DNA of 64,000 bases, taken from the NCBI RefSeq assembly GCF_020614395.1, contig NZ_CP085324.1, positions 1,431,564 through 1,495,563 of the forward strand, written 5' to 3'. Made by a program: the position numbers and the translations under genes. The DNA is from Salarchaeum japonicum (GTDB taxonomy: Archaea > Halobacteriota > Halobacteria > Halobacteriales > Halobacteriaceae). The notes under the pieces were generated by a model that was given only the letters and a program-made list of their open reading frames with translations, had not been told where the DNA came from and did not search any database. Of this stretch, positions 1 to 64,000 are shown piece by piece (the stretch's first letter is position 1; each line of letters starts with the position of its first letter).

Positions 1-685
1 CGCAGTCGTACCAGTCCTCGACCTCGAAAACGTCGATGCGGGCGTCGGACTCGATCATGCGCTGGAGCGCGTCCGTGAGCTGGTACTCGCCGCCAGCCCC
101 GCGAATGTCGTTCTCGACCAGGTGATTGAGCGTGTCGAACAGGAGATCCGTGTTCTCCACGATGTACACGCCACTAATCGCGTAGTTCGACTGAGGATTG
201 TCCGGCTTCTCGACGAGACGCTCGACCCGACTGCCTTCCGAGAGTTCTGCGACGCCGTAGTGCTGGGGTTCGTCGACGGTCTTCACGCCGATACTCGCGT
301 CCGGGTCGTCGAGCGAATCGTGCGCGTCGAGGAACGTCCCGTACCCGTTCTCGAACAGCATATCGCCGAGCGCGATGAGTGCGGGTTCGCCGCGAACAAC
401 TTCCTCAGTCTGGTAGATGCTATGACCGAGTCCCTCCGCACTCTCCTGTTCGACGAACTGGAAAGTGAACTCGTCGCCGAACGATTCTTCGGCGTACTCG
501 ACAATCTGATCCTGCATCGGGCCACCAACAACGAGGACGACCTCGTCGACTCGAGTTTCTGCGAGGCTGGAGAGAATATGGCCGAGGATGGGACACCCCG
601 CCAGACGAACCATCGCCTTCGGCTTCGTATGGGTCTGTGGGTATAAGCGTGTACCCTGTCCTGCGGCAGGAATGACTGCCTTCAT
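1..685 (-). CDS. Sugar-1-phosphate nucleotidyltransferase (glucose-1-phosphate uridylyl/thymidylyltransferase type), 3' end cut by window edge
   Basis: About 228 residues are visible, reading leftwards off the window edge. The N-terminus has the nucleotide-binding signature GxGTRLxPxTxxxPK at residues 9-23, a GLGH segment near 85-88 and the metal-binding GD at 107-108, all diagnostic of the NTP-transferase (Rossmann-like) family. These enzymes couple a sugar 1-phosphate to UTP or dTTP in the cytoplasm, supplying activated sugars to glycosyltransferases. It is divergent from the flippase at 784, with about 100 bp between them, fitting a surface polysaccharide or S-layer glycan locus. The C-terminal domain (acetyltransferase-like in many archaeal homologues) cannot be seen, so UTP versus dTTP specificity is open. 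Confidence 0.88.
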   Translation of the reverse strand, partial: MKAVIPAAGQGTRLYPQTHTKPKAMVRLAGCPILGHILSSLAETRVDEVVLVVGGPMQDQIVEYAEESFGDEFTFQFVEQESAEGLGHSIYQTEEVVRGEPALIALGDMLFENGYGTFLDAHDSLDDPDASIGVKTVDEPQHYGVAELSEGSRVERLVEKPDNPQSNYAISGVYIVENTDLLFDTLNHLVENDIRGAGGEYQLTDALQRMIESDARIDVFEVEDWYDC

Positions 686-783
686 CTTATCTAAGAGGGA
701 ATTACAGAGTCGTATAGTCTTTGTTGTCTTCCCGAGCAGACACAGCGGACTTATGGGGGCGGTGACGGAAGGATGAGTAACTG

Positions 784-2232
784 ATGAGCCAGGCGGGGAA
801 CATAAACATCCGCAAGCAAGCCACGATTTCCTTCGCTGGGAACATAGTGGATACAGGGATCAGTTTTCTTGGTCTGGTGGCGATGGCGTACGTTCTCGGT
901 GCGACAGGGCTCGGGCAGTACTACCTGATTCTCGCCGTCGTGAACGTCGCACTATTCCCGATCACTGGACTCGGACAAGCCGTTCTCAAACGCGGGAGTG
1001 AAGAGCCACACGACCCCGCGAAGATATTCGGAACCGGACTCTCAATGGCGTTCCTGTACGTCGCGACAATCGTCGTTATCCTCGCGGGTATTATGATATC
1101 GGGCGTAATCCCGATTCGATTCGGGCCGAACGTCATCTTCGCTGCAACGACGGTCTTCGTAACTCGAGCTGCGCTCACTATTCAGATTGACGCATACCGC
1201 GGATACGGTCACACAGGATACGCCACGCTTGTCGACAACGCGTACGGAATCCTCCAAACGATACTACAACTCGGAGTTCTCGTACTCGGATTCGAGATTT
1301 TCGGACTCCTCGCGGCGACCACACTCGCGACACTCGTGACGGTCGTCGGCCACTACCTCGTTTCGGTGGTCTCAATTTCACGCCCGCAACTCTCTTCCGC
1401 GCGATCGTTGATTGCGTACGGACGGTGGAGCGTCCTCTCGTCCGGTATTTCGACTATCTATCAGCGTCTCCCGGTTCTCGTACTCGGGTTCGTTGGGTTG
1501 GACGCCGCTATCGGATACTACACGTCTGCGAACCGACTCCTTATGCTCGGAAGTTACGTTGGGGGAAGCCTCGCACCCGCACTGATGGCGAAAACTAGCT
1601 CTCAATCGGGTGGAGAAACCACCGGGGAGCTGTTTCAAGAGTTCCGGAACGTCCACCACCACGTCTCGATTCTCGCAGTCGCGTTCGCCTTCGGGAGTTA
1701 CGCACTCTCCGAGCCCCTCATGGCCACCTTCTTCGATATGACTGACCCCCTTGCTGCCACAGCGCTGGTTGGGTTGACATTCTACCACCTAATTCGAACG
1801 CTAACGAGAGTCGAATACGCATTCCTCGATGGTCTGGATATGCCCGAATTAGGAACTCGAAGTATAGCGGTCGGCCTTGTTGTTCAGGCGGTTCTTATCC
1901 CCGTATTACTCTCACTATACGAATTCATTGGAATCGTCATAGCGATTGTGCTCGCTCATTTCGTAACACTCGTCATCGCTCAGTTGGTTTTCTGGAGGGA
2001 GTTCGGTACTATTCCGCTTCCCGGCGGACTGATCCCTCAAGGGGTGAGTGGTATCGTGATGTTCATCGTCGTTGAGGGGGTCGCCGGTACGCTCGGAATC
2101 CCCTCAATTTTCCACTTACTTGCAGTAATCGCCAGTGGGGCAATCGTCTACCTCGGAACATTGACCGTAGTTGATTCCGGATTCAGAGAAGTCGCCCACG
2201 TGAGTTTCCGGGACGCTAGAGAAGTCCTCTAA
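784..2232 (+). CDS. MOP-superfamily polysaccharide flippase (Wzx/RfbX-like)
   Basis: The 482-residue protein is almost entirely hydrophobic helices, about 12-14 predicted membrane segments, with the N-terminal pattern of Wzx-type lipid-linked oligosaccharide translocases (a short basic start, then helices containing YVLGATGLGQYY). Such proteins flip undecaprenyl- or dolichyl-phosphate-linked glycans across the cytoplasmic membrane. It sits among glycosyltransferases and diverges from a nucleotide-sugar synthase gene. Base composition is somewhat lower in G+C than the metabolic genes further right. Length is usual for the family. The substrate cannot be told from sequence. Confidence 0.9.
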   Translation: MSQAGNINIRKQATISFAGNIVDTGISFLGLVAMAYVLGATGLGQYYLILAVVNVALFPITGLGQAVLKRGSEEPHDPAKIFGTGLSMAFLYVATIVVILAGIMISGVIPIRFGPNVIFAATTVFVTRAALTIQIDAYRGYGHTGYATLVDNAYGILQTILQLGVLVLGFEIFGLLAATTLATLVTVVGHYLVSVVSISRPQLSSARSLIAYGRWSVLSSGISTIYQRLPVLVLGFVGLDAAIGYYTSANRLLMLGSYVGGSLAPALMAKTSSQSGGETTGELFQEFRNVHHHVSILAVAFAFGSYALSEPLMATFFDMTDPLAATALVGLTFYHLIRTLTRVEYAFLDGLDMPELGTRSIAVGLVVQAVLIPVLLSLYEFIGIVIAIVLAHFVTLVIAQLVFWREFGTIPLPGGLIPQGVSGIVMFIVVEGVAGTLGIPSIFHLLAVIASGAIVYLGTLTVVDSGFREVAHVSFRDAREVL

Positions 2233-2259
2233 TCCGATCGTCCTGCTGGGCGCTTTTAC

Positions 2260-3171
2260 TCAGTCGATGAGGCTTCGTTTCGTCTCCGTATCGAAGACAG
2301 CACAACCCCGTGGCCCGATTGCATCTCGATTGACTTCGATGTCGAACTTGTCCTCCATCTCCGATAAGGTCATGTGAACCTCCATCAAAGCGTCCTTATA
2401 CGCCCCGATATCCCGGAACTTTTCGGGTGCTTCGTATCGTTCCCTCCTAAGCGAAAGAAGGTATGCGAAGGGAGCAACGACCAAGTGGAGGAATCCTCGA
2501 ACTAACGAAATCCGATTTCGCTGCCCGGTCATTTCTTCGAACGCCCACCGGAGATACGGTCGGAGATGGAGCCCACTCCGAAACTGGTTTGTGATAGTTT
2601 CAATGCCGATTTTGACCTTATCCAATCGAGAGGGATGATAGCCAAGTGCTCGCCGAACTCGATGGTGGCTGAGGCTCAGGAGCGCGTTTTCAGCGAGGAG
2701 CCTACGATAGAGATCGCGGTCTTCCCCGTAACCCATACTTCGATACGGAATTTCGAGAAGGAGTGATCGGGGAGCCATATAGAGCCCGTATCCGAGAAGT
2801 AGAAACTCGTTCTCTTTAGCGTCTTCCAACTCGTGATACAGCGAGACGAACTGCGAGATACACGGCGTGAATTCATCGTCGGCGTCGAGAGATGACAGAA
2901 TATAGTCCCCTTCTGCCGCTTCGATCGCGTGTTGGCGGGCTTCCCCGTGGTTCGAATTCCCCGCGTCAGCAATTACCCGGAGATTTTCATACTCTTCTTC
3001 AAGCCATCGGAGTATCTCGACGCTTCCATCGGTTGACCCGTCATCTACTACGACGACTTCGAAGCGGTCGTCGATTTGCTCAAGAATACTAGTCAATGAC
3101 TGAGCCACTGTCTCAGCCATATTTAGATGGATGACTGCGACAGTGTATTTTGGTGATTTTTCTATACCCAA
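2260..3171 (-). CDS. GT2-family glycosyltransferase
   Basis: This is a GT-A fold family 2 glycosyltransferase of 303 residues. The nucleotide-binding VVDDGSTDGS lies at 41-50 and the metal-binding DAD at 96-98. I chose the TTG at 3171 because the first conserved beta strand (YTVAVIHLN) begins only about nine residues later and an in-frame stop lies three codons upstream; the next ATG would delete that strand. It transfers a sugar from an activated nucleotide in the cytoplasm. It is the last gene of a leftward run with 3220-3990, 4003-4800 and the broken gene at 4837-5588. This run is AT-richer than the rest of the window. Acceptor and donor are unknown. Confidence 0.85.
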   Translation of the reverse strand: MGIEKSPKYTVAVIHLNMAETVAQSLTSILEQIDDRFEVVVVDDGSTDGSVEILRWLEEEYENLRVIADAGNSNHGEARQHAIEAAEGDYILSSLDADDEFTPCISQFVSLYHELEDAKENEFLLLGYGLYMAPRSLLLEIPYRSMGYGEDRDLYRRLLAENALLSLSHHRVRRALGYHPSRLDKVKIGIETITNQFRSGLHLRPYLRWAFEEMTGQRNRISLVRGFLHLVVAPFAYLLSLRRERYEAPEKFRDIGAYKDALMEVHMTLSEMEDKFDIEVNRDAIGPRGCAVFDTETKRSLID

Positions 3172-3219
3172 ATATATTCACCCCACGTTCGGGAACTACT
3201 GGAGTTATGACTACCCATA

Positions 3220-3990
3220 TTATTCAAAATCTGGTATATTTGCAGATGGTGTATTTTCTTGGCTCAACAAGAGACTGGAGACGAGCCCAATGCGGTGAAC
3301 AATCCAAGCTGTTACCTGAATGGCAGTCCCTTGGAAAGAATTATTGCCGAGTTCTAGAGGGGAAAGTGCCCACATCACTCGACCAAAGTTACTGATTCCG
3401 AGTGCGTCCCAGAGTAATGGGTCAAGCTTCCCGTATCGATATCGCTTTTCCAAATATTCCCGAATAGTGCCTGCTAAACTGTGAGTCACAACTAGGTCCG
3501 GGGCATAGTAAATATCGTAGTGCTCTCTCACCCTGTGGGCTAGTTCTGTTTCTTCATGTCCGTGAACAAACCGCTCATCAAAACCCCCTACTTTTTCAAA
3601 CACTTCTCGTCGAACAGCCATATTACACCCAATCCATTCTTTCATCGGGCCTTCGGCCTCAGGGAAGTCATATCCAACCTCTGCAAGAGGAGAGTTTTGA
3701 GGATGTTGGATATGGCCCCCTACTGCAGGGTACTTGTCAAGTAAGGCAGATGCTCTTTCTAAATAGTTCGGATGAGGGATAGAATCATCGTCAAGGAAAA
3801 CTAGCTTTTCAGAATTTGCTTTGCGAATTCCTGTATTCCGTGCCTTTGAAGCATTATTCTCCCGCTGTAGCAAAACCTCATAATCTGAGAAGGTTTGTTC
3901 GTCAAGTGCGTTTGTGACGGGGATATCATCTGATTTGGAGAGAGTTGGAATGATTACCGATAATTCTGGAGTTGACATTCTATCAGCCAT
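3220..3990 (-). CDS. GT2-family glycosyltransferase (rhamnosyltransferase-like)
   Basis: The 256-residue protein starts with the family 2 strand LSVIIPTL and carries a metal-binding DDD at 67-69. A GCNMAVRREVFEKVGGFDERF block at about 121-141 and GHEETEL at 144-150 are the acceptor and base region of GT2 enzymes. It starts 12 bp after the stop of the upstream gene, so the two are probably co-transcribed. Codon use and base composition are AT-rich compared with the window average. A second ATG four codons in is possible. The sugar transferred is unknown. Confidence 0.85.
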   Translation of the reverse strand: MADRMSTPELSVIIPTLSKSDDIPVTNALDEQTFSDYEVLLQRENNASKARNTGIRKANSEKLVFLDDDSIPHPNYLERASALLDKYPAVGGHIQHPQNSPLAEVGYDFPEAEGPMKEWIGCNMAVRREVFEKVGGFDERFVHGHEETELAHRVREHYDIYYAPDLVVTHSLAGTIREYLEKRYRYGKLDPLLWDALGISNFGRVMWALSPLELGNNSFQGTAIQVTAWIVHRIGLVSSLLLSQENTPSANIPDFE

Positions 3991-4002
3991 TTATTAGATT
4001 GC

Positions 4003-4800
4003 TCAGTCTCTTTTGAGTATCTTTCTTCCAGTACGGTAAAAGATGTCCAAACCACGGTCTATCATCCCATGAAGAGGAGTGTGGATTTCAAACCCCCGGT
4101 CTATCAACACTCGAACGCGATTTGAATGGTTTATTCTTTTTCCAACTACCTCTGCATGTTCTGGATTGTTTATATCTCCTGGAGATCCGTCATGAAGTAC
4201 CTTCACCTCGCCGATGACTTGAATCGGCCAGGACACGGGGCAATTATATATTGGGGAAAGTGCTGTTAGCTGTAGCTTCTTCTCCTCCCAAATGGCCCTG
4301 CGGAAAGAGGCCTGATCTCTTCGAAAGCCTTGTTCTTGATGTATTTGATACCATTTTTGCAGGAAAGCTCTCGTATTGGCAGAATCATCGAAAGCTAGTA
4401 CTCCTGTCTGGTATATTGGCAAGCTGTCTGGGATCCCATTAAATTCCCGTTCACGGTCGTATCGGAGTTCCCATTCATATGGATCAACTGCTGCAGCAAT
4501 GTTGAAATTGTCGAGTAAATCAAAAAGTTCCGACACATCCCCAATGATATATGTATCAGTATCTAAATATATTGTCTGGTCAAAAGGTGACTTGAGAAGG
4601 TTTCGAGGCTTGTCTGCGAAGTCATCATGTGGGTCGTCATCAATGATTACCTCGTCAAAAACTGGATCACTTACTTCTCGGTGTGCAACCAGACCAATTG
4701 GAACATCCATAACCCCTTTTGCACTTTGTGCTGCTTCCCTTGCATCCTCTAAGAACTCGTCAGCAGTGGCAATATACAGTAGCCCGAAATCCTGGCCCAT
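4003..4800 (-). CDS. DxD-type nucleotide-sugar glycosyltransferase (GT8-like)
   Basis: The protein has 265 residues. A strand ending in YLDTDTYI places a DTD metal/UDP-sugar binding motif at 80-82, as in GT8-like and related GT-A enzymes. A conserved-looking YQTGVLAF segment near 130 and a C-terminal HGSPGD segment, resembling the HxxGxxK region of GT8, support the assignment. It lies in the AT-rich leftward run, 36 bp downstream of the disrupted FkbM-like methyltransferase and directly upstream of a GT2 gene, so it probably adds one residue of the same glycan. Donor and acceptor are not predictable. Confidence 0.75.
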   Translation of the reverse strand: MGQDFGLLYIATADEFLEDAREAAQSAKGVMDVPIGLVAHREVSDPVFDEVIIDDDPHDDFADKPRNLLKSPFDQTIYLDTDTYIIGDVSELFDLLDNFNIAAAVDPYEWELRYDREREFNGIPDSLPIYQTGVLAFDDSANTRAFLQKWYQIHQEQGFRRDQASFRRAIWEEKKLQLTALSPIYNCPVSWPIQVIGEVKVLHDGSPGDINNPEHAEVVGKRINHSNRVRVLIDRGFEIHTPLHGMIDRGLDIFYRTGRKILKRD

Positions 4801-4836
4801 TACTACTTCTTAGAATGTAGTTGGCTGGTGAAGTAT

Positions 4837-5588
4837 TTATTCGTGTTCCTTATGAGCGACATGGACACGGATATCTTTTCTTAAGCAGTAGTCGCTTAGG
4901 TCGCCAGATTCTACTAGTCTACTACTCATAATTTCGTACTCGGACTCTTCCAACTTTTCTTTGACTTTTTAGATGTTGGGTTTAAAAATCTATGAGACTT
5001 CGCGATAATAGTATGAGGGAGTGTCTCCCAAATCACCAATTATTTTTAATTCCCTCTCCTCACAATCTAGAACTAATACATCAGATAGTGGTATGTCTTC
5101 GGGGCCGATTTGGTTTGCGCCAGCAGCCTCTCCTCGTAGATTGGCAGAGTTTCCGACAATACCATGACAGATGTTGATTTCTGCAGGTGGGTTATTCATT
5201 TCTACAGTTTCCTGTGCTCTCGAGGCCCAGTCGTTAGCCCCTTCGTAAACGACGATTTTTCCGTTTTCGCCCACTTGTAATGCTGCTATTACCGTTGACA
5301 CACCCCATCCCCCGCCAACAATCGACACTTGATCTCCCGAGTGGATGTGCTCTCTTATCCCTTTGACTAACGCGTGTTCGTATTCTTTCGGGTTTGGATG
5401 CCCCGTTTGCCATGGTATCCAAGTATCCCCGATATACGGGCCGCTCGAACCGATATTCCGTTATACGTAGTCGTTGTGCGGGGAAGCTTGTCTCGGATTG
5501 GCCTGTAAAGATACCTTAGTCCGACGCGTATGATATATCTGCCACCTTGACGTCGGAACACGTCAATAGCCTCGTTCAAAATCCCCAT
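4837..5588 (-). pseudogene. FkbM-family methyltransferase, disrupted by several frameshifts
   Basis: Read leftwards, an ATG at 5588 opens a frame that stays similar to FkbM-type SAM methyltransferases for about 55 residues. It continues in another frame after about 5425, where RNIGSSGPYIGDTWIP leads into the SAM-binding strand VSIVGGGWGVST. Further along, the reading is interrupted by stops at about 4991 and 4970. In-frame family-like sequence then resumes (EIMSSRLVESGD ... RVHVAHKEHE) up to a TAA at 4837. At least three indels are needed to restore about 250 residues, the usual family length. FkbM enzymes O-methylate sugars. This could be true decay or, less likely, clustered sequencing errors. 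Confidence 0.75.
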
Positions 5589-5694
5589 TTAGACCCTCAT
5601 ATTAAGTGGCCACGAAGACATCCCTGCATAACATCTCCTGTACACTCTATATCCGATACTAGGTCATTAAGTATTCTGGTTTGGTGGTTCTGAT

Positions 5695-6837
5695 ATGGTC
5701 AATATAGCATTCGTCACATACTATTGCCCTCACTATCGTACGGGGTTTTTCGAACAATTCGAGAGCCGTCTGGAGGGGGATCTTGACCCAAAGATATTCT
5801 TCACAGACCATAAGGAAAACTGGCAAGCGTACGGGGATTTCGATTATGAAGTTCTCCCGCGCTTGAAACCGCGTGAGAGTTACGAAGTCGCACCTACGCT
5901 TTTCTATCGACTCTGGCAGTATGATCCCGACGTAATCGTCTCTGGACCTGTTGAACAATTTGCGGCCCACGCGTCGTATCTATATGCGAAGGCGACGGGA
6001 ACGCCGTTCGTTCTCTGGACTGGCGAATGGACACTTCCAAAGACCACTCTCCGGACTCTAACGTTCCCATTAATTAGGAGAATCTACCATGGAGCAGATT
6101 CCTTAGCGGTATACGGGCCGCATATCCGAGATTACGCGGCCGACTTGGGGGTTAATCGAGATAAGATACATCTCGCGTGGAACACGACGGACATTGAGTA
6201 CTTCCAGAATCCGAGTGAGGACGATGCACGAGAACTACGTGACCGACTCGATATCCCCGAAGACGCACCCGTAGCGTTGTACGTCGGGCGTCACGTGAAG
6301 GAGAAGGGGCTTGAATACTTGATTGACGCATTCCGTGAAATCGTCGACGACATCGAACCGACGCCGTATCTTCTCATAGTTGGTGACGGAGACCGGAGAG
6401 ACGAATTAGAGGAACGGGCCGCTGACCTAGACACCGTTCTTTTCCCTGGATACGTAGAGAACAAGGATCTTCCGCCGTACTACGGACTGGCCGATGTCTT
6501 CGTATTGCCCTCTATTCAAACCGAAATTTTCCGCGAGCCGTGGGGACTCGTTGTCACTGAAGCGATGGCGTCGGGAACACCGGTCATAACTACGAGTGAA
6601 GTAGGAATCGCTGCGGCAGGCGTTGTCAAGGACGGCGAAAACGGATACATAGTTCCCGAACGAAATCCGATGGTTCTCGCAGACCGGCTCGAACGGCTAC
6701 TCACGGACGAGGGCCTGCAGAGCGCGATGGGCGAGACCGCTGCAGAAGTGATATCTCAATACGATTATGACAAGATGGTCGACGGTTTCGTCTCCGCTAT
6801 CGATAATGCATTGGGCACTCAGAGTATCGATTCGTAA
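5695..6837 (+). CDS. GT4-family glycosyltransferase
   Basis: The 380-residue GT-B protein has the two Rossmann-like halves of group 1 glycosyltransferases. YVGRHVKEKGLEYL at about 196-209 starts the second half. The EX7E motif is E281-E289 (EPWGLVVTE), followed by AMASGTPVI, which contacts the nucleotide sugar. It diverges from the AT-rich leftward cluster and converges with the next GT4 gene, overlapping it by 19 bp. Base composition rises towards the haloarchaeal norm here. It retains nucleotide-sugar binding residues and should act in the cytoplasm on a lipid-linked glycan. Specificity is unknown. Confidence 0.9.
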   Translation: MVNIAFVTYYCPHYRTGFFEQFESRLEGDLDPKIFFTDHKENWQAYGDFDYEVLPRLKPRESYEVAPTLFYRLWQYDPDVIVSGPVEQFAAHASYLYAKATGTPFVLWTGEWTLPKTTLRTLTFPLIRRIYHGADSLAVYGPHIRDYAADLGVNRDKIHLAWNTTDIEYFQNPSEDDARELRDRLDIPEDAPVALYVGRHVKEKGLEYLIDAFREIVDDIEPTPYLLIVGDGDRRDELEERAADLDTVLFPGYVENKDLPPYYGLADVFVLPSIQTEIFREPWGLVVTEAMASGTPVITTSEVGIAAAGVVKDGENGYIVPERNPMVLADRLERLLTDEGLQSAMGETAAEVISQYDYDKMVDGFVSAIDNALGTQSIDS

Positions 6838-7862
6838 ACGCTCTCATATTCTCCAGTTACATCGCCCCAGGTGCCGACAGATTCGGACGGCGCGCTAAAT
6901 TCAACGACGTTTCGAACTGCAGTAGCGACAGAGTCCGAATCCGTGTCGGAGACACACTCAACATCATCTCGTCCACACCAGTCCTGTAGCGCTGTTGCCG
7001 ATTTCAACACACAGGGCGTTCCCGCGGATAGTGATTCTGCGACGGTGAGGCCGAACGATTCGAACGACGATAGGGAAACGTGGGCGTCGGCACCCGCGTA
7101 GTAGGCAGGTAGTTTGTCGTGGTCGACGTTTCCGAGGAATTCCACGCGGTCGTCAACCCCGACATCGATAGCAAGCTGCTCAAGCGTGTCCCGATACGGG
7201 CCGTCCCCTGCTACGAGAAGATCGTACTCGGGGAGCTGAGGAAGCGCGTTAATCGCGTGCTGGATTCCTTTGTAGTCTTCGAGACGTGCAACACACAGCA
7301 GATACGGCCGGTCACGTTCCAGTGGTTCAGCGTTCTCGAATCGCTCGGTTTCGACACCGAGCGGAATTACGGTACTCTCGACTCCGAGGTCGTCCCTCAC
7401 TTGTTGACGTTCCCACTCGCTCACGGAGACGACTTCGTCTACTGAATGGAGTGCACGTCGAAGTACGGGCCGATACGCGTCGAGAAGGCGATCGCGAAAC
7501 CCGCTCGCGCTGTGACCGTGGTAGTACGTCGTGGCGACCGTCGGGACGCGACTACTCAACGCGGCAAACGAGAACGAGAGCGCGTGCACGTTATGCACGT
7601 GGAGGACATCGTATTCAGTCCAGAGTCGAGGGTTGGCCAGCTGCGGCGCGAAATGAAAGGCTTCGTTCGGAGAAAGACCAAAGTGTCGGCGAACTCTGAC
7701 GCCGTTGCGTACCTCTTCAGCGGGAAGAGTGGCTGTCCTACCCGCTGTTTCGACAGTTACCTCGTGACCGCGCTCAACGAGTCGTTCGCTCACCTCCTTC
7801 ACTTGTGTCTCGACGCCGCCAGTGTGAGGAGTATACCGCGGAGAAACCTGGCAAATTTTCAC
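6819..7862 (-). CDS. GT4-family glycosyltransferase
   Basis: This is a GT-B glycosyltransferase of 347 residues. The N-terminal PHTGGVETQ loop (12-20) is the glycine-rich acceptor loop of the family. The second domain opens with CVARLEDYKGI, and the EX7E motif is E268-E276 followed by SLSAGTP. The start is a GTG at 7862, directly before the conserved MKICQVSP strand. It is divergently arranged with the GT4 gene at 7976 (about 110 bp between them, TATA-like elements on both strands) and overlaps the end of the gene at 5695-6837 tail to tail. The reaction is inferred from family only. Confidence 0.9.
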   Translation of the reverse strand: MKICQVSPRYTPHTGGVETQVKEVSERLVERGHEVTVETAGRTATLPAEEVRNGVRVRRHFGLSPNEAFHFAPQLANPRLWTEYDVLHVHNVHALSFSFAALSSRVPTVATTYYHGHSASGFRDRLLDAYRPVLRRALHSVDEVVSVSEWERQQVRDDLGVESTVIPLGVETERFENAEPLERDRPYLLCVARLEDYKGIQHAINALPQLPEYDLLVAGDGPYRDTLEQLAIDVGVDDRVEFLGNVDHDKLPAYYAGADAHVSLSSFESFGLTVAESLSAGTPCVLKSATALQDWCGRDDVECVSDTDSDSVATAVRNVVEFSAPSESVGTWGDVTGEYESVYESIL

Positions 7863-7975
7863 GGATACGCGTAGATAAGGCTATCCGAGTAATTACTCCT
7901 TGTGAACCTCCACGCGCTGACAACCCCCCTACAGGAACCAACACTCATAAGCACGAACTCCCCCGTTTCTAACCC

Positions 7976-9187
7976 ATGCACCTCGTCCAGGTCGCTCCGT
8001 ACGTCACGTATCCCCCTCGTTTAGGTGGGGATCATCGGACGCACGGCCTGGTGAAGGAGTTCCCGGAATTCGACGACGTAGTGGAGCGGTTCTGTCAGGG
8101 TGGGTCGCCGGCGATGTACAAGTCGTTCGACTTCCGCCGGGAAGTCGATATCGCGGATGGATACACCGAGTACCGGCATCTGCATCCGCTCCACGAACTC
8201 CTCAAGGCTCCGATGCTTCTGGGGTATCCGAACGTGTTCCAGAGCCAAGCTCTCAAGATAGCGAGCGACGGCCTTGGTCGAATGCTCGATGACGCGGATG
8301 TCGTGCTGGCGCGGGAGCCGTGGCAGACGCCGTTCGTACTCGACCAGGTGGGCGACGAAACTCCAGTCGTGTTTTCGAGTCACAACGTGGAGACGGAGCG
8401 GTTCGGGGATATCGACCAGCCGGTGTTCGAGTCGTGGTTCGAGGAGCGCGTGGACGCGCTGGAGCGAACGTCAGTGGAGGGCGCGGACGCGATCGTGTGT
8501 ACGAGCGAGCGGGACGCGGACGTGTACCGGGAGAAGTACGACCCGGGCGGCCCCATTCTCGTTGCGCCGAACGGGACGTACGAGGACGACCTCCGAGAGC
8601 ATCACCCTGACTCGCGTGGGGCAGCACGTGTTCGCCAGCGATACGAAATTCCCGAGGAGGCGACTGTCTGTCTGTTCATGGGGAGTGACTACAAGCCGAA
8701 CGTCGAGGCCGCGAACGCAGTCGTCGATGTCGCCCGCGAGTTCGACGACGAGTCCGAGCGCGTCCACTTCCTCGTGATGGGGAGCGTCGGGAACGCGCTC
8801 GACGACTCGGGACTCCCGGAGAACGTCACCGTCACGGGGTACGTCGAGGACGACTTCGAGGCGCACTTCGACGCGGCAGACATCGCCCTCAACCCCATGC
8901 AGTCGGGCGGCGGAACGAACATCAAACTCATCGACTACTTCGCTCGCAGTCTTCCGGTGATTTCGACGCCGTTCGGGGTTCGCGGAACCCGCGTCACCGA
9001 CGGCGACCACGTCCTCGTCGCCAAACTCGACGGCTACCCCGACGCAATAGCCCGGCTCGCCGACAAGCCGCCCGAGCGAGCGGAGCTCGGGGACGCCGCC
9101 CGCCGACTCGCCGCCGACGAATACACGTGGGAAGCGTCCTCACGGGCGCTCCGCGAGTTCGTCGTGGACGAGTTCGGGCCGTTCTGA
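7976..9187 (+). CDS. GT4-like glycosyltransferase
   Basis: The 403-residue protein begins with the GT-B strand MHLVQVAPYV and a GGDHR acceptor loop. The middle of the protein has SSHNVETER and CTSERDADVY. The C-terminal half has NPMQSGGGTNIKLIDYFA and PVISTPFGVRG, the nucleotide-binding part of a GT4 enzyme in which the usual EX7E is modified. A TATA-like CTCATAAG lies about 28 bp before the ATG, consistent with a leaderless transcript. It is followed by a GT2 gene and a GtrA-like gene on the same strand. Substrate unknown. Confidence 0.85.
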   Translation: MHLVQVAPYVTYPPRLGGDHRTHGLVKEFPEFDDVVERFCQGGSPAMYKSFDFRREVDIADGYTEYRHLHPLHELLKAPMLLGYPNVFQSQALKIASDGLGRMLDDADVVLAREPWQTPFVLDQVGDETPVVFSSHNVETERFGDIDQPVFESWFEERVDALERTSVEGADAIVCTSERDADVYREKYDPGGPILVAPNGTYEDDLREHHPDSRGAARVRQRYEIPEEATVCLFMGSDYKPNVEAANAVVDVAREFDDESERVHFLVMGSVGNALDDSGLPENVTVTGYVEDDFEAHFDAADIALNPMQSGGGTNIKLIDYFARSLPVISTPFGVRGTRVTDGDHVLVAKLDGYPDAIARLADKPPERAELGDAARRLAADEYTWEASSRALREFVVDEFGPF

Positions 9188-9241
9188 CCGTCCATCATCG
9201 AGAACACAATTCTTATTCGCGGAGTCCGAATACCGGGTAGC

Positions 9242-9970
9242 GTGACGGTTGGTTTGGTCCTCCCCGCGTACGAGCCGGACACCGGAAAACTCCGGTCGTA
9301 CGTGGACGCCCTCCTCGACGTTCTCGAGCCCGCTGTCGTCCGCATCGAGCTCGATGCACCGGGCGGCTCCAGCCTGTCGTTTCCCGAGTACGACGCCGTC
9401 GAGGTGAACGTCGTCGGGGAGCGCCGGGGGAAGGGCCTCGCGATTACGCAGGGATTCGAGTCCTTGGACACGAACGTGCTCGCGTTCGCGGACGCGGACG
9501 GCAGCACGCCCGCCGACTCCATCGCCGACGTAGTCCGGGCGGTCGACGACGCGGACGTGGCGGTCGGCTCTCGAAGACATCCCGAATCCCGGATTCAGAC
9601 GCATCAGAGCGTGCTGCGGCGGAAGCTCGGTGACGCGTTCGCGTGGGGAAGCCGCGTCCTCCTCCCGGTCACCCTCTCAGATTACCAGTGCGGAGCGAAG
9701 GCGCTCACCCGCGACGCCTGGCACACAGCCCGCGACTTCCTCTACGAACCCGGGTTCGCGTGGGACGTGGAACTCGTGACGGTGGCGGACGCGCGCGGCC
9801 TCGACATCGCGGAAGTCCCCGTCGAGTGGGAGGACGACCCGCGTTCGACCGTGGACACGCGGGAGACCGTGAAGGAACTCGCGCGAACGGTCATCTCGCT
9901 CCGGGGACGGTACGCGAGTATCGCGGACGGAACCGAACACCTCTCTCGAACGCGGTTGGTGGAGCGATGA
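9242..9970 (+). CDS. GT2-family glycosyltransferase (dolichyl-phosphate sugar synthase type)
   Basis: The 242-residue protein starts at a GTG. It has the short single-domain GT-A architecture of polyprenyl/dolichyl-phosphate sugar synthases: RRGKGLAITQGF followed by the metal-binding DAD at 84-86, and a DYQCGAKAL segment near 145. Such enzymes charge dolichyl phosphate with one sugar on the cytoplasmic face. The ATGA overlap with the GtrA-like gene at 9967 indicates translational coupling. A GT2 plus GtrA pair is a known arrangement in which GtrA is thought to help move the lipid-linked sugar. The sugar itself is not predictable. Confidence 0.88.
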   Translation: MTVGLVLPAYEPDTGKLRSYVDALLDVLEPAVVRIELDAPGGSSLSFPEYDAVEVNVVGERRGKGLAITQGFESLDTNVLAFADADGSTPADSIADVVRAVDDADVAVGSRRHPESRIQTHQSVLRRKLGDAFAWGSRVLLPVTLSDYQCGAKALTRDAWHTARDFLYEPGFAWDVELVTVADARGLDIAEVPVEWEDDPRSTVDTRETVKELARTVISLRGRYASIADGTEHLSRTRLVER

Positions 9971-10395
9971 CGCTCGCAGAAGACATCCAGGCGCTGATTC
10001 GGGGCGTGCGCGCGGGCCAGTTCCTCTCCGTCGGCATCGTCGGCGCGCTCTTCGACACCCTCGTCCTCACACTCGTCGTGGAGTTCGCCGGTATCGAGCC
10101 GTTCTGGGCGAAGTTCGTGAGCGCGGAAGCCGCCATCATCCTCATGTTCGTCGTGAACGACCGCTGGACGTTCTCCGAGGAGGCGGGCGGCGGCCTCGTC
10201 CCGACGGGAAAGCGGTTCGTGCGTTCGAACGTCGTGCGCGCCGGCGGCGTCGCGGTCGCGCTGTCCGTGCTCTACGTGCTCAACGGCTACTTCGGCGTCT
10301 GGTACGCGCTCGCGAACGTCATCGGCATCGGCGTCGGGTTCGTCGTGAACTACGTCGCGGAAAGCCTGTTCACGTGGCGCGTCCACATGGAGTAG
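9967..10395 (+). CDS. GtrA-like four-helix membrane protein
   Basis: The 142-residue integral membrane protein has four hydrophobic helices and the GtrA-family landmarks: an N-terminal RAGQFLSVGIVGALFDT, a NDRWTF segment after helix two, and a C-terminal NYVAESLFTWR. Its ATG overlaps the stop of the preceding glycosyltransferase (ATGA), so the two are co-translated. GtrA proteins are proposed to translocate polyprenyl-phosphate-linked monosaccharides across the membrane. A longer open frame upstream on this strand is the shadow of the glycosyltransferase and I excluded it. Confidence 0.88.
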   Translation: MTLAEDIQALIRGVRAGQFLSVGIVGALFDTLVLTLVVEFAGIEPFWAKFVSAEAAIILMFVVNDRWTFSEEAGGGLVPTGKRFVRSNVVRAGGVAVALSVLYVLNGYFGVWYALANVIGIGVGFVVNYVAESLFTWRVHME

Positions 10396-10415
10396 GAAAC
10401 GCCGAGAGAAGCATG

Positions 10416-10808
10416 TTAGTACGTTTCTACGTCTACGTTGAGACGTTCGAAGTCGGTGACGTTCCGCGTGAGCACGGGTTCGTCGACGACGTCCGCGGTC
10501 GCAGCGATGATGACATCGCCGTCCCCGACCGGCGTTCCGTCGTTCTGTAGCTCGCCGGCGAGCCGGCCGGCCTTCCGCATGACGACGCTGTCGGCGGGAT
10601 GAATCGGTTTCGAGGCGAGAACGGTCTCAACGGTCTCGCGTTCCGCCTCGGACTCTATCGCACGGGCGACGCCGTAGTGCAGTTCGAAGAGCGTCATCGC
10701 GGAAATCCGCTGTTGCACGAGATTGTTCTCCAGCTCGCGCGCCGTCGCAACGGCGTCCTCGTCGCCGTTCATCAGGTCGATGAGGAATAACGTATCGAGC
10801 AGCACCAC
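10416..10808 (-). CDS. vapC: PIN-domain ribonuclease toxin (VapC-like)
   Basis: The 130-residue protein has the acidic PIN active-site residues: D5 in the first strand, E42 in FELHYG, D96/D98 in VGDGDVIIAATA and D119 in TRNVTDF. PIN toxins cleave RNA, often tRNA or rRNA, and are neutralised by a partner. The start is a GTG that overlaps the stop of the upstream antitoxin-like gene by one base (TAGTG), a typical toxin-antitoxin arrangement. It lies on the opposite strand to its neighbours within the glycosylation region. The family is certain; the RNA target is unknown. Confidence 0.9.
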   Translation of the reverse strand: MVLLDTLFLIDLMNGDEDAVATARELENNLVQQRISAMTLFELHYGVARAIESEAERETVETVLASKPIHPADSVVMRKAGRLAGELQNDGTPVGDGDVIIAATADVVDEPVLTRNVTDFERLNVDVETY

Positions 10809-11044
10809 TACGCCTCCCGCACGTGCTCCGCCGTCTCTTCAAGGTCGTCCGCGCGTCGTGTCCGACGATCCTCGACGGCATCACGGAGTGCGTCCGCTTC
10901 CTCGTCACTGAGCACGCCAGCGATATCGAGGAGGGAGCGCTCGCCCGCGAGCCGGAGGACGACCTCGGAGAACGTCTCGTCCCCGCGCTTGTGCGCGGCG
11001 AGTCGCTCGTAGGCCTCCTCGGAGAGCCGGATACTCTTCGACAT
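10808..11044 (-). CDS. vapB: VapB-like antitoxin
   Basis: The 78-residue protein starts MSKSIRLSEEAYERL, the strand-helix pattern of archaeal VapB/DUF217-type antitoxins, which bind their own operator as ribbon-helix-helix dimers and hold the toxin with the C-terminal tail. A second ATG two codons upstream (11050) is possible; longer readings to 11209 lack any conserved sequence. The stop overlaps the VapC GTG start. The C-terminal half is highly charged and probably unfolded when not bound to the toxin. Confidence 0.85.
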   Translation of the reverse strand: MSKSIRLSEEAYERLAAHKRGDETFSEVVLRLAGERSLLDIAGVLSDEEADALRDAVEDRRTRRADDLEETAEHVREA

Positions 11045-11156
11045 ATGCATACAGTTGTATGCAGCCCTGCAAAGTCCTTTCGCCGGTATCGTGGCGCGTC
11101 CACGTCGAGTAGTCCGGGGCGATGCGTTGAAGCGGACGGCGCGTAACCATGCACGT

Positions 11157-11546
11157 ATGCCGGAGACGTTCACGCACGACATCGACGTGCAGTTCCGCGA
11201 CCTCGACACGCGCGTCCACGTGAACCACGTGATGTACGCGTCCTACTTCGAGCACGCGAAGGAACGGCTCTACGAGGAAGTGCTCGGAGTGTCGCTCGCG
11301 GACTCCCCGACGGTGGTGCGGTCGCTGAACGTGGAGTACCGGGATTCGATTCCACCCGACAGCACGGTGACCGCCGAGCTCTCCCCGATTTCGGTGGGGA
11401 AGAGCAGTCTCACCATCGACTACGAACTCCGCGTCGCGGGTGACGTGGTGGCGACCGGGCAGACGGTCTCCGTCTACCTGGACGAGGACGGCCGGCCGAC
11501 CGCGATTCCGGACGACTGGCGGGACGCCCTCGCCGACTACGAGTAG
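11157..11546 (+). CDS. Hotdog-fold acyl-CoA thioesterase (4HBT type)
   Basis: The 129-residue protein contains VQFRDLDTRVHVNHVMYASYFE at its N-terminus, matching the 4-hydroxybenzoyl-CoA thioesterase motif with D17 as the candidate catalytic aspartate, and H21/N23/H24 in the following turn. It hydrolyses acyl-CoA thioesters in the cytoplasm. I start it at 11157 because homology begins there; longer upstream readings are unrelated. It lies between the divergent VapBC pair and an AglJ-like gene and is not obviously part of either. Substrate unknown. Confidence 0.85.
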   Translation: MPETFTHDIDVQFRDLDTRVHVNHVMYASYFEHAKERLYEEVLGVSLADSPTVVRSLNVEYRDSIPPDSTVTAELSPISVGKSSLTIDYELRVAGDVVATGQTVSVYLDEDGRPTAIPDDWRDALADYE

Positions 11547-11587
11547 AACGGCAATCCTTTTCCACGCGCCACCGAGAGTACGGATAG

Positions 11588-12508
11588 ATGTACGGGGACG
11601 TGTGCGCGCTCATCCCGACCTTGAACGAGGCCGAGACCATCGGGAGCGTCATCGACGGCCTGCGCGAGGAGGGCCTGGAGAACGTCCTCGTCGCGGACGG
11701 CCACTCGACGGACGAGACGCGCGAAATCGCCCGCGACCACGGCGCGACCGTCTTCGAGCAGTCCGGCTCCGGGAAGGGCCAGGCCGTCCGGGAGGCGGTG
11801 CGGCGCATCGACGCCACCTACGTCCTCATGCTCGACGGGGACGGCACGTACCGCACCGAGGACGCGCCGACGGTGTTGGAGCCGGTGGTGTCGGGGGACG
11901 CAGACCACGTGGTCGGCGACCGGTTCGCGAACATGGAGTCGGGCGCGATGACGCGACTCAACCGGGTCGGGAACTCCCTCATCAATCGGGCGTTCGCCCG
12001 CATCCACGGCCACGACTACGAGGACATCCTCTCCGGCTACCGCGCGTTCACCCGGGAGTCGTTCGAGAAGATGAGCCTCACCGCGGACGGGTTCGGTATC
12101 GAGACGGAGATGGCGGTCGAGTGCGCGCGCCACAACCAGACCGTGCGCGTCGTGGACATCACGTACAAGCCGCGGCCCGAGGACTCGGAGACGAACCTCC
12201 ATCCCGTGACGGACGGCGCGCGCATCATCTACACGCTCTACCGGCTCGCGAAGACGAACAACCCCCTCTTCTACTTCGGGAGCGTCGGCGGCGGCGCGCT
12301 CCTCCTCAGCCTCGTGCTCGGCGTCTACGTCGGCTACGAGTGGTTCGTCCGGGGCGTCTCCCACAACGTCATCGCCGTCGCCGCCGGCGTCGCACTCCTG
12401 TTCGGCGTGCAACTCATCATGTTCGGCGTGCTCTCCGACCTCTTCGTCACCCTTCACCGCGAGCAGTTACGCCGCCTCGAACAACACCAAGAACGCTCAG
12501 AAGAGTGA
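11588..12508 (+). CDS. aglJ: AglJ-like GT2 glycosyltransferase (dolichyl-phosphate hexose step of N-glycosylation)
   Basis: The 306-residue protein has a GT2 catalytic domain (ALIPTLNEAETI at about 7-18, ADGHSTDET at 36-44, DGD metal site at 83-85, ILSGYRAFTRESFEKM near 150) followed by two C-terminal membrane helices at about 235-290. That layout and sequence match haloarchaeal AglJ, which adds the first sugar to dolichyl phosphate in S-layer and archaellin N-glycosylation. No AglB oligosaccharyltransferase is in the window. The 3' end overlaps the convergent gene at 12497 by 12 bp. The AglJ assignment is by resemblance; another dolichyl-phosphate GT2 is possible. Confidence 0.75.
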   Translation: MYGDVCALIPTLNEAETIGSVIDGLREEGLENVLVADGHSTDETREIARDHGATVFEQSGSGKGQAVREAVRRIDATYVLMLDGDGTYRTEDAPTVLEPVVSGDADHVVGDRFANMESGAMTRLNRVGNSLINRAFARIHGHDYEDILSGYRAFTRESFEKMSLTADGFGIETEMAVECARHNQTVRVVDITYKPRPEDSETNLHPVTDGARIIYTLYRLAKTNNPLFYFGSVGGGALLLSLVLGVYVGYEWFVRGVSHNVIAVAAGVALLFGVQLIMFGVLSDLFVTLHREQLRRLEQHQERSEE

Positions 12509-13159
12509 CTTCAGGCCCTTCGCCACGACGCGCGGAATGTTCTTGCGGGACGTGCGGTAGGCGTCGTCGAGCGCGCGCGCCGCGCCGTCCAACACGCCGG
12601 GGCCGTGTCCGGAGAGGATGCGCTCGGGTTCGAGGCCCCGGAGCGCTTTCGGCGGGAACGCGCGCAGCATCGGGTGGACGCCGATGCGCTCGTCGCCCGC
12701 CCGGAAGTACTCGGTGTCCCCGAGGACGTCGGCGACGACGAGCGTCTCCCCGTCGTACAGCGCGGCCTCCCGCCAGCCCGGCACGTCCACCGCGTGCAAC
12801 ACCTCGAACCCCGTGTCTTCGAGTTCGCCCGAGAACGGCGTGCTCGGCCCGGAGAGTTCGGGCGTGACGAAGCTCGGAACGTAGACGGGCGCGTCGTGGC
12901 GGTCGCCGAACGCGTCCGCGTCCCGCGCGTGCCGGTCGCTCAACACGACGACACCCGCCACCTCGCCGCCGAACTCGCCGACGAGGTCGTCCACACCGGG
13001 CGCGTCCACGGGGTCGATGACCCACGCGTCCCCGTCGATTTCGAGGACGTGACTCGCGCGCGCCATCGCCTCCTCCGGGTGGGCGATCCAGCCGACGCCG
13101 CCGTCGAACCGGTCTATCTCGCGGTACTCGTCCGCCGGCCCGTCCGCACGGATGACCAT
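12497..13159 (-). CDS. Metallo-beta-lactamase-fold protein with degenerate metal site
   Basis: The 220-residue protein resembles the metallo-beta-lactamase fold: a first strand with HVLEIDGDAWVIDPVD, a loop where HxHxDH is expected, a tyrosine-rich middle and a late ILSGHGPGVLDG. The metal loop reads LSDRHARDAD, so several of the usual histidines are replaced and hydrolase activity is doubtful. The C-terminal YRTSRKNIPRVV segment is basic. It converges with AglJ (12 bp overlap) and diverges from the cupin gene. No specific role can be given. Confidence 0.6.
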   Translation of the reverse strand: MVIRADGPADEYREIDRFDGGVGWIAHPEEAMARASHVLEIDGDAWVIDPVDAPGVDDLVGEFGGEVAGVVVLSDRHARDADAFGDRHDAPVYVPSFVTPELSGPSTPFSGELEDTGFEVLHAVDVPGWREAALYDGETLVVADVLGDTEYFRAGDERIGVHPMLRAFPPKALRGLEPERILSGHGPGVLDGAARALDDAYRTSRKNIPRVVAKGLKSLF

Positions 13160-13237
13160 ACGCCCGTTTGGGTCGCATCCCGGATACGTCTTCGTACCGC
13201 CCCCGAGAGTTTACGGGCTGGCCCGCAATCCATCGGT

Positions 13238-13714
13238 ATGAGCGACCACGAGTACGCGCGCGTCCACGTTCCCGACGTCGAGAGCACGCCGAACCCGACC
13301 CGGGAGAAGAAGGAAGTGGACGAGGCCGTCGGCGCGTCCAGGTTCGGGTTCAACGTCTACACTGCCGACCCCGGCGAACGCCTCCCCTGGGGCTACCACC
13401 GCCACCCCGACCACGAGGAACTGTTCTACGTCCTCGCGGGCGAACTCCGCGTCCAGACCGCGGACGGCACCGAACACCTGAACGCGGAGGACGCCTTCTT
13501 CGTCCCGGAGAACGCGCCCGTCTCCGCGGAAGCCGTCGGCGACCGACCGGCGCGCGTTGTCGCCGTCGGCGCGCCGAAGGACGCCGACGATGCAATAATC
13601 GAGGAGGAGTGCCCGGTCTGCGGCGAGGTGACGGGGCGAACGCACGACGTAGCGGGCGACGAGTACGTCTTGTACTGCGAGTCGTGCGGCGCGGAAGTGA
13701 CGCGGTTCGACTAA
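13238..13714 (+). CDS. Cupin-domain protein with C-terminal zinc ribbon
   Basis: The 158-residue protein has a cupin metal-binding motif WGYHRHPDHEELFYVLAG (H54, H56 and E60/E61), and a C-terminal CPVCGEV...CESCG zinc ribbon (C125, C128, C147, C150). The cupin part could bind a small molecule or a divalent metal; the ribbon suggests contact with nucleic acid or protein. Fusions of this kind are common uncharacterised haloarchaeal proteins. Its TAA shares bases with the TAG of the convergent glycosyltransferase gene (CTAA, four-base overlap). Function unknown. Confidence 0.8.
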   Translation: MSDHEYARVHVPDVESTPNPTREKKEVDEAVGASRFGFNVYTADPGERLPWGYHRHPDHEELFYVLAGELRVQTADGTEHLNAEDAFFVPENAPVSAEAVGDRPARVVAVGAPKDADDAIIEEECPVCGEVTGRTHDVAGDEYVLYCESCGAEVTRFD

Positions 13715-14823
13715 TCGACTTTCTCCGTCGTGTCGAACGTCTCCGGTTCGAACAGGTAGCCGAAGAGCGCGCCGAGCGCGTGCAACGCGTACACGAGCGG
13801 GGACGCGACGAACACGAGGTAGTCCCAGCGGTCGGTGTCCTCGTAGTAGGAGAGCCCGACCGCTATCCAGACGAACATGAACCCGACGAACGCCGCGGAG
13901 AACACGCGGAACTCGGTGCCGAACGCGACGTGGGGATTGTAGTAGTACCCGAGGAAGGTGATGACGGGCGCGAACGGACTGACGGCCCAGGACGCGTTCC
14001 GCACCGCGTACAGCACCCAGTAGCGCGGCGGCAACAGCCTGTCCTGGCCCTTCGTCCCGGCCTCCCAGCGCCGCCGCTGGAACACCATCTCGCGCACCGA
14101 CGGCGGCGCTTGGTTCCGAAAGCGCGTCTCCACCACGTCGAACGACGCCCCCCACTCCACGACCGCCTTCCACACGAACACGGTGTCCTCCACGAGCGAC
14201 GGGAACTCCCACGTCACCGCGTCCTCCACGGACTTCCGCACCGCGATACCGCCGCCCCACGCGTACAGCGGAATCCCGAGTTTCGGGAACGCGCGCTGTT
14301 CCACCTGGAACCCCATTCGGACGATTTCCGCCCAGTACGCCAACCGCGACCCCGTGTACGCGGGGTACTCGCGGAACTGCACGATGTCGCTGTCCGGCAG
14401 GCCGTCGAACCCCTCCATCCGGGTGTCCTCGTCGAGGTAGAGCACGAACTCGCGCTCGCAGGGGACGTGCCGGCGCGCCCACTCCAGCGCCCGGCCCTTC
14501 CGGGTCGCGATCGACTCCACGTCGTCCGGGACGACGTGCACGCTCGCGCCCGCGACGTCGATGGGGGATTCGGCGACGACGTGCACGTCCGTGAGTTCGT
14601 CCGGAATCGCGTCCACCGTCTCCTGCACCACGGACTCCGCGTCCACGGTGAGCACGCGCACCTGCACGTCGTCCGCGCCGTACTCCAGGGGCGGGGTCTC
14701 GTAGGAGCGCGCGAGCCACATCTCGTACGTCCAGAACCCCGCCGACGCCGTGTAGAGAGAAATCATCCCCCAGAGCACGACGGACGCGAGCGACGGCAGC
14801 CAGGACGGAACTCCCCCGAACAC
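13711..14823 (-). CDS. Membrane-anchored GT2-family glycosyltransferase (processive type)
   Basis: The 370-residue protein has an N-terminal membrane helix (about 9-30), a GT2 domain with metal site DED (131-133), ED at 212-213 and QRRRW at 249-253, then two or three C-terminal helices (about 285-355). The QxxRW motif is typical of processive synthases such as cellulose or hyaluronan synthase and of related mannosyltransferases. It is the last glycosyltransferase of the left region and is separated from the main cluster by unrelated genes. Substrate not predictable. Confidence 0.85.
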   Translation of the reverse strand: MFGGVPSWLPSLASVVLWGMISLYTASAGFWTYEMWLARSYETPPLEYGADDVQVRVLTVDAESVVQETVDAIPDELTDVHVVAESPIDVAGASVHVVPDDVESIATRKGRALEWARRHVPCEREFVLYLDEDTRMEGFDGLPDSDIVQFREYPAYTGSRLAYWAEIVRMGFQVEQRAFPKLGIPLYAWGGGIAVRKSVEDAVTWEFPSLVEDTVFVWKAVVEWGASFDVVETRFRNQAPPSVREMVFQRRRWEAGTKGQDRLLPPRYWVLYAVRNASWAVSPFAPVITFLGYYYNPHVAFGTEFRVFSAAFVGFMFVWIAVGLSYYEDTDRWDYLVFVASPLVYALHALGALFGYLFEPETFDTTEKVD

Positions 14824-14856
14824 GTCCGCCCAATCGACCGCGGGACGGTTAAACCC

Positions 14857-15153
14857 CTACAGTCGGTCGGTGTCCACGTCCACGCCCGGCGGCGTCACCA
14901 CGAGGAAGGAGCGAAAGTGCATCAGCGTCCCGCCCGCGTCCTTCACCGGGCCCGCGAACCCGCCCGCGAGGTCGTCGAGGTCGCCGTCCACCGCCAGCAC
15001 GAGCACGTTCCCCGCCTCCAGCTCGCCCAGCCACTCCTCGTCGCCCGTCTCCCCGTCGAGGACGCCGAGGACGACGCGGCCCTCGAAGTCCGAGTCGAGT
15101 TCGGGCGAGAGGTGTTCCTCCGCGCTCCGCAAGTCCAGTTCGAAGTCACTCAT
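14857..15153 (-). CDS. Small conserved haloarchaeal protein, function unknown
   Basis: The 98-residue acidic protein has no membrane segment or recognisable catalytic motif. It has alternating strands and acidic loops (FEGRVVLGVLDGETGDEEW, then VLVLAVDGDLDDLAGGF) and a closing strand SFLVVTPPGVDVDTDRL, giving a compact alpha/beta protein. I recognise the general pattern as one of the small haloarchaeal families of unknown function but not a specific one. The ATG at 15153 is preferred because the open frame upstream has no protein-like sequence. It is 72 bp from the divergent small gene at 15226. Confidence 0.75.
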   Translation of the reverse strand: MSDFELDLRSAEEHLSPELDSDFEGRVVLGVLDGETGDEEWLGELEAGNVLVLAVDGDLDDLAGGFAGPVKDAGGTLMHFRSFLVVTPPGVDVDTDRL

Positions 15154-15225
15154 AGGCGGGCGGACGCACCCCAGGGGCAAAAGTCGCCCCCTCCACTTAT
15201 GCCCGCGCGGCCACACGTCCCACGT

Positions 15226-15375
15226 ATGCCGAAAGTCCACCTCAGCGAGGAAACCATCGAGCGACTCGACCAGGTTCGGGACGACGACGAGTCCTACGAC
15301 GAGATCGTCGAGGAACTCATCAACATCTACGAGTCCGAAGAACTGACGCTCCACCACGGCGGCGACGGCGTCTAA
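15226..15375 (+). CDS. Small antitoxin-like (ribbon-helix-helix type) protein
   Basis: The 49-residue protein begins MPKVHLSEETIERLDQ, a strand-helix start like VapB-type antitoxins, followed by an acidic helix (YDEIVEELINIYESEEL). No toxin gene is adjacent. An alternative ATG at 15199 would add nine residues that do not look conserved. Its TAA overlaps the stop of the convergent gene by four bases (CTAA). It may be a free-standing small DNA-binding protein; the assignment rests on fold-like pattern only. Confidence 0.65.
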   Translation: MPKVHLSEETIERLDQVRDDDESYDEIVEELINIYESEELTLHHGGDGV

Positions 15376-15809
15376 GCCGCGGCCTCCCGAACCTCGTCCC
15401 AGCGACCGTTCTCTTCGAGTTTCTCCTGCAACGCGTCCGCGTACTCCTGCGCGAGCGCCGCGGCCTCCGACTCGCGCTCCTCGTCCGGCGAGTCGTCGCT
15501 CCCGCCGAGACCGAGCGCGCGCTTCACGCTCCCGAGAATCCCGCCGTCGTCGTCGGACTGCTGGCCGCCCGCCATCGCCGCCATCCCCGACTCGACGTTG
15601 TCGAGTTCGTCCATCACGTGCGTCAGGTTCGACGTGTCCGCGACGAGCCGCGCGCGCTCCGGGTCGCCGGGGTTCTCGATGTCGAACTCCACCGCGGTCA
15701 TCACGAGCCCCCACTGCTGGTTCGAGAACGAGGACGCCTCCACGCGGTTCCGGAACTCGTCGTCCACCCGCATCCGCTCGCCGACGATTCGGTCCTGCCA
15801 GTCGCTCAT
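15372..15809 (-). CDS. Conserved haloarchaeal protein of DUF5799 type, function unknown
   Basis: The 145-residue soluble protein begins MSDWQDRIVGERMRVDDEF, with conserved-looking SSFSNQQWGLVMTAVEFDI and a DTSNLTHVMDELDNVE helix, then a flexible acidic linker (QQSDDDGG, GGSDDSPDEERES) and a C-terminal helix. This resembles a haloarchaea-only family usually listed as DUF5799. I cannot assign an activity. It converges with the small gene at 15226 and has the first copy of a 96-bp direct repeat about 50 bp upstream. Confidence 0.75.
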   Translation of the reverse strand: MSDWQDRIVGERMRVDDEFRNRVEASSFSNQQWGLVMTAVEFDIENPGDPERARLVADTSNLTHVMDELDNVESGMAAMAGGQQSDDDGGILGSVKRALGLGGSDDSPDEERESEAAALAQEYADALQEKLEENGRWDEVREAAA

Positions 15810-15861
15810 ACCCGATGGGTGGACGGCCGGGGGCTTGAACGCCCGGGTTCGCGAGAGGGCT

Positions 15862-15957
15862 GTGTTTAGTTACGGATGACGAGTGAGGCGAGTGAATTTT
15901 GTGCCGGTTGCTGGGAGAAATCGCCCGCCTTACCGGGAGTAGCGTCTAGATTGATCT
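15862..15957. repeat. 96-bp direct repeat, copy 1
   Basis: This stretch matches 16284-16379 with about seven mismatches in 96 bp (roughly 93% identity), in the same orientation, 422 bp apart. It starts GTGTTTAGTTACGG and ends TTGATCT. It has a short open frame on the plus strand that is not shared in full by copy 2, so I do not call it coding. Read on the minus strand, it lies 45 bp downstream of the small membrane-protein gene at 16002-16229, so it may be the 3' tail of a duplicated gene unit. Confidence 0.9.
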
Positions 15958-16001
15958 GGGATTTCTATCAATTCCTCCCTCCCCCTCTTACTTCAGACTC
16001 C

Positions 16002-16229
16002 TTATATTCCAGTACCAATAATCGCAATGCCAAAGACAACCAAGAGAGGCCCTATAATGCGCCCTATAGCAACTGACGTTTCACTCATCTCGATTTGAGA
16101 CGGGCGTTGGGTCGTTCCCATGGATTTCAGCCACCGGTTCAGGAGATCGATAGAGGGATGGTTTATTGCGGAAAGTGCTCCGACCATGGCAAGGGCGAAG
16201 CCAAAAACCACGGCAACCCAGTCAACCAT
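16002..16229 (-). CDS. Small two-helix membrane protein (DUF6199-like)
   Basis: The 75-residue protein has two hydrophobic helices: VAVVFGFALAMVGALSAI (about 5-22) and IGRIIGPLLVVFGIAIIG (about 55-72). They are joined by a polar loop containing WLKSMGTTQRPSQIEMSE, a pattern like DUF6199 membrane proteins. A TATA-like ATTAATAT at 16255-16262 is about 28 bp upstream, which favours the ATG at 16229 over one at 16256. The gene is flanked by a 96-bp direct repeat on each side and is AT-richer than its neighbours. Function unknown. Confidence 0.7.
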   Translation of the reverse strand: MVDWVAVVFGFALAMVGALSAINHPSIDLLNRWLKSMGTTQRPSQIEMSETSVAIGRIIGPLLVVFGIAIIGTGI

Positions 16230-16283
16230 TATACTGCGTATCGCATTCGCCAGCATTAATATCTGGGAGAGAATTCTTTGGTG

Positions 16284-16379
16284 GTGTTTAGTTACGGATG
16301 ACGAGTGAGGCGAGTGAATTTTGTGCCGGTTACTGGGAGAAATCGCCCGCCTCGCCGGAAGTAGCGGCTGAATTGATCT
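16284..16379. repeat. 96-bp direct repeat, copy 2
   Basis: Second copy of the repeat at 15862-15957. The first 46 bp are identical between copies and most differences fall in the last 30 bp. It lies between the start of the small membrane-protein gene and the nitrilase-family gene at 16441. No open frame of the membrane-protein type remains upstream of it, so it could mark a lost second copy of that gene. Confidence 0.9.
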
Positions 16380-16440
16380 AGAGGTAACACTACCCGCACG
16401 AGCACCCCGAGTTTTTCCGCGCGGCCCGCGAGACCCCGGT

Positions 16441-17199
16441 ATGGTCACCGTCGCCGCCTGCCAGCTCGCCCTCGCCGACCTCGACGCGGACGCGAACCTC
16501 GACGCGATAACCGCCCGATTGCGCGGCCTTCCCGACGACGCCGGGGTCGCCGTCTTCCCCGAGTACGCGCTCACCGGGTTCGTCCCCGACGACCGAATCG
16601 AATCCGCCGCCCTCACCCGGGAGAGCGACCGGCTCGCCCGCCTCGACGCGCTCGCCGACACGCACGACACCGCGATTCTCGCGGGCTTCGTGGAGGACGC
16701 GGGCGACGCGTACCACAACACCGCCGTCTACGTCACGCCCGACGGCGACCGGACGTACTATCGAAAGCGCCACCTCTGGGCGGACGAAGCCGACGTGCTC
16801 GCGCCCGGCGACGAGCGCGTCATCGTCGAATCACCGCTCGGCCGCACGGGACTCGTGACGTGCTACGACCTGAACTTCGTCGCGGAGAGCGCGGCGTTCA
16901 CCGGCGACCGAGTGGACGCGCTGTTCGTCGTCGGCGCGTGGCCCGCGCCCTACGCGCAGAACTGGAACCTCCTCCTGCGAGCGCGGGCGCTCGACGGCGT
17001 GCGCTGGGTCGTCGGCGCGGGCCGAACCGGCCGCCGCGACCTCCCGGACGCGCGCGTCACCGACTACGCCGGCCAGTCCCGCGTGATTCGCCCCGACGGG
17101 AGCGTCCAGGCCGCGCTCAACCGCCGCGAAACCGACCTCGTCGCCGACATCGACCCCGACGACCTCGCCGACCACCGCGAGTTCATCCCCGTCGTGTAG
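16441..17199 (+). CDS. Carbon-nitrogen hydrolase (nitrilase superfamily)
   Basis: The 252-residue protein contains the Glu-Lys-Cys catalytic triad of the nitrilase superfamily: E41 in FPEYALTG, K109 in YYRKRHLW and C141 in GLVTCYDLNF. These cytoplasmic enzymes hydrolyse amides, N-carbamoyl compounds or omega-amides. The closest general type is the omega-amidase/N-carbamoyl amidohydrolase branch, but substrate cannot be chosen. It is followed 42 bp later by the acidic small gene. The start is the ATG after a purine-poor spacer, with no long leader. Confidence 0.88.
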   Translation: MVTVAACQLALADLDADANLDAITARLRGLPDDAGVAVFPEYALTGFVPDDRIESAALTRESDRLARLDALADTHDTAILAGFVEDAGDAYHNTAVYVTPDGDRTYYRKRHLWADEADVLAPGDERVIVESPLGRTGLVTCYDLNFVAESAAFTGDRVDALFVVGAWPAPYAQNWNLLLRARALDGVRWVVGAGRTGRRDLPDARVTDYAGQSRVIRPDGSVQAALNRRETDLVADIDPDDLADHREFIPVV

Positions 17200-17241
17200 C
17201 GGCCACACGGTTTTTTCCGGCCGCGCCCGCACCCACCGAGT

Positions 17242-17571
17242 ATGTCCGACGACATCGACGTCGAAGTCGAAGTGGAGGTCGAAGTCGACTCCGAAGAACT
17301 CGAATTCGAGGGGAGTTCGACGGAGTACGAGGCCGAACTCGAAGCCGACGGCATCGAAATCGAAGTCGAAGCCGAAGTCGAAATCGAGGACGGCGAAGCG
17401 GGCGAAGGCGACGACGATGAGGCGGACGCAGACGACGAAGAAGACGCGGGCGAAGCGGAGAGCGACGAGTCAGAGGAAGCGTTGGACGAGAGCGACGTGA
17501 CGGAGGACGCCGTGGAGCGCCACCTGGAGCGCGAGGGCGAGGGCGACCACGACGAGATGGACATGGCCTAA
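17242..17571 (+). CDS. Extremely acidic low-complexity protein
   Basis: The 109-residue protein is dominated by Asp, Glu, Val and Ala. The first half alternates Val or Ile with Glu (VEVEVEVEVDSEELEFE, then IEIEVEAEVEIE), which would form an acidic beta strand surface; the middle is a DDDEADADDEEDAGEAE run. The end has two short basic-acidic helices (VERHLEREGEG) and a DEMDMA tail. There is no catalytic motif. It may be a chaperone-like or cation-binding acidic peptide, but composition could also be a by-product of repeat expansion. It converges with the gene at 17578. Confidence 0.6.
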   Translation: MSDDIDVEVEVEVEVDSEELEFEGSSTEYEAELEADGIEIEVEAEVEIEDGEAGEGDDDEADADDEEDAGEAESDESEEALDESDVTEDAVERHLEREGEGDHDEMDMA

Positions 17572-17577
17572 GACCGG

Positions 17578-18402
17578 TTAGAGCCCGCAGCCCGAAATCG
17601 TGGTGCAGTCGACGCCGGCGTCTTCGAGGGCGGCGATGTACTCGTTGAGGCCGATGGCGTCGCTGGCGATGTGGCCGGTGACGACGAGGTTCTTGTCGTC
17701 GTACTCCTCGCGGAGTTCGGCGGCGTCGCTCGCGGAGACGTGGATGTAGATGACGGTGTCGACGCCGTTCTCGAAGTAGGCGCGCGCCACGTCGGCCCCG
17801 CCGTTCGTGCCGGCGGCGTGGTGGACGGCGACCTCGCCGAGTTCGTTGTCGTCCGCGCCGACGCGGGTCTCGATGTCGGTTCTGGCTTCTCGAATCTCCT
17901 CGAATTCGGCGTTGAACGCGTCCGTGAGGTCGGCGACGGTGTCGGACTCGTCGAGCGTCTCGACCACGTCGACGAACGCGCGGCGGCCTAATTCGTCGGG
18001 CGCGAGGTGGACGTTCATGTACGGCTGGTCGAGGTACTCCGCTATGCTGGGGTTGTGGCGGTAGTTCGCGGCGTGCGCGCCGTACTCCGCGCCCTCGCGG
18101 ATGCCGTCGGCGGCGTCCTCGGCCTCGTCCTCGGGGACGCCGTGCGCGGTCATGAACTCGACCTGCTTGTCGAGCACGTCCGTGAAGTCGAGGCGCGCGT
18201 CGTCGCCCGCGGGGTGGTGGGCGAGCGCGAGGTCGAACCCCTCGCGGTGCGCGAGCTGGATTTCGGGGCTTTCGAGGTCGATGCCGACGAGCGCCGTCTC
18301 GATGTCGTCGCCGGGGACGTAGGTGGTGCTGTCGCCGGGCACGTCGTCCCAGCCGACGAGGTCGAGACTGACCTGCATGATCTCCCCGGTAGTGAGTCCC
18401 AT
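17578..18402 (-). CDS. NIF3-like (dinuclear metal centre) protein
   Basis: The 274-residue protein has the NIF3/DUF34 pattern. An N-terminal DLALAHHP with H62/H63, a middle EYGAHAANYRHNPSIAEYL segment, and a C-terminal VVTGHIASDAIGLNEYIAALEDAG provide the histidines and acidic residue that bind two metals in this family. The role of the family is not settled; it has been linked to metal or nucleotide chemistry. I chose the ATG at 18402, eight codons inside the longest reading, because homology-like sequence starts there. It converges with the acidic protein gene. Confidence 0.65.
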   Translation of the reverse strand: MGLTTGEIMQVSLDLVGWDDVPGDSTTYVPGDDIETALVGIDLESPEIQLAHREGFDLALAHHPAGDDARLDFTDVLDKQVEFMTAHGVPEDEAEDAADGIREGAEYGAHAANYRHNPSIAEYLDQPYMNVHLAPDELGRRAFVDVVETLDESDTVADLTDAFNAEFEEIREARTDIETRVGADDNELGEVAVHHAAGTNGGADVARAYFENGVDTVIYIHVSASDAAELREEYDDKNLVVTGHIASDAIGLNEYIAALEDAGVDCTTISGCGL

Positions 18403-18514
18403 ACTCGCGCGTGGGGTGTCGGGCACGTGTAAGGTGGGAAAGCGGCAACCCCGTTTCCGGCAAGCCGGCCCGCGGTCAGCACGGCTTTAGGACGCCCCCT
18501 GATATGTGGACGCG

Positions 18515-19612
18515 ATGACGGACGACCTCTTCACGCCGCTCGAACTCAGGGAGACGGAGATTCCGAACCGACTGATGCTATCCCCGATGTGTCAGTACTC
18601 CTGCGACGGCCTCGACGGCCTCGCAACGGAGTGGCACAACGTCCACCTCGGCACGCGCGCCGTCGGCGGCGCGGGTCTCGTGATGGCCGAAGCGACCGCC
18701 GTGGAACCGCGCGGCCGCATCACCCCCCACGACCTCGGCATCTGGAGCGAAGAGCACGCGGACGCTCTCAAGCGCACCACGGACTTCATCGAATCCCAGG
18801 GCGCGGTCTCCGGCATCCAGCTCGCGCACGCCGGCCGCAAAGCCTCCACGCACCGGCCGTGGGCGGACGAGAACGGCTACGTCCCCATTGAGGACGAGGG
18901 CTGGGAAGTCGTCTCCGCGACGGACGAACCCTACCCCTACGAGACCGACCACCCCACGCACGCGCTCACCACCGACGAAGTTGAGGGCGTCGTCGAGTCC
19001 TTCCGCGAGGCCGCCGAACACGCGCTCGACGCCGGCTTCGACGTGCCCGAAGTCCACGCCGCCCACGGCTACCTCCTCCACCAGTTCCTCAGCCCCGTCA
19101 CCAACGACCGCGACGACAAGTACGGCGGGAGCTTCGAGAACCGCACCCGCATCGTCCGCGAGGTCGTCGAGGCCGTCCGCGACGTCTACCCCGACGACAA
19201 ACCCGTCTTCGTCCGCATCAGCGCGACCGACTGGATAGACGACGAACCCAGCTGGGACGTCGAACAATCCACCCGACTCGCCGACCAACTCAGCGAGGCC
19301 GGCGCAGACCTCATCGACGTCTCCACGGGCGGCATCTCCCCAAAGCAGAACATCGAATGGGTCGGCCCCAACTACCAACTCCGCTTCGCCGAACACATCC
19401 GCGAGAACAAGACCTCCGACATCAAAATCGGGAGCGTCGGCGGCATCACCACCCCCGAACAGGCCGACGCCCTCGTCCGCAACGACCGCGTCGACCTCAC
19501 CATCGTCGGCCGCAAATTCCTCCGCGACCCCTACTTCGGCCTGCACGCCGCCCAAGAACTCGGCCAGGAAGACGCCAACCGCCCGCCCTCCCAGTACCTC
19601 CGGGGCTTCTAA
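18515..19612 (+). CDS. NADH:flavin oxidoreductase, old yellow enzyme family (YqjM-like)
   Basis: The 365-residue TIM-barrel flavoprotein carries LMLSPMCQYSC at 20-30 (the YqjM-type Cys near FMN is C26), QLAHAGRK at 102-109, and H181/H184 with Y186 in EVHAAHGYLLHQFLSP, which bind substrate carbonyl and protonate it. It reduces activated C=C bonds of enones with NAD(P)H. I start at the ATG at 18515; a GTG three codons earlier is possible. A CTTTAG box lies about 29 bp before this ATG. Its stop codon is followed immediately by the first copy of the structured intergenic element. Confidence 0.92.
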   Translation: MTDDLFTPLELRETEIPNRLMLSPMCQYSCDGLDGLATEWHNVHLGTRAVGGAGLVMAEATAVEPRGRITPHDLGIWSEEHADALKRTTDFIESQGAVSGIQLAHAGRKASTHRPWADENGYVPIEDEGWEVVSATDEPYPYETDHPTHALTTDEVEGVVESFREAAEHALDAGFDVPEVHAAHGYLLHQFLSPVTNDRDDKYGGSFENRTRIVREVVEAVRDVYPDDKPVFVRISATDWIDDEPSWDVEQSTRLADQLSEAGADLIDVSTGGISPKQNIEWVGPNYQLRFAEHIRENKTSDIKIGSVGGITTPEQADALVRNDRVDLTIVGRKFLRDPYFGLHAAQELGQEDANRPPSQYLRGF

Positions 19613-19884
19613 CCCACCTTTTTACGGTGAGGAGGTCGCTCCGCGACCCCCTCCGGCAAAAAACCTGGAGGGAAAATGCCGGTCGCCTCCGGCGACCGGA
19701 GCTCACGCGACGGACTGTGCGGCCTGAGCGTGACTCAGTCAGACGGTTCGTCTGACGCGAAATCGCGGCGCGAAGCGCCGCGAATGCTCACAAACGCCGC
19801 GAGCGCTCGATTCCTCTTGAGTGGTTTCACGCATCGGACGAACGTTCAAGTAGGAAGCCGCGGCCAGCGGGCGGTATCTACTGA
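19613..19884 (+). repeat. Structured intergenic element, copy A
   Basis: A gene-free stretch starting one base after the stop codon of the flavin reductase. It opens CCCACCTTTTTAC, then a hairpin GGTCGC-TCC-GCGACC (19634-19648), a linker CAAAAAACCTGGAGGGAAAA (19657-19676), and a 9-bp hairpin with TCC loop (19679-19699). Further perfect hairpins follow at 19738-19756 and 19763-19783. It ends with a conserved block from GAACGTTCAA (19840) to TACTGA (19884). Copy B at 50696 shares both end blocks and the hairpin logic. The T-run could also terminate the upstream transcript. From 19885 to 20053 I see only a TTTAAG box near 19970 that may be the trkH promoter. Confidence 0.8.
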
Positions 19885-20053
19885 GAATCGTCGCGCGTCG
19901 GGCCGCGAAACCCGGCGACCAGCCGGCGCGCGAACCGCGGGGTCGTCGTGTCAGCCACAAAACCCGGATTTAAGGGTTCGGCGAGCGTTCAGTCCGACGA
20001 GACGTGACTCGTTCGCCCACCCCCGAGAGACCGCCGGCCGCGAGTAGCGCCCG

Positions 20054-21547
20054 ATGAGCCTGCGCGTCCGCTGGCGCGCAAGCCTGAAACTCGTCGGTGT
20101 CGTCCTGAAGTGGCTGTGGGTGCCGCTCACGGCACCGCTCCTCGTCGCGCTCTACGACGGCACGCCCATCCTCCCGTTCGTCGTTCCGATGGCCGTCACT
20201 GCGCTCCTCGGGGTGTCGCTCGAACGAATCCCGGAAGACGCCGACGTGCACGTCCGCGAAGCCTTCCTGATGGTCGCGCTCACCTGGCTGAGCGTCGCCG
20301 TCGCCGGGTCGCTCCCATTCCTCATCGCGCAGAACGGCGTGCTCGCACATCCCGTGAACGCGCTGTTCGAGGCGATGAGCGGCGTCACCACGACCGGCGC
20401 GACCGTCATCGTGGACTTCGACGCGCACTCGCGCGCCATCTTCCTCTGGCGGTCGCTCCTCCAGTGGCTCGGCGGCCTCGGCGTGCTCGTGCTCGCGACA
20501 GCCGTCCTCTCCCGCGTCTCCGTCGGTGGCGCGCAACTCATGGAGACGGAGACCCAGACGAAGGACGTCAAGCTCACGCCGAAGATTTCGGAGACGGCGC
20601 GGTTGCTCTGGACGATTTACATCGCGCTCACGGCGCTCGCCGTCGCCGTCCTCTACACCCTGAACCTCGCGGGCGTCGCGCCCGAGATGACGCTGTTCGA
20701 CGCCATCGCGCACGCCCTCACGTCCGTCTCGACGAGCGGGTTCTCGCCGCGCGCGAACAGCATCGCGGAGTTCTCCCCGGCGGTGCAGTGGGCGCTCGTG
20801 CCGTTCATGGTCGCGGGCGCGACGAGTTTCGTCCTCATCTACCACGCCGCCACCGGGGACACGAATCGCGCGCGCAACAGCAGCGAGTTCCGGTTCTACA
20901 TCGGGACGCTGACGGCGTTCGCGCTCGCCGCCGTCACCCTCCTCACGCTCGACTCCGGCCTCGGACTCTCCGGGCTGGAGACGGTGCGGCACGCGGTCTT
21001 CCAGGTAGTATCTATCGTGACGACGACCGGGTACGCGAGCACGGACTTCAACGTCTGGTCGTCGAGCGCGAAGGCCCTGCTGTTCGCGGGGATGTTCGTC
21101 GGCGGGATGGCGGGGAGCACGACGTGCTCCATCAAGGCCGTGCGGTGGCTGGTCGTCCTGAAGTCGCTGCGCCGCGACCTCTACACGTCCGCGCTCCCGG
21201 ACGCCGTCCGGCCGGTTCGGATGGGCGGGAGCGTCGTGGAGGAGGAGACGGTTCGCGACATCTACGCGTACGTCCTCCTGACGCTCGTGTTCTTCGCGGC
21301 GGCGGCCGCGTTCGTCGCTATCGACGCCGCGCGCGTCGGCCTGGCGGTGAGCGAGTTCGAGGCGATGGGCGCGGCGGCGTCCACCTTCCTGAACATCGGG
21401 CCGGCGTTCGGGCTCGCGGGTCCGCTCGCGAACTACGAGTCCTTCCCGGTCTCGACGAAGCTCGTGATGACGGTGCTGATGTGGATCGGCCGCATCGAAA
21501 TCGTGCCCGTGCTCGTGTTGTTGACGCCGACGTTCTGGCGGTCTTAG
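20054..21547 (+). CDS. trkH: TrkH-family potassium transport protein
   Basis: The 497-residue integral membrane protein has the four pore loops of the Trk/Ktr/HKT family: TTTGA (112-116), STSGFS, TTTGYAS and FLNIGPAFG, each followed by a transmembrane helix, and a C-terminal tail. It conducts K+ inwards across the cytoplasmic membrane and normally needs a TrkA regulatory subunit; none is adjacent. Potassium uptake is central to the salt-in strategy of haloarchaea. It converges with the MFS gene, sharing stop bases (TTAG). Confidence 0.92.
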   Translation: MSLRVRWRASLKLVGVVLKWLWVPLTAPLLVALYDGTPILPFVVPMAVTALLGVSLERIPEDADVHVREAFLMVALTWLSVAVAGSLPFLIAQNGVLAHPVNALFEAMSGVTTTGATVIVDFDAHSRAIFLWRSLLQWLGGLGVLVLATAVLSRVSVGGAQLMETETQTKDVKLTPKISETARLLWTIYIALTALAVAVLYTLNLAGVAPEMTLFDAIAHALTSVSTSGFSPRANSIAEFSPAVQWALVPFMVAGATSFVLIYHAATGDTNRARNSSEFRFYIGTLTAFALAAVTLLTLDSGLGLSGLETVRHAVFQVVSIVTTTGYASTDFNVWSSSAKALLFAGMFVGGMAGSTTCSIKAVRWLVVLKSLRRDLYTSALPDAVRPVRMGGSVVEEETVRDIYAYVLLTLVFFAAAAAFVAIDAARVGLAVSEFEAMGAAASTFLNIGPAFGLAGPLANYESFPVSTKLVMTVLMWIGRIEIVPVLVLLTPTFWRS

Positions 21548-22815
21548 ACCTGTCTCGCGGCGAGGAGCGCGCCGACGAGGACGAACCCGGCCGCGGCGAC
21601 GAACGCCACCGGGTAGCTCGCGCTGGTGGCGAGCCAGCCGCCGAGGAGGCTCCCGAGGCCGGTCGCGATGCCGCCGAGCGCGCCGTACGCGCCGAGCGCG
21701 TCGCCGCGTATCGCGGGCGGTGCGAGGCGGGTGACGATGCTCGTGGCGGTGACGGCGACGACCGCCCACGTCACGCCGACGGCGAGGAAGAGCACGAGGA
21801 GCGCGAGGAGCCCGGGGAGCGCGGGGAGGAACGCGACGAGCGCGACGGCGGGGAAGAGGAAGACGCGCGCGGCGAGCGCGGCGAGTTGGACGAGTCGCGC
21901 GCCGTACTGCGTGGCGAGCGCGCCGGCGCGGGCGTAGAAGGCGGCGGAGGCGGCGCTGGACGCGAGGAACACGACGAACACGTCGGTGGAGCCGTAGCCG
22001 AGGTCGGTAAGGAAGGCGGGGAGCGGGCCGAAGAACGTCGCGAACCCGGTGAACGCGAGGAAGACGGCGGCGAGGTAGGCGGCGAGCGCGGGCGTGAGTC
22101 GCGCGGCGAGCGTTCGGGGGTGGAGGCGGCGTATCGCCCAGAACGACCGGAGGCCGCTGAAGGGGTTGATGCGGGCGGCGCGCCCGGAGCCGCGGAGGAC
22201 GCGCTCGACAGTCGCGGTGGAGCGCCCGAAGCGCTCGATGGAGACGGTGGGCTGGGGGAGCCAGCGCCACGCGAGGACGAACGCGAGCGCGGTGACGGCG
22301 GTGGAGAGGCCGAAGAACCAGCGCTGGGCGGCGACGGGGGCGAGGACGCGGCCGGCGACGGCGGCGTTCCAGACGGTGCCGGCGAGGAGGCCGGCGAGCC
22401 AGCCGTACCCCTGCACTTCGTTGAGGCGGCCGATGCGGGCGTCCCAGCCGGATTCGGGAACGTCGGCGACGGCGAGGAGGGTGAGGACGGGCGCGGCGGC
22501 GGCGGCCGCGAACAGCAGGGCGGTGTTCGCGGCGACGACGAACCAGACGGAGGAGACGAGGGGGAAGACGGCGAACGCGAGCGCGGCCGCGCCGAGGCTG
22601 ATGAGGACGAACGGCCGGTAGCGGCCGGTCGTGGAGGCGAGGCGTCCCCACGCGAGCGCGCCGGGAACGCCGGCGAACGCGCCGGTCGCCGCGATGAGGC
22701 CGACGACGAACGCGTCCGCGCCGAGCGCGAGCGCGTACAGCGGGACGAGGACGGACGCCGCGCCGATGGCGGCGTACCCGAGCGCCCACGCGTACAGCCA
22801 GCGGTCGGAAGTCAC
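21544..22815 (-). CDS. MFS transporter
   Basis: The 423-residue protein is composed of 12 hydrophobic helices with a longer central cytoplasmic loop (about 185-215, INPFSGLRSFWAIRRLHP). The charged loop between helices 2 and 3 (WGRLASTTGRYRPFV) matches the GxLaDrxGrr signature of the major facilitator superfamily. It probably exports or imports a small solute using an ion gradient. It overlaps trkH tail to tail by four bases and diverges from the NCS2 permease gene with 88 bp between starts. Substrate unknown. Confidence 0.88.
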   Translation of the reverse strand: MTSDRWLYAWALGYAAIGAASVLVPLYALALGADAFVVGLIAATGAFAGVPGALAWGRLASTTGRYRPFVLISLGAAALAFAVFPLVSSVWFVVAANTALLFAAAAAAPVLTLLAVADVPESGWDARIGRLNEVQGYGWLAGLLAGTVWNAAVAGRVLAPVAAQRWFFGLSTAVTALAFVLAWRWLPQPTVSIERFGRSTATVERVLRGSGRAARINPFSGLRSFWAIRRLHPRTLAARLTPALAAYLAAVFLAFTGFATFFGPLPAFLTDLGYGSTDVFVVFLASSAASAAFYARAGALATQYGARLVQLAALAARVFLFPAVALVAFLPALPGLLALLVLFLAVGVTWAVVAVTATSIVTRLAPPAIRGDALGAYGALGGIATGLGSLLGGWLATSASYPVAFVAAAGFVLVGALLAARQV

Positions 22816-22903
22816 GCTCGTGAGGTATCTCGGGCGTGTGAAAGCGGTTGCGTTCGCGGAAGAACGCCGTGTTTATCCCCCGTGGTTCTGTGCGGTTTAC
22901 CCG

Positions 22904-24469
22904 ATGAGTTCTGACGAGACGCCCCCCGAGGGGATGGCGGGCGAACCGGGAACGGAGCGCGTGGAGTCGTCCATGGTGGAGTACGGTATCGAGGACGAAC
23001 CGCCGCTGGGGCGCGCGGCGGCGCTCGGCCTCCAGCACTACCTGACGATGGTCGGCGCGAACATCGCGGTGCCGCTCATCCTCGCGTCCGCGATCGGGAT
23101 GCCGGTGGGCGCGACCGCCCAGTTGGTGGGGACGTTCTTCGTCGTCTCCGGGGTGGCGACGCTCGCGCAGACGACGCTCGGGAACCGCTACCCCATCGTG
23201 CAGGGCGCGTCGTTCGCGCTGCTCGCGCCCGCGCTCGCCATCGTCGGCGTGATTGCGAGCCAGCCGAACCCGCCGAGCTGGGAAGTGATGCTGCGCCAGC
23301 TCCAGGGCGCGATTATCGTCGCCGCGCTCGCGGAGACGGTCATCGGGTACGTCGGCCTCGTCGGCTGGCTCAAACGGTATATCTCGCCGGTGAGCATCGC
23401 GCCGACCATCGCGCTCATCGGGCTCGCGCTGTTCAACGCGCCCCAGATCATCGACGTGAACGCGCAGATGGCGGGCGCACAGCAGAACTGGTACCTGCTC
23501 GGCCTCACCGTCCTGCTCATCGTCGGGTTCAGTCAGTACCTCTCGACGGTGAGCACGGCGTTCCGGCTCTACCCCGTCCTCATCGGCATCGTGACCGCGT
23601 GGGGTGTCGCCGCCGTCCTCTCCGTCGTCGGCGTCATCGGGCCGAACGCGTACGGCTACGTGGACTTCTCGCAGGTCACGTCCGCGCCCGCGCTCACCGT
23701 GCCATCGCCGTTCCAGTGGGGAACGCCGCTGTTCACACCGGCCTACATCGTCGGGATGTTCGCGGGATTCCTCGCGTCGATATTCGAGTCGTTCGGCGAC
23801 TACCACGCCGTCGCCCGGCTCTCCGGGACGGGCGCGCCGTCCGCGAAACGCATCGACCACGGCATCGGCATGGAAGGCCTGATGAGCGCGTTCGCGGGCG
23901 TCATGGGCACCGGGAACGGCTCCACGTCCTACTCCGAGAACGTCGGCGCTATCGGCCTCACCGGCGTCGCCTCCCGGTACGTCGTCCAGCTCGGCGCGCT
24001 GTTCATGCTCGTCGTCGGGTTCGTCGGGTACGTCGGCGGCCTCGTCACGACCATCCCCGACCCCATCGTCGGCGGGCTGTTCGTCGCGATGTTCGGCCAG
24101 ATCGTCGCGGTCGGCCTCTCGAACCTCAAGTACGTCGACCTCGATTCCTCCCGGAACATCTACGTGCTCGGGTTCTCGCTGTTCGTCGGGCTCGCCGTCC
24201 CCGCCTACATGGGCGGCGTGCCGGACGCCTCGGTGTTGCAGGCCGGGTTCGCGGACGTGCCCGTGCTCGGCGTCGTCCTGGGAACCGAAGTCGTCGCGCA
24301 GACAGTGTACGTCGTCGGCGGCACCGGGATGGCGGTCGGCGGGCTGACCGCGTTCGTGCTGGACAACACGATTCCGGGGAGCCGAGAGGAGCGCGGCCTC
24401 GACGAGTGGTCGTCGCTCACCGAGGACGAGGGCGCGTTCGAATCGGCGTGGGAGCGCCTCCGTCAGTAG
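22904..24469 (+). CDS. NCS2-family nucleobase (uracil/xanthine) permease
   Basis: The 521-residue protein has an acidic cytoplasmic N-terminus (about 45 residues) and about 14 membrane segments. NCS2 landmarks are present: YPIVQGASFALLAPALAI, and GTGNGSTSYSENVGAIGLTGVASR, the substrate-binding region of the family. It imports uracil, xanthine or related bases by symport. The start at 22904 is supported by a GTTTATCC box about 30 bp upstream; the frame is open further upstream over the divergent MFS gene, but that part is a shadow. It overlaps the convergent ZIP gene by seven bases. Confidence 0.9.
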   Translation: MSSDETPPEGMAGEPGTERVESSMVEYGIEDEPPLGRAAALGLQHYLTMVGANIAVPLILASAIGMPVGATAQLVGTFFVVSGVATLAQTTLGNRYPIVQGASFALLAPALAIVGVIASQPNPPSWEVMLRQLQGAIIVAALAETVIGYVGLVGWLKRYISPVSIAPTIALIGLALFNAPQIIDVNAQMAGAQQNWYLLGLTVLLIVGFSQYLSTVSTAFRLYPVLIGIVTAWGVAAVLSVVGVIGPNAYGYVDFSQVTSAPALTVPSPFQWGTPLFTPAYIVGMFAGFLASIFESFGDYHAVARLSGTGAPSAKRIDHGIGMEGLMSAFAGVMGTGNGSTSYSENVGAIGLTGVASRYVVQLGALFMLVVGFVGYVGGLVTTIPDPIVGGLFVAMFGQIVAVGLSNLKYVDLDSSRNIYVLGFSLFVGLAVPAYMGGVPDASVLQAGFADVPVLGVVLGTEVVAQTVYVVGGTGMAVGGLTAFVLDNTIPGSREERGLDEWSSLTEDEGAFESAWERLRQ

Positions 24470-25269
24470 AGAAGGAGGGGGAGCATCGCGAGTGCGCCGA
24501 CGACGAGGCCGGCGGCGAGTTCGGGAACCCCGCCGTTGTCGAGGGGTCGTCCCGTTTCGCGGGCTTCCGGGATGAACTCGGTGAGGACGAGGTAGGTCAT
24601 CGCGCCGGCGGCGAACCCGAAGCCGTACGGGAGGAAGACGCGCGCCCACCGCACGAAGACGAACGCGATGCCCGCGCCGATGGGCTGGGGGAGACTGCTG
24701 AAGACGGCCGCGCCGACCATCCGCCACTTGCTCATCCCGAGGTTCTTCAGGGGAATCGAGACGGCGAGGCCCTCGGGGACGTTGTGGATGCTGATGGCGA
24801 CGGTCATGAAGACGGCGAGGACGGGGACGGAGAACCCGAGGAAGACGAGCGTGTTCTCGGCGGTTTCGAGGCCGAGGTTCGCGAAGCTGACGCCGACGGC
24901 GACGCCCTCGGGGAAGGAGTGGACGGTGAGGACGCCGAGGATGAGGACGAGTTTCCGGAAGTCGGCCTCCGCGAACTCCCGGGGGTCTACCTCGGCGTCG
25001 GTGATGACGCGGTGGGCGACGACGACGAGGACGACGCCGGCGAGCGCGCCGACGCCGACTTCGGTGGGGGTGCCGTGGTCGAGCCCCTGGAGTATCAGGC
25101 CGAACCCGGACGCGGAGAGCATGATGCCGGACGCGAGCCCCCAGAGCGCGACCGTCCAGCGGTCGCTCACGTCGTCCACGACGAAGAAGGGGAGCGCGCC
25201 GAGCCCGGTCGCGAGGCACGTGACGAGGCCGGCGAGCACGACGAACGCGAGCGCGGAGAGCGAGACCAT
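24463..25269 (-). CDS. ZIP-family divalent metal transporter
   Basis: The 268-residue membrane protein has eight predicted helices. Helix IV contains HSFPEGVAVG (H117, E121) and helix V contains HNVPEGLAVS (H162, E166), the paired metal-binding motifs of the ZIP family. It likely brings Zn2+ or another divalent metal into the cytoplasm. It converges with the NCS2 permease gene and diverges from the acetyl-CoA synthetase gene. An AT-rich segment at about 25300-25350 between them holds promoter-like boxes for both directions. Confidence 0.9.
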   Translation of the reverse strand: MVSLSALAFVVLAGLVTCLATGLGALPFFVVDDVSDRWTVALWGLASGIMLSASGFGLILQGLDHGTPTEVGVGALAGVVLVVVAHRVITDAEVDPREFAEADFRKLVLILGVLTVHSFPEGVAVGVSFANLGLETAENTLVFLGFSVPVLAVFMTVAISIHNVPEGLAVSIPLKNLGMSKWRMVGAAVFSSLPQPIGAGIAFVFVRWARVFLPYGFGFAAGAMTYLVLTEFIPEARETGRPLDNGGVPELAAGLVVGALAMLPLLLY

Positions 25270-25374
25270 ATCTGCCGTTCCCGCCGAAGACTACTTGTAG
25301 CTTTGCAAACATTTTTTGGCGTTCCTAAAACTCGGCGGGTGGTTTTATCGGCCGACCGCCCCACTAGCTAGGCG

Positions 25375-27471
25375 ATGACAGGTGTAGGAGTCGGCGGCCT
25401 CTTCGACCCCGAGCGCGTCGCCGTCGTCGGCGCGACGGACCGCGAGGGGTCGGTGGGGCGCGCCGTCCTGGAGAACCTCGACTCGTTCGACGGCGAGGTC
25501 GTCGCGGTGAACCCGAGTCGGGACAGCGTGCTCGGCTACCGGTGTCACGACTCGCTCGCCGACGTCCCCGATATCGACCTCGCGGTGGTGGTGGTGCCGC
25601 CGTCGGTCGCCGTCGAGGTGGTGCGGGCGGCCGGCGAATCAGGCATCGAGAACGTCGTCGTCATCACGGCGGGGTTCGGGGAGGCCGGGAGCGAGGGCGC
25701 GGCGCGCGAACGCGACCTCGCCGCCGTCGCCGACGAGTACGGTCTCACGCTCGTCGGCCCCAACAGTCTCGGAATCATGAGCACGCCGGCGTCGATGAAC
25801 GCGACGTTCGGCCCCGCGGACGCCCTCCCGGGGTCGATGAGTTTCATGAGTCAGTCCGGCGCGTTCATCACCGCCGCGCTCGACTGGGCGGGCGACCAGG
25901 GTATCGGGTTCCGGCACGTCGTCAGCCTCGGAAACGAGGCCGTGCTCGACGAGACCGACTTCGTGGAGGCGTGGGGGGACGACGAGACGAGCGTCGTCCT
26001 CGGCTACCTCGAAGGCATCAGCGACGGCCGCGCGTTCATCGACACCGCGCGCGACGTGACCGACGAGACGCCGGTCGTGCTCGTGAAGTCCGGGCGGACG
26101 GAGGCTGGCGCGCAGGCCGCGTCCAGCCACACCGGCACCATCGCGGGGAGCGACGCCGCGTACGAGGCCGGCCTCGACCAGGCGGGCGTGGTGCGCGCGG
26201 AGAACGTCCAGCAGTTGTTCGACTACGCCCGCGCGCTCGACGGCCTCCCGCTCCCCGACTCGGATTCCGTTGCCGTGGTGACGAACGCGGGCGGCCCGGG
26301 CGTGATGGCGACGGACGCCGTCGGCGACTCCACGCTCTCGATGGCGTCCTTCACGGACGAGACGCTGGACGCGCTCGCGGACGCGCTCCCGGAGAACGCG
26401 AACCGCTACAACCCCGTGGACGTCATCGGGGACGCGGGCGTCGAGCGGTTCCGGACGGCGCTCGACACCGTGCTCGGCGACCCGAACGTCGGCGCGGCCG
26501 TCGTCGTCGCCGCGCCCACCGCCGTCCTCGACTACGCCGACCTCGCGGAGGTCGTGGGTGAGGCGCAGGACGCGCACGGACTCCCGGTCGCCGCCGTGCT
26601 GATGGGCGGGAGTCGCGCCGCGGAGCCGGCCGCGCGCCTCCGCGAGTCCGGCGTCCCGAACTACTTCGACCCCGCGCGGGCGGTGGACAGCCTCGACGCG
26701 CTCGCCCGCCAGCGCCGCATCGCGGAACGCGACTACGAACCGCCGCGGGAGTTCGACGTGGACAGGGAGGCGGCGCGCGAGATTCTCGAAGAAGCGGCCG
26801 ACCGCGGGGAGACCCGCCTCGGTGTGGAGGCGATGGGGTTGCTGGACGCGTACGGCATCCCGACCCCGGAAGGCGGTATCGCGGAGACGCCGGAGGACGC
26901 GGTGTCGCTCGCCCACGAGGTCGAGGGCGACGTGGTGATGAAAATCGTCAGCCCGGACATTTTGCACAAGTCGGACATCGGCGGCGTGAAGGTCGGCGTG
27001 CCGAACGAGGGCGTGTACGACGCGTACGAAGACCTCGTCTCGCGCGCCCGGAACTACCAGCCGGACGCGACCGTGCTCGGCGTGCAAGTGCAGGAACTCG
27101 TGGACACCGACCGCGGGACGGAGACGATTCTCGGCGTGAACCGCGACCCCCAGTTCGGGCCGCTCGTCCTGTTCGGATTGGGCGGGATTTTCGTGGAGGT
27201 GATGGAGGACACGACCGTTCGGGTCGCGCCCGTGAGCGAGCGCGAGGCCGACGGAATGCTCTCCGACATCCATGCCGCGCCGCTCCTCCGCGGGGCGCGC
27301 GGCCGCGAACCCGCTGACCTCGACGCGCTCCGCGAGAGCATCGAACGACTCAGCCAGCTCGCGACCGACTTCCCGGCGATACTCGAACTGGACATCAACC
27401 CACTCGTGGCGACGGCCGACGGCGTGCAGGCCGTGGACGTCCGCCTCACCATCGACCCAGACGACCTATGA
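25375..27471 (+). CDS. acd: ADP-forming acetate--CoA ligase, fused alpha and beta subunits
   Basis: The 698-residue protein combines a CoA-binding and succinyl-CoA-ligase-like alpha part (1 to about 460, with the phosphohistidine H252 in ASSHTGTIAGSD) with an ATP-grasp beta part (about 470-698, containing VVMKIVSPDILHKSDIGGVKVGV). It converts acyl-CoA, ADP and phosphate to acid, CoA and ATP, the energy-conserving step archaea use in place of acetate kinase. Length equals that of haloarchaeal fused enzymes. The stop overlaps the next ATG (ATGA), so the P-loop/DRTGG gene is in the same operon. Confidence 0.93.
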   Translation: MTGVGVGGLFDPERVAVVGATDREGSVGRAVLENLDSFDGEVVAVNPSRDSVLGYRCHDSLADVPDIDLAVVVVPPSVAVEVVRAAGESGIENVVVITAGFGEAGSEGAARERDLAAVADEYGLTLVGPNSLGIMSTPASMNATFGPADALPGSMSFMSQSGAFITAALDWAGDQGIGFRHVVSLGNEAVLDETDFVEAWGDDETSVVLGYLEGISDGRAFIDTARDVTDETPVVLVKSGRTEAGAQAASSHTGTIAGSDAAYEAGLDQAGVVRAENVQQLFDYARALDGLPLPDSDSVAVVTNAGGPGVMATDAVGDSTLSMASFTDETLDALADALPENANRYNPVDVIGDAGVERFRTALDTVLGDPNVGAAVVVAAPTAVLDYADLAEVVGEAQDAHGLPVAAVLMGGSRAAEPAARLRESGVPNYFDPARAVDSLDALARQRRIAERDYEPPREFDVDREAAREILEEAADRGETRLGVEAMGLLDAYGIPTPEGGIAETPEDAVSLAHEVEGDVVMKIVSPDILHKSDIGGVKVGVPNEGVYDAYEDLVSRARNYQPDATVLGVQVQELVDTDRGTETILGVNRDPQFGPLVLFGLGGIFVEVMEDTTVRVAPVSEREADGMLSDIHAAPLLRGARGREPADLDALRESIERLSQLATDFPAILELDINPLVATADGVQAVDVRLTIDPDDL

Positions 27472-28523
27472 CGACGACACTACTCGCATCGACGGCGGAC
27501 AGCACCGGAAAGACCGCGGTGGCGCTCGCGCTCGCGCGCGCCGCACAAGACCGCGAGCGAACCGTGGGGTACATGAAGCCGCTCGGCACCCACCTACAGA
27601 GCAACGTCGGGAAGACGCTCGACCCCGACCCGTTGCTCGCGCGGGACGTGCTCGGCCTCGACACCGAAGTCCACGACATGGAGCCGGTCGTGTACTCGCC
27701 GACGTTCGTGGACGGCGTGCTCCGCGGCCGCGAGGACGCGGACGAACTCCGCGAGCGCGTCCGGGAGGCCTACGACGACATCAGCGCGAGCGCGGACGAC
27801 GTGTTCGTCGAGGCCGCTGGCACGCCGAGCACGGGCCGCGCCGCCGGCCTCGCGCCGCCCGCGCTCGCCGACCTCCTGGACGCCCGCGTCGTCCTCGTCT
27901 CCGACTACACGGAATCCCGGGACGTGGACGGCGTGCTGGACGCGGTTGACCGCTACGGCGACCGCCTCGCGGGCGTGCTGTTCAACCGCGTCACGGACGC
28001 CGCGCTCGATAGCCTGGACGCGGACGCCGCGGCCTTCCTCGAATCCCGGGACGTGCCCGTGCTCGGCGCGGTTCCCCGCGTGCCCGAACTCGCGGGCGTC
28101 ACCGTCGCCGACCTCGCCGCCGAACTCGGCGCGCGCACCGTCACGGACGCCGACACCGACGCGCTCGTGGAGCGCTTCCTCGTCGGCGCGATGAGCGGCG
28201 AATCCGCGCTCCGGCACTTCCGCCGCGCCACGAACGCCGCCGTCGTCACCGGGGGCGACCGCGCGGACGTGCAGACCGCCGCGCTCGACGCGCCCGGCGT
28301 CGAAGCGCTCGTCCTCACGGGCGGCCACGAACCCGCGGGGGCCGTGCTCGGGAAGGCCGCGGACGCCGGCGTTCCCGTCCTCACCGTCACCACGGACACG
28401 CTCCGCACTGTCGAACGCCTCGAAGCCGTGCTCGGCGGCGGGCACGTCCGGAACGCCGCGACCGTCGAGCGCATGAGCGGCCTGCTCGCCGAGCACGCCG
28501 ACCTCGACGCCCTCCTCGGGTAG
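27468..28523 (+). CDS. P-loop (BioD/Pta-N-like) protein with C-terminal DRTGG-type domain
   Basis: The 351-residue protein starts with a dethiobiotin-synthetase-like P-loop (ASTADSTGKTAVAL, K15/T16) and ends with a DRTGG-like domain (about 210-330: SALRHFRRATNAAVVTGGDRADVQTAAL). The same two-domain layout forms the N-terminal regulatory part of long phosphotransacetylases, but the catalytic acetyltransferase domain is missing here. Coupling by ATGA overlap to ADP-forming acetyl-CoA synthetase suggests it senses or regulates acetyl-CoA/acetate flux. The regulatory role is inference; the domain call is firm. Confidence 0.8.
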   Translation: MTTTLLASTADSTGKTAVALALARAAQDRERTVGYMKPLGTHLQSNVGKTLDPDPLLARDVLGLDTEVHDMEPVVYSPTFVDGVLRGREDADELRERVREAYDDISASADDVFVEAAGTPSTGRAAGLAPPALADLLDARVVLVSDYTESRDVDGVLDAVDRYGDRLAGVLFNRVTDAALDSLDADAAAFLESRDVPVLGAVPRVPELAGVTVADLAAELGARTVTDADTDALVERFLVGAMSGESALRHFRRATNAAVVTGGDRADVQTAALDAPGVEALVLTGGHEPAGAVLGKAADAGVPVLTVTTDTLRTVERLEAVLGGGHVRNAATVERMSGLLAEHADLDALLG

Positions 28524-28565
28524 CCCGTCCGTCTCTTTTATCCGGGTGGTGGCGCTATCGGGAGT

Positions 28566-29468
28566 ATGGACTGGTACGCGCTCTCCACGCTCGACAACGC
28601 GCTCGACGAGACGCGAAGCCTCCTCACGCCCGTCCAGGTGGGCGTCTGGCTCCGACTGGCGGTCGTCGCGGTGTTCGCGGGCGGCGCGACCGGCACCCGG
28701 AACGTCTCCGTCTTCGTCGAGGCGGTGCCGACGTGGGGCGTGCGGGACGCGCTCGAAACCGCGCCGCGGCTCGCGGTGCTCGTCGCTATCGCGCTCGCGC
28801 TGTTCGTCGTGCTCGGGTTCGTCGGCTCCGTGATGGAGTTCGTGCTCGTCTCGGCGCTCCGCACGCGCACCGTCGGCCTCCGCGGGCAGTTCGCCGCCGC
28901 GCTCGCGCCCGGCCTCCGCCTCTTCGGGTTCCGGGCCGCGCTCGGCGCGCTCGCGCTCGTCCCCGTCTCGGCCGTCGTCGCCCTCATCGTCGTCGCGCTC
29001 GGCACGGAGTCGGTCGCGCTCGCCGTCGTCGCCGTCGTCCTCGTCCCCGTCGCGGGCGTGCTCGCGCTCGCCGCGTTCGTCGCGAGCGCCGCCACCACGT
29101 CGTTCGTCGTGCCGCTGATGCAGGACGGAGACCTGGGCGTGCTCGACGGCTGGCGGGCGTTCTGGCCGACCCTGCGCGGGGAACTCCGGCAGTTCGTCGC
29201 GTACGCCGCGGTGCGGTTCGGTCTCTCCGTGCTCGCGGGCGTGCTGACGAGCATCGTCGCGGGCGCGTTCGCCGTCCCGGTCGCGCTCGCGTTCGCCGGC
29301 CTCGCGCTCACCGGCGTCGCCACCGCCGTCCTCGTCGCCGTCGGCGCGCTCGCGCTCCTCCTCGCGCTCGCGCTCCTCGTCGCCGTGCAGGTGCCGGTGA
29401 CGACCTACCTCCGGTATCACTCCCTGCTCGTGCTGGACGCCTCGGATGCCGAGTTCCGGCTTCGGTAA
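28566..29468 (+). CDS. Multi-spanning membrane protein, function unknown
   Basis: The 300-residue protein has an amphipathic N-terminus (MDWYALSTLDNALDETRSLLTP) and about six to seven hydrophobic helices, with a conserved-looking charged stretch MQDGDLGVLDGWRAFWPTL between helices four and five. This matches a common haloarchaeal family of membrane proteins without assigned role. It follows the acd operon after 42 bp and may be expressed with it. No transporter or enzyme motif is visible. Confidence 0.75.
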   Translation: MDWYALSTLDNALDETRSLLTPVQVGVWLRLAVVAVFAGGATGTRNVSVFVEAVPTWGVRDALETAPRLAVLVAIALALFVVLGFVGSVMEFVLVSALRTRTVGLRGQFAAALAPGLRLFGFRAALGALALVPVSAVVALIVVALGTESVALAVVAVVLVPVAGVLALAAFVASAATTSFVVPLMQDGDLGVLDGWRAFWPTLRGELRQFVAYAAVRFGLSVLAGVLTSIVAGAFAVPVALAFAGLALTGVATAVLVAVGALALLLALALLVAVQVPVTTYLRYHSLLVLDASDAEFRLR

Positions 29469-29499
29469 CGCCTATCAGCGCGCGGGGAGAACGACCGGT

Positions 29500-30600
29500 G
29501 TGTTCCCCGACATCGAGTACCTGGAGTGGATTATCGGTCGGCCCGAGGTGGCGATGTACGACCTCGGGACGAGCGACCTCCGCGGCGACCGCGACCGCGG
29601 CGGCGAAATCGTTCCCGCGCCCCTCGAAGACCTGGACGACCCGCCGACGGGCGCGAGCCTGGAGATGCAGATCGCGGGCGAGTACGGCGTCGAACCCGAG
29701 CAAGTCCTCGTGACCGGCGGCGCGACGCAGGCGAACTTCCTCGCGGCCGCGGCCGCGCTCGACACGGACACCGAGGGCGACGCGGACGCGGCGGGCGCGC
29801 GCGTGCTGGTGGAGAAACCGGGCTACGAGCCGCTCGTGGCGTCGCCCGCGGCGCTCGGCGCGCACGTCGACCGGTTCCTCCGGGACGACGACTACGCGCT
29901 CGCCCCGGACCGCGTGGAGAACGCGCTCGCGCCCGAGACAGCGCTCGTGACGGTGACGAACCGCCACAACCCCTCGGGGCGGCTGACCGACCGGGAGACG
30001 CTCGCGGAGACCGCGGCGGTCGCGCGCGAGGGCGGCGCGCGGTTGCTCGTGGACGAAGTGTACGCGCCCTACCTCCCGGAGGCGGGCGACGGACCGTTCG
30101 GCGGGCCGAGCGCGGTGGACTTCGAGGACGCCGTCGTGACGGGGTCGCTGACGAAGTTCTTCGGCCTGGGCGACCTCCGCATCGGCTGGGTCGTCGCGGA
30201 CGAGGCGTTCGTCGAGCGCGCGCGCTCCATCAGCCACCACTTCCACGCCGTCTCCGGGCCGAGTCGGACGCTCGCGATGCGCGCGTTCCACAACCGCGAG
30301 CGGCTCGCGGAGCGCTCGCGGACGCTGCTCGGGGAGAACGCCGAGTTGCTCGCGGAGTTCGTGTCGAGCCGCGACGACCTCGCGGGGTCGGTCGCGCCCG
30401 GGAGCACGTTCGCGTTCCTCGACCCCGCGAACGCGGACGGGAACGCGCTCGCGGAGCGCGCGTGGGAGAACGGCCTGCTCGTCGTCCCCGGCCGGTTCTT
30501 CGGGGACAGCGAGCGCGTTCGCGTGAGCCTCGGGCTCGCGCCGAACGAGATGGCGGCCGCGCTCGACACCTTCGGGGACGTGCTCGACCGCTTCCGGTAG
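29500..30600 (+). CDS. PLP-dependent aminotransferase, class I/II
   Basis: The 366-residue fold-type I enzyme has N157 (RHNPSG), D185 (LLVDEVYAPY), the PLP-lysine K219 (GSLTKFFGLGDLRIGW) and R227, in the usual order. It transfers amino groups between an amino acid and a 2-oxo acid. I start at the GTG at 29500, which avoids overlap with the preceding gene and begins right before conserved FPDIEYLEW; a frame extension to 29446 would overlap it by 23 bp. The amino-acid substrate is not predictable. Confidence 0.88.
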   Translation: MFPDIEYLEWIIGRPEVAMYDLGTSDLRGDRDRGGEIVPAPLEDLDDPPTGASLEMQIAGEYGVEPEQVLVTGGATQANFLAAAAALDTDTEGDADAAGARVLVEKPGYEPLVASPAALGAHVDRFLRDDDYALAPDRVENALAPETALVTVTNRHNPSGRLTDRETLAETAAVAREGGARLLVDEVYAPYLPEAGDGPFGGPSAVDFEDAVVTGSLTKFFGLGDLRIGWVVADEAFVERARSISHHFHAVSGPSRTLAMRAFHNRERLAERSRTLLGENAELLAEFVSSRDDLAGSVAPGSTFAFLDPANADGNALAERAWENGLLVVPGRFFGDSERVRVSLGLAPNEMAAALDTFGDVLDRFR

Positions 30601-30640
30601 GCCTGCAAGAGTTAAGGGCCGCGGACGCATCGCCGGACAC

Positions 30641-30931
30641 ATGGACGAGACTCCCCAGGAGATAACGACTCTCGTCGGCCGCGAGGTCTACTCGAACAAC
30701 GGCGTGTTCGTCGGCGAAATCGAGGACCTCCGACTCGACCTCGACGCGGAGGTCGTGAACGGACTCGCGCTCGGACAACTGAACGGCGACCTCTTCACCG
30801 ACCACGCGACCGGGAACAAGGGCGTCATCATCCCCTACCGGTGGGTGCGCGCCGTCGGCGACATCGTGCTCGTGAACGACATCGTCGAGCGCATGAAGGG
30901 CACCGACGAGGAGAGCGAACTCGCGATATAA
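30641..30931 (+). CDS. PRC-barrel domain protein
   Basis: The 96-residue protein is a single PRC-barrel: ITTLVGREVYSNNGVFVGEIEDLRLDLDAEVVNGL followed by a strand-rich half ending VRAVGDIVLVNDIVERM. Stand-alone archaeal PRC-barrel proteins resemble the RimM C-terminal domain and have been linked to RNA or cell-division contexts; which applies here is unknown. It is 39 bp before the triosephosphate isomerase gene on the same strand and may share its promoter. Confidence 0.88.
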   Translation: MDETPQEITTLVGREVYSNNGVFVGEIEDLRLDLDAEVVNGLALGQLNGDLFTDHATGNKGVIIPYRWVRAVGDIVLVNDIVERMKGTDEESELAI

Positions 30932-30970
30932 TCCGACAGGACTTTTCTCCCCGGGAACGCGCGTTCGGCT

Positions 30971-31612
30971 ATGTTCGTTCTCGTGAACCTGAAGGCCTAC
31001 CCCTGCGACCCCGTGGAAATCGGGGCGGCCGCCGAGACCGTCGCCGCGGAGACCGGTGCGCGCATCGCGGTCGCGCCGCAGGCCGCAGACCTGCGAGCGG
31101 TCGCGGAGACGGGCGTGGAGACGTGGGCGCAACACGTCAGTCCCGTCGAGCACGGCAGTCACACCGGAAGCACGCTCGCCGAACGAGCGGCCGCCGCGGG
31201 CGCGGAGGGCACGCTCCTGAATCACAGCGAGAAGCGCCTCCGTCTCGCGGACATCGACGACGCCGTCGGCGCGGCGGAGCGCGCCGGCCTCGACACCGTC
31301 GTGTGCGCGAACAACCCCGCGCAGGTCGGCGCGGTCGCCCAGCTCTCGCCGGACGCGGTCGCCGTCGAACCCCCGGAACTCATCGGGACGGGAACCCCGG
31401 TGAGTCAGGCCGACCCGGACGTGGTGCGCGCGGCCGTGGACGCCGCGAGCGCCGTCGGGGACGTGCCCGTCTACTGCGGCGCGGGCATCTCCACCGGCGA
31501 CGACGTGGCGGCCGCGCGCGACCTCGGCGCGGACGGCGTCCTCCTCGCGTCGGGCGTCGCGAAGGCCGACGACCCCGAGGCCGCGCTCCGCGACCTCGTC
31601 ACCGACAGCTAG
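30971..31612 (+). CDS. tpiA: Triosephosphate isomerase
   Basis: The 213-residue protein is the short archaeal form of the TIM barrel. The active-site residues N6, K8 ([11 protein letters not shown]), H85 (LLNHSEKR) and E133 ([11 protein letters not shown]) are all present, as is the phosphate-binding YCGAGIS loop. It interconverts dihydroxyacetone phosphate and glyceraldehyde 3-phosphate in glycolysis/gluconeogenesis. Its TAG shares bases with the stop of the convergent small gene (CTAG). Confidence 0.96.
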
Positions 31613-31881
31613 GCGCGCACGACGTAGTGAGACGCCGCCTGCGCCTCCAGCACCGCTCTCTCCCGCATGTCCACGAGGTAGCCCGTGGGCGTGCGCCGGA
31701 GGTCGTGGTCGGCGTCGATTCGAACGAGGTGTCCCCGCACCTGCGCGGACGGCGGTTTCTGCGCGGCGGCGCAGTCGTAGACCGTGAGGAGTTCGTTCCC
31801 GCTCTCTGCCTCGTAGACGACGATGCGCGCGTGCCGGTCTAGCTGCCACTCGCCCTCGGCCACCTGGGGCAGTTTGTTCAC
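31609..31881 (-). CDS. Small hypothetical protein next to dinB
   Basis: The 90-residue protein has a mixed strand pattern ([26 protein letters not shown], then [23 protein letters not shown]) and no membrane segment or known catalytic motif. It overlaps the DNA polymerase IV stop by four bases upstream (ATGA type), so it is translationally coupled to dinB, and shares stop bases with tpiA downstream. A role with the polymerase is possible but unsupported by sequence motifs. Confidence 0.7.
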
Positions 31882-33113
31882 TCGAACTCACCCAGGCTCG
31901 CCTGGCTCTCCCGGTCGCCCGCGGTCGTCTCGCGGTCGCGCTCGCGCACCTGCGGCGGCGTCGAACGGCCCTCCCACGACCCGAGTTTCGCCTGGTCGGC
32001 GTCCGAGAAGGAGAGGTTGGAGACGCGGACGCCGACCTTCCGGACTTCCGCGTCCGCGAACTCCGCGAGCAGTTCGCGCGTCACGTCGTGCACGAGGTCG
32101 GGTTCGTCCACCGGCCCGGGAAGGCTCTTCGCGCGCGTGTTCACGTCGAACGGCGGCGTCACGACCTTGATGCCGATGGTTCGGTAGAGCGCGTTCTTCC
32201 GGGTCGCGCGCTCCGCGACCGCCTCCGCGAGCGCGTCCACGCGCTCTCGAACCCGCGCGAAGTCCTCCGTCGCGCCGTCGAACGCCGATTCGCGGCTCAG
32301 GCTCTTCGGCTTCCCGCGCGGCTCCACGGGCCGCGCGTCCCGGCCGTTCGCGCGCTCGTGAAGCTCCCGCCCGCGGTCGCCGAACCACCCCGACACCTCG
32401 TGTTTCGGCGTCTCCGCGAGGTCGCCGATGGTCTCCACGCCCTCGGCGCGCAGGTCGCGCGCCCGCACCGGCCCGACGCCGTGCAACCGCGCCACGTCCA
32501 ATGGCGCGAGGAACGCTTTCACGTCGTCCGGCGGGACGACGGTGAGGCCGTCGGGCTTGTCGTGGTCGCTCGCTATCTTCGCCGTGCTCATGTTCGGCGC
32601 GACGCCCACGGACGCCGGCACGCCGACCTCCCGTGCGATGCGCTGTTTCACGTGCCGGCCGAACCCCGCCGCCACCGACCACTCCGTCCGCTCGGTGATG
32701 TCGAGGTAGGCTTCGTCGATGGACACCTCCCGCACGGTGTCTCCGAGGTCGTGCAAGATCTCCTTCACCTCGTCCGCGACCGACTGGTAGTACTCCATGT
32801 CCACCGGCCGGTAGTAGCCCGCGTCCGGGTCGTCCGGGTTCGCGGCCTTCCGCGGGAGCCGGTCGAGCGCGCTCGTGATGGCTTGCGCGCTCTCCACTCC
32901 GTACGCCCGCGCCTCGTAGGACGCGGTCGCGACCGCGCCCGTGGTCTCGCCGTCCTCGTATCCCATTCCGACCACGACCGGCTCCCCTCGGAGTTCTGGC
33001 TCGCGGCGGCGCTCACAGCTCGCGTAAAAGCAGTCCATGTCCACGTGGAGGACGATGCGCTCCGCGGGGTCGGGCGCACCCGGCAGGCGGTCACCGCCGC
33101 CACGCTCGCTCAT
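31878..33113 (-). CDS. dinB: DNA polymerase IV (Y-family translesion polymerase)
   Basis: The 411-residue protein has the Y-family catalytic acids D25 and D27 (HVDMDCFYAS) and D133/E134 (VSIDEAYLDIT), a helix-hairpin-helix thumb (LHGVGPVRARDL) and a little-finger domain. The last eight residues contain a PCNA-interacting box QASLGEF (Q404, L407, F410), meaning it should be recruited to the sliding clamp. It bypasses lesions during replication. The small gene at 31609 is coupled behind it. Confidence 0.95.
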   Translation of the reverse strand: MSERGGGDRLPGAPDPAERIVLHVDMDCFYASCERRREPELRGEPVVVGMGYEDGETTGAVATASYEARAYGVESAQAITSALDRLPRKAANPDDPDAGYYRPVDMEYYQSVADEVKEILHDLGDTVREVSIDEAYLDITERTEWSVAAGFGRHVKQRIAREVGVPASVGVAPNMSTAKIASDHDKPDGLTVVPPDDVKAFLAPLDVARLHGVGPVRARDLRAEGVETIGDLAETPKHEVSGWFGDRGRELHERANGRDARPVEPRGKPKSLSRESAFDGATEDFARVRERVDALAEAVAERATRKNALYRTIGIKVVTPPFDVNTRAKSLPGPVDEPDLVHDVTRELLAEFADAEVRKVGVRVSNLSFSDADQAKLGSWEGRSTPPQVRERDRETTAGDRESQASLGEFE

Positions 33114-33164
33114 ACGAGATTGGAGGGCGAGAACGGGCTAAACGGTGTTGGTACCGGAGTGAAA

Positions 33165-33923
33165 CTATTCGAACTCGACGACGGTGCCTTCCTCACGGCA
33201 GACTTCGAGGGCGTGTTTCGCGCCCATGCCGGCGTCGTGGGCGGTCGCGCCGCGGGCGACGCCGACCTTGAGGTCGACGCCGGTGTCGTCGCGGACGGCG
33301 TCGATAGCGTCGCGGTAGGCGGCGGCGTCCATCGCGGGACAGATGGCGATGATGTTGTCGCCGCCGACGAAGAAGGAGAGCGAGTCGTGTTCTTCGTGCA
33401 TGTGCCGCATGAGGCTGGCGTACGCTTGCTCGATGTGGATGAAGGTGGAGAAGGCGTCGAGTTCGTCGGTGTACTCGCCGGTGGCGTCGTTCACGTCGAA
33501 GTGCGCGATCTGGAGGTCGTCGTCGGTGCGTTCGTCGTCCTCCAGGGGCGCGCCAAGCAGGGCTTCCGTGCGGTCTTCGTCCTGCGCGCTCCCTTCCTCC
33601 TGGAGGCGGGCGGTGGCGTGGGCGAGCGCGTCCGCGGGACTCGGTGCGGTGGCGGTGGAGAGGCTGACGGTGACGGGGTAGCGGTTCCGGATGGACTCCT
33701 GGATGCGCGCGTGGTCTTCTGCGTCCACGCCGTTCGTCACGGCGACCATGTTGTCGAAACGCGTGAAGAAGACGTAGCCGTCCCGGGTGCCGAACAGCTG
33801 GGAGAGGTCGGCGTACAGCCGCGATTGGAGGGTTTGGAGGTCTACTTCGCGGCGGGGGTTCGGGGTGACGGTCCACGGGCCGTAGTTGTCGAGTTGGACG
33901 AGAGTGATCTGCGTGTTCGTCAC
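33165..33923 (-). CDS. gch3: GTP cyclohydrolase IIa (GTP cyclohydrolase III, archaeal)
   Basis: The 252-residue protein matches archaeal GTP cyclohydrolase IIa: N-terminal TNTQITLVQLDNYGPWTVTP, FFTRFDNMVAVTNG, a second domain with SFFVGGDNIIAICP, and C-terminal KVGVARGATAHDAGMGAKHALE. It opens the imidazole ring of GTP to a formylamino-pyrimidine, the first step of archaeal riboflavin/F420 deazaflavin synthesis. The start is the GTG at 33923, placing M before TNTQ as in the family; further upstream the frame is non-homologous. Confidence 0.94.
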   Translation of the reverse strand: MTNTQITLVQLDNYGPWTVTPNPRREVDLQTLQSRLYADLSQLFGTRDGYVFFTRFDNMVAVTNGVDAEDHARIQESIRNRYPVTVSLSTATAPSPADALAHATARLQEEGSAQDEDRTEALLGAPLEDDERTDDDLQIAHFDVNDATGEYTDELDAFSTFIHIEQAYASLMRHMHEEHDSLSFFVGGDNIIAICPAMDAAAYRDAIDAVRDDTGVDLKVGVARGATAHDAGMGAKHALEVCREEGTVVEFE

Positions 33924-33972
33924 GATACGCGGAGTTCGGCGCGCGCCCCGTTTATCGGTTTTGGGTTGCGTC

Positions 33973-35352
33973 TCACGTATGGTGGTGGCGGTCGGGTCGA
34001 AGGTTGCCGGCGTCCACGCCGCGGAACTCGAAGCGCGCGCCGCCGTCCCTGTCGGCGATGTCGAACGTCCAGCCGTGCGCGTCCGCGATAGCCGCGACGA
34101 TGCGCAGCCCGAATCCGGAACCACCGTGCGATGTGGACGGCACCGACCCGCGGACGCCCTCGCGCACCGCCGCCGGCACGCCCGGCCCGTCGTCCGCCAC
34201 GAAGAACCCGTCGGCGGACGCGCCGACCGTCACCGCGACGCCCGCGCCCGCGTGCTCCACGCAGTTCTTGAGGAGGTTTTCGAGGAGTTGCTGGAGGCGG
34301 GTGGGGTCGGCGTGGAGGGTGGCGGTGGATTCGACGGTGAGGACGGCGTCGCCGGTGGCGACGTTCCGCCACGCGCGCTCGACGACGGTTTCGAGATCGA
34401 CGGGTTCGGTGTCGGCGATGTCGTCGCCGTTACGGGCGAGCGCGAGGAGGTTCTCGATTATCTCGAACGCGCGGCCGAGGGAGGTGCGCGCGGAGTCGAG
34501 GTCGGGGTCGTCGGGGTGGCGTTCGCGCGCGAAGTCGAGGCGGCCGGCGACGACCTGGAGGGGGCTTCGGATGTCGTGGCTGACGACGCTCGTGAACTCT
34601 TCGAGGCGTTGCTGGCGGTCGCGGAGTTCGGCGTCCCGGCGCTCGCGGTCGGTCACGTCCCGGATGACGGAGAGGTGTTCGCCGGGGACGATGTCGCGGA
34701 CGGCGGCGTACTCGACGGCGTGCTCGTCGCCGTTCGCGTCCACGAACGGGAGGGTGCCGCGCTTCTCGGGTTCGTCGCCGAACGCCAGCCACTCCTCGCC
34801 GAAGTCCACGTCGTCGGGGAGGAACGCCGAGATGCGGCGGCCGACGAGTTCCTCGCGGGGGAGCGCGAACAGGTCGCACGCGCTCTCGTTCGCTTCGAGG
34901 TAGCGGCCGTCGTCGTCCGCGATGACGATGGCGTCGAACGCCTTCTCGAACGCCGCCCGGTAGCGGTTCTCTCGAACGCTCCGGCGGTCGCGGGCGAGCG
35001 CGACGAGCGTCCGGATGCGGTCTGCGAGGCGGGCGTACTCGCCCGTGGGGAAGCGGGACTGCGAGCGCTCGGGGCCGTATGTTTCCTCGACGGTGACCGC
35101 GCCGTCGCGTTCGCGGACGGCGAGCACCGGAACGTCGGCGGCGCGTTCGCGGACGCGGTCGGCGGCGGCCGCGGCGTCCGACCCGGCGACGACCACGCAG
35201 TCCACGGCGTGCGCGTCGAGGTAGTCGAGGGCGTCGGCGACGCGCTCGCGGGCCGTGACGGCGAGCGTGGCGTCCGCACGCCCGAGGTGCGCCGCCAGCG
35301 TGCCGGTCGGGTCGAGGCAGAGAACGGAGAGAACGCGCGACCCACCAGTCAT
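33973..35352 (-). CDS. PAS-domain sensor histidine kinase with receiver-like N-terminus
   Basis: The 459-residue protein has a receiver-like alpha/beta domain at 1-80 (VLSVLCLDPTG..., DCVVVAGSD), a PAS domain at about 128-240 (YRAAFEKAFDAIVIADDDGRYLEAN), a HisKA helix with H259 (VVSHDIRSPLQVV), and an HATPase with N363 (LLENLLKNCVEHA), DDGPG at 387-391 and GSGFGLRIV. It should autophosphorylate on H259 and pass phosphate to an unlinked response regulator. There are no membrane helices, so it is a cytoplasmic sensor. No regulator gene is adjacent. Confidence 0.92.
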   Translation of the reverse strand: MTGGSRVLSVLCLDPTGTLAAHLGRADATLAVTARERVADALDYLDAHAVDCVVVAGSDAAAAADRVRERAADVPVLAVRERDGAVTVEETYGPERSQSRFPTGEYARLADRIRTLVALARDRRSVRENRYRAAFEKAFDAIVIADDDGRYLEANESACDLFALPREELVGRRISAFLPDDVDFGEEWLAFGDEPEKRGTLPFVDANGDEHAVEYAAVRDIVPGEHLSVIRDVTDRERRDAELRDRQQRLEEFTSVVSHDIRSPLQVVAGRLDFARERHPDDPDLDSARTSLGRAFEIIENLLALARNGDDIADTEPVDLETVVERAWRNVATGDAVLTVESTATLHADPTRLQQLLENLLKNCVEHAGAGVAVTVGASADGFFVADDGPGVPAAVREGVRGSVPSTSHGGSGFGLRIVAAIADAHGWTFDIADRDGGARFEFRGVDAGNLRPDRHHHT

Positions 35353-35394
35353 GCGAGAGATTACGCCACATACAGTATTTGAGCGTATTGGCGA

Positions 35395-35799
35395 CTACTC
35401 GACGACTGCGACCGCGCCGCCGTCCACCACGCGCTCGCCGTCGTCGTTCGTGACGACGAGGTCGGCCTCGACGCGCGTGCCGTCCGCGGCGTCCTCGACG
35501 GCGGTGATTTCGAGGGTCGTCGTGAGCGTGTCTCCCGGCCACACTTGTGCGACGAACCGCGTGTCGTACTCGCGGAGGCCCGCGAGGCCGAACGTCTCCC
35601 GGACGAGGGCGGACGCGACGCCCGCGGTGAACATGCCCTGTCCGAACACGGACGGGTAGCCCGCGTCCCGGGCGTGCGGGTCGTCGTAGTGAATCGGGTT
35701 GAAGTCGCCGCTCGCGCCCGCGTACCGCACGAAGTCCTCGCGGGACACGTCCTCGGTGACGCGCTCGAACGTGTCGCCGACCGCGAACGACTCCGTCAT
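35395..35799 (-). CDS. MaoC-like hotdog dehydratase/hydratase
   Basis: The 134-residue protein is a single hotdog domain with the R-specific hydratase motif YAGASGDFNPIHYDDPHARDAGYPSVFGQGMF, giving the usual Asp/His pair (D32 and H37 region). It hydrates or dehydrates acyl-CoA or acyl-carrier substrates. Its start overlaps the stop of 35796-36302 by four bases, so the two hotdog proteins are co-translated and probably form a heterodimer, as known for paired MaoC proteins. Confidence 0.88.
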   Translation of the reverse strand: MTESFAVGDTFERVTEDVSREDFVRYAGASGDFNPIHYDDPHARDAGYPSVFGQGMFTAGVASALVRETFGLAGLREYDTRFVAQVWPGDTLTTTLEITAVEDAADGTRVEADLVVTNDDGERVVDGGAVAVVE

Positions 35800-36302
35800 T
35801 CTCCCTCACCCCGGATGGCGCGCCCGGTCTCGATGCGGGTGTTGTAGTCGGAGAGCACGTGACTTCCGGACTCGTCAGTGAAGTCCGTGCGGAGGACGGC
35901 GAACGTCATCGTGCCGCCGCCCCGACCGTCGCGCTGGTAGACCTCCGTGAGCGTGGTGTCGCCGGTGAGCGTGTCCCCGACGTAGAGCGGGCGCTCGTAC
36001 TCGTAGCGCTGCTGGCCGTGCACGACCCGCGCGCGGTCGAACCCCAGCTCGAACCCGAGGTCGTGGTCGATGCCGTCCGGGCGGTACCGGGGGAAGAAGG
36101 AGGTGCGGGCGAACGTCGGCGGCGCTGGAATCGCGTCGTAGCCCGCCTCTCGGGCGGCCTGTTCGTCCAGGTACACGTCGTCGGGGTCGTCGATGGCGCG
36201 CGCGAACTCGGCGACCTTCCCGCGCTCGACGTGGAAGTCCTCGACGGTTCGATGCGTGTCGCCGACCTGGGCTTCGAGGTCGGCGAGCGGTAGGGATGGC
36301 AC
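35796..36302 (-). CDS. MaoC N-terminal-domain (FAS1-like) dehydratase partner
   Basis: The 168-residue protein starts at a GTG at 36302 (MPSLPLADLEAQVG). A central EFARAIDDPDDVYLDEQAAREAGYDAIPAPPTF resembles the N-terminal half of two-domain MaoC dehydratases, which usually lack the catalytic pair. It then has RARVVHGQQRYEYERPLYVGDTL in the second part. It is upstream of and coupled to 35395-35799, together equivalent to one double-hotdog enzyme. It may supply the substrate-binding half. Confidence 0.85.
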   Translation of the reverse strand: MPSLPLADLEAQVGDTHRTVEDFHVERGKVAEFARAIDDPDDVYLDEQAAREAGYDAIPAPPTFARTSFFPRYRPDGIDHDLGFELGFDRARVVHGQQRYEYERPLYVGDTLTGDTTLTEVYQRDGRGGGTMTFAVLRTDFTDESGSHVLSDYNTRIETGRAIRGEGE

Positions 36303-36340
36303 GCTCCGAACTCCGGCGACCCCCGGGAAAAAGGATGGGG

Positions 36341-37828
36341 TTAGAAGGGGTAGTCGCGGGCCTCGCGCTGGAGGCTGATCCACTTCGGCTCCGTGATTTC
36401 GTCGAGGAACGCGTCGCTGTTGTACGTCCCGATGCCGGACGCGCCGATGCCGCTGAAGGGCACGTGCGCCTCGTCGTTGATGGACTGGTCGTTCACGTGG
36501 ACGTTCCCGGTCTCGATGCGCTCGGCGATCTCCTTCCCGGTCTGGAGGTCGCCGGCGTGCACGCTCCCGGAGAGGCCGTACTCGGTGTCGTTCGCGAGTT
36601 CGACGGCCTCGTCGATGTCGCTGAAGGGGATGACGGGCGCGATGGGGCCGAAGTGCTCGTTCGCCGCGACGGGCATGTCGTTCGTCACGTCGGAGAGCAC
36701 GGTCGGCTTCACGACCAGCGAGTCCTCGACGCCGTCGATGTCGGCGGTTTCGCCGCCGGTTTCGAGGGTCGCGCCCTCGCTGACGGACTCGTTCACGTAC
36801 CCGAGCATCTCGTCGCGCTGGCTCTCGTCGATGATGGGGCCGACGACGGTCTCAGCAGTATGCGCGCTCCCGACCGGGAGGTCTTCGGCGCGCTCGGTGA
36901 GGCGTTCGACGTACTCGTCGTACACGTCCTCGTGGACGATGTGGCGGTTGATGGAGATGCAGACCTGGCCCTGGTGGACGAACGTCCCGAACGTCCCGCC
37001 GTCGAGCGCGCGGTCGAGGTCGGCGTCCGCGGTGACGATGTGCGCGTTGTTCCCGCCGAGTTCCATCGCGGGGACGGCGAGGTTCTCCGCGGCGGTCGCG
37101 GCGACCCGCCGCCCCACAGAGGTCGACCCCGTGAACGCGACCACGTCGCTGACGGGGTGGCCGGCGACCCGGTCGCCGATTTCGGAGCCCTCGCCGACGA
37201 CGACGTTCAGCACGCCGTCCGGCAGCCCCGCCTCCTCGAACAGTTTCGCGAACAGGAGGCCGCCCGTGATGGGCGTGTTCGTCGCGGGCTTCAGGACGAC
37301 CGTGTTCCCGGACGCGATGGCGGGCGCGACGGCGCGCATCGAGAGGTTCAGCGGGAAGTTCCACGGACTGATGACCGTCACCGTCCCCTTCGGCTCCCGG
37401 CGCACGATGTTCTCCTTGCCAGGGATGTTGGAGTCCGCGTGCTCGCCCTTCGTCCGCCGCGGGAGCGTCGCCGCCTCCGCGGCGTGGTCGGACGCGATCT
37501 GTATCGAGGTCTCGCCCATGATGGTCGAGCCGCCGGCCTCGTACTCCAGGAGGTCGATGATTTCGTCCTCGTGCGCGTGCAGGGCGTCGAGGAAGTCCTG
37601 CACGACCTGCTCGCGTCGCGCGGGCGGCGCGTCCGCCCACGCCTCCTGCGCGGCTTCGGCGGCGTCGTAGGCGGCGTCAACGTCCGCCTCGACCGCCGCG
37701 GGCACCTCGGCGACCGTCTCGCGCGTCGAGGGGTCTTCGACCGCGATGGTGTCGCCGCTCTCGCTCTCCACCCACTCCCCGTCGATGAAGAGGTCGCTCC
37801 AGTCGGCGTCGATGGTGTACTCGGACAT
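36341..37828 (-). CDS. NAD(P)-dependent aldehyde dehydrogenase
   Basis: The 495-residue protein has the ALDH cofactor region (SPWNFPLNLSMRAVAPAIA), the glycine-rich FTGSTSVGRRV, general base E256 in MELGGNNAHIV and nucleophile C290 in HQGQVCISINR. It oxidises an aldehyde to a carboxylate with NAD(P)+. The ATG at 37828 is preferred to an in-frame start nine codons earlier because it directly precedes the family-like acidic N-terminus. It stands upstream of the MaoC pair with 38 bp between them. Aldehyde substrate unknown. Confidence 0.93.
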   Translation of the reverse strand: MSEYTIDADWSDLFIDGEWVESESGDTIAVEDPSTRETVAEVPAAVEADVDAAYDAAEAAQEAWADAPPARREQVVQDFLDALHAHEDEIIDLLEYEAGGSTIMGETSIQIASDHAAEAATLPRRTKGEHADSNIPGKENIVRREPKGTVTVISPWNFPLNLSMRAVAPAIASGNTVVLKPATNTPITGGLLFAKLFEEAGLPDGVLNVVVGEGSEIGDRVAGHPVSDVVAFTGSTSVGRRVAATAAENLAVPAMELGGNNAHIVTADADLDRALDGGTFGTFVHQGQVCISINRHIVHEDVYDEYVERLTERAEDLPVGSAHTAETVVGPIIDESQRDEMLGYVNESVSEGATLETGGETADIDGVEDSLVVKPTVLSDVTNDMPVAANEHFGPIAPVIPFSDIDEAVELANDTEYGLSGSVHAGDLQTGKEIAERIETGNVHVNDQSINDEAHVPFSGIGASGIGTYNSDAFLDEITEPKWISLQREARDYPF

Positions 37829-37945
37829 CCGTACCCAGCCGTTGGCGCGTCGCACACATAGGGGGGCGTCAACGGGCGAGGAGGACTGAAACCCGCATCT
37901 TCAAACGGGAAGCCGGCAGTAGCGGCGAAGAGTGCTGTGGCCGCC

Positions 37946-38953
37946 TCAGAGACTACTGTACGGGCCGCCCTTCGCCTCGGTGAGCCGGTCTACCTGTTCG
38001 TCCGTGAGGTCGATTGTGGCCGCACCGAGGTTCTCCTCCAGCTGTTCGACGGTGCGCGCGCCGACGATGGGCGCGGTGACGCCGTCGCGGTGGCTGAGCC
38101 ACGCGAGCGCGGTCTGCGCGGGCGTCGCGTCCACCTCGTCGGCGACGGCTTCGAGTTCGTCGTGCACGTCGAAGTTCTCCTCGGTGAGGTAGGCGTCCTC
38201 GAACCGACTGGACTCCGCCGCGCGGGACTCGCCGGTCAGGCCGTCCTCGCGCGTGTACTTCCCGGTGAGGAAGCCCTGGCCGAGCGGGCTCCACGGGCAG
38301 ACCGCGAGGTCTTCGCTCCGCGCGAACTCCAGGTAGTCCCCCTCGATTTCGCGGTCGACGAGGTTGTACCGCGGCTGAAGCACCGAGAACGGCTCCCAGC
38401 CCTCGGCGCGCGCGAGTTCGTTCGCCTTCGCGACCTTCCACGCGTTCGGCCGCAGCGTGGACGCGCCGAGGTAGTGGACTTTCCCGTCCTCGACGAGGCG
38501 GTTCAGCGTCTTCATCAGCTCCCGCGTCGGCGTCTGGTCGTCCCAGCGGTGGATGTAGAGCACGTCCACGTAGTCCGTTCCGAGCCGTTCGAGGAGCGCG
38601 TCGATGCGGTCGCGGACGTTCTTCCGGTTCGTCCCCCGGCTGTTGGGGTCGTTCTCCCGAATCTGCCAGTAAATCTTGGAGGCGATGGTGTATCGCTCCC
38701 GGTCGCGGTCACTGAGCCAGTCGCCGATCCACTCCTCGCTCGCGCCGCCGCCGTACACGTCCGCGGTGTCGATGTACCGGCCGCCCGCGTCGGCGTACGC
38801 CGTGAGGAGTTCCTTCGCGCGCTCCTCGCCGATTTCGACGTTCCCCTCCTCGGTCTGCTTGCCGAACCGCCACGTCCCGAACTGGAGTTCGCTCGATTTG
38901 AGGCCGGTTCCGCCGACGGACACGAAGTCGAGGTCGAGGTCACTGACTGCCAT
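37946..38953 (-). CDS. Aldo/keto reductase
   Basis: The 335-residue TIM-barrel protein has the AKR catalytic tetrad: D62 and Y67 (IDTADVYGGG), K93 (ASKIYW) and H135 (YIHRWDD), with the NADPH-binding PIVGARTVEQLEENLGA near the C-terminus. It reduces aldehydes or ketones, or oxidises alcohols, using NADP(H). It resembles the YhdN/tas branch rather than typical aldose reductases. It has a double methionine start; I use the second. It diverges from the SDR at 39050, about 96 bp apart. Confidence 0.92.
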   Translation of the reverse strand: MAVSDLDLDFVSVGGTGLKSSELQFGTWRFGKQTEEGNVEIGEERAKELLTAYADAGGRYIDTADVYGGGASEEWIGDWLSDRDRERYTIASKIYWQIRENDPNSRGTNRKNVRDRIDALLERLGTDYVDVLYIHRWDDQTPTRELMKTLNRLVEDGKVHYLGASTLRPNAWKVAKANELARAEGWEPFSVLQPRYNLVDREIEGDYLEFARSEDLAVCPWSPLGQGFLTGKYTREDGLTGESRAAESSRFEDAYLTEENFDVHDELEAVADEVDATPAQTALAWLSHRDGVTAPIVGARTVEQLEENLGAATIDLTDEQVDRLTEAKGGPYSSL

Positions 38954-39049
38954 CACCGGCCCTTGGACGACCGCCGTGAAAACAGTTCAGTAATCGGCCA
39001 CGTCGTCGCGGGGGCGTACCGTTTTAGGGTTCCACGACGGACGCCGGGT

Positions 39050-39808
39050 ATGGCAGACGAAACCGCACTCGTCACCGGTGCCGGCGCCGGAATCGGCCGC
39101 GCAATCGCTCGACAGCTCGCCGACGACGGCTACCACGTCGTCGTCACCGACATCGACCCCGACGGCGGCGCGGAGACCGTCGATATCGTCGAGGACGACG
39201 GCGGACGCGCGACGTTCACCGAACTCGACGTGACCGACCACGACGCCGTCGAAGCCACCATCGACGCCACCGTCGAAGAGTACGGCGGCCTCGACGTGCT
39301 CGTGAACAACGCCGGCGTCGGCCACGAACCCGCGCTCGTCGAAGACGTCTCCGTCACCGACCGCGACCGCCTCATCTCCGTCAACGTCGAAGGCGTCTGG
39401 AACGGCTGTCACGCCGCCATCCCCCACATGAAACAGGCCGGCGAGGGCCGCATCGTCAACATCTCCTCGCTCGCCGGCGTCGTCGGCTCCCCCCGAATCG
39501 CCACCTACTCACTCACCAAGGGCGCAGTCCTGAACTTCACGCGCGCCATCGCCGCCGAACTCGGCCCCGCCGGCGTCCGCGCGAACGCCGTCTGCCCCGG
39601 CTTCGTCGAAACCAGCATGGCCGACGAGTTCTTCGCCGGCAGCGACGACCCCGAGAAAGCCCGCGAACGCATGGAACGCCAGTACCCCCTCCGCCGACTC
39701 GGCCACCCCGACGAAGTCGCCGACGCCGTCTCCTTCCTCGCCAGCGAAAACGCCTCCTACATCACCGGCCACGGCCTCCTCGTCGACGGCGGATTCAACG
39801 CGACCTGA
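39050..39808 (+). CDS. Short-chain dehydrogenase/reductase
   Basis: The 252-residue classical SDR has the cofactor motif TGAGAGIG (9-16), NNAG at 86-89 and the catalytic S140, Y153 and K157 (YSLTK). An acidic residue after the second strand (TDIDPDGG) favours NAD(H). It oxidises or reduces a hydroxy/oxo group, in the 3-oxoacyl-ACP reductase-like branch. A TTTTAGGG box lies about 28 bp upstream of the ATG. Its stop is directly followed by that of the convergent CHAT-paralogue fragment gene. Confidence 0.93.
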   Translation: MADETALVTGAGAGIGRAIARQLADDGYHVVVTDIDPDGGAETVDIVEDDGGRATFTELDVTDHDAVEATIDATVEEYGGLDVLVNNAGVGHEPALVEDVSVTDRDRLISVNVEGVWNGCHAAIPHMKQAGEGRIVNISSLAGVVGSPRIATYSLTKGAVLNFTRAIAAELGPAGVRANAVCPGFVETSMADEFFAGSDDPEKARERMERQYPLRRLGHPDEVADAVSFLASENASYITGHGLLVDGGFNAT

Positions 39809-40519
39809 CTACGGCGTGTCACCGAGCGCGCGACGCGCCGACGCTCGAATATCCGCGTACGTCTCGGGGACGGTGATTGTAACGCCCGTGTCCGGCCGGG
39901 AGAGGCCGTCGGGTATCGAGAGTTCGTCCCCGAGTTCGATGGCGGGCGGATAGCCGCGGAGCGTCGGCCACGACCGCTCGGCCGACCACTCTTTCACGGA
40001 CGCGCCGAGCGCGCCGACGGCGGTCATGAGCGCGCCTGGGTCGTCGGGGACGGTGACGGTGGCGTGGGGGCGGTTGTGGCGGGCGCGCGCCCCGACCTCG
40101 ACGCGGGTGCGTTCGGGGAACGACACGTGGAGCGACCCGCCGTCCGCGTGGGGCGCGTCGTACCCGGCGGTCGCGGACGTTCGCGGGAGGGCGACGTACG
40201 TCTTCACGATTCGGCCGAGTTCGAGGTAGTGCGTGCCCTCGGGGAGGTCGCGGGGCGTGGTGGAGAACTCGCCCTGGTAGTCGCCGCTCGTGTCGCGGAG
40301 GCGGGCGTTCACGTCCGATGGAATCACGAGTTCGCTGGCCGTGAACGCCACGGCGTCGTCCACGGGGAAGACGAAGGATTCGGGTGGGGCGGGCGCGAGC
40401 GCGCCCGGGTCGGCGACGCCGAGCGTGGCGGACATGCCGGCGAGGTCGTCGCGGACGGTGAGTTCCTCGGTCTCGGAGTCGAGGGAGAACGAGACGAGAG
40501 AGGAGACTGTTCCAGTCAT
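39809..40519 (-). CDS. N-terminal-domain-only paralogue of the CHAT-like protein family
   Basis: The 236-residue protein aligns over its whole length with the first about 220 residues of the 666-residue neighbour at 40589. Shared segments include FPVDDAV, GEFSTTPRDLPEGTHYLEL, SWPTLRGYPP and DGLSRPDTGVT. It stops just before the second domain and has its own short C-terminal end (ADIRASARRALGDTP). It is 69 bp downstream of the larger gene on the same strand, so the pair probably arose by tandem duplication and is co-transcribed. The remaining domain is of unknown function; it may bind a ligand or the full-length partners. Confidence 0.7.
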   Translation of the reverse strand: MTGTVSSLVSFSLDSETEELTVRDDLAGMSATLGVADPGALAPAPPESFVFPVDDAVAFTASELVIPSDVNARLRDTSGDYQGEFSTTPRDLPEGTHYLELGRIVKTYVALPRTSATAGYDAPHADGGSLHVSFPERTRVEVGARARHNRPHATVTVPDDPGALMTAVGALGASVKEWSAERSWPTLRGYPPAIELGDELSIPDGLSRPDTGVTITVPETYADIRASARRALGDTP

Positions 40520-40588
40520 CGGCGTATTGTCAGGAGTCGCGTTCGTTTGAGGATGTCGTCTCCCCGGGCGGAGTGTGTGAGGATCGAG

Positions 40589-42589
40589 TCAGTCCGCGCG
40601 GTCGTGGGTGGCGCGGCGGAGGGTCGCGGGAGTGACGCGGTCGGTGGGTCGGACGGGTGTGCCGTCGACGCGGGGGAAGGTCGTGGGGTGGCCGAGGAGG
40701 GATGCGGCGTTCGCCGGGTCGTGCGTTTCGGGGTGTTGGACGGCGACGCCGGCGAGGTTGTAGGCGTCGTATTCGACGGGGTGGGTGAACCGGGCGACGC
40801 CGCCGAGTGGGTCGTCCGCGGTGACGGCGAGCCTGGTGGTGAACGCGTGCCGGCCGGACGGTCGTGAGTCGACGTCGATTCGTGCGGGGAAGGCGCTGTC
40901 GTCGGGACGAACGGGAACGTAGGTCGGGTGGCCGACCACGCGGACGGCGTCCCCGAGGTCGGCGTACCGCACGGCGGCTTCGGCGGAGCAGCCGACCTGG
41001 GCGCAGTGGAGGAGGTCGGCGACCCGGTCGGCTGGGAGGCGGTCGGGAGCCGCGATAACTGCGGGGACGCCGCGTTCCGCGAGCGCGACCGCCGCGTCGA
41101 ACGCGTGCGTGCCGGTGACGACGCCGAGACCCAGCGTGGTCGTGTCGAGCGCGTCGAACGCCAGGACGCCGTCGGTGCACGAAATGCCGTCGGGTCGGAC
41201 CGGTCGATCCCAGTACGCGACGGTCGCGTCCGCGGCGGTCTCCCGGACGGTCTCGCGGTCGTCGCTCGCGGTGACGGTGACGGGTTCGGGGAGGGCGGCG
41301 GTCGCGTCGCGGAGCGCGGACGCACGGTCAGAACCCGCGAACACGACGGTCTCGGAGTCGTCGCGCGTGACGTACGGCGTCCGCCGCGCGGCGTCGCGGA
41401 ACGACGGAACGAGGCGGGTGTCGCCGACGGGCGGTACGCCGGCCGCGTGCGCGGTGGCGGCGGACGGGCCGAACGCGCCGGAGTCTATCGTCCGTCGGTC
41501 GTCGTCGACGTGGACGCGCCAGAGGCCGTGGAGGACGTGCGGGAGGAGTTCCGCGTCCGCGATGTCGTCCCGGAGCACCGCGGTCACCGGCCACTGCGGG
41601 ACGGCAGGCGCGAGTAGGTCAGGAGAGACTTCGAGGTACTCCATGAGCTGTTCGGGTATCGAGGACTCGTAGAGGTTCGGCGGGTAGAACGGGAGCCTGG
41701 CCGCGAGTTCGTCGTACTCGTGGCGGGGGAGCGCGTAGTAGCCGTCCGTGCGCGCGAGCGAGTCGAGCACGAGACACGTCGCGAGCAGGCGGTCGACGGC
41801 GGTTTCGAGCGGTTCGTCGGGAGCGATCGGGGCGGTGTAGCCGTTCGAGAGCGACAGCCGCGGTTCGCTCGCGGGTTCGACGGTCGCGCCGAGGTAGTAC
41901 GCGAGCGGCGCGACCCGATAGACGGCCGCAAGCGAGTCGGGGACGCCGAGCGTGACGCCCGTGTCGGGCGTCCGGAGGCCGTCGGGGATGGCGAGTTCGT
42001 CGCCGACCTCGATGCCGGGCGGGTAGCCGCGGAGCGTCGGCCACGACCGCTCCGGCGAGAACTCTCGTATCGACGACCCGAGCCGCGAAACGGCCCGCAT
42101 CAGCGCGCGCGGGTCGTCCGGCACGGTCATCGTCGCCCGCGGCCGGTCGTGCGCGGAGCGCGCACCGACCTCGACGTACGCCGGTTCGGGGAAGGAGACG
42201 CGGAGCACGCCGCCCTCGCTTCGCGGTTCCGTGTACGCGGCGGTCGCCGCGGTTCGGCTCAGCCGAACGTAGGTCTTCACAGGCGCGGCGAGTTCGAGGT
42301 AGTGCGTGCCCTCGGGGAGGTCGCGGGGCGTCGTGGAGAACTCGCCGCGGTGGTCGCCGTTCGCGTTCCGGAGGTAGGCGGTGACGCCGGGCGGGAACTC
42401 GATGGCGTCCGTCGTCGTCCCGACGGCGTCGTCCACGGGGAAGAGGAATCCGTCCGGTGGTGCGGGTTCGTAGCCGGCGGCGTCGAGGGAGAACGTGAAC
42501 GCCCGGTTCGTGAGCGCATCCCGGACGCGAAGATCCTCGCCGTCGAGGGAGAACGAGACGAGGTCGCGGACGTCGCCACCGGAGGTCAT
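40589..42589 (-). CDS. CHAT-like family protein with predicted inactive peptidase domain
   Basis: The 666-residue acidic protein shares domain order with the protein at 58279-60371: an N-terminal strand-rich domain (1 to about 215, SWPTLRGYPP at 182-191), a helical middle (about 225-345) and a C-terminal caspase-like region (about 410-560). Aligning the two, the catalytic His position (GH in HYIGHI) is R462 and the Cys position (NACSSY) is T494 here. So the fold seems kept and the protease activity lost. It is tandem with the short paralogue at 39809. There is no signal peptide or membrane helix. The CHAT call for this copy depends on the paralogue. Confidence 0.65.
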   Translation of the reverse strand: MTSGGDVRDLVSFSLDGEDLRVRDALTNRAFTFSLDAAGYEPAPPDGFLFPVDDAVGTTTDAIEFPPGVTAYLRNANGDHRGEFSTTPRDLPEGTHYLELAAPVKTYVRLSRTAATAAYTEPRSEGGVLRVSFPEPAYVEVGARSAHDRPRATMTVPDDPRALMRAVSRLGSSIREFSPERSWPTLRGYPPGIEVGDELAIPDGLRTPDTGVTLGVPDSLAAVYRVAPLAYYLGATVEPASEPRLSLSNGYTAPIAPDEPLETAVDRLLATCLVLDSLARTDGYYALPRHEYDELAARLPFYPPNLYESSIPEQLMEYLEVSPDLLAPAVPQWPVTAVLRDDIADAELLPHVLHGLWRVHVDDDRRTIDSGAFGPSAATAHAAGVPPVGDTRLVPSFRDAARRTPYVTRDDSETVVFAGSDRASALRDATAALPEPVTVTASDDRETVRETAADATVAYWDRPVRPDGISCTDGVLAFDALDTTTLGLGVVTGTHAFDAAVALAERGVPAVIAAPDRLPADRVADLLHCAQVGCSAEAAVRYADLGDAVRVVGHPTYVPVRPDDSAFPARIDVDSRPSGRHAFTTRLAVTADDPLGGVARFTHPVEYDAYNLAGVAVQHPETHDPANAASLLGHPTTFPRVDGTPVRPTDRVTPATLRRATHDRAD

Positions 42590-42630
42590 CGCGTTCAGTC
42601 AGGGTTCCGAACGCTTTGAGGGTGTCGCCT

Positions 42631-43302
42631 TCACGCGATGGTTCGCGCGGCGTCGGCGAGGAACAGCAGGCCGAATCCGGCGAGGAGGAGGGCTGAGAGC
42701 GCGCTGACGGCGGGTGCGAGGGATTCGACGCGGCGTTCGGCGGCGGCGAGCGCGAGCGGGAAGGAGACGACCCAGCCGAGCACGCCCGCGAAGAACCCGA
42801 AGATGAGTGCGAGGCTGCCGGTGTGGACGACGAGCGCGCCGGCGAGGGAGTCGCCGAGGTAGGGCGTGTAGCTGAGGAGGTCGAGCGTGCCGGGTTCGAC
42901 GAGTGCGACGCCGGCGGACAGCCAGAACGCGAGCTGGTAGGGGTTGGTGATGGCGAGGACGAACGCGCGCTGGAAGCCGGTGCCGGCGACGCGTCGCTCG
43001 CCCGCCTCGCGGAACGACTCGGAGACGCCGCGGTACGCGCCGTACGCGAAGTAGAGCATGAGGACGCCGCCGACGGCGAGCAGGGCGGCGTGGAGGAGCG
43101 GAACGTCGGTGACGACGGCGACGACGCCGACGAGCGCGAGCACGAAGAAGCAGAAGTCGGCGGTCGCCGCGCCGAGACCGGCGCGAACGCCCTTCCGCCA
43201 GCCGCGCTGCACGGCTTCCTCGGCGATGACGGCGTTCATCGGGCCGGGGGGTGCGGCGAGCGCGAGGCCGAACGCGACGCCCGCGGCGACTGACGCGAAC
43301 AT
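42631..43302 (-). CDS. LysE/RhtB-family exporter
   Basis: The 223-residue membrane protein has about six helices and the LysE-family N-terminus FGLALAAPPGPMNAVIAEEAVQRGWRKGVRAGLGAATADFCFF, with the PGP motif. These proteins export amino acids or related small solutes. I start at the ATG at 43302, where the family sequence begins; an upstream in-frame extension is not homologous. It diverges from the MaoC gene at 43370 and is followed by the CHAT paralogues after 41 bp. Substrate unknown. Confidence 0.87.
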   Translation of the reverse strand: MFASVAAGVAFGLALAAPPGPMNAVIAEEAVQRGWRKGVRAGLGAATADFCFFVLALVGVVAVVTDVPLLHAALLAVGGVLMLYFAYGAYRGVSESFREAGERRVAGTGFQRAFVLAITNPYQLAFWLSAGVALVEPGTLDLLSYTPYLGDSLAGALVVHTGSLALIFGFFAGVLGWVVSFPLALAAAERRVESLAPAVSALSALLLAGFGLLFLADAARTIA

Positions 43303-43369
43303 AGTTCGAGTGGGCGGCGTGCCGTGAAAAACACCGCGTTCTTTGCGTCGCGGTGCCGTACGACCCACC

Positions 43370-43909
43370 ATGCCAGACACTACCGTGGTCGAGGGGTGGC
43401 AGGGACGGTTCTACGAGGACTTCGATGTGGGCGACGTGTACAAGCACCCGTACGGGCGGACGGTGACCGAGACGGACAACGTCTGGTTCACGAACCTCAC
43501 GATGAACGTGAACCCGATGCACTTCAACGAGGCGTACGCGTCGGCGACCGAGTTCGAGGAGCGCCTCGTGGACGGGACGTTCGTCATCGCGCTCGCGGTG
43601 GGGATGAGTGTCGTGGACGTGTCCGTGAACGCCACCGCGAACCTCGGGTACGACGACGTCCAGCACCACGCGCCCGTCTTCCACGGCGACACCATCTTCG
43701 CCGAGTCCGAAGTGCTCTCGAAGCGCGAACTCGATAGCAGAGAACACGTCGGCGTCGTCACCACGGAGTTGCGCGCGTACAACCAGGAGGGGACGAAGGT
43801 GTTGTCGTTGGAGCGGACGCCGATGGTGCTCAAGCGGGAGTACGCGGACGTGTCGGCGGATCGCCCGCCGGGCTGGCCGGACGGCGTCGGCACGCAGGCC
43901 GAGGATTAG
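43370..43909 (+). CDS. MaoC-family dehydratase (mesaconyl-CoA hydratase-like)
   Basis: The 179-residue hotdog protein starts VEGWQGRFYEDFDVGDVYKHPYGRTVTETDNVWFTNLTMNVNPMHFNEAYA, a pattern typical of MaoC enzymes acting on branched or dicarboxylic acyl-CoAs such as mesaconyl-CoA/beta-methylmalyl-CoA. A QHHAPVFHGDTIFAESEV segment follows. The methylaspartate cycle of haloarchaea uses such an enzyme, but the other cycle genes are not here, so the assignment is tentative. It converges with the TPP enzyme gene, sharing TTAG. Confidence 0.82.
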   Translation: MPDTTVVEGWQGRFYEDFDVGDVYKHPYGRTVTETDNVWFTNLTMNVNPMHFNEAYASATEFEERLVDGTFVIALAVGMSVVDVSVNATANLGYDDVQHHAPVFHGDTIFAESEVLSKRELDSREHVGVVTTELRAYNQEGTKVLSLERTPMVLKREYADVSADRPPGWPDGVGTQAED

Positions 43910-45537
43910 TCGCGCATGTGGACGCTCGCCTGCGGTTCCGCGGGGTCGGTCGGCACCTCGACGAGCGTCGGGCCGTCCCGGTCGAACGCCGTGTCCACGG
44001 CCGCCCGAATCTCGTCGGGAGTCTCGGCGCGCACGGTCGTCACGCCCATGCCCTCCGCGATGGTCGCGAGCGAGAGCGGCGTCTCCGGCCAGTCGTAGGC
44101 GTCGAGGCCGTACGAGCGCTCGGCCTCCTCGGAGATGATGGCGTAGTCGCTGTTGTTGAACGCGACGAGAACGATGGGGAGGTTCTCGACCGCGGCGGTG
44201 TGGAGTTCGTGAATGCACATCATCAGGCCGCCGTCGCCGGAGAGCGCGAGCACGCCCTCGTCGGGGTTCGCGCGCGCCGCGCCGATGGCGGCGGGGAGGC
44301 CGGTTCCCATCGTCGCCCACGACCCCGGATTGACGTACGAGCGCGGGCCGTACGCCGGGAAGGAGACGAGCGTCCAGATGCGGAAGCCGCCCGCGTCCGC
44401 GGAGACGGGCGCGTCGCGGGGCGTGGCGTCGCGGACGGCCGAGAGCGCGGCGACGGACGGGAGCGGCGGCTGGGAGCGCTCGCGGAGGGCGGCCATCCGG
44501 TCGGCGTCGGCCTCCCGCACGGCTTGCGCGCGCGCCGCGCCCTCGCGGTTCTCGGTGCGTTCCAGGCGGCCCGCGAGACCGGCGAGCGCCGCGCCCGCGT
44601 CCGCGACGAGCGCCACCGCCGGCTCGTAGCCCGTCCCCACGTCCTCGGGGTCGAGCGTGACGTGCACCAGCGTCTCGGGCATCTCGACCGTCCACGAGCG
44701 GGTGGCGACCGCGTCGAAGTCCGTGCCGACGGCGAGCAGTGCGTCCGACTCCGCGAGCAGGGAGATGAGGTCGGGGCTCGCGCCGCCGCAGAGCACGCCC
44801 GCGGAGAGGTCGTGGTCTTCCGGAATCGTCCCCTTGCCCTTGTAGGTGGTGACGACGGGCGCGTCGAGGGGTTCCGCGACGCCGACGAGCGCGCCGGATG
44901 CGTCCGCGGAGCGCACGCCGCCGCCCGCGAGAATCACGGGAGCGTCGGCGTCGTTCAAGTGGTCGATGGCGTCCCCGAGCGCGGCCTCGTCCACGCCGTG
45001 AACGGACTCCGTCGCGTAGTCGCCGGGTTCGGCGAGCGTCACGTCCATCGGGAGGAAGTTCTTCGGGATGCCGACGCGCACGGGGCCCTTCGGCGGCGTT
45101 TGCGCGACAGCGATGGCGCGCTCGATTTCCGCGAGCGTGGCCTCGGGGTTCTCCACCAGGACGTTCTCCTTCACGACGTTGTCGTACGTGTCGGGCGGGG
45201 TCTCGTGGATGCCGTCGCCGCCGCGAATCTCGGGGTCGGTCTCGACGGCGAGGTGGAGGAGGGGCGTGCAGTCGTTGAGCGCGTTCTTCAGGCCGTTCAT
45301 CGCGTTCATGTCGCCCGGACCGGGAACGACGCAGGTCGCCGCCATGTCGCCGGAGGTCTCGGCGTACCCCCACGCCTCGTGCGTGACCGCGGTCTCGTGG
45401 CGGGCGACGACGAAGTCGATGGCGTCGCTGTCGCCGATGGCGTCGTTCAACGGGAGGGTTTGCTTGCCGGGGATGCCGAACACCGTATCGATGCCGTGTG
45501 CGACCAATCGGTCGATGACGGCCTCGCTCACGCGCAT
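43906..45537 (-). CDS. Thiamine-diphosphate-dependent enzyme, acetolactate synthase-like
   Basis: The 543-residue protein has the three-domain TPP-enzyme fold. The pyrimidine half contains E48 (ARHETAVTHEAWGYAE), the central domain contains VILAGGGVRSADASG, and the pyrophosphate half contains LSGDGGLMMCIHELHTAAVENLPIVLVAFNN with the GDG..N metal motif. It decarboxylates or condenses 2-oxo acids. It lacks a partner small subunit, and the FGIPGKQTLPL N-terminus differs from true AHAS, so it is probably a catabolic decarboxylase or acyloin-type enzyme. It diverges from the FAD oxidase gene across a shared promoter. Confidence 0.85.
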   Translation of the reverse strand: MRVSEAVIDRLVAHGIDTVFGIPGKQTLPLNDAIGDSDAIDFVVARHETAVTHEAWGYAETSGDMAATCVVPGPGDMNAMNGLKNALNDCTPLLHLAVETDPEIRGGDGIHETPPDTYDNVVKENVLVENPEATLAEIERAIAVAQTPPKGPVRVGIPKNFLPMDVTLAEPGDYATESVHGVDEAALGDAIDHLNDADAPVILAGGGVRSADASGALVGVAEPLDAPVVTTYKGKGTIPEDHDLSAGVLCGGASPDLISLLAESDALLAVGTDFDAVATRSWTVEMPETLVHVTLDPEDVGTGYEPAVALVADAGAALAGLAGRLERTENREGAARAQAVREADADRMAALRERSQPPLPSVAALSAVRDATPRDAPVSADAGGFRIWTLVSFPAYGPRSYVNPGSWATMGTGLPAAIGAARANPDEGVLALSGDGGLMMCIHELHTAAVENLPIVLVAFNNSDYAIISEEAERSYGLDAYDWPETPLSLATIAEGMGVTTVRAETPDEIRAAVDTAFDRDGPTLVEVPTDPAEPQASVHMRD

Positions 45538-45616
45538 ACCGAGTGAGTCGCAGGGAGCGCAATAACTCTTGGTAGACCGGGCGAACCTTTAGAAGGACGT
45601 ACACGAACGACCGTGT
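45538..45616. promoter_or_regulatory. Divergent promoter between TPP enzyme and FAD oxidase genes
   Basis: The 79-bp gap holds a TATA-like CCTTTAGAAGG (about 45588-45598), about 26 bp before the plus-strand ATG at 45617. On the other strand, GTTATTG (about 45561-45567) is about 27 bp before the minus-strand ATG at 45537. The spacing fits leaderless archaeal transcripts in both directions from one regulatory region. Confidence 0.6.
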
Positions 45617-46987
45617 ATGACCGACCACGACGTCTCGTTCCTCCGCGACCTCGACGTCGAGTGCTCGTTCACCGAGTCGCGCCGCGAGCAGTACGCCCGC
45701 GACGCCAGCCCCCACCACCCCTCGACGCCCGACGCGGTCGTCTGGCCGGAACGCACAGAGGAGGTCTCGGACGTGCTGTCCGCGGCGTACGAGCGCGGGG
45801 TGCCGGTGACGCCGTGGAGCGGCGGGAGCGGCCTCGAAGGGAACGCCATCCCAGTCGAGGGCGGTATCGTGCTCTCCACGAAGGAGATGACGTGGGTCGA
45901 GGCCGACCCGGACACGCTCACCGCGCGCGTCGGCCCCGGCGTCGTCTACGACGACCTGAACGAGGCGCTCGCCGGCGACGGCCTCCGCTTCCCGCCCGGC
46001 ATCTCCAGCGGCGACGTGGCGACGATCGGCGGGATGATAGCGACGAACGCGAGCGGGTTCAACGCCGTCCGGTACGGCGAGACCCGCGACCACGTCCGCC
46101 GCATCGAAGCCGTCCTCCCCGACGGCGAGGTCGTGGAGGCCGGCCGGAACGTCGTCAAGACATCCTCGGGATACAGCATCACGGACTTGCTCGTCGGGAG
46201 CGAGGGCACGCTCGGCGTGGTGACGGACGCGACCATCGAACTCGCCGGCATCCCCGCCGAGAAGCGGGCGGCGCTCGTCGCGTTCGAGAGCGCGCGCGAC
46301 GCCTGCCGCGCCGTCAGCGACGTCATCGGCGCGGGCGTGAAACCCGGCGCAATCGAGTTCATGGACGCGCACTCCATCGAACTCCTGAACGAGAACCGCG
46401 ACGACCTCACGCTCCCCGAGCGCGCCACCCTCCTGCTCGAACTCCACGGGAACACGAGCGGCATCGACGAGGACTACGCGTTCGTCGAAGGCCTCTGCCG
46501 CGACCACAACGTCGTGGAGTGGACGGAACCCGGCGGCGCGATGGCGGACGTCTGGGAGGCGCGCCGGGAAGCCCTGCCTGCGGCGCGCGCGTACGACCCC
46601 GACCTCGACGTGGCCGTCATCGGCGACGTGGTCGTCCCCATCACGAACTACCCGGACATCGTGGAGCGCGCGCACGAACTCGCCGACGAGTACGACCTGC
46701 TCGTCCCGCTCGTCGGACACGCGGGCGACGGCAACCTCCACTACACGCCGCTCGTCGACCGGGAGGACGAAGACCACGTGATTCGCGCGATGGCGTACAA
46801 CAACGAGGTCGTGCAGGCCGCCATCGAGATGGACGGCACCGCGACCGGCGAACACGGCGTCGGCATCGGAAAGCGCGGGTTCATGAGCGACGAACACGCG
46901 AACACCGTGGACGTGATGCGCGCCGTGAAGGACGCCATCGACCCGAAGGGCCTGCTCAACCCCGGGAAAGTCATCCCCGAAGAATGA
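45617..46987 (+). CDS. FAD-linked oxidase, glycolate oxidase GlcD / D-lactate dehydrogenase type
   Basis: The 456-residue protein has a PCMH FAD-binding domain (PWSGGSGLEGNAIPVEGGIVLS, then PPGISSGDVATIGGMIATNASGFNAVRYGETRDHV). Its C-terminal substrate domain ends GHAGDGNLHYTPLVD, EHGVGIGKRGFM and DPKGLLNPGK, conserved in GlcD/DLD enzymes. It oxidises a 2-hydroxy acid to the 2-oxo acid. No GlcE or GlcF-like iron-sulphur partner is adjacent, so electrons must go to an unlinked acceptor. Its product class would fit the 2-oxo-acid TPP enzyme encoded divergently. Confidence 0.93.
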   Translation: MTDHDVSFLRDLDVECSFTESRREQYARDASPHHPSTPDAVVWPERTEEVSDVLSAAYERGVPVTPWSGGSGLEGNAIPVEGGIVLSTKEMTWVEADPDTLTARVGPGVVYDDLNEALAGDGLRFPPGISSGDVATIGGMIATNASGFNAVRYGETRDHVRRIEAVLPDGEVVEAGRNVVKTSSGYSITDLLVGSEGTLGVVTDATIELAGIPAEKRAALVAFESARDACRAVSDVIGAGVKPGAIEFMDAHSIELLNENRDDLTLPERATLLLELHGNTSGIDEDYAFVEGLCRDHNVVEWTEPGGAMADVWEARREALPAARAYDPDLDVAVIGDVVVPITNYPDIVERAHELADEYDLLVPLVGHAGDGNLHYTPLVDREDEDHVIRAMAYNNEVVQAAIEMDGTATGEHGVGIGKRGFMSDEHANTVDVMRAVKDAIDPKGLLNPGKVIPEE

Positions 46988-47064
46988 GCACTGTAAAGCG
47001 AACCGGAGAGAATCCCTAACAACGCTGGGGAAGGTTTTTCGGGGTTCGCGGTGTGGGTCGCGGT

Positions 47065-47862
47065 ATGAGTGACGCAGTCACGCTCGACGTGGAGGACGGT
47101 GTCGCGACCATCACGCTCGACCAGCCCGAGCGCCGGAACGCGCTCTCCCGCGAGATAACCGCGGGCCTGCGCGACCGCCTCGAACACGTCCGCGACGAGG
47201 TCGAGGACGCCCGCGCCGTCGTCGTGCAGGGGTCGGGCGGCGCGTTCAGCGCCGGCGGCGACATCGCCGCGATGAAAGAACGACTCAACTCCGACGAGTC
47301 GCTGGAGGAGGCCGTGAAGACGCTGGAGCGCACGACGAGCGAGACGCTCGCGCTCCTCGTGGAGTTCCCGCTCCCCACCATCGCGAAGGTGGACGGCCCC
47401 GCCGTGGGCGCGGGTGCGAACCTCGCCATCGCCTGCGACGTCCAGCTCGCCACCGAGGACGCGAGCATCGGGTTCGTGTTCCGGCAGGTCGGCCTCTCCG
47501 TGGACGCCGGCACGTCCTATCTCCTCCCGCGCGTCGTCGGGACGAACGTCGCGAAGGAACTCGTCTACACGGGCGAAATCATGGGCGCGGAGCGCGCACA
47601 CGACCTCGGGCTGTTCAACCACGTCTACGGGAGCGACGAGTTCGACGCGAAGGCGGACGCGATGGTCGAACGCATCGCGTCCGGCCCGACAGCGGCGTTC
47701 CGGCACGCGAAACGCCTCATCGACGAAGGCTTCGAGAAGACCATCGACCAGGCGATGACGGACGAGGCAGTCGCGCAGGGCGTCGTCTTCGACACGTACG
47801 ACCACGAAGAAGGCGTCCGCGCGTTCCTCGAAGACAGAGACCCCGAGTTCGAGGGGCGCTAA
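47065..47862 (+). CDS. Crotonase-fold enoyl-CoA hydratase/isomerase (PaaG-like)
   Basis: The 265-residue protein has the crotonase oxyanion-hole loop AFSAGGDIAAM (60-70). The two glutamates of true enoyl-CoA hydratases are replaced (N119 in GAGANLA, Q141 in FRQVGL), while D147 in SVDAGTSYLLPR is retained, as in PaaG-type ring or double-bond isomerases. So an isomerase on acyl-CoA is more likely than a hydratase. The ATG at 47065 gives the usual N-terminus; a start four codons upstream is possible. Its stop overlaps that of the convergent MaoC gene. Confidence 0.85.
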   Translation: MSDAVTLDVEDGVATITLDQPERRNALSREITAGLRDRLEHVRDEVEDARAVVVQGSGGAFSAGGDIAAMKERLNSDESLEEAVKTLERTTSETLALLVEFPLPTIAKVDGPAVGAGANLAIACDVQLATEDASIGFVFRQVGLSVDAGTSYLLPRVVGTNVAKELVYTGEIMGAERAHDLGLFNHVYGSDEFDAKADAMVERIASGPTAAFRHAKRLIDEGFEKTIDQAMTDEAVAQGVVFDTYDHEEGVRAFLEDRDPEFEGR

Positions 47863-48308
47863 CCCTCGAACTCGCGGCGCTCGTAGAACGCCTTCCCGCG
47901 CATCGTCATCACGACCTCGTCGTCCCCATTGAACATCGCGGTGTCCGTCGTGAGCAACCCCCGCCGGGGGTCGCTCTCAAGCGGCCGTTTCTCCGCGACT
48001 TCGAGGCGCACGGAGAGCGTGTCCCCGGGCCGAACGGGCTCCGTCCACTGAATCTCCTCCACGCCCGGCGACCCGAGGCTCGCCGCGTCGTCGTAGTGGT
48101 GTTCGACCATGAGCTTCATCCAGAGCGACGCCGTGTGCCAGCCGGACGCGATGAGACCGCCGAACGGCGACTCCTTCGCCGCCTCCTCGTCCACGTGGAA
48201 CGGCTGCGGGTCGAACTGCTCCGCGAACTCCAGGATTTCCTCCTTCGTCACCGTGTACGACCCGAACTCCTCCACGTCGCCCACGTCGTAGTCCTCGTAG
48301 TACGTCAC
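47859..48308 (-). CDS. MaoC-family (R)-hydratase
   Basis: The 149-residue hotdog protein has EFAEQFDPQPFHVDEEAAKESPFGGLIASGWHTASLWMKLM, the R-specific enoyl-CoA hydratase motif with D33 and H38 as likely catalytic pair. It hydrates enoyl-CoA to (R)-3-hydroxyacyl-CoA. It overlaps the stop of the upstream phosphotransferase-like gene by four bases, so the two are coupled, and it shares stop bases with the crotonase-fold gene. With the neighbouring acyl-CoA dehydrogenase it fits a beta-oxidation-like route. Confidence 0.88.
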   Translation of the reverse strand: MTYYEDYDVGDVEEFGSYTVTKEEILEFAEQFDPQPFHVDEEAAKESPFGGLIASGWHTASLWMKLMVEHHYDDAASLGSPGVEEIQWTEPVRPGDTLSVRLEVAEKRPLESDPRRGLLTTDTAMFNGDDEVVMTMRGKAFYERREFEG

Positions 48309-49378
48309 AGCGGCTCCTCCCCCTCGATGATGCGAACCGCGCGGTCAGCGAGCGCGGGCACGCGCTCCTCCATCAGCGGATACATCGGGTCGTCCGAGTT
48401 CCCCTCCAGGTAGCGCCGGTAGAACATCTCGCCCAGGCCGGCGAGCTTGTAGACGGCGAGCGCGCGGTAGAACCGCTCGTGCTCGAAGTCGAGGCCGGTC
48501 TGGTTCTCCCAGCGCTCCACGAGTTCGACCCGGGTCGGGTAGCCGTCGCGCTGCATGAACGTCGCCTCCAGTTCGGGGACGGCGGGCTCGGGGTCTTTCG
48601 CGTCCCGCCAGTAGGAGAGCATCCACCCGAGGTCGGCGCGCGGGTCGCCGAGCGTGCTCATCTCCCAGTCGAACACGCCCGTCAGTTCGGGGGGCGTGCC
48701 CGGCGCGTACAGGACGTTGTCGAGCTTGTAGTCCCCGTGGACGAGCGTGTGCGGGTGGTCGTCGGGACAGTGTTCGTCCAGCCAGTCCCCCACGCGGTCG
48801 AGTTTCGGAACCTCGCGGTCGTCCGCGGTGACCTCGAACGCCCACGAGAGCTGTTGCCCCCAGCGGTCGACCTGCCGACGCGTGTAGCCCGCGGGCCGCC
48901 CGAGTTCGCCGAGTCCGACCGCCTCGTAGTCCACGTCGTGGATGGCCGCGAGCGTGTCCACGAGTTCCTCGCCGACGCGCTGTCGGGACGCCGCGTTCGC
49001 GAACCGCTCGGGTTCGTCGTCGCGCAGCACGTCGCCGGGCACGCGCTCCATCACGTAGAAATCGCTCCCGATGACGGAATGGTCGTCGCACGCCGCGACC
49101 GTCGGTGGCACCGGCACGTCCGTGTCCTGGAGGGCGTCGATGACGCGGTACTCGCGGAGCACGTCGTGGGCGGTGTCCGCGGTCTCGCCCGGCGGCGGCC
49201 GGCGAATCACCAGGTCGCTGTCGCCCCACTCGACGAACAGCGTCTCGTTCGAGTGTCCTTCCGCGTGCCGCTCGACGTCGTAGGCGTCCGTCGGCCCGAG
49301 TTCGGATTCGAGGAACGCCCGCAGCGCGTCCTCGTCAACGAGCCGCGCGAAGTACGCCTCGCTCGCATCGTCTGGCAT
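48305..49378 (-). CDS. Aminoglycoside-phosphotransferase-fold protein (ACAD10/11-like)
   Basis: The 357-residue kinase-fold protein has GHSNETLFVEWGDSDLVIRRPP (nucleotide-binding lysine/arginine region), a catalytic loop LVHGDYKLDNVLY and FDWEMSTLGDPRADLGW (the DFG-like aspartate). This subfamily pairs with acyl-CoA dehydrogenases, as in ACAD10/ACAD11, and has been connected with phosphorylating 4-hydroxy-acyl-CoAs. Here an acyl-CoA dehydrogenase is divergently next to it, supporting that connection. I start at the ATG at 49378; upstream extension is not conserved. Confidence 0.87.
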   Translation of the reverse strand: MPDDASEAYFARLVDEDALRAFLESELGPTDAYDVERHAEGHSNETLFVEWGDSDLVIRRPPPGETADTAHDVLREYRVIDALQDTDVPVPPTVAACDDHSVIGSDFYVMERVPGDVLRDDEPERFANAASRQRVGEELVDTLAAIHDVDYEAVGLGELGRPAGYTRRQVDRWGQQLSWAFEVTADDREVPKLDRVGDWLDEHCPDDHPHTLVHGDYKLDNVLYAPGTPPELTGVFDWEMSTLGDPRADLGWMLSYWRDAKDPEPAVPELEATFMQRDGYPTRVELVERWENQTGLDFEHERFYRALAVYKLAGLGEMFYRRYLEGNSDDPMYPLMEERVPALADRAVRIIEGEEPL

Positions 49379-49480
49379 ACCCGGGCGTTCTATCTCCTCG
49401 TACGAATAGGTATGGATGAGAATTACCGCTCGATGCAAAGTAGGACGAATCTTTTTACATTGTATTCACGAAGGGTGGGT
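49379..49480. promoter_or_regulatory. Divergent promoter between phosphotransferase-like and acyl-CoA dehydrogenase genes
   Basis: The 102-bp gap contains a T-rich TCTTTTTACATTG (about 49450-49462), about 25 bp before the ATG at 49481, overlapping a short palindrome TACA-T-TGTA (49456-49464). TACCTATTCG on the minus strand lies near the start at 49378. The palindrome could be a regulator site over the TATA box, but it is short and may be chance. Confidence 0.4.
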
Positions 49481-50695
49481 ATGGAGTACGACGATTCCGA
49501 GCGAGCGGTCGAGTTCGCCGAGAAGACCCGCGAGTTCGTGGACGAGGTCGTCATCCCCGTCGAGCGCGACGTGCTGGGCGGCGACCCCATCAGCGACGAC
49601 CAACTGGACGCGCTCCGCGAGGAAGCCCGCGACTACGGCGTGTACGCGCCCCACCTCCCCGAGGAGTACGGCGGCCACGGCCTCAGCTACCGCGACATGC
49701 TCCCCGTCTTCGAGGAAGCCGGCCGCAGCCTCCTCGGCGCGCCCGCCATCAAGGTCGAAGCCCCCGACGAGGGCAACATGCACACCCTCGAAACCTTCGG
49801 CACCGAAGCCCAGAAGGAGGAGTACCTCCGACCGCTCGTCCAGGGCGAAATCCGGAGCGCGTTCTCGATGACCGAGCCGATTCAGGGCGGCGGGAGCGAC
49901 CCGAAGATGATGGCTACCACGGCCGAGAAGGACGGCGACGAGTGGGTCATCAACGGCCACAAGTGGTGGACGACGCAGGGAACGGAAGCCGACGTGCTCA
50001 TCGTCATGGCCGTCACCGACCCCGACGCCCACCCCTACGAGGGCTGTTCGCTCTTCCTCGTGGACGCGGACACGCCCGGCGTGAACGTCGTGCGCGACAT
50101 CCCCCACACCGGCGGGAACGTCACCGGCATCGGCCACGCCGAAATCGAGTACGACGACGTGCGCGTCCCCGAAGACGCCCTGCTCGGCGAACTCAACGAA
50201 GGATTCAGTCACGCGCAAGCCCGCCTCGGCCCCGCCCGCCTCACCCACTGCATGCGGTACTCCGGCATGGCCCAACGCGCCCTCGACGTCGCGAAAGCCT
50301 ACATCAGCGAACGCGAAGCATTCGGCGAACCCCTCAGCGAGAAACAAGCCCTCCGCTTCGAAATCGCGGACGCCGAAACCAACCTCCACGCCGCCCGCAC
50401 CATGGTTCGCCACGCCGCCCGCCAAATCAACCAGGGGAACGAAGCCCGCATCCCCGTCGCCATGACCAAAGTGTTCGCCGCGAACACCTGCCAGAACGTC
50501 ATCGACCAAGCCATCCAGATGTGCGGCGGAAACGGCATCGGCAAAGACCTCCCCCTCGCCGACTTCTACGAGAGCGTCCGCCAGTTCCGCATCGTCGACG
50601 GTGCCGACGAAGTCCACAAACGCGTCATCGCCCGCGACGCACTCAGCGACGCCGACGAACACGCGTTCGAACTCGAAGCCCTCACGCGCTTCTAG
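49481..50695 (+). CDS. Acyl-CoA dehydrogenase
   Basis: The 404-residue flavoprotein has the three-part ACAD fold: an N-terminal helical domain with LPEEYGGHGLSYRDMLPV, a beta domain with AFSMTEPIQGGGSDPKMM and WVINGHKWWTTQGTEADV, and a C-terminal domain with QMCGGNGIGKDLPLADFYESVRQFRIVDGADEVH. It oxidises acyl-CoA to 2-enoyl-CoA, passing electrons to an electron-transfer flavoprotein not present here. The ACAD11-like branch matches the adjacent kinase-fold gene. Its stop is immediately followed by copy B of the structured element. Confidence 0.93.
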   Translation: MEYDDSERAVEFAEKTREFVDEVVIPVERDVLGGDPISDDQLDALREEARDYGVYAPHLPEEYGGHGLSYRDMLPVFEEAGRSLLGAPAIKVEAPDEGNMHTLETFGTEAQKEEYLRPLVQGEIRSAFSMTEPIQGGGSDPKMMATTAEKDGDEWVINGHKWWTTQGTEADVLIVMAVTDPDAHPYEGCSLFLVDADTPGVNVVRDIPHTGGNVTGIGHAEIEYDDVRVPEDALLGELNEGFSHAQARLGPARLTHCMRYSGMAQRALDVAKAYISEREAFGEPLSEKQALRFEIADAETNLHAARTMVRHAARQINQGNEARIPVAMTKVFAANTCQNVIDQAIQMCGGNGIGKDLPLADFYESVRQFRIVDGADEVHKRVIARDALSDADEHAFELEALTRF

Positions 50696-50887
50696 CCCAC
50701 CTTTTTACTGCGGAGGGTTCGCTCCGCGAACCCCCGCTTGCAAAAACCTGGAGGAAAAAGACGCGAGCGCTCCGCGCTCGCGGGAACAGCGCGCCAGAGG
50801 CGCGCTGATGGCTCCGCTTCCGCACCGCCCCACACAGAGGTGAACGTTCAAATACGAGCGCGCGGCCAGCGGTGGGTGATGTACTGA
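50696..50887 (+). repeat. Structured intergenic element, copy B
   Basis: This gene-free stretch starts one base after the acyl-CoA dehydrogenase stop with CCCACCTTTTTAC. It has an 8-bp hairpin GGGTTCGC-TCC-GCGAACCC (50715-50733), the linker CAAAAACCTGGAGGAAAAA (50741-50759), a 9-bp hairpin CGCGAGCGC-TCC-GCGCTCGCG (50762-50782) and a third hairpin with AGA loop (50787-50807). It ends with a GAACGTTCAA...GCGGCCAGCGG...TACTGA block (50842-50887). Order and end blocks equal copy A at 19613; stem sequences differ. The remaining 50888-50991 looks like ordinary upstream sequence of the Sir2 gene. Confidence 0.8.
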
Positions 50888-50991
50888 CGAGCGGCGGACG
50901 GGAGTCCGGTTCGGTGACGGCGACACGCTCCCGTGCGCGACGGCGCTGTCGCCTGCACGCCACTTTTCCCCGTGAACGCCTATCCGTGGAT

Positions 50992-51747
50992 ATGGACGAA
51001 CGCGAGATAGCGCGGGTCGCGGCGCTGGTGCGGGACGCGGAGACCGTGGGCGTGCTCACGGGCGCGGGCGTCTCCACCGCGTCCGGCATCCCGAGTTTCC
51101 GCGGCGAGGACGGCATCTGGGGGAGCGAGTTCGACCCCCAGGACTTCCACCGTCGGCGGTTCGACCGCGACCCCGCCGGGTTCTGGCGCGACCGCCTCGA
51201 CCTCCACGACGCGATGCGGCCCGACGGCGTCGAACCGAACGCCGCCCACCGCGCGCTCGCCGACCTCGAATCCGCGGGCGTGGTGGACGCCGTCGTCACC
51301 CAGAACACGGACGGCCTCCATCAGGACGCGGGGAGCGACCGCGTCATCGAACTCCACGGGAACGCCGAGCGCGTCGCGTGCGAGGACTGCGGGCGGCGGA
51401 GCGACGCGTCCGACGCGCGACGGCGCGCCGCGGACGGCGACCTCCCGCCGACCTGCGAGTGCGGCGGCGTCCTCAAACCCGACGTGGTGCTGTTCGGCGA
51501 ACAACTCCCGCCGAAGGCGCTGCACGACGCCCGCGACCTCGCGGAGCGCAGTGACGCCTTCCTCGCGGTCGGCTCCTCGCTGACGGTCGACCCTGCGGCC
51601 TCGCTCCCGGCGACCGCCGCGCGAGACGGCAGTCTGGTCGTCGTGAATCTCGACGAGACGCGTGCCGACGACCGCGCCGAGGTCGTGCTGCGCGCGGACG
51701 TGACGGACGCGCTACCGGCGATAGCGGAACGCGTTCACGAGGCGTAG
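50992..51747 (+). CDS. Sir2-family NAD-dependent protein deacylase
   Basis: The 251-residue sirtuin has the NAD-binding LTGAGVSTASGIPSFRG (22-38), TQNTDGLH (103-110), catalytic H122 (ELHGN) and a zinc site C130/C133/C155/C157, followed by VGSSLTVDPAASLP. It removes acyl groups from lysine using NAD+; a class III/U-type archaeal sirtuin is likely. I start at the ATG at 50992; the frame continues upstream into non-homologous sequence. The last 36 bp overlap the convergent small membrane gene. Confidence 0.94.
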   Translation: MDEREIARVAALVRDAETVGVLTGAGVSTASGIPSFRGEDGIWGSEFDPQDFHRRRFDRDPAGFWRDRLDLHDAMRPDGVEPNAAHRALADLESAGVVDAVVTQNTDGLHQDAGSDRVIELHGNAERVACEDCGRRSDASDARRRAADGDLPPTCECGGVLKPDVVLFGEQLPPKALHDARDLAERSDAFLAVGSSLTVDPAASLPATAARDGSLVVVNLDETRADDRAEVVLRADVTDALPAIAERVHEA

Positions 51748-51987
51748 TGCGCCCGTGACGAGCGCGTACACCACCGCGTAGAGCACCGTGGGGAGCGCGA
51801 CGAGCGCCGCGGCGAGCAGGGTGAGCGCGAACGCGACCAGTCCCGCGAGCAGGGAGAGGACGACGTGACTCACTGGGTCGCCGCGTTCCACGTTCTCGTG
51901 GAGGAACGGCCGGAGTTCGCGCCGCACTGGTCGAAGCAGGCGTTCGTGGAGCGCGGCGGCGACCGTGGACGGTTCGGGGAGCGTCAT
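51712..51987 (-). CDS. Small membrane protein, function unknown
   Basis: The 91-residue protein has a charged N-terminal half (about 1-38, with RPVRRELRPFLHENVE) and then two closely spaced hydrophobic segments (HVVLSLLAGLVAFALTLLAAALVALPTVLYAVVYALV). It ends in a basic NAFRYRR tail. Its ATG overlaps the stop of the HAD hydrolase gene by four bases, so they are coupled. The 3' end overlaps sir2 on the opposite strand by 36 bp. I do not recognise the family. Confidence 0.65.
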   Translation of the reverse strand: MTLPEPSTVAAALHERLLRPVRRELRPFLHENVERGDPVSHVVLSLLAGLVAFALTLLAAALVALPTVLYAVVYALVTGALRLVNAFRYRR

Positions 51988-52676
51988 CGGTCACCCCGCA
52001 CGCCGACGATGTCGAGCACGTCGCGCAGGTCGTCGATTCGGTGGCTCGCGTCGGGGCCGTCGGCGTTCGCACCGAAGGCGACGCCGCGGATGCCGTGGCG
52101 GGCGGCCCCGGCGACGTCGTGGTCGTAGCGGTCGCCCACCATCAGGGTTCGCTCGGGCGCGACCGGGCTCTTCGCGAGCGCTGTCTCGAACATCGCGTCG
52201 TCGGGCTTGGTACGACCGACGGCCTCGCTCGTCGTCACGTCGTCCACGTGGTCGAGCACGCCGAACAGGGAGAGGATGAACTCGCCTTCTTCCGTGTCCA
52301 CGTCGCTCACGATACCCTGATAGACGCCGGCGTCCGCGAGCGCCGCGACGACCTCGCGCGTGTGCGGCGTCGGCCGCAGGTACCGCTGGGAGGTCTCGCG
52401 GAAGAGCGGGAACCACTCGTCGTCGGTGAGGTCGCGGCCGACGAGTTCGGCGAGCGCGAGCGCGTACGCCTCGCGCGCTGACTGGTAGGCGTTCCCGTCG
52501 CGTTCGCGGAACTGGCGGCCGACGACGCCGCGCCACTCTTCGAGCGCGGCGCGCGGGGCTACGTCGAGGCCGTGCGCGGCGACGAAGCGCTCCATGAACC
52601 GCGTGTGGGCTTCGCGCACCGAGTCCACGTCGAGCAGCACGCCACCGATGTCCCAGAAGACCGCGTCGTAGTCCAT
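51984..52676 (-). CDS. HAD-superfamily hydrolase
   Basis: The 230-residue HAD protein has motif I as DAVFWDIGGVLLD (D9, with G in place of the usual second Asp, as in the DIGGVL subgroup), motif II SDV near 137, and motif III/IV as GRTKPDDAMF and MVGDRYDHDVAGA. It likely removes phosphate or halide from a small metabolite; the DxG form of motif I favours a non-standard phosphatase or dehalogenase-like activity. It lies directly downstream of an SDR gene with no gap. Substrate unknown. Confidence 0.87.
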   Translation of the reverse strand: MDYDAVFWDIGGVLLDVDSVREAHTRFMERFVAAHGLDVAPRAALEEWRGVVGRQFRERDGNAYQSAREAYALALAELVGRDLTDDEWFPLFRETSQRYLRPTPHTREVVAALADAGVYQGIVSDVDTEEGEFILSLFGVLDHVDDVTTSEAVGRTKPDDAMFETALAKSPVAPERTLMVGDRYDHDVAGAARHGIRGVAFGANADGPDASHRIDDLRDVLDIVGVRGDR

Positions 52677-53432
52677 CTAGTACCACGTCATACCCGCGTC
52701 CACGTTAACGTCTTGGGCGGTGACGTGCCGGTGCTGGACGGCGAGTCGGTACGCGACGTCCGCGACTTCCTCCGGCGTCACCATCTCGTCGAGCATGAGG
52801 TCGCCGAGGTACTCATCCTGCTTCACGGCTTCGGGCGTGGTGCCGCGGGCGTCGGCCTGTTTCTCGATGACGGTCTCGATGCGGTCGCCCGCGACGGGGC
52901 CGGGACAGATGGTGTTCACGGTGACTCCGTCCGCGCCGAACTCGGCGGCGAGCGTGCGCCCGAGGCCGACGAGCCCGAGTTTGGACGCGGCGTACGGGCT
53001 TCGGTTCGGGTAGGGTCGCTTTCCGCCGACCGAGGAGACGTTGACGATGCTGCCGTCGTCGCTGTCGCGGAGCGCGCTCGCCGCGTGTTTCGCGCAGAGG
53101 AAGGGGCCGGTGAGGTTCGTCTCGATGGTTTCGCTCCACTCCTCGCGCTCGACGGTCTCGACCGGCTGTGTGGGGCCGGCGATTCCGGCGTTGTTCACGA
53201 GCACGTCGAGGCCGCCGTACTCGCTGAGAGTTGCGTCGATGGCTGATTCGACGCTCGCTTCGTCGGTCACGTCGCACTCGACGGCGAGCGCGTCCCCGAG
53301 TTCGTCGGCGAGTTGGGTCGTGTCGCTGCGCGCGGCGAGCGCGACCGCGTAGCCGTCCTCGGCGAACCGGCGCGCGATGGCTTCGCCGATACCCTGGCTC
53401 GCGCCGGTGACGAACGCGACGCCCTCACGCAT
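52677..53432 (-). CDS. Short-chain dehydrogenase/reductase (3-oxoacyl reductase-like)
   Basis: The 251-residue classical SDR has the cofactor motif TGASQGIG, NNAG (after LDVLV) and the active site with NVSSVGG and YAASK, and ends with VNVDAGMTWY. It uses NAD(P)H to interconvert hydroxy and oxo groups, probably on an acyl-CoA. It overlaps the acyl-CoA synthetase stop by eight bases, so synthetase, SDR, HAD and small membrane protein form one leftward operon. Confidence 0.92.
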   Translation of the reverse strand: MREGVAFVTGASQGIGEAIARRFAEDGYAVALAARSDTTQLADELGDALAVECDVTDEASVESAIDATLSEYGGLDVLVNNAGIAGPTQPVETVEREEWSETIETNLTGPFLCAKHAASALRDSDDGSIVNVSSVGGKRPYPNRSPYAASKLGLVGLGRTLAAEFGADGVTVNTICPGPVAGDRIETVIEKQADARGTTPEAVKQDEYLGDLMLDEMVTPEEVADVAYRLAVQHRHVTAQDVNVDAGMTWY

Positions 53433-54972
53433 CCTCGTCCACCAGTTTGAACTTCTGCACCTTCCCGCTCGCCGTCCGCGGCAGGTCGTCGACGAACTCG
53501 ACCTCTCGGGGGTGTTTGTACTCCGCGAGGTTGTCGAGGCAGAACTCCCGGATGTCGTCCGCGGTCACGTCGGCGTCGGGCGTCCGCACGACGAACGCCT
53601 TCACCGTCTCGTTCCGACGGTCGTCGGGGATGCCGACGACGGCGGCGTCCGCCACGTCGGGGTGTTCGTAGAGGAGGGACTCGACCTCGCTCGGATAGAC
53701 GTTGTAGCCCGCGGTGTTGATCATGTGCTTCTTCCGGTCGACTATCTCGTAGTAGTTCTCGGCGTCCCGGCGTGCGATGTCGCCGGTGCGGAAGTAGCCC
53801 TCGTCGGTGAACGCCGCGTCGGTCGCGTTCGGGAGGTCGTGGTAGCCCTTCATCACCTGGGGGCCGCGCACGAGGAGTTCGCCGGTCTCGCCGGGTTCGA
53901 CCTCGTTCCCCGAGGAGTCCACGATCTTCGCGTCCGTCATCCGGAGCGGCTGGCCGATAGTGCCGGGTTTGTACCCGAACGACGACCCGACGCCGGTGTG
54001 GGTGGCGGCGGTGGTCTCGGTGAGGCCGTAGCCCTCGCTCATCGCGACGCCGGTGCGCTCCTCGAAGCGCTCCTGGACGGCGACGGGCATCTTCGCGCCG
54101 CCCTCGTTGACGGTGTCGAGCGAGGAGAGGTCGTACTCGCCGAACGACTCGTCGTTCACCATGTCCACGAACATCGTCGCGACGCCGATGAAGCTCGTAA
54201 TCTCGTGCTCCTCGATTTCGCGCATGCAGGTCTCGGCGCTCCACTCCGCGGGGTTCCGGACGAACGCGGTGCCGCCCCGAACCAGCGTCTGCCACGTGGA
54301 GTGCGTGAAGCCCGTGATGTGGTAGAGCGGGAGGAAGACGAGTTCGCGTTGTTCCTCGGGCGGGAGGCCGGTGAACTGGAATCCGGAGAACGCCTGCGCG
54401 CGGAGGTTGCCGTGCGTGAGCAGCACACCCTTCGGCTGCCCGGTGGTTCCGGACGTGTACGGCTGCATCGCGGTCGTGTCGGTCTCGACATCGACGGTCA
54501 CGGGGTCGCCGGACACCTCGTGGAACGCGGTCGTGTCCGCGGTGGATTCGCCGACGGTGAGCACGTCGGGGTCGGCGTCGATGTCGGCGGCGGCCTCGTG
54601 GACGTGTTCCGCGAGCGCTGGGTGGGTGACGACGACGCTCGCGTCGGTGTCGTCGAGCTGGTGCGCGAGTTCGCGGGCCTTGTACTGGGGGTTGACGGGG
54701 GAGACGACGACGCCGGCGCGGAGGCCGCCGAGGATGGTGGTGACGTACTCTGGGCAGTTCGGGAGGTAGAGGAGGAGTCGGTTGCCCTCGGTGTGCCCGC
54801 GGTCGTGGAGGCCGCCGGCGAACGCGCGGGAGCGCTCGTGGAGGTCGCTGAAGGTGAACGAGCGGGTCTCGCCCTCGATGGCGGTGGCGTCGGGTCGGTG
54901 GTCGGCCGTCGCGTCGAACAGCGCGGCGGCGTTCGCGTCCGCAACGCGCTGGAGGTAGTCGGGTACGTCCAT
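53425..54972 (-). CDS. AMP-forming acyl-CoA synthetase (fatty acid--CoA ligase)
   Basis: The 515-residue adenylate-forming enzyme has the P-loop motif YTSGTTGQPKG at 172-182, a GYGLTETTAATH motif in the middle, YFRTGDIARRD, and a C-terminal lysine in RTASGKVQKFKL. It activates a carboxylic acid to its acyl-CoA with ATP. It heads the leftward operon with SDR and HAD genes. The promoter region contains a perfect inverted repeat at 54987-55006, only 15 bp before its ATG, which probably regulates it and the divergent SDR. Confidence 0.94.
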   Translation of the reverse strand: MDVPDYLQRVADANAAALFDATADHRPDATAIEGETRSFTFSDLHERSRAFAGGLHDRGHTEGNRLLLYLPNCPEYVTTILGGLRAGVVVSPVNPQYKARELAHQLDDTDASVVVTHPALAEHVHEAAADIDADPDVLTVGESTADTTAFHEVSGDPVTVDVETDTTAMQPYTSGTTGQPKGVLLTHGNLRAQAFSGFQFTGLPPEEQRELVFLPLYHITGFTHSTWQTLVRGGTAFVRNPAEWSAETCMREIEEHEITSFIGVATMFVDMVNDESFGEYDLSSLDTVNEGGAKMPVAVQERFEERTGVAMSEGYGLTETTAATHTGVGSSFGYKPGTIGQPLRMTDAKIVDSSGNEVEPGETGELLVRGPQVMKGYHDLPNATDAAFTDEGYFRTGDIARRDAENYYEIVDRKKHMINTAGYNVYPSEVESLLYEHPDVADAAVVGIPDDRRNETVKAFVVRTPDADVTADDIREFCLDNLAEYKHPREVEFVDDLPRTASGKVQKFKLVDEDA

Positions 54973-54986
54973 GCCGTGCTATTTTG

Positions 54987-55006
54987 TAACATTTGCCATT
55001 ATGTTA
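54987..55006. promoter_or_regulatory. Putative operator: perfect inverted repeat in a divergent promoter
   Basis: TAACAT, an 8-bp spacer TTGCCATT, and ATGTTA form a perfect 6+6 inverted repeat, one base short of extending to 7+7. It sits in the about 97-bp AT-rich gap between the acyl-CoA synthetase (start 54972) and the SDR (start 55070), where a regulator could control both. A TATA-like GATTTATTACC lies at about 55028-55038 for the rightward gene. The regulator itself is not in the window. Confidence 0.5.
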
Positions 55007-55069
55007 ACGGTCGCTCCGGCGGACGCGGATTTATTACCGATGAACCGAAAACGGGTAGATGTCTTAACA

Positions 55070-55846
55070 ATGGTAAGCAGATTCAGCGTGGCGGGCGACA
55101 CCGCCATCGTCACCGGCGCGTCCTCCGGCATCGGTCGAGCAATCGCGGAACGGTTCGCCGCCGACGGCGCGAACGTCGTCGTCTGCTCGCGTGAACAGGA
55201 GAACGTCGACCCCGTCAGCGACCACATCAACGACGGCGACTACGAGGGAACCGCCCTCGCCGTCGAGTGCGACGTGACCGACCGGGACGCCGTGGACGCG
55301 CTCGTGCAGGCGACCGTCGAGGAGTTCGGGTCGGTGGACGTGCTCGTGAACAACGCGGGCGCGTCCTTCATGGCTCCCTTCGAGGACATCAGCGAGAACG
55401 GCTGGAAGACGATTGTGGACATCAACCTCACCGGCACCTATCACTGCACGCAGGCCGCCGGCGAGCACATGCGGGAGAACGGCGGCGGGCGCGTCGTGAA
55501 CCTCGCGTCCGTCGCGGGCCAGCGCGGTAGCCCGATGATGAGTCACTACGGCGCGGCCAAAGCGGGCGTCATCAACCTCACCAAGACGCTGTCCTACGAG
55601 TGGTCGGGCGACGACGTTCGCGTGAACTGCATCGCGCCCGGGTTCGTCGCGACGCCCGGCGTCGAGTCCCAGATGGGCGTCAGCGCGGACAACATCGAGC
55701 GCGACGACGTGCAGCGACGCATCGGCACGAGCGAGGAAATCGCCGACCTCGCGCAGTTCCTCGCCAGCCCCGCGTCCTCGTACATCGTCGGTGAGACGGT
55801 GACCGCGGCGGGCGTCCCGCGCATCGAGGAGTCCCCCGAAATCTGA
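55070..55846 (+). CDS. Short-chain dehydrogenase/reductase
   Basis: The 258-residue SDR has TGASSGIG (15-22), NNAG (94-97) and the catalytic S147, Y160 and K164 (YGAAK). It resembles 3-oxoacyl reductase and 2-hydroxy-ketone dehydrogenases. Start at 55070 is supported by the TATA-like box about 35 bp upstream; an in-frame ATG at 55040 lies too close to that box. Its TGA overlaps the ATG of the following TPP enzyme (TGATG), so the two act together, probably on a 2-oxo or 2-hydroxy acid. Confidence 0.92.
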   Translation: MVSRFSVAGDTAIVTGASSGIGRAIAERFAADGANVVVCSREQENVDPVSDHINDGDYEGTALAVECDVTDRDAVDALVQATVEEFGSVDVLVNNAGASFMAPFEDISENGWKTIVDINLTGTYHCTQAAGEHMRENGGGRVVNLASVAGQRGSPMMSHYGAAKAGVINLTKTLSYEWSGDDVRVNCIAPGFVATPGVESQMGVSADNIERDDVQRRIGTSEEIADLAQFLASPASSYIVGETVTAAGVPRIEESPEI

Positions 55847-57516
55847 TGGGATACTCGGGCGCGGACCTCTTCGTCGACACCCTCGAACAGTACGGCGTCC
55901 AGCACGTCTTCGGGAACCCGGGCACCACCGAACTTCCCGTGATGAAGGCGCTCGGGGACAGCGACCTCGACTACGTGCTCGGCCTCCACGAGGACGTGGC
56001 GGTCGGGATGGCGGCGGGGTACGCGACGACGCGGCGCTACCACGCGGACGACGACGAGTCCGTGCTCCCCGTCGGGGTGGCGAACCTGCACGTCGCGCCC
56101 GGACTGGCGCACGGCCTCGGGAACATCTACGGCGCGAGCGTCGCGGGCGCGCCGCTCGTCGTCACCGCTGGCAACCACTCCACGGAGTTCCGCCACGAGG
56201 AACCGATTCTCTCCGGCGACCTCGTGGAGATGACCCAGCAGTTCACGAAGTGGAGCGCGGAAGTCCTCGACGTCGAGGCGCTCCCGTCGATGCTCCGGCG
56301 GGCGTTCCGCGTCGCGCTGACGCCGCCGACCGGCCCCGTCTTCCTCGGCCTCCCGCTTGACGTGATGATGGCGGAGACGGACGCCGCGCCCGAGCGCCTG
56401 GGAGCGATTCCGACCGGCGGCCGCGGCGACCGCGGGCAGGTCGAGCGGGCGGCCGAGGCCTTCGCGGACGCGGAGAACCCCGTGCTCGTCGTCGGTGACG
56501 GCGTCGCGCGCGCCGGGACTGACGCCGTGGACGCCGCGGTCGAGTTGGCGGAGGCGGCGGGTGCGCGCGTGCACGCCGAGATTCTCGCGTGCGAGGTGGA
56601 CTTCCCGGCGAGCCACGACCAGTGGGTGTCCTACATCCCGCCGGACGAGGACACCGCGCGCACGCTCCTCGACACCGACATGGTCGCGTTCGTCGGGTGT
56701 TCGACGAACACGACGCTCACCGCGCACTCGGGCGACCTGGTGCCGGACGCGACGTTCGTCCACATCGGCGACGACGCGTGGCAGCTCGGGAAGAACCAGC
56801 CCGCGGACGTGGCCGCTCTCGGCGACCCCGGCGAGACGATGGCCGAAATCGCCAGCGAGGTCGCGTCCCGCGTGAGCGACGACGAGCGCGAGGGACGGCT
56901 GGAGCGCGTCGCCGCGATGAAGCAGATGGCGCGGGCGGAGATGGAGAGCGACGACGAGACCGACGACCCGCGGCGGTCGAAGGGCGAACTCGTGGACGCG
57001 CTCCGTGACGCCGCGCCCGACGCCTACATCGTGGACGAGGGCGTGACCGCGAAGTACGAACTGCTCACGCGGTGGCCGCTCGAACCCGAGCAAGCAATCT
57101 CGAACAAGGGCGGCGGCCTCGGCTACGGCCTCCCCGCGTCCGTCGGCGCGGCGCTCGCCGAGTCGATGCGCGACGACCCCCGGCAGGTCGTCGGGCACGT
57201 CGGCGACGGCTCCTACCTCTACTACCCGCAGAGCCTCTACTCGGCGGCGCGCTACGACCTCGACCTCACCGTCGTCGTGCCCGACAACCGGAACTACCGC
57301 ATCCTCAAGAACAACATGCAGGGGTTGTTCGGGGAGGGCGAGTACGAGTACGTCGGGATGGACTTCGACCCGCCCGTGGACATCCCGAAGAACGCGGAGA
57401 GCCACGGCGCGACCGGCGTGCGCGTCGGCCCCGATGACGACCTCGACGCCGCGCTCGGCGACGCGCTCGGCGAGTCCGGCCCGACGGTCGTGGACGTTCT
57501 CGTCCACGACAACTAG
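55846..57516 (+). CDS. Thiamine-diphosphate-dependent decarboxylase, benzoylformate-decarboxylase-like
   Basis: The 556-residue protein starts with FVDTLEQYGVQHVFGNPGTTELPVM, a segment characteristic of benzoylformate and related aryl-2-oxoacid decarboxylases, with E49 (GLHEDVAVGMAAGYA) as TPP-activating residue. The pyrophosphate domain has VGHVGDGSYLYYPQSLYSAA. It should decarboxylate an aromatic or branched 2-oxo acid to the aldehyde. It is translationally coupled to an SDR. Substrate identity is inference; other 2-oxoacid decarboxylases share the motif. Confidence 0.85.
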   Translation: MGYSGADLFVDTLEQYGVQHVFGNPGTTELPVMKALGDSDLDYVLGLHEDVAVGMAAGYATTRRYHADDDESVLPVGVANLHVAPGLAHGLGNIYGASVAGAPLVVTAGNHSTEFRHEEPILSGDLVEMTQQFTKWSAEVLDVEALPSMLRRAFRVALTPPTGPVFLGLPLDVMMAETDAAPERLGAIPTGGRGDRGQVERAAEAFADAENPVLVVGDGVARAGTDAVDAAVELAEAAGARVHAEILACEVDFPASHDQWVSYIPPDEDTARTLLDTDMVAFVGCSTNTTLTAHSGDLVPDATFVHIGDDAWQLGKNQPADVAALGDPGETMAEIASEVASRVSDDEREGRLERVAAMKQMARAEMESDDETDDPRRSKGELVDALRDAAPDAYIVDEGVTAKYELLTRWPLEPEQAISNKGGGLGYGLPASVGAALAESMRDDPRQVVGHVGDGSYLYYPQSLYSAARYDLDLTVVVPDNRNYRILKNNMQGLFGEGEYEYVGMDFDPPVDIPKNAESHGATGVRVGPDDDLDAALGDALGESGPTVVDVLVHDN

Positions 57517-57558
57517 CGAACCAAACGTTTATTTGCTGTCACTGTGACGGCTTATCCG

Positions 57559-58233
57559 ATGTATGGAGCGGGGCGAACGGACGTGGAATTCGAGGGCGTC
57601 CTCGAACGCCTGAAGGAGGAGGGGAGTTCCCTCCTCGTCGTCGGAGACGTCCCCGGAGAGGCGTACGCCCGCGCGTCCCGCCGAATGTTCGGCGACGACG
57701 ACCACGCCCCCAGACAGCGCGTGCTCGTCGTCGGCGGCGGCGCGCGCACCACGCTCCCGTCCCGCGTCCGAGAGCCGCGACGACGCGACAGCGACACCGT
57801 CATCACGCACGGCACGAACGCCCGGCGCGCCGTCGCGGACGCGGGCGTCACGCCCGATATCACGCCGCGCGCGCACGTCGCCGCTGGCGACACGAACGTG
57901 CTCGGTCGTGCGGTGCTCGAAACCATCGCGTCGCTCGACGGCGAGTTCGCGCCGGGCGAACTCCGCCTCGGCGTGGATACCCTTCAGACGCTTCTCGACA
58001 CCGCCGGCGAGTTCCCGACGTTCCGCACCGTGGACTTGCTCTCGGAGCGCGTGCGCCGCGAGCGCGGGATGGCGCACTTCCGCCTCCCGAAACCCCGGAG
58101 CGACCAGCACGTCCGCCTGCTCGAACCGCTGTTCGACGCCGTCGTGGAACTCCGCGTGACCGACGGCGTGGAACAGCGCTGGAGCCTCCGGGACGAGGAC
58201 GTGGTGTCGGAGTGGGTTTCTCTCGACGCCTGA
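57559..58233 (+). CDS. RecA/KaiC-like haloarchaeal protein without P-loop (DUF7504-like)
   Basis: The 224-residue soluble protein follows the order of KaiC/RecA-like domains: first strand SSLLVVGDVPGEAYARAS where a Walker A would be, but with no GKT/S; then RVLVVGG, GELRLGVDTLQTLLDT (Walker B-like) and a final strand pair with GVEQRWSLRDEDVVSEWVSLD. It is probably a nucleotide-binding fold that has lost hydrolysis. I think it belongs to a haloarchaeal family of unknown function (DUF7504-like, from memory). The ATG at 57559 is preferred over the GTG at 57544 because a TTTATTT box lies 28 bp upstream. It is 45 bp before the CHAT-like gene on the same strand. Confidence 0.65.
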   Translation: MYGAGRTDVEFEGVLERLKEEGSSLLVVGDVPGEAYARASRRMFGDDDHAPRQRVLVVGGGARTTLPSRVREPRRRDSDTVITHGTNARRAVADAGVTPDITPRAHVAAGDTNVLGRAVLETIASLDGEFAPGELRLGVDTLQTLLDTAGEFPTFRTVDLLSERVRRERGMAHFRLPKPRSDQHVRLLEPLFDAVVELRVTDGVEQRWSLRDEDVVSEWVSLDA

Positions 58234-58278
58234 GACGACAACACCCTTTTGACTGGTTCGCCGCGTAAGGCGATTCGT

Positions 58279-60371
58279 ATGGAGGAGCGAACCGGGGATG
58301 TGTTCGACGACGCGGCCGGTATCGGCGCGCGAATCGACACGCCCCCGCAGGGGGGGTTGTCGGTGTTCGACCCCATCGGTCGAACGCGGATTCGCGTCGA
58401 GACGGACGCGGAGAACGTCCGACAGCAGGGCGCGGAAGACCGGTTCCCGATGCCGCTCGACGCGGCGGTTTCGTTCCGAACGGACACCACACGTTCCCGG
58501 TGGTGGTCGCGATTCACGTCCGGCAGGCGGACGGGACGCACGTCACGCAGACCGACCACTTCGCGTTCGAGGAACTGCCCGCGGGCGAGTACGTGCTCGA
58601 CCTCGCGGCCCCGATAAAACTCTACGTGCGCGCGGCGGGGCCGATGACGGTTCGGTCGGACGCGGACACGACGGTCATCGACTTCGACGGGGAGACCCGG
58701 GTGGCGGTCGGGGCGCGGTCGTTCCACGATTCGCCGGCGGGGACGGTGACGACGACCGACGACCCCCGCGACGTGATGGCGGCGGTGAACGCGTTCGGAC
58801 ACGCGCTGAAGACCCAGGAGCCGTCGCGGTCGTACCCGACGCTCCGCGGCCACCCGCCCCGTCTCGAACGCGGGGACGAACTCGTGATTCCGCCCGCCCT
58901 GAAAGCCCCGGAGACGGACGTTCGGATGGCGGTTCCGCCGCGGTTCGAGTACATCTATCCGGCGGTGTCGCTCGCGTACTATCTCGGCGCGCGACTGGTG
59001 CCCGGCGAGACGCCGGAGATTCGAACCGCGGACGGGTTCACGTACTCGCTCGACCGCGAGGCCGGGTACGAGCGGACGGTCGCGCGCACGCTGAAGCAGG
59101 TGTTCGTGTTGGACTGCGTGGCGCGCACGGAGGGCTACTACGAGGTGCCGTTGTTCGAGCGCGCGGCGCTCGAAGCGTCCCTCGACATCTCGTTCCCGGA
59201 CGCCCGGGAGGCGTCGCCGACGGAGCGCCTCGCCACGTACCTCTCGGTGCCGTTCGAGGCCGTGGAGCCGTACTGTCCGACGTGGAAGCACACGGCGGAC
59301 GTGACGCCGAGCGCGGACTACCTCGAACTCCTCCCCTACCTCGTGGACGAACTCGCGGTGGTGCGGACGCCGACGGACGACGCGGTCGCGAGCGCGACCG
59401 AGCAGGCGGAGACGGTGCGCGAGTTCTACCGCGCGACGGACGGCGGAACGAACGGCGGCCGGTACGTCCGGCCGGCCGCGGCGGACTCCGTCGAGCAGTC
59501 GTGGGCGGGCGAGGGCACGCCCATCGGCGCGAGCAAGGCGATGGTGGAGGCGTACGAGAACCGCATCAACCGCTCGCTCGCGGCCGGCGACATCAGCATC
59601 ACCGTCGTCTGCAACGACGCGGACATGGTCGAGGAGCGGGACATGACGCACACGGTGTACGGGTCGCGCGACCAACTCCCGTTCGACGTGCGCCAGCACG
59701 AACGCCTCACGAAGGCGGAACTCAAGGAGGTGTTGGCGGCCGAGACGGACTTCCTGCACTACATCGGCCACATCGACGAGGAGGGTATCGAGTGCGCGGA
59801 CGGGAAGCTCGCGCTCGACGACATCGAGACGACGGGCGTCGATGCGTTCTTCCTGAACGCGTGTTCGTCGTATCGCGCCGGTTCGAAGCTCGTGGAGGCG
59901 GGCGCTATCGGCGGTATCGTCACGCTGAGCGACGTGTTGAACAACGCGGCGGTGACGATGGGGCGGACGCTCGCGCGCCTCCTGAACGTCGGGTATCCGC
60001 TGAACGTCGCGCTCGAAACCGCGCGCAACGAGAGTTACGCGGGCGGCCAGTACGTCACCGTCGGGGACGGCGGCCTCGGCATCGTCCAACCGGAGTCGAA
60101 CCTCCCCGACCTCGTGGAGGTGACAGACGTGCGGGACGACACTGTGGACATCACGTACCGGACGTTCCTCACGCGGTCGTTCGACCTCGGGACGATGATG
60201 GCGCCGACGATACGGAACGAGTCGATGTACTATCTCGCGCCGGTGAAGGACGGACTGACGTACACGCTGAGCGTCGAGGAACTAGTGGAGTTCGTGCAGC
60301 AACAGACGCCGATTCGGTTCGAGGGGTCGTTACACTGGGCGGATACGTTCGATTTCTCGCGGTTGGATTAG
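58279..60371 (+). CDS. CHAT-like (caspase-fold) peptidase-family protein, interrupted by one frameshift
   Basis: From the ATG at 58279 about 69 codons match the N-terminal domain of the paralogues (RFPMPLDAAVSFRTD). The frame then shifts by one base at about 58483-58491 and stays open to 60371 for a further about 625 residues. Restored, the protein is about 695 residues: N-terminal domain with SYPTLRGHPP, helical middle, and a C-terminal caspase-like domain with the dyad H in LHYIGHI (codon 59769-59771) and C in FLNACSSY (codon 59862-59864), plus a TLSDV...ARLLN.GYPLNVAL tail. CHAT domains are cysteine peptidases related to separase and caspases. Its TAG overlaps the stop of the convergent microprotein gene. 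Confidence 0.72.
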
Positions 60372-60508
60372 GGGCCGTTGATGGCGACGTTGCCGGCGGA
60401 GACTGCGCCCGTCTGGGCGAGGAGGAGCGTCATCGTGAAGAGGACGCCGATCATGCGGGGGTTGTCAGTGAGGAACGATGCGATCTTGCCCTGGTTGCTT
60501 TCGGACAT
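60368..60508 (-). CDS. 46-residue signal-peptide-like microprotein
   Basis: The small gene has a polar N-terminus (MSESNQGKIASFLTDNPR, net charge near zero), a hydrophobic stretch from about residue 19 to 36 (MIGVLFTMTLLLAQ) and an AxA-like TGAVSA site, leaving an 8-residue tail GNVAINGP. It may be a signal-peptide-bearing or single-pass membrane peptide. It resembles small haloarchaeal proteins listed as DUF7503 (from memory). The strongest AT-rich promoter of the window lies directly upstream. Its stop overlaps the CHAT-like gene's stop by four bases (TTAG), tail to tail. Confidence 0.7.
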   Translation of the reverse strand: MSESNQGKIASFLTDNPRMIGVLFTMTLLLAQTGAVSAGNVAINGP

Positions 60509-60567
60509 TGCAATCGTTCATATCACGGATTTTTAGATAAATATTTTTTATATATTCACACACGTGT
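60509..60567 (-). promoter_or_regulatory. AT-rich promoter of the microprotein gene
   Basis: Reading leftwards, a TATA-like TTTATCTA (60533-60541) centres 28 bp upstream of the ATG at 60508, fitting a leaderless start. Next to it lies a run of about 30 A/T bases, by far the most AT-rich in the window. An 8-bp palindrome ACACGTGT at 60560-60567 is a possible regulator site. The rest of the gap to 60696 holds the promoter of the binding-protein gene (CTTATGTG box at about 60661-60668). Confidence 0.6.
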
Positions 60568-60696
60568 CGTTCTAAAAAACTCCCGCGGGCGTCTTGTGCA
60601 CTCTTGCGCGACGGCTGTAGCAGATTTTGCCCGGTCTTCCCTGTGATACCACCACCCACACTTATGTGGTGTGTCCTGTAAGACCATACCGTACCA

Positions 60697-62061
60697 ATGG
60701 TTAACGAAGGTAGTCAGAACAACGATGGGCGTTGTTCTGGTAACGAACCGGAGGGGGATCGAAACATCGTTAGCGATGTCAGGGCGAACGCGGATCGGCG
60801 GACGTTCCTCAAGGGAACGGGCGCGGTCGGCCTCGCGGCGTCCGCTGGCTGTCTCGGGGGCAGCAGCAGCGGCGACGCGCCGAGCGGTACGTTCACGGTC
60901 GGCGTCCTCACCTCGCACACGGGCACGGAGAACCCCATCGGGAACTCCATCGCGCGCTCCGCCGAACTCGCCGCGGAGGAGCTGAACGCGGACGGCGGCG
61001 TCCTCGGGAACGACGTGGAGGTGTCCGTGAAGACGACGAACGAACAACCGCAGCGCGGGAAGACGAAGTACGAGGAACTCACGGTCAGCGAGGACGTGGA
61101 CTTCACGACCGGCGTGTTCACGAGCGAAGTCCTCCTGAACATCATGGACAGCATCGCCAGCCAGCAGAAAGTCCACATGACCGCGGGCGCGGCGACCCCC
61201 GAGGCATCCACGATGCTGACCGAGGACTACGAGCAGTACAAGTACTGGTTCCGCACCGGCCCCGTGAACGCGCACTTCCTCGGCGCGAACATGGTGGACT
61301 TCGCGGAGGCGAACTTCTCCGACATGGGCTGGGACTCCGTCTACGTCCTCACCGAGGACTACACGTGGACCGAACCCGTGGACGAAGTTCTCCGGAACCA
61401 GCTCGCGGACGCCGGCGTCGAAGTCGCGGGCATGAAGCGGTACGCGGGCGAGACGAGCGACTTCTCCACCATCTACGACCAGGTGGAGGCGTCCGGCGCG
61501 GACGCCGCGTTCGTCGCGATGGCGCACTCCGGTAGCACCGCCATCGTCCAGTACGCGAAACAGCAGCGGCCGTTCGCGTTCGGCGGCATCCACGTGCCGA
61601 TGCAACTCCCCTCGTACTGGAGTCTCGTCAACGGCGCGTGCGCGTACGGCATCACGCAGAACACCGCGACTCCGGAGTCCGAAATCACGGAGAAGACGGT
61701 TCCCTACGCGGAAGCGTACAACGAGAAAGTCGGGAAGTATCCCGTCTACACGGGCTACATCGCGTACGACGCCGTGAAGCAGTACGCCGCCGCGGCCGAG
61801 AGCGCGGACTCCCGGAACCCCGACGACATCGTCTCGGAACTGGAGAGTTCGAGCTTCACCGGCACCGCGGGCACCCTCCGGTACTACGGCCAGGACGAGG
61901 AGTACCCGCACGACATCGTGTACGACGAGACCGGGGAGAACGGCGTGAACCCGCTCTGGCTCCAGTGGAAGCCGAACGAGGACGGCGACGGCGGCAGTCA
62001 GACGGCGATCTACCCGGACAACCTCGCGTCGGGGTCGTACGAGAGTCCGCCCTGGGTGTAA
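60697..62061 (+). CDS. Branched-chain amino-acid/amide-type ABC transporter substrate-binding lipoprotein (Tat-exported)
   Basis: The 454-residue protein has a twin-arginine motif RRTFLK at 34-39, a hydrophobic segment and a lipobox with C52 (AASAGC), so it is exported folded by Tat and anchored by lipid outside the membrane, as usual for haloarchaea. The mature part is a type I periplasmic-binding fold with TFTVGVLTSHTG and GGVLGNDVEV. It belongs to the HAAT family that includes LivJ and amide/urea-binding proteins. The n-region before the arginines is unusually long (33 residues) and its DNA can form two hairpins. It is followed one base later by the permease genes. Confidence 0.92.
   Translation: MVNEGSQNNDGRCSGNEPEGDRNIVSDVRANADRRTFLKGTGAVGLAASAGCLGGSSSGDAPSGTFTVGVLTSHTGTENPIGNSIARSAELAAEELNADGGVLGNDVEVSVKTTNEQPQRGKTKYEELTVSEDVDFTTGVFTSEVLLNIMDSIASQQKVHMTAGAATPEASTMLTEDYEQYKYWFRTGPVNAHFLGANMVDFAEANFSDMGWDSVYVLTEDYTWTEPVDEVLRNQLADAGVEVAGMKRYAGETSDFSTIYDQVEASGADAAFVAMAHSGSTAIVQYAKQQRPFAFGGIHVPMQLPSYWSLVNGACAYGITQNTATPESEITEKTVPYAEAYNEKVGKYPVYTGYIAYDAVKQYAAAAESADSRNPDDIVSELESSSFTGTAGTLRYYGQDEEYPHDIVYDETGENGVNPLWLQWKPNEDGDGGSQTAIYPDNLASGSYESPPWV
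60715..60779 (+). promoter_or_regulatory. Two consecutive inverted repeats inside the 5' coding region of the binding-protein gene
   Basis: CAGAACAACG (60715-60724) and CGTTGTTCTG (60730-60739) form a perfect 10-bp stem with loop ATGGG. ACATCG (60764-60769) and CGATGT (60774-60779) form a 6-bp stem with a four-base loop. Both lie within the first about 28 codons, before the Tat motif. They could be regulator sites or an mRNA structure controlling translation. Confidence 0.5.
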
Positions 62062-62062
62062 G

Positions 62063-62926
62063 ATGGCGCTGCCACTGACCGACGTCGTCGCGAACGCCGT
62101 GATGATGAGCGCGCTGTACGCGCTCGTCGCCATCGGCTTCACCCTCATCTTCGGGGTGGGCGGCGTCCTCAACCTCGCGCACGGCGCGACCGTCACCATC
62201 GGCGCGTTCAGCGCGTACTACGTCTCGGAAGTGTTCGGGTACAGCATCTGGGTGGGCGCGCTCGCCGCGCTCCTCGTGCCCGCACTGTTCAGCGCGGCGC
62301 TCTACCGGGGGATGATTCGGCGCGTCGAGGACGACCCGATAACGGTGATGATTCTCACGCTCGTCACCGCCATCGCCGTCGAGGAGATCATCAAGACCGT
62401 GTTCGGCACCCAGCCCGCGGTCATCTCCTCCCTGCTCACAGGACAGGTGTCCATCGCGGGCGGCATCCAGGCGAACAACCTCCTCGTGTTCGGGCTGTCC
62501 TGGGTCATCATCGGCCTCCTGTTCTTCGCCATCAACTACACGAAGACGGGGAAGGCCATCCTCGCGACGAGCATGTCCACGAAGGGCGCGTCCCTCGTCG
62601 GCATCGAGAGCGACCGCATGTACCTCTACACGTGGGTGCTCGCGGGCGCGTTCGCCGGCCTCGCCGGCCTCTTCCTCGGGTCGATTCAGACCGCGTCCTG
62701 GAGCATGGGGCGTTCGCCGCTCGTGCTGTCGTTCAGCATCGTCGTGCTCGGCGGCATCGGCTCCATCCGCGGGAGCGTCATCGGCGCGTACATCATCGGC
62801 TTCCTGGAGACGTTCACGATGTCGTACGTGGACTCCTCGCTCAGCGGCCTCGCGTCGCTCGTGGTACTGGTCTTGATACTGCTCGCGAAACCCGAAGGCC
62901 TGTTCGGCCGTGAATTCACCGAGTGA
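62063..62926 (+). CDS. livH: ABC transporter permease, LivH type
   Basis: The 287-residue membrane protein has about eight helices and the LivH signatures FTLIFGVGGVLNLAHGATVTIGAF near the N-terminus and GKAILATSMSTKGASLVGIE with VLGGIGSIRGSVIGAYIIG in the EAA-like cytoplasmic loop. It forms half of the transmembrane channel for the HAAT-type uptake system and docks the ATPases. It starts one base after the stop of the binding-protein gene. The ATPase genes are expected beyond the right edge. Confidence 0.92.
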   Translation: MALPLTDVVANAVMMSALYALVAIGFTLIFGVGGVLNLAHGATVTIGAFSAYYVSEVFGYSIWVGALAALLVPALFSAALYRGMIRRVEDDPITVMILTLVTAIAVEEIIKTVFGTQPAVISSLLTGQVSIAGGIQANNLLVFGLSWVIIGLLFFAINYTKTGKAILATSMSTKGASLVGIESDRMYLYTWVLAGAFAGLAGLFLGSIQTASWSMGRSPLVLSFSIVVLGGIGSIRGSVIGAYIIGFLETFTMSYVDSSLSGLASLVVLVLILLAKPEGLFGREFTE

Positions 62927-62928
62927 CG

Positions 62929-64000
62929 ATGTCGGACACACTCACCTCGAAGCTGAACCCGCTGTCGCTCCCGCTCCGCCAACAACTCGGCCTGCTCGCG
63001 CTCGCGCTCCTGGGCCTCACGCCGTTCTGGATGGGGTTCCTGTACGCGGGCGACCAGGGCCTCCTGCACATCCGCACCATCACGATAGCGATGTTCATCG
63101 GGATGTTCGCGATGAGCTGGGATTCGGTGTCGGGCTACACGGGCCAGATAAGCTTCGGTCACGCGGTCTTCTTCGCCATCGGCGGGTACGGGAGCGCCCT
63201 CCTGAACCTCGGGTGGGGCGTCCCGCCGGTCGCGGCGGTCGCGCTCGGCACGGTGCTGGCGGCGGTCGCCGGCCTCCTCATCGGCGTGCCCGCGCTCCGC
63301 CTCGAAGGCCCCTACCTGTCGCTCGTGACGCTGGTCGCGCCGCTCATCCTCCTCCAGATATTCATCTTCCGGAGCGACGTGTTCGGCGGCGAACTCGGCA
63401 TCTCGAACCCCGACCCGCTCGTCTCGACGAGTGGGTTCGCGCAGGAGACGTACGTGTTCTTCTACGTCGCGTTCGCGCTGTTCGTCGCGATACTCGCCGT
63501 CCTTCTCGCGGTGACGCGCTCGGACGCGGGGTCCGTGCTCACGGCGATTCGGGAGGACGAGGACGCCGTTGCGGCGTCCGGCCTGAACCCGGCGAAGTTC
63601 AAGACGTTCGCGTTCGTGCTGTCCGCGAGCGTCGGCGGGCTGGCGGGCGCGGTGTTCGTGCACACGCCGATGGCGAGTCCGACGCCGAGCCAACTGCTCG
63701 CGCAGACGGTGAGCATCGAAGTCATCATCGCCGCCGTCCTCGGCGGGATGGGAACCATCGTCGGCGCGGCGCTCGGCGGGATGTTCCTCAGCGTCTTCCG
63801 CAGCCAGCTCAGCAACGTCGGCCTGACCGTTCCCGGTCTCGACGTGAGCGTCGGCGACCTCGACCTCGTCATCTTCGCCGTCGTCACCCTGATAATCCTA
63901 TTCGCGCTCCCCGGCGGCGTGCTCCGCTGGGGGTTGGTCGCGGGCCGGAAGCTCATCGGGGCGGACAGCGCGGCCGCTGACGGCGGCCGGACGCCGGTCG
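62929..64000 (+). CDS. livM: ABC transporter permease, LivM type, 3' end cut by window edge
   Basis: About 357 residues are visible from the ATG at 62929, two bases after the livH stop, running off the right edge. LivM landmarks: AMSWDSVSGYTGQISFGHAVFFAIGGYGSALL, ALRLEGPYLSLVTL, and LTAIREDEDAVAASGLNPAKFKTFAFVLSA, with VLGGMGTIVGAALGG. It is the second channel half of the uptake system. The visible part is already full LivM length, so only a short C-terminal tail is missing. Confidence 0.92.
   Translation, partial: MSDTLTSKLNPLSLPLRQQLGLLALALLGLTPFWMGFLYAGDQGLLHIRTITIAMFIGMFAMSWDSVSGYTGQISFGHAVFFAIGGYGSALLNLGWGVPPVAAVALGTVLAAVAGLLIGVPALRLEGPYLSLVTLVAPLILLQIFIFRSDVFGGELGISNPDPLVSTSGFAQETYVFFYVAFALFVAILAVLLAVTRSDAGSVLTAIREDEDAVAASGLNPAKFKTFAFVLSASVGGLAGAVFVHTPMASPTPSQLLAQTVSIEVIIAAVLGGMGTIVGAALGGMFLSVFRSQLSNVGLTVPGLDVSVGDLDLVIFAVVTLIILFALPGGVLRWGLVAGRKLIGADSAAADGGRTPV

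Follow-up and report, generated by a model that had tools for sequence, protein, structure and literature searches.

A predicted caspase-fold peptidase of haloarchaea and its convergently encoded microprotein

Across the haloarchaea, a CHAT-type peptidase of clan CD with a predicted caspase fold and a microprotein of ~44 residues, DUF7503, form a near-obligate convergent pair. The peptidases are a core haloarchaeal family with a named partner microprotein, and a third protein, the RecA-like DUF7504, is an optional member of the module. We describe the module from a window of Salarchaeum japonicum DNA (the whole stretch analysed, 64,000 nucleotides), where it comprises the following features.

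57559..58233, plus strand: DUF7504 protein, 224 aa (PF24336, E 2e-45, 155.9 bits, cut-off 27)
58279..60371, plus strand: CHAT-type clan-CD peptidase gene, whole extent as drawn from its relatives
58486..58492, plus strand: site of a 1-nt deletion, at ~58489/58490, from DNA alignment to the same-genus relative L003
58500..60371, plus strand: 623-aa ORF for the C-terminal part of the peptidase, catalytic domain included (PF12770 match below threshold)
59769..59771, plus strand: codon of the catalytic His (HYIGH motif; H497 of L003), the same in all 78 homologues aligned
59862..59864, plus strand: codon of the catalytic Cys (LNAC motif; C528 of L003), the same in all 78 homologues aligned
60368..60508, minus strand: DUF7503 microprotein, 46 aa (PF24335, E 2.5e-17, 62.6 bits, cut-off 27)
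60530..60549, minus strand: AT-rich, TATA-like and promoter-like element, 22-41 nt 5' of the microprotein start, read from the sequence

A first-pass annotation had outlined three open reading frames here, a RecA-like protein (57559-58233, plus strand), a frame with a His-Cys dyad ending at 60371 (plus strand) and a 46-aa frame (60368-60508, minus strand) whose stop overlaps that of the peptidase. All three are present, and the stop codons of the peptidase and the microprotein have the four bases 60368-60371 in common. The module is flanked by an acyl-CoA synthetase, SDR and TPP-enzyme group (53425-57516) and by branched-chain-type ABC transporter genes (60697-63999), and we saw no sign in the window of a function common to the module and these metabolic and transport genes.

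Linkage of the peptidase and the microprotein

A survey of 293 genomes of the order recovered the peptidase from 268 and DUF7503 from 249: both occur in 249 genomes, the peptidase alone in 19 and neither in 25, while no genome has DUF7503 without a peptidase. All 25 peptidase-free genomes (20 listed by name, the other five being those absent from both listings) also lack DUF7503, with a hypergeometric P of about 1e-24 that ignores phylogeny. In a complete listing for the 27 genomes of a phylum sample, 36 of 36 DUF7503 genes converge on the 3' end of a gene for the peptidase. Likewise, a convergent peptidase was present in all 30 loci seeded with DUF7503, and the microprotein in 66 of the 75 named, CHAT-seeded loci with enough sequence. 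In most loci the stop codons of the two genes overlap or all but touch, and nearly every microprotein of multi-copy genomes has a peptidase of its own. Given the 36 convergent arrangements out of 36 and the co-occurrence over 293 genomes, the linkage is not due to chance, and the pairing is so constant that the peptidase and the microprotein almost certainly work together. Outside the haloarchaea, a distant relative of the peptidase appeared in only four sampled genomes and DUF7503 in none of those sampled.

DUF7504 behaves differently. Its gene lies 5' of the peptidase gene in the window, separated by 45 nt, and the two are probably on the same transcript; it was directly upstream of the peptidase in 33 of 75 testable loci. 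It is a multi-copy family, with eight copies in the S. japonicum genome, and a comparison of two listings for another genome (G189) places 10 of 25 DUF7504 genes just 5' of a peptidase. Furthermore, it is found in genomes that contain neither the peptidase nor DUF7503. DUF7504 is thus a larger, independent family and an optional member of the module, so that the co-occurrence expected by the first-pass annotation is borne out for the peptidase and the microprotein, far more strongly than could be told from the window, and fails for DUF7504 as an obligate component, whose role as a sensor, put forward in that annotation, is no more than putative.

No fourth conserved gene emerged when the neighbourhoods of 80 loci were clustered, since the clusters obtained occur in at most 20 or so loci and apparently reflect local synteny. 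Nor did we find, in the same 80 loci, a receptor or import gene conserved beside the microprotein, and a gRAMP/Cas7-11 or Csx30 neighbour was neither present in the window nor noticed as a conserved gene in those loci. PADLOC returned no match for the three proteins and no part of the module was found in phage records, so a known defence system or a viral origin is not supported. Some copies of the module are carried on large plasmids.

A few genomes depart from the common arrangement. Genome G175 contains five near-identical orphan DUF7503 genes, scattered and without a peptidase neighbour; the three that we read (L163, L167 and L171, each around 1501-1638 on the minus strand) are in repeats of roughly 170-290 nt with unrelated flanks, as if the gene moved on its own. 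In genome G056 (L189 1008-1297, plus strand) two identical tandem DUF7503 genes face one peptidase, and genome G072 (L190 572-7806) has three tandem peptidase genes with an intact dyad and no DUF7503.

The peptidase: reading frame, fold and clades

The first-pass annotation took the CHAT-like gene to be intact. Its dyad is, with both codons present in the window and the His-Cys pair found in every microprotein-linked peptidase and in 78 of 78 aligned homologues, but its reading frame is not, because a 1-nt deletion at ~58489 separates a conserved N-terminus from the ORF that carries the dyad. At this site the window reads GGACACCA-CACG and L003 reads GGACGCGATCACG, one base fewer in the window, and the gene of L003 is a single open frame. 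The N-terminus, starting at ATG 58279 (MEERTGDVFDD...), is in a different frame from the ORF that begins near 58500; its 72 aa match intact L003 at 91%, and many other relatives, whose frame is open over about 700 aa, match it too. The C-terminal ORF has 92% amino acid identity to L003, a dN/dS of 0.15 and no further stops. As the rest of the ORF is thus healthy, the frame was either interrupted by a mutation of very recent date or only appears broken through a sequencing error. Programmed frameshifting was considered and rejected, because the gene is one uninterrupted frame in L003 and in the other relatives listed.

The curated CHAT model of Pfam does not claim this protein: PF12770 scores 16.5 bits against the window ORF and 15.5 bits against L003, for a cut-off of 24, and the best match in a scan of 28 family members has an E-value of 3.8e-5. 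These low scores explain why the family has been hidden. We found no Pfam TPR match in the 28 members; the L003 model has helices at residues 263-331. A search of PDB sequences with the peptidase profile gave nothing meaningful, and the fold is seen only via the model. The AlphaFold2 model of intact L003, built on a 78-sequence alignment (pLDDT 89.8, pTM 0.91), gives residues 335-603 a caspase-like fold, in agreement with what had been proposed for the C-terminal region. It is closest to gingipain RgpB (Z 20.1) and separase (Z 19.3), followed by SAVED-CHAT (Z 18.5, rmsd 2.3 over 169 residues), the DdvA anti-sigma factor (Z 17.1) and the TPR-CHAT protein of Craspase (Z about 15), with legumain and caspases lower (Z about 11). 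The model therefore suggests that the window protein folds like a CHAT peptidase and predicts that it works like one.

The S. japonicum genome also contains paralogues of the peptidase, two of them in the window.

40589-42589, minus strand: full-length paralogue, 666 aa, peptidase family member with the His-Cys dyad replaced
39809-40519, minus strand: truncated paralogue, 236 aa, peptidase family member with the N-terminal third (one domain) only
G000:C1:775848-777746 (L185 2834-4840, minus strand in L185): single-copy paralogue with an intact dyad, no DUF7503, member of a 23-member clade

The two in the window, which the first-pass annotation did not mention, adjoin each other 16 kb from the module. 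Across haloarchaea, paralogues with a dead dyad form one clade of 13 members (support 1.0), sister to the microprotein-linked lineage, and a search of whole genomes found no DUF7503 beside them. The clade of 23 members retains the dyad and also lacks DUF7503. The microprotein-linked peptidases group in a clade of 89 members (support 0.93), a few of which have no microprotein, and a search for overlooked microproteins next to peptidases without DUF7503 yielded none that was convincing. Because the dead-dyad and 23-member clades are both without DUF7503, the microprotein-linked peptidases constitute a distinct lineage, in which, most simply, the pairing arose once.

Anatomy of the microprotein and of DUF7504

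An alignment of 116 distinct microproteins reveals a fixed order of parts. A short, polar N-terminus is followed by the motif [HN]P[RK]M, in which Pro is present in 116 of 116 sequences and Arg or Lys in 114, with Gln in the remaining two; then by a hydrophobic core of 12 residues with near-invariant Phe and Leu, by [ST]QAG and x[VA]A[AG], and by a variable tail of 7-9 residues. Gly-Pro is the C-terminus in 106 of 116, and the Gln lies 16 residues from the C-terminal end in 87 sequences and 15 in 19. Mean column entropy is 0.75 bits in the HPRM motif, 1.2 in the core, 2.8 in the tail and 0.1 in the GP end. The window copy has the same parts (NPRM, the hydrophobic core, AQTGAVSAG and the tail NVAINGP with its GP end). 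Such an anatomy is what one would expect of a Sec signal peptide that yields a product of eight residues, and equally of a single-pass protein with a short outer tail. The element upstream of the window gene also has counterparts elsewhere, since the A+T content at most positions from -28 to -38 is 80-96%, with 74% at -31, across 117 loci.

DUF7504 had been described as a RecA/KaiC-like protein without Walker A, and both parts of that description hold. In Foldseek and VIA comparisons, its AlphaFold2 model (pLDDT 86, pTM 0.86) matches KaiC (Z 15.5, rmsd 3.0 over 180 residues), and also FlaH, PH0250 and BcsE, while its sequence profile yields only sub-significant KaiC matches around the Walker B region. 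The aligned sequences have GSxLLVVGxVP where the P-loop is expected, with the Lys and Ser/Thr of Walker A (GxxxxGK[ST]) missing. Lacking Walker A, DUF7504 is probably not an ATPase.

Possible roles of the module and likeness to known systems

We favour, if only tentatively, a role of the microprotein as the dedicated membrane partner and putative substrate of the peptidase, with DUF7504 as an optional regulator. The module would then consist of a cytosolic caspase-like cysteine peptidase and of the microprotein, whose gene converges on the 3' end of the peptidase gene, with DUF7504 upstream in about half of the loci. The microprotein may sit in the cytoplasmic membrane, its short N-terminus inside and its tail of 7-9 residues outside. 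Once switched on, perhaps by DUF7504 where this is present, the peptidase would cut the microprotein, most likely at [HN]P[RK] where the chain enters the membrane, and so release or convert it; a stress response, death or signalling are the downstream effects considered. In favour of this are the constant convergent pairing, the caspase-like fold and the invariant dyad, together with the absence of DUF7503 beside dead-dyad paralogues in genomes searched whole. CHAT substrates are commonly encoded beside the protease (PMC9729208), and the nearly invariant P-[RK] would fit a substrate, because prokaryotic caspase homologues of the p20 type cleave after basic residues (PMC6426788). A basic specificity is not certain, however, since Craspase cleaves Csx30 after Leu (PMC9729208). 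Three further observations weigh against a substrate: the positive-inside rule also predicts a basic residue before the core, which could simply set topology and is replaced by Gln in two microproteins; an intact-dyad sister clade without DUF7503 indicates that the peptidase fold does not need the microprotein; and the five orphan DUF7503 copies of G175 have no CHAT neighbour.

The main rival of a substrate role, possible though not likely, is that DUF7503 gives rise to a secreted peptide signal. A Sec-like cut after AxA would free a peptide of 7-9 residues, nearly always with Gly-Pro at its end, and the peptidase would take part in the response or clear away precursor that had not been exported. 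An n/h/c anatomy with V/A-A-A before the cut and G after it, where positions -3 and -1 are almost always small (116 sequences, by inspection), the near-fixed length of a tail that is hypervariable inside and constant at its end, the different tails of paralogous cassettes within one genome, and a strong promoter-like element of the microprotein's own are all consistent with a signal. Yet the core and QAG are conserved far beyond the needs of a mere signal peptide, some microproteins lack GP, and there is no conserved receptor or import gene nearby, although the peptidase itself could be the receptor. We regard as doubtful the fuller proposal that DUF7503 is a family of peptide signals (mature form of ~8 residues, Gly-Pro end), each with its own peptidase to sense, mature or answer it. 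In our judgement the microprotein is likewise unlikely to stay uncleaved in the membrane and to control or position the peptidase, whether as an anchor, as an inhibitor or as an activator. Such a stable partner would suit the obligate pairing with peptidases whose dyad is intact, and also the strong conservation of the transmembrane-like core and its Gln, but it leaves unexplained both the fixed GP after a variable tail interior and the orphan copies. The module might also serve cell death or antiviral defence in the manner of gasdermins or toxin-antitoxin pairs, with a toxic membrane peptide freed on infection or stress; this reading overlaps with the substrate role and seems to us improbable. 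It would agree with the fold common to the defence proteases Craspase and SAVED-CHAT, with the plasmid-borne copies and with the cyanobacterial caspase homologue that cleaves, and so disarms, the antitoxin encoded next to it (PMC7935541); it is at odds with the empty PADLOC and phage-record searches, with the lack of conserved defence neighbours noticed, and with a near-universal presence in haloarchaea, unlike that of patchy defence islands. Finally, that the neighbourhood is inherited synteny of unrelated genes is highly improbable: in its favour, the genes are convergent and not co-transcribed, but the flanking genes vary while the pair persists, multi-copy genomes included, and the convergence of 36 out of 36 contradicts it.

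With its fixed pattern, variable tail and Gly-Pro end, the microprotein is a concrete candidate for archaeal peptide signalling or membrane control and, were it indeed a peptide signal, the pair would give Archaea a system of peptide communication defined at the gene level. According to a long-standing view, Archaea have no relatives of caspases. Haloferax volcanii has a strong caspase-like activity, to which the original paper assigned no gene, that cuts after Asp and ignores trypsin substrates (PMC3615174). Haloferax species carry the module, and both DUF7503 and DUF7504 occur in H. volcanii. A core peptidase family with a predicted caspase fold and a named partner makes this old problem directly testable in a genetically tractable archaeon; whether the activity is that of the module peptidase is a question and not a claim of ours, because the activity is Asp-specific. 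A survey of archaeal p20-type caspase homologues reported no pseudo-enzymes among them (PMC6426788), and the dead CHAT-type clade described here belongs to a different branch, outside the model of that survey.

Like SAVED-CHAT and Craspase (TPR-CHAT/Csx29 with Csx30), the haloarchaeal system combines a clan-CD fold and a His-Cys dyad with a partner gene next door. Unlike them, the window peptidase falls under the Pfam CHAT cut-off and has no CRISPR, SAVED or gRAMP neighbour. In place of a larger protein, its partner is a microprotein of 44 aa that is membrane-bound or exported, and the system is near-universal within a single class of archaea. The best structural matches over the whole domain are separase and gingipain R (Z 19-20), but at 9-16% identity; gingipain is secreted and separase acts on cohesin, and the N- and C-terminal beta domains of the haloarchaeal peptidase were barely covered by the search. 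DUF7504 resembles in fold the KaiC/RecA-type ATPases, BcsE, FlaH and PH0250, from which the lack of Walker A sets it apart. In cyanobacteria, the CHAT protein HetF acts in a pathway with the short exported peptides PatS and PatX, which have a fixed C-terminus; this is a resemblance only, since the peptides are not homologous to DUF7503 and the genes and organisms differ.

The first-pass annotation had called the system new, which is true only in part: DUF7503 (PF24335) and DUF7504 (PF24336) already bear Pfam names, while neither is mentioned in the literature searched, which included few subscription papers, so that an earlier description is possible. The same mostly non-subscription literature held no paper on the CHAT domain together with haloarchaea. 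In all, the DUF names and a CHAT-type fold with a neighbouring partner were already known, and what is new is the lineage-wide core pairing with a microprotein.
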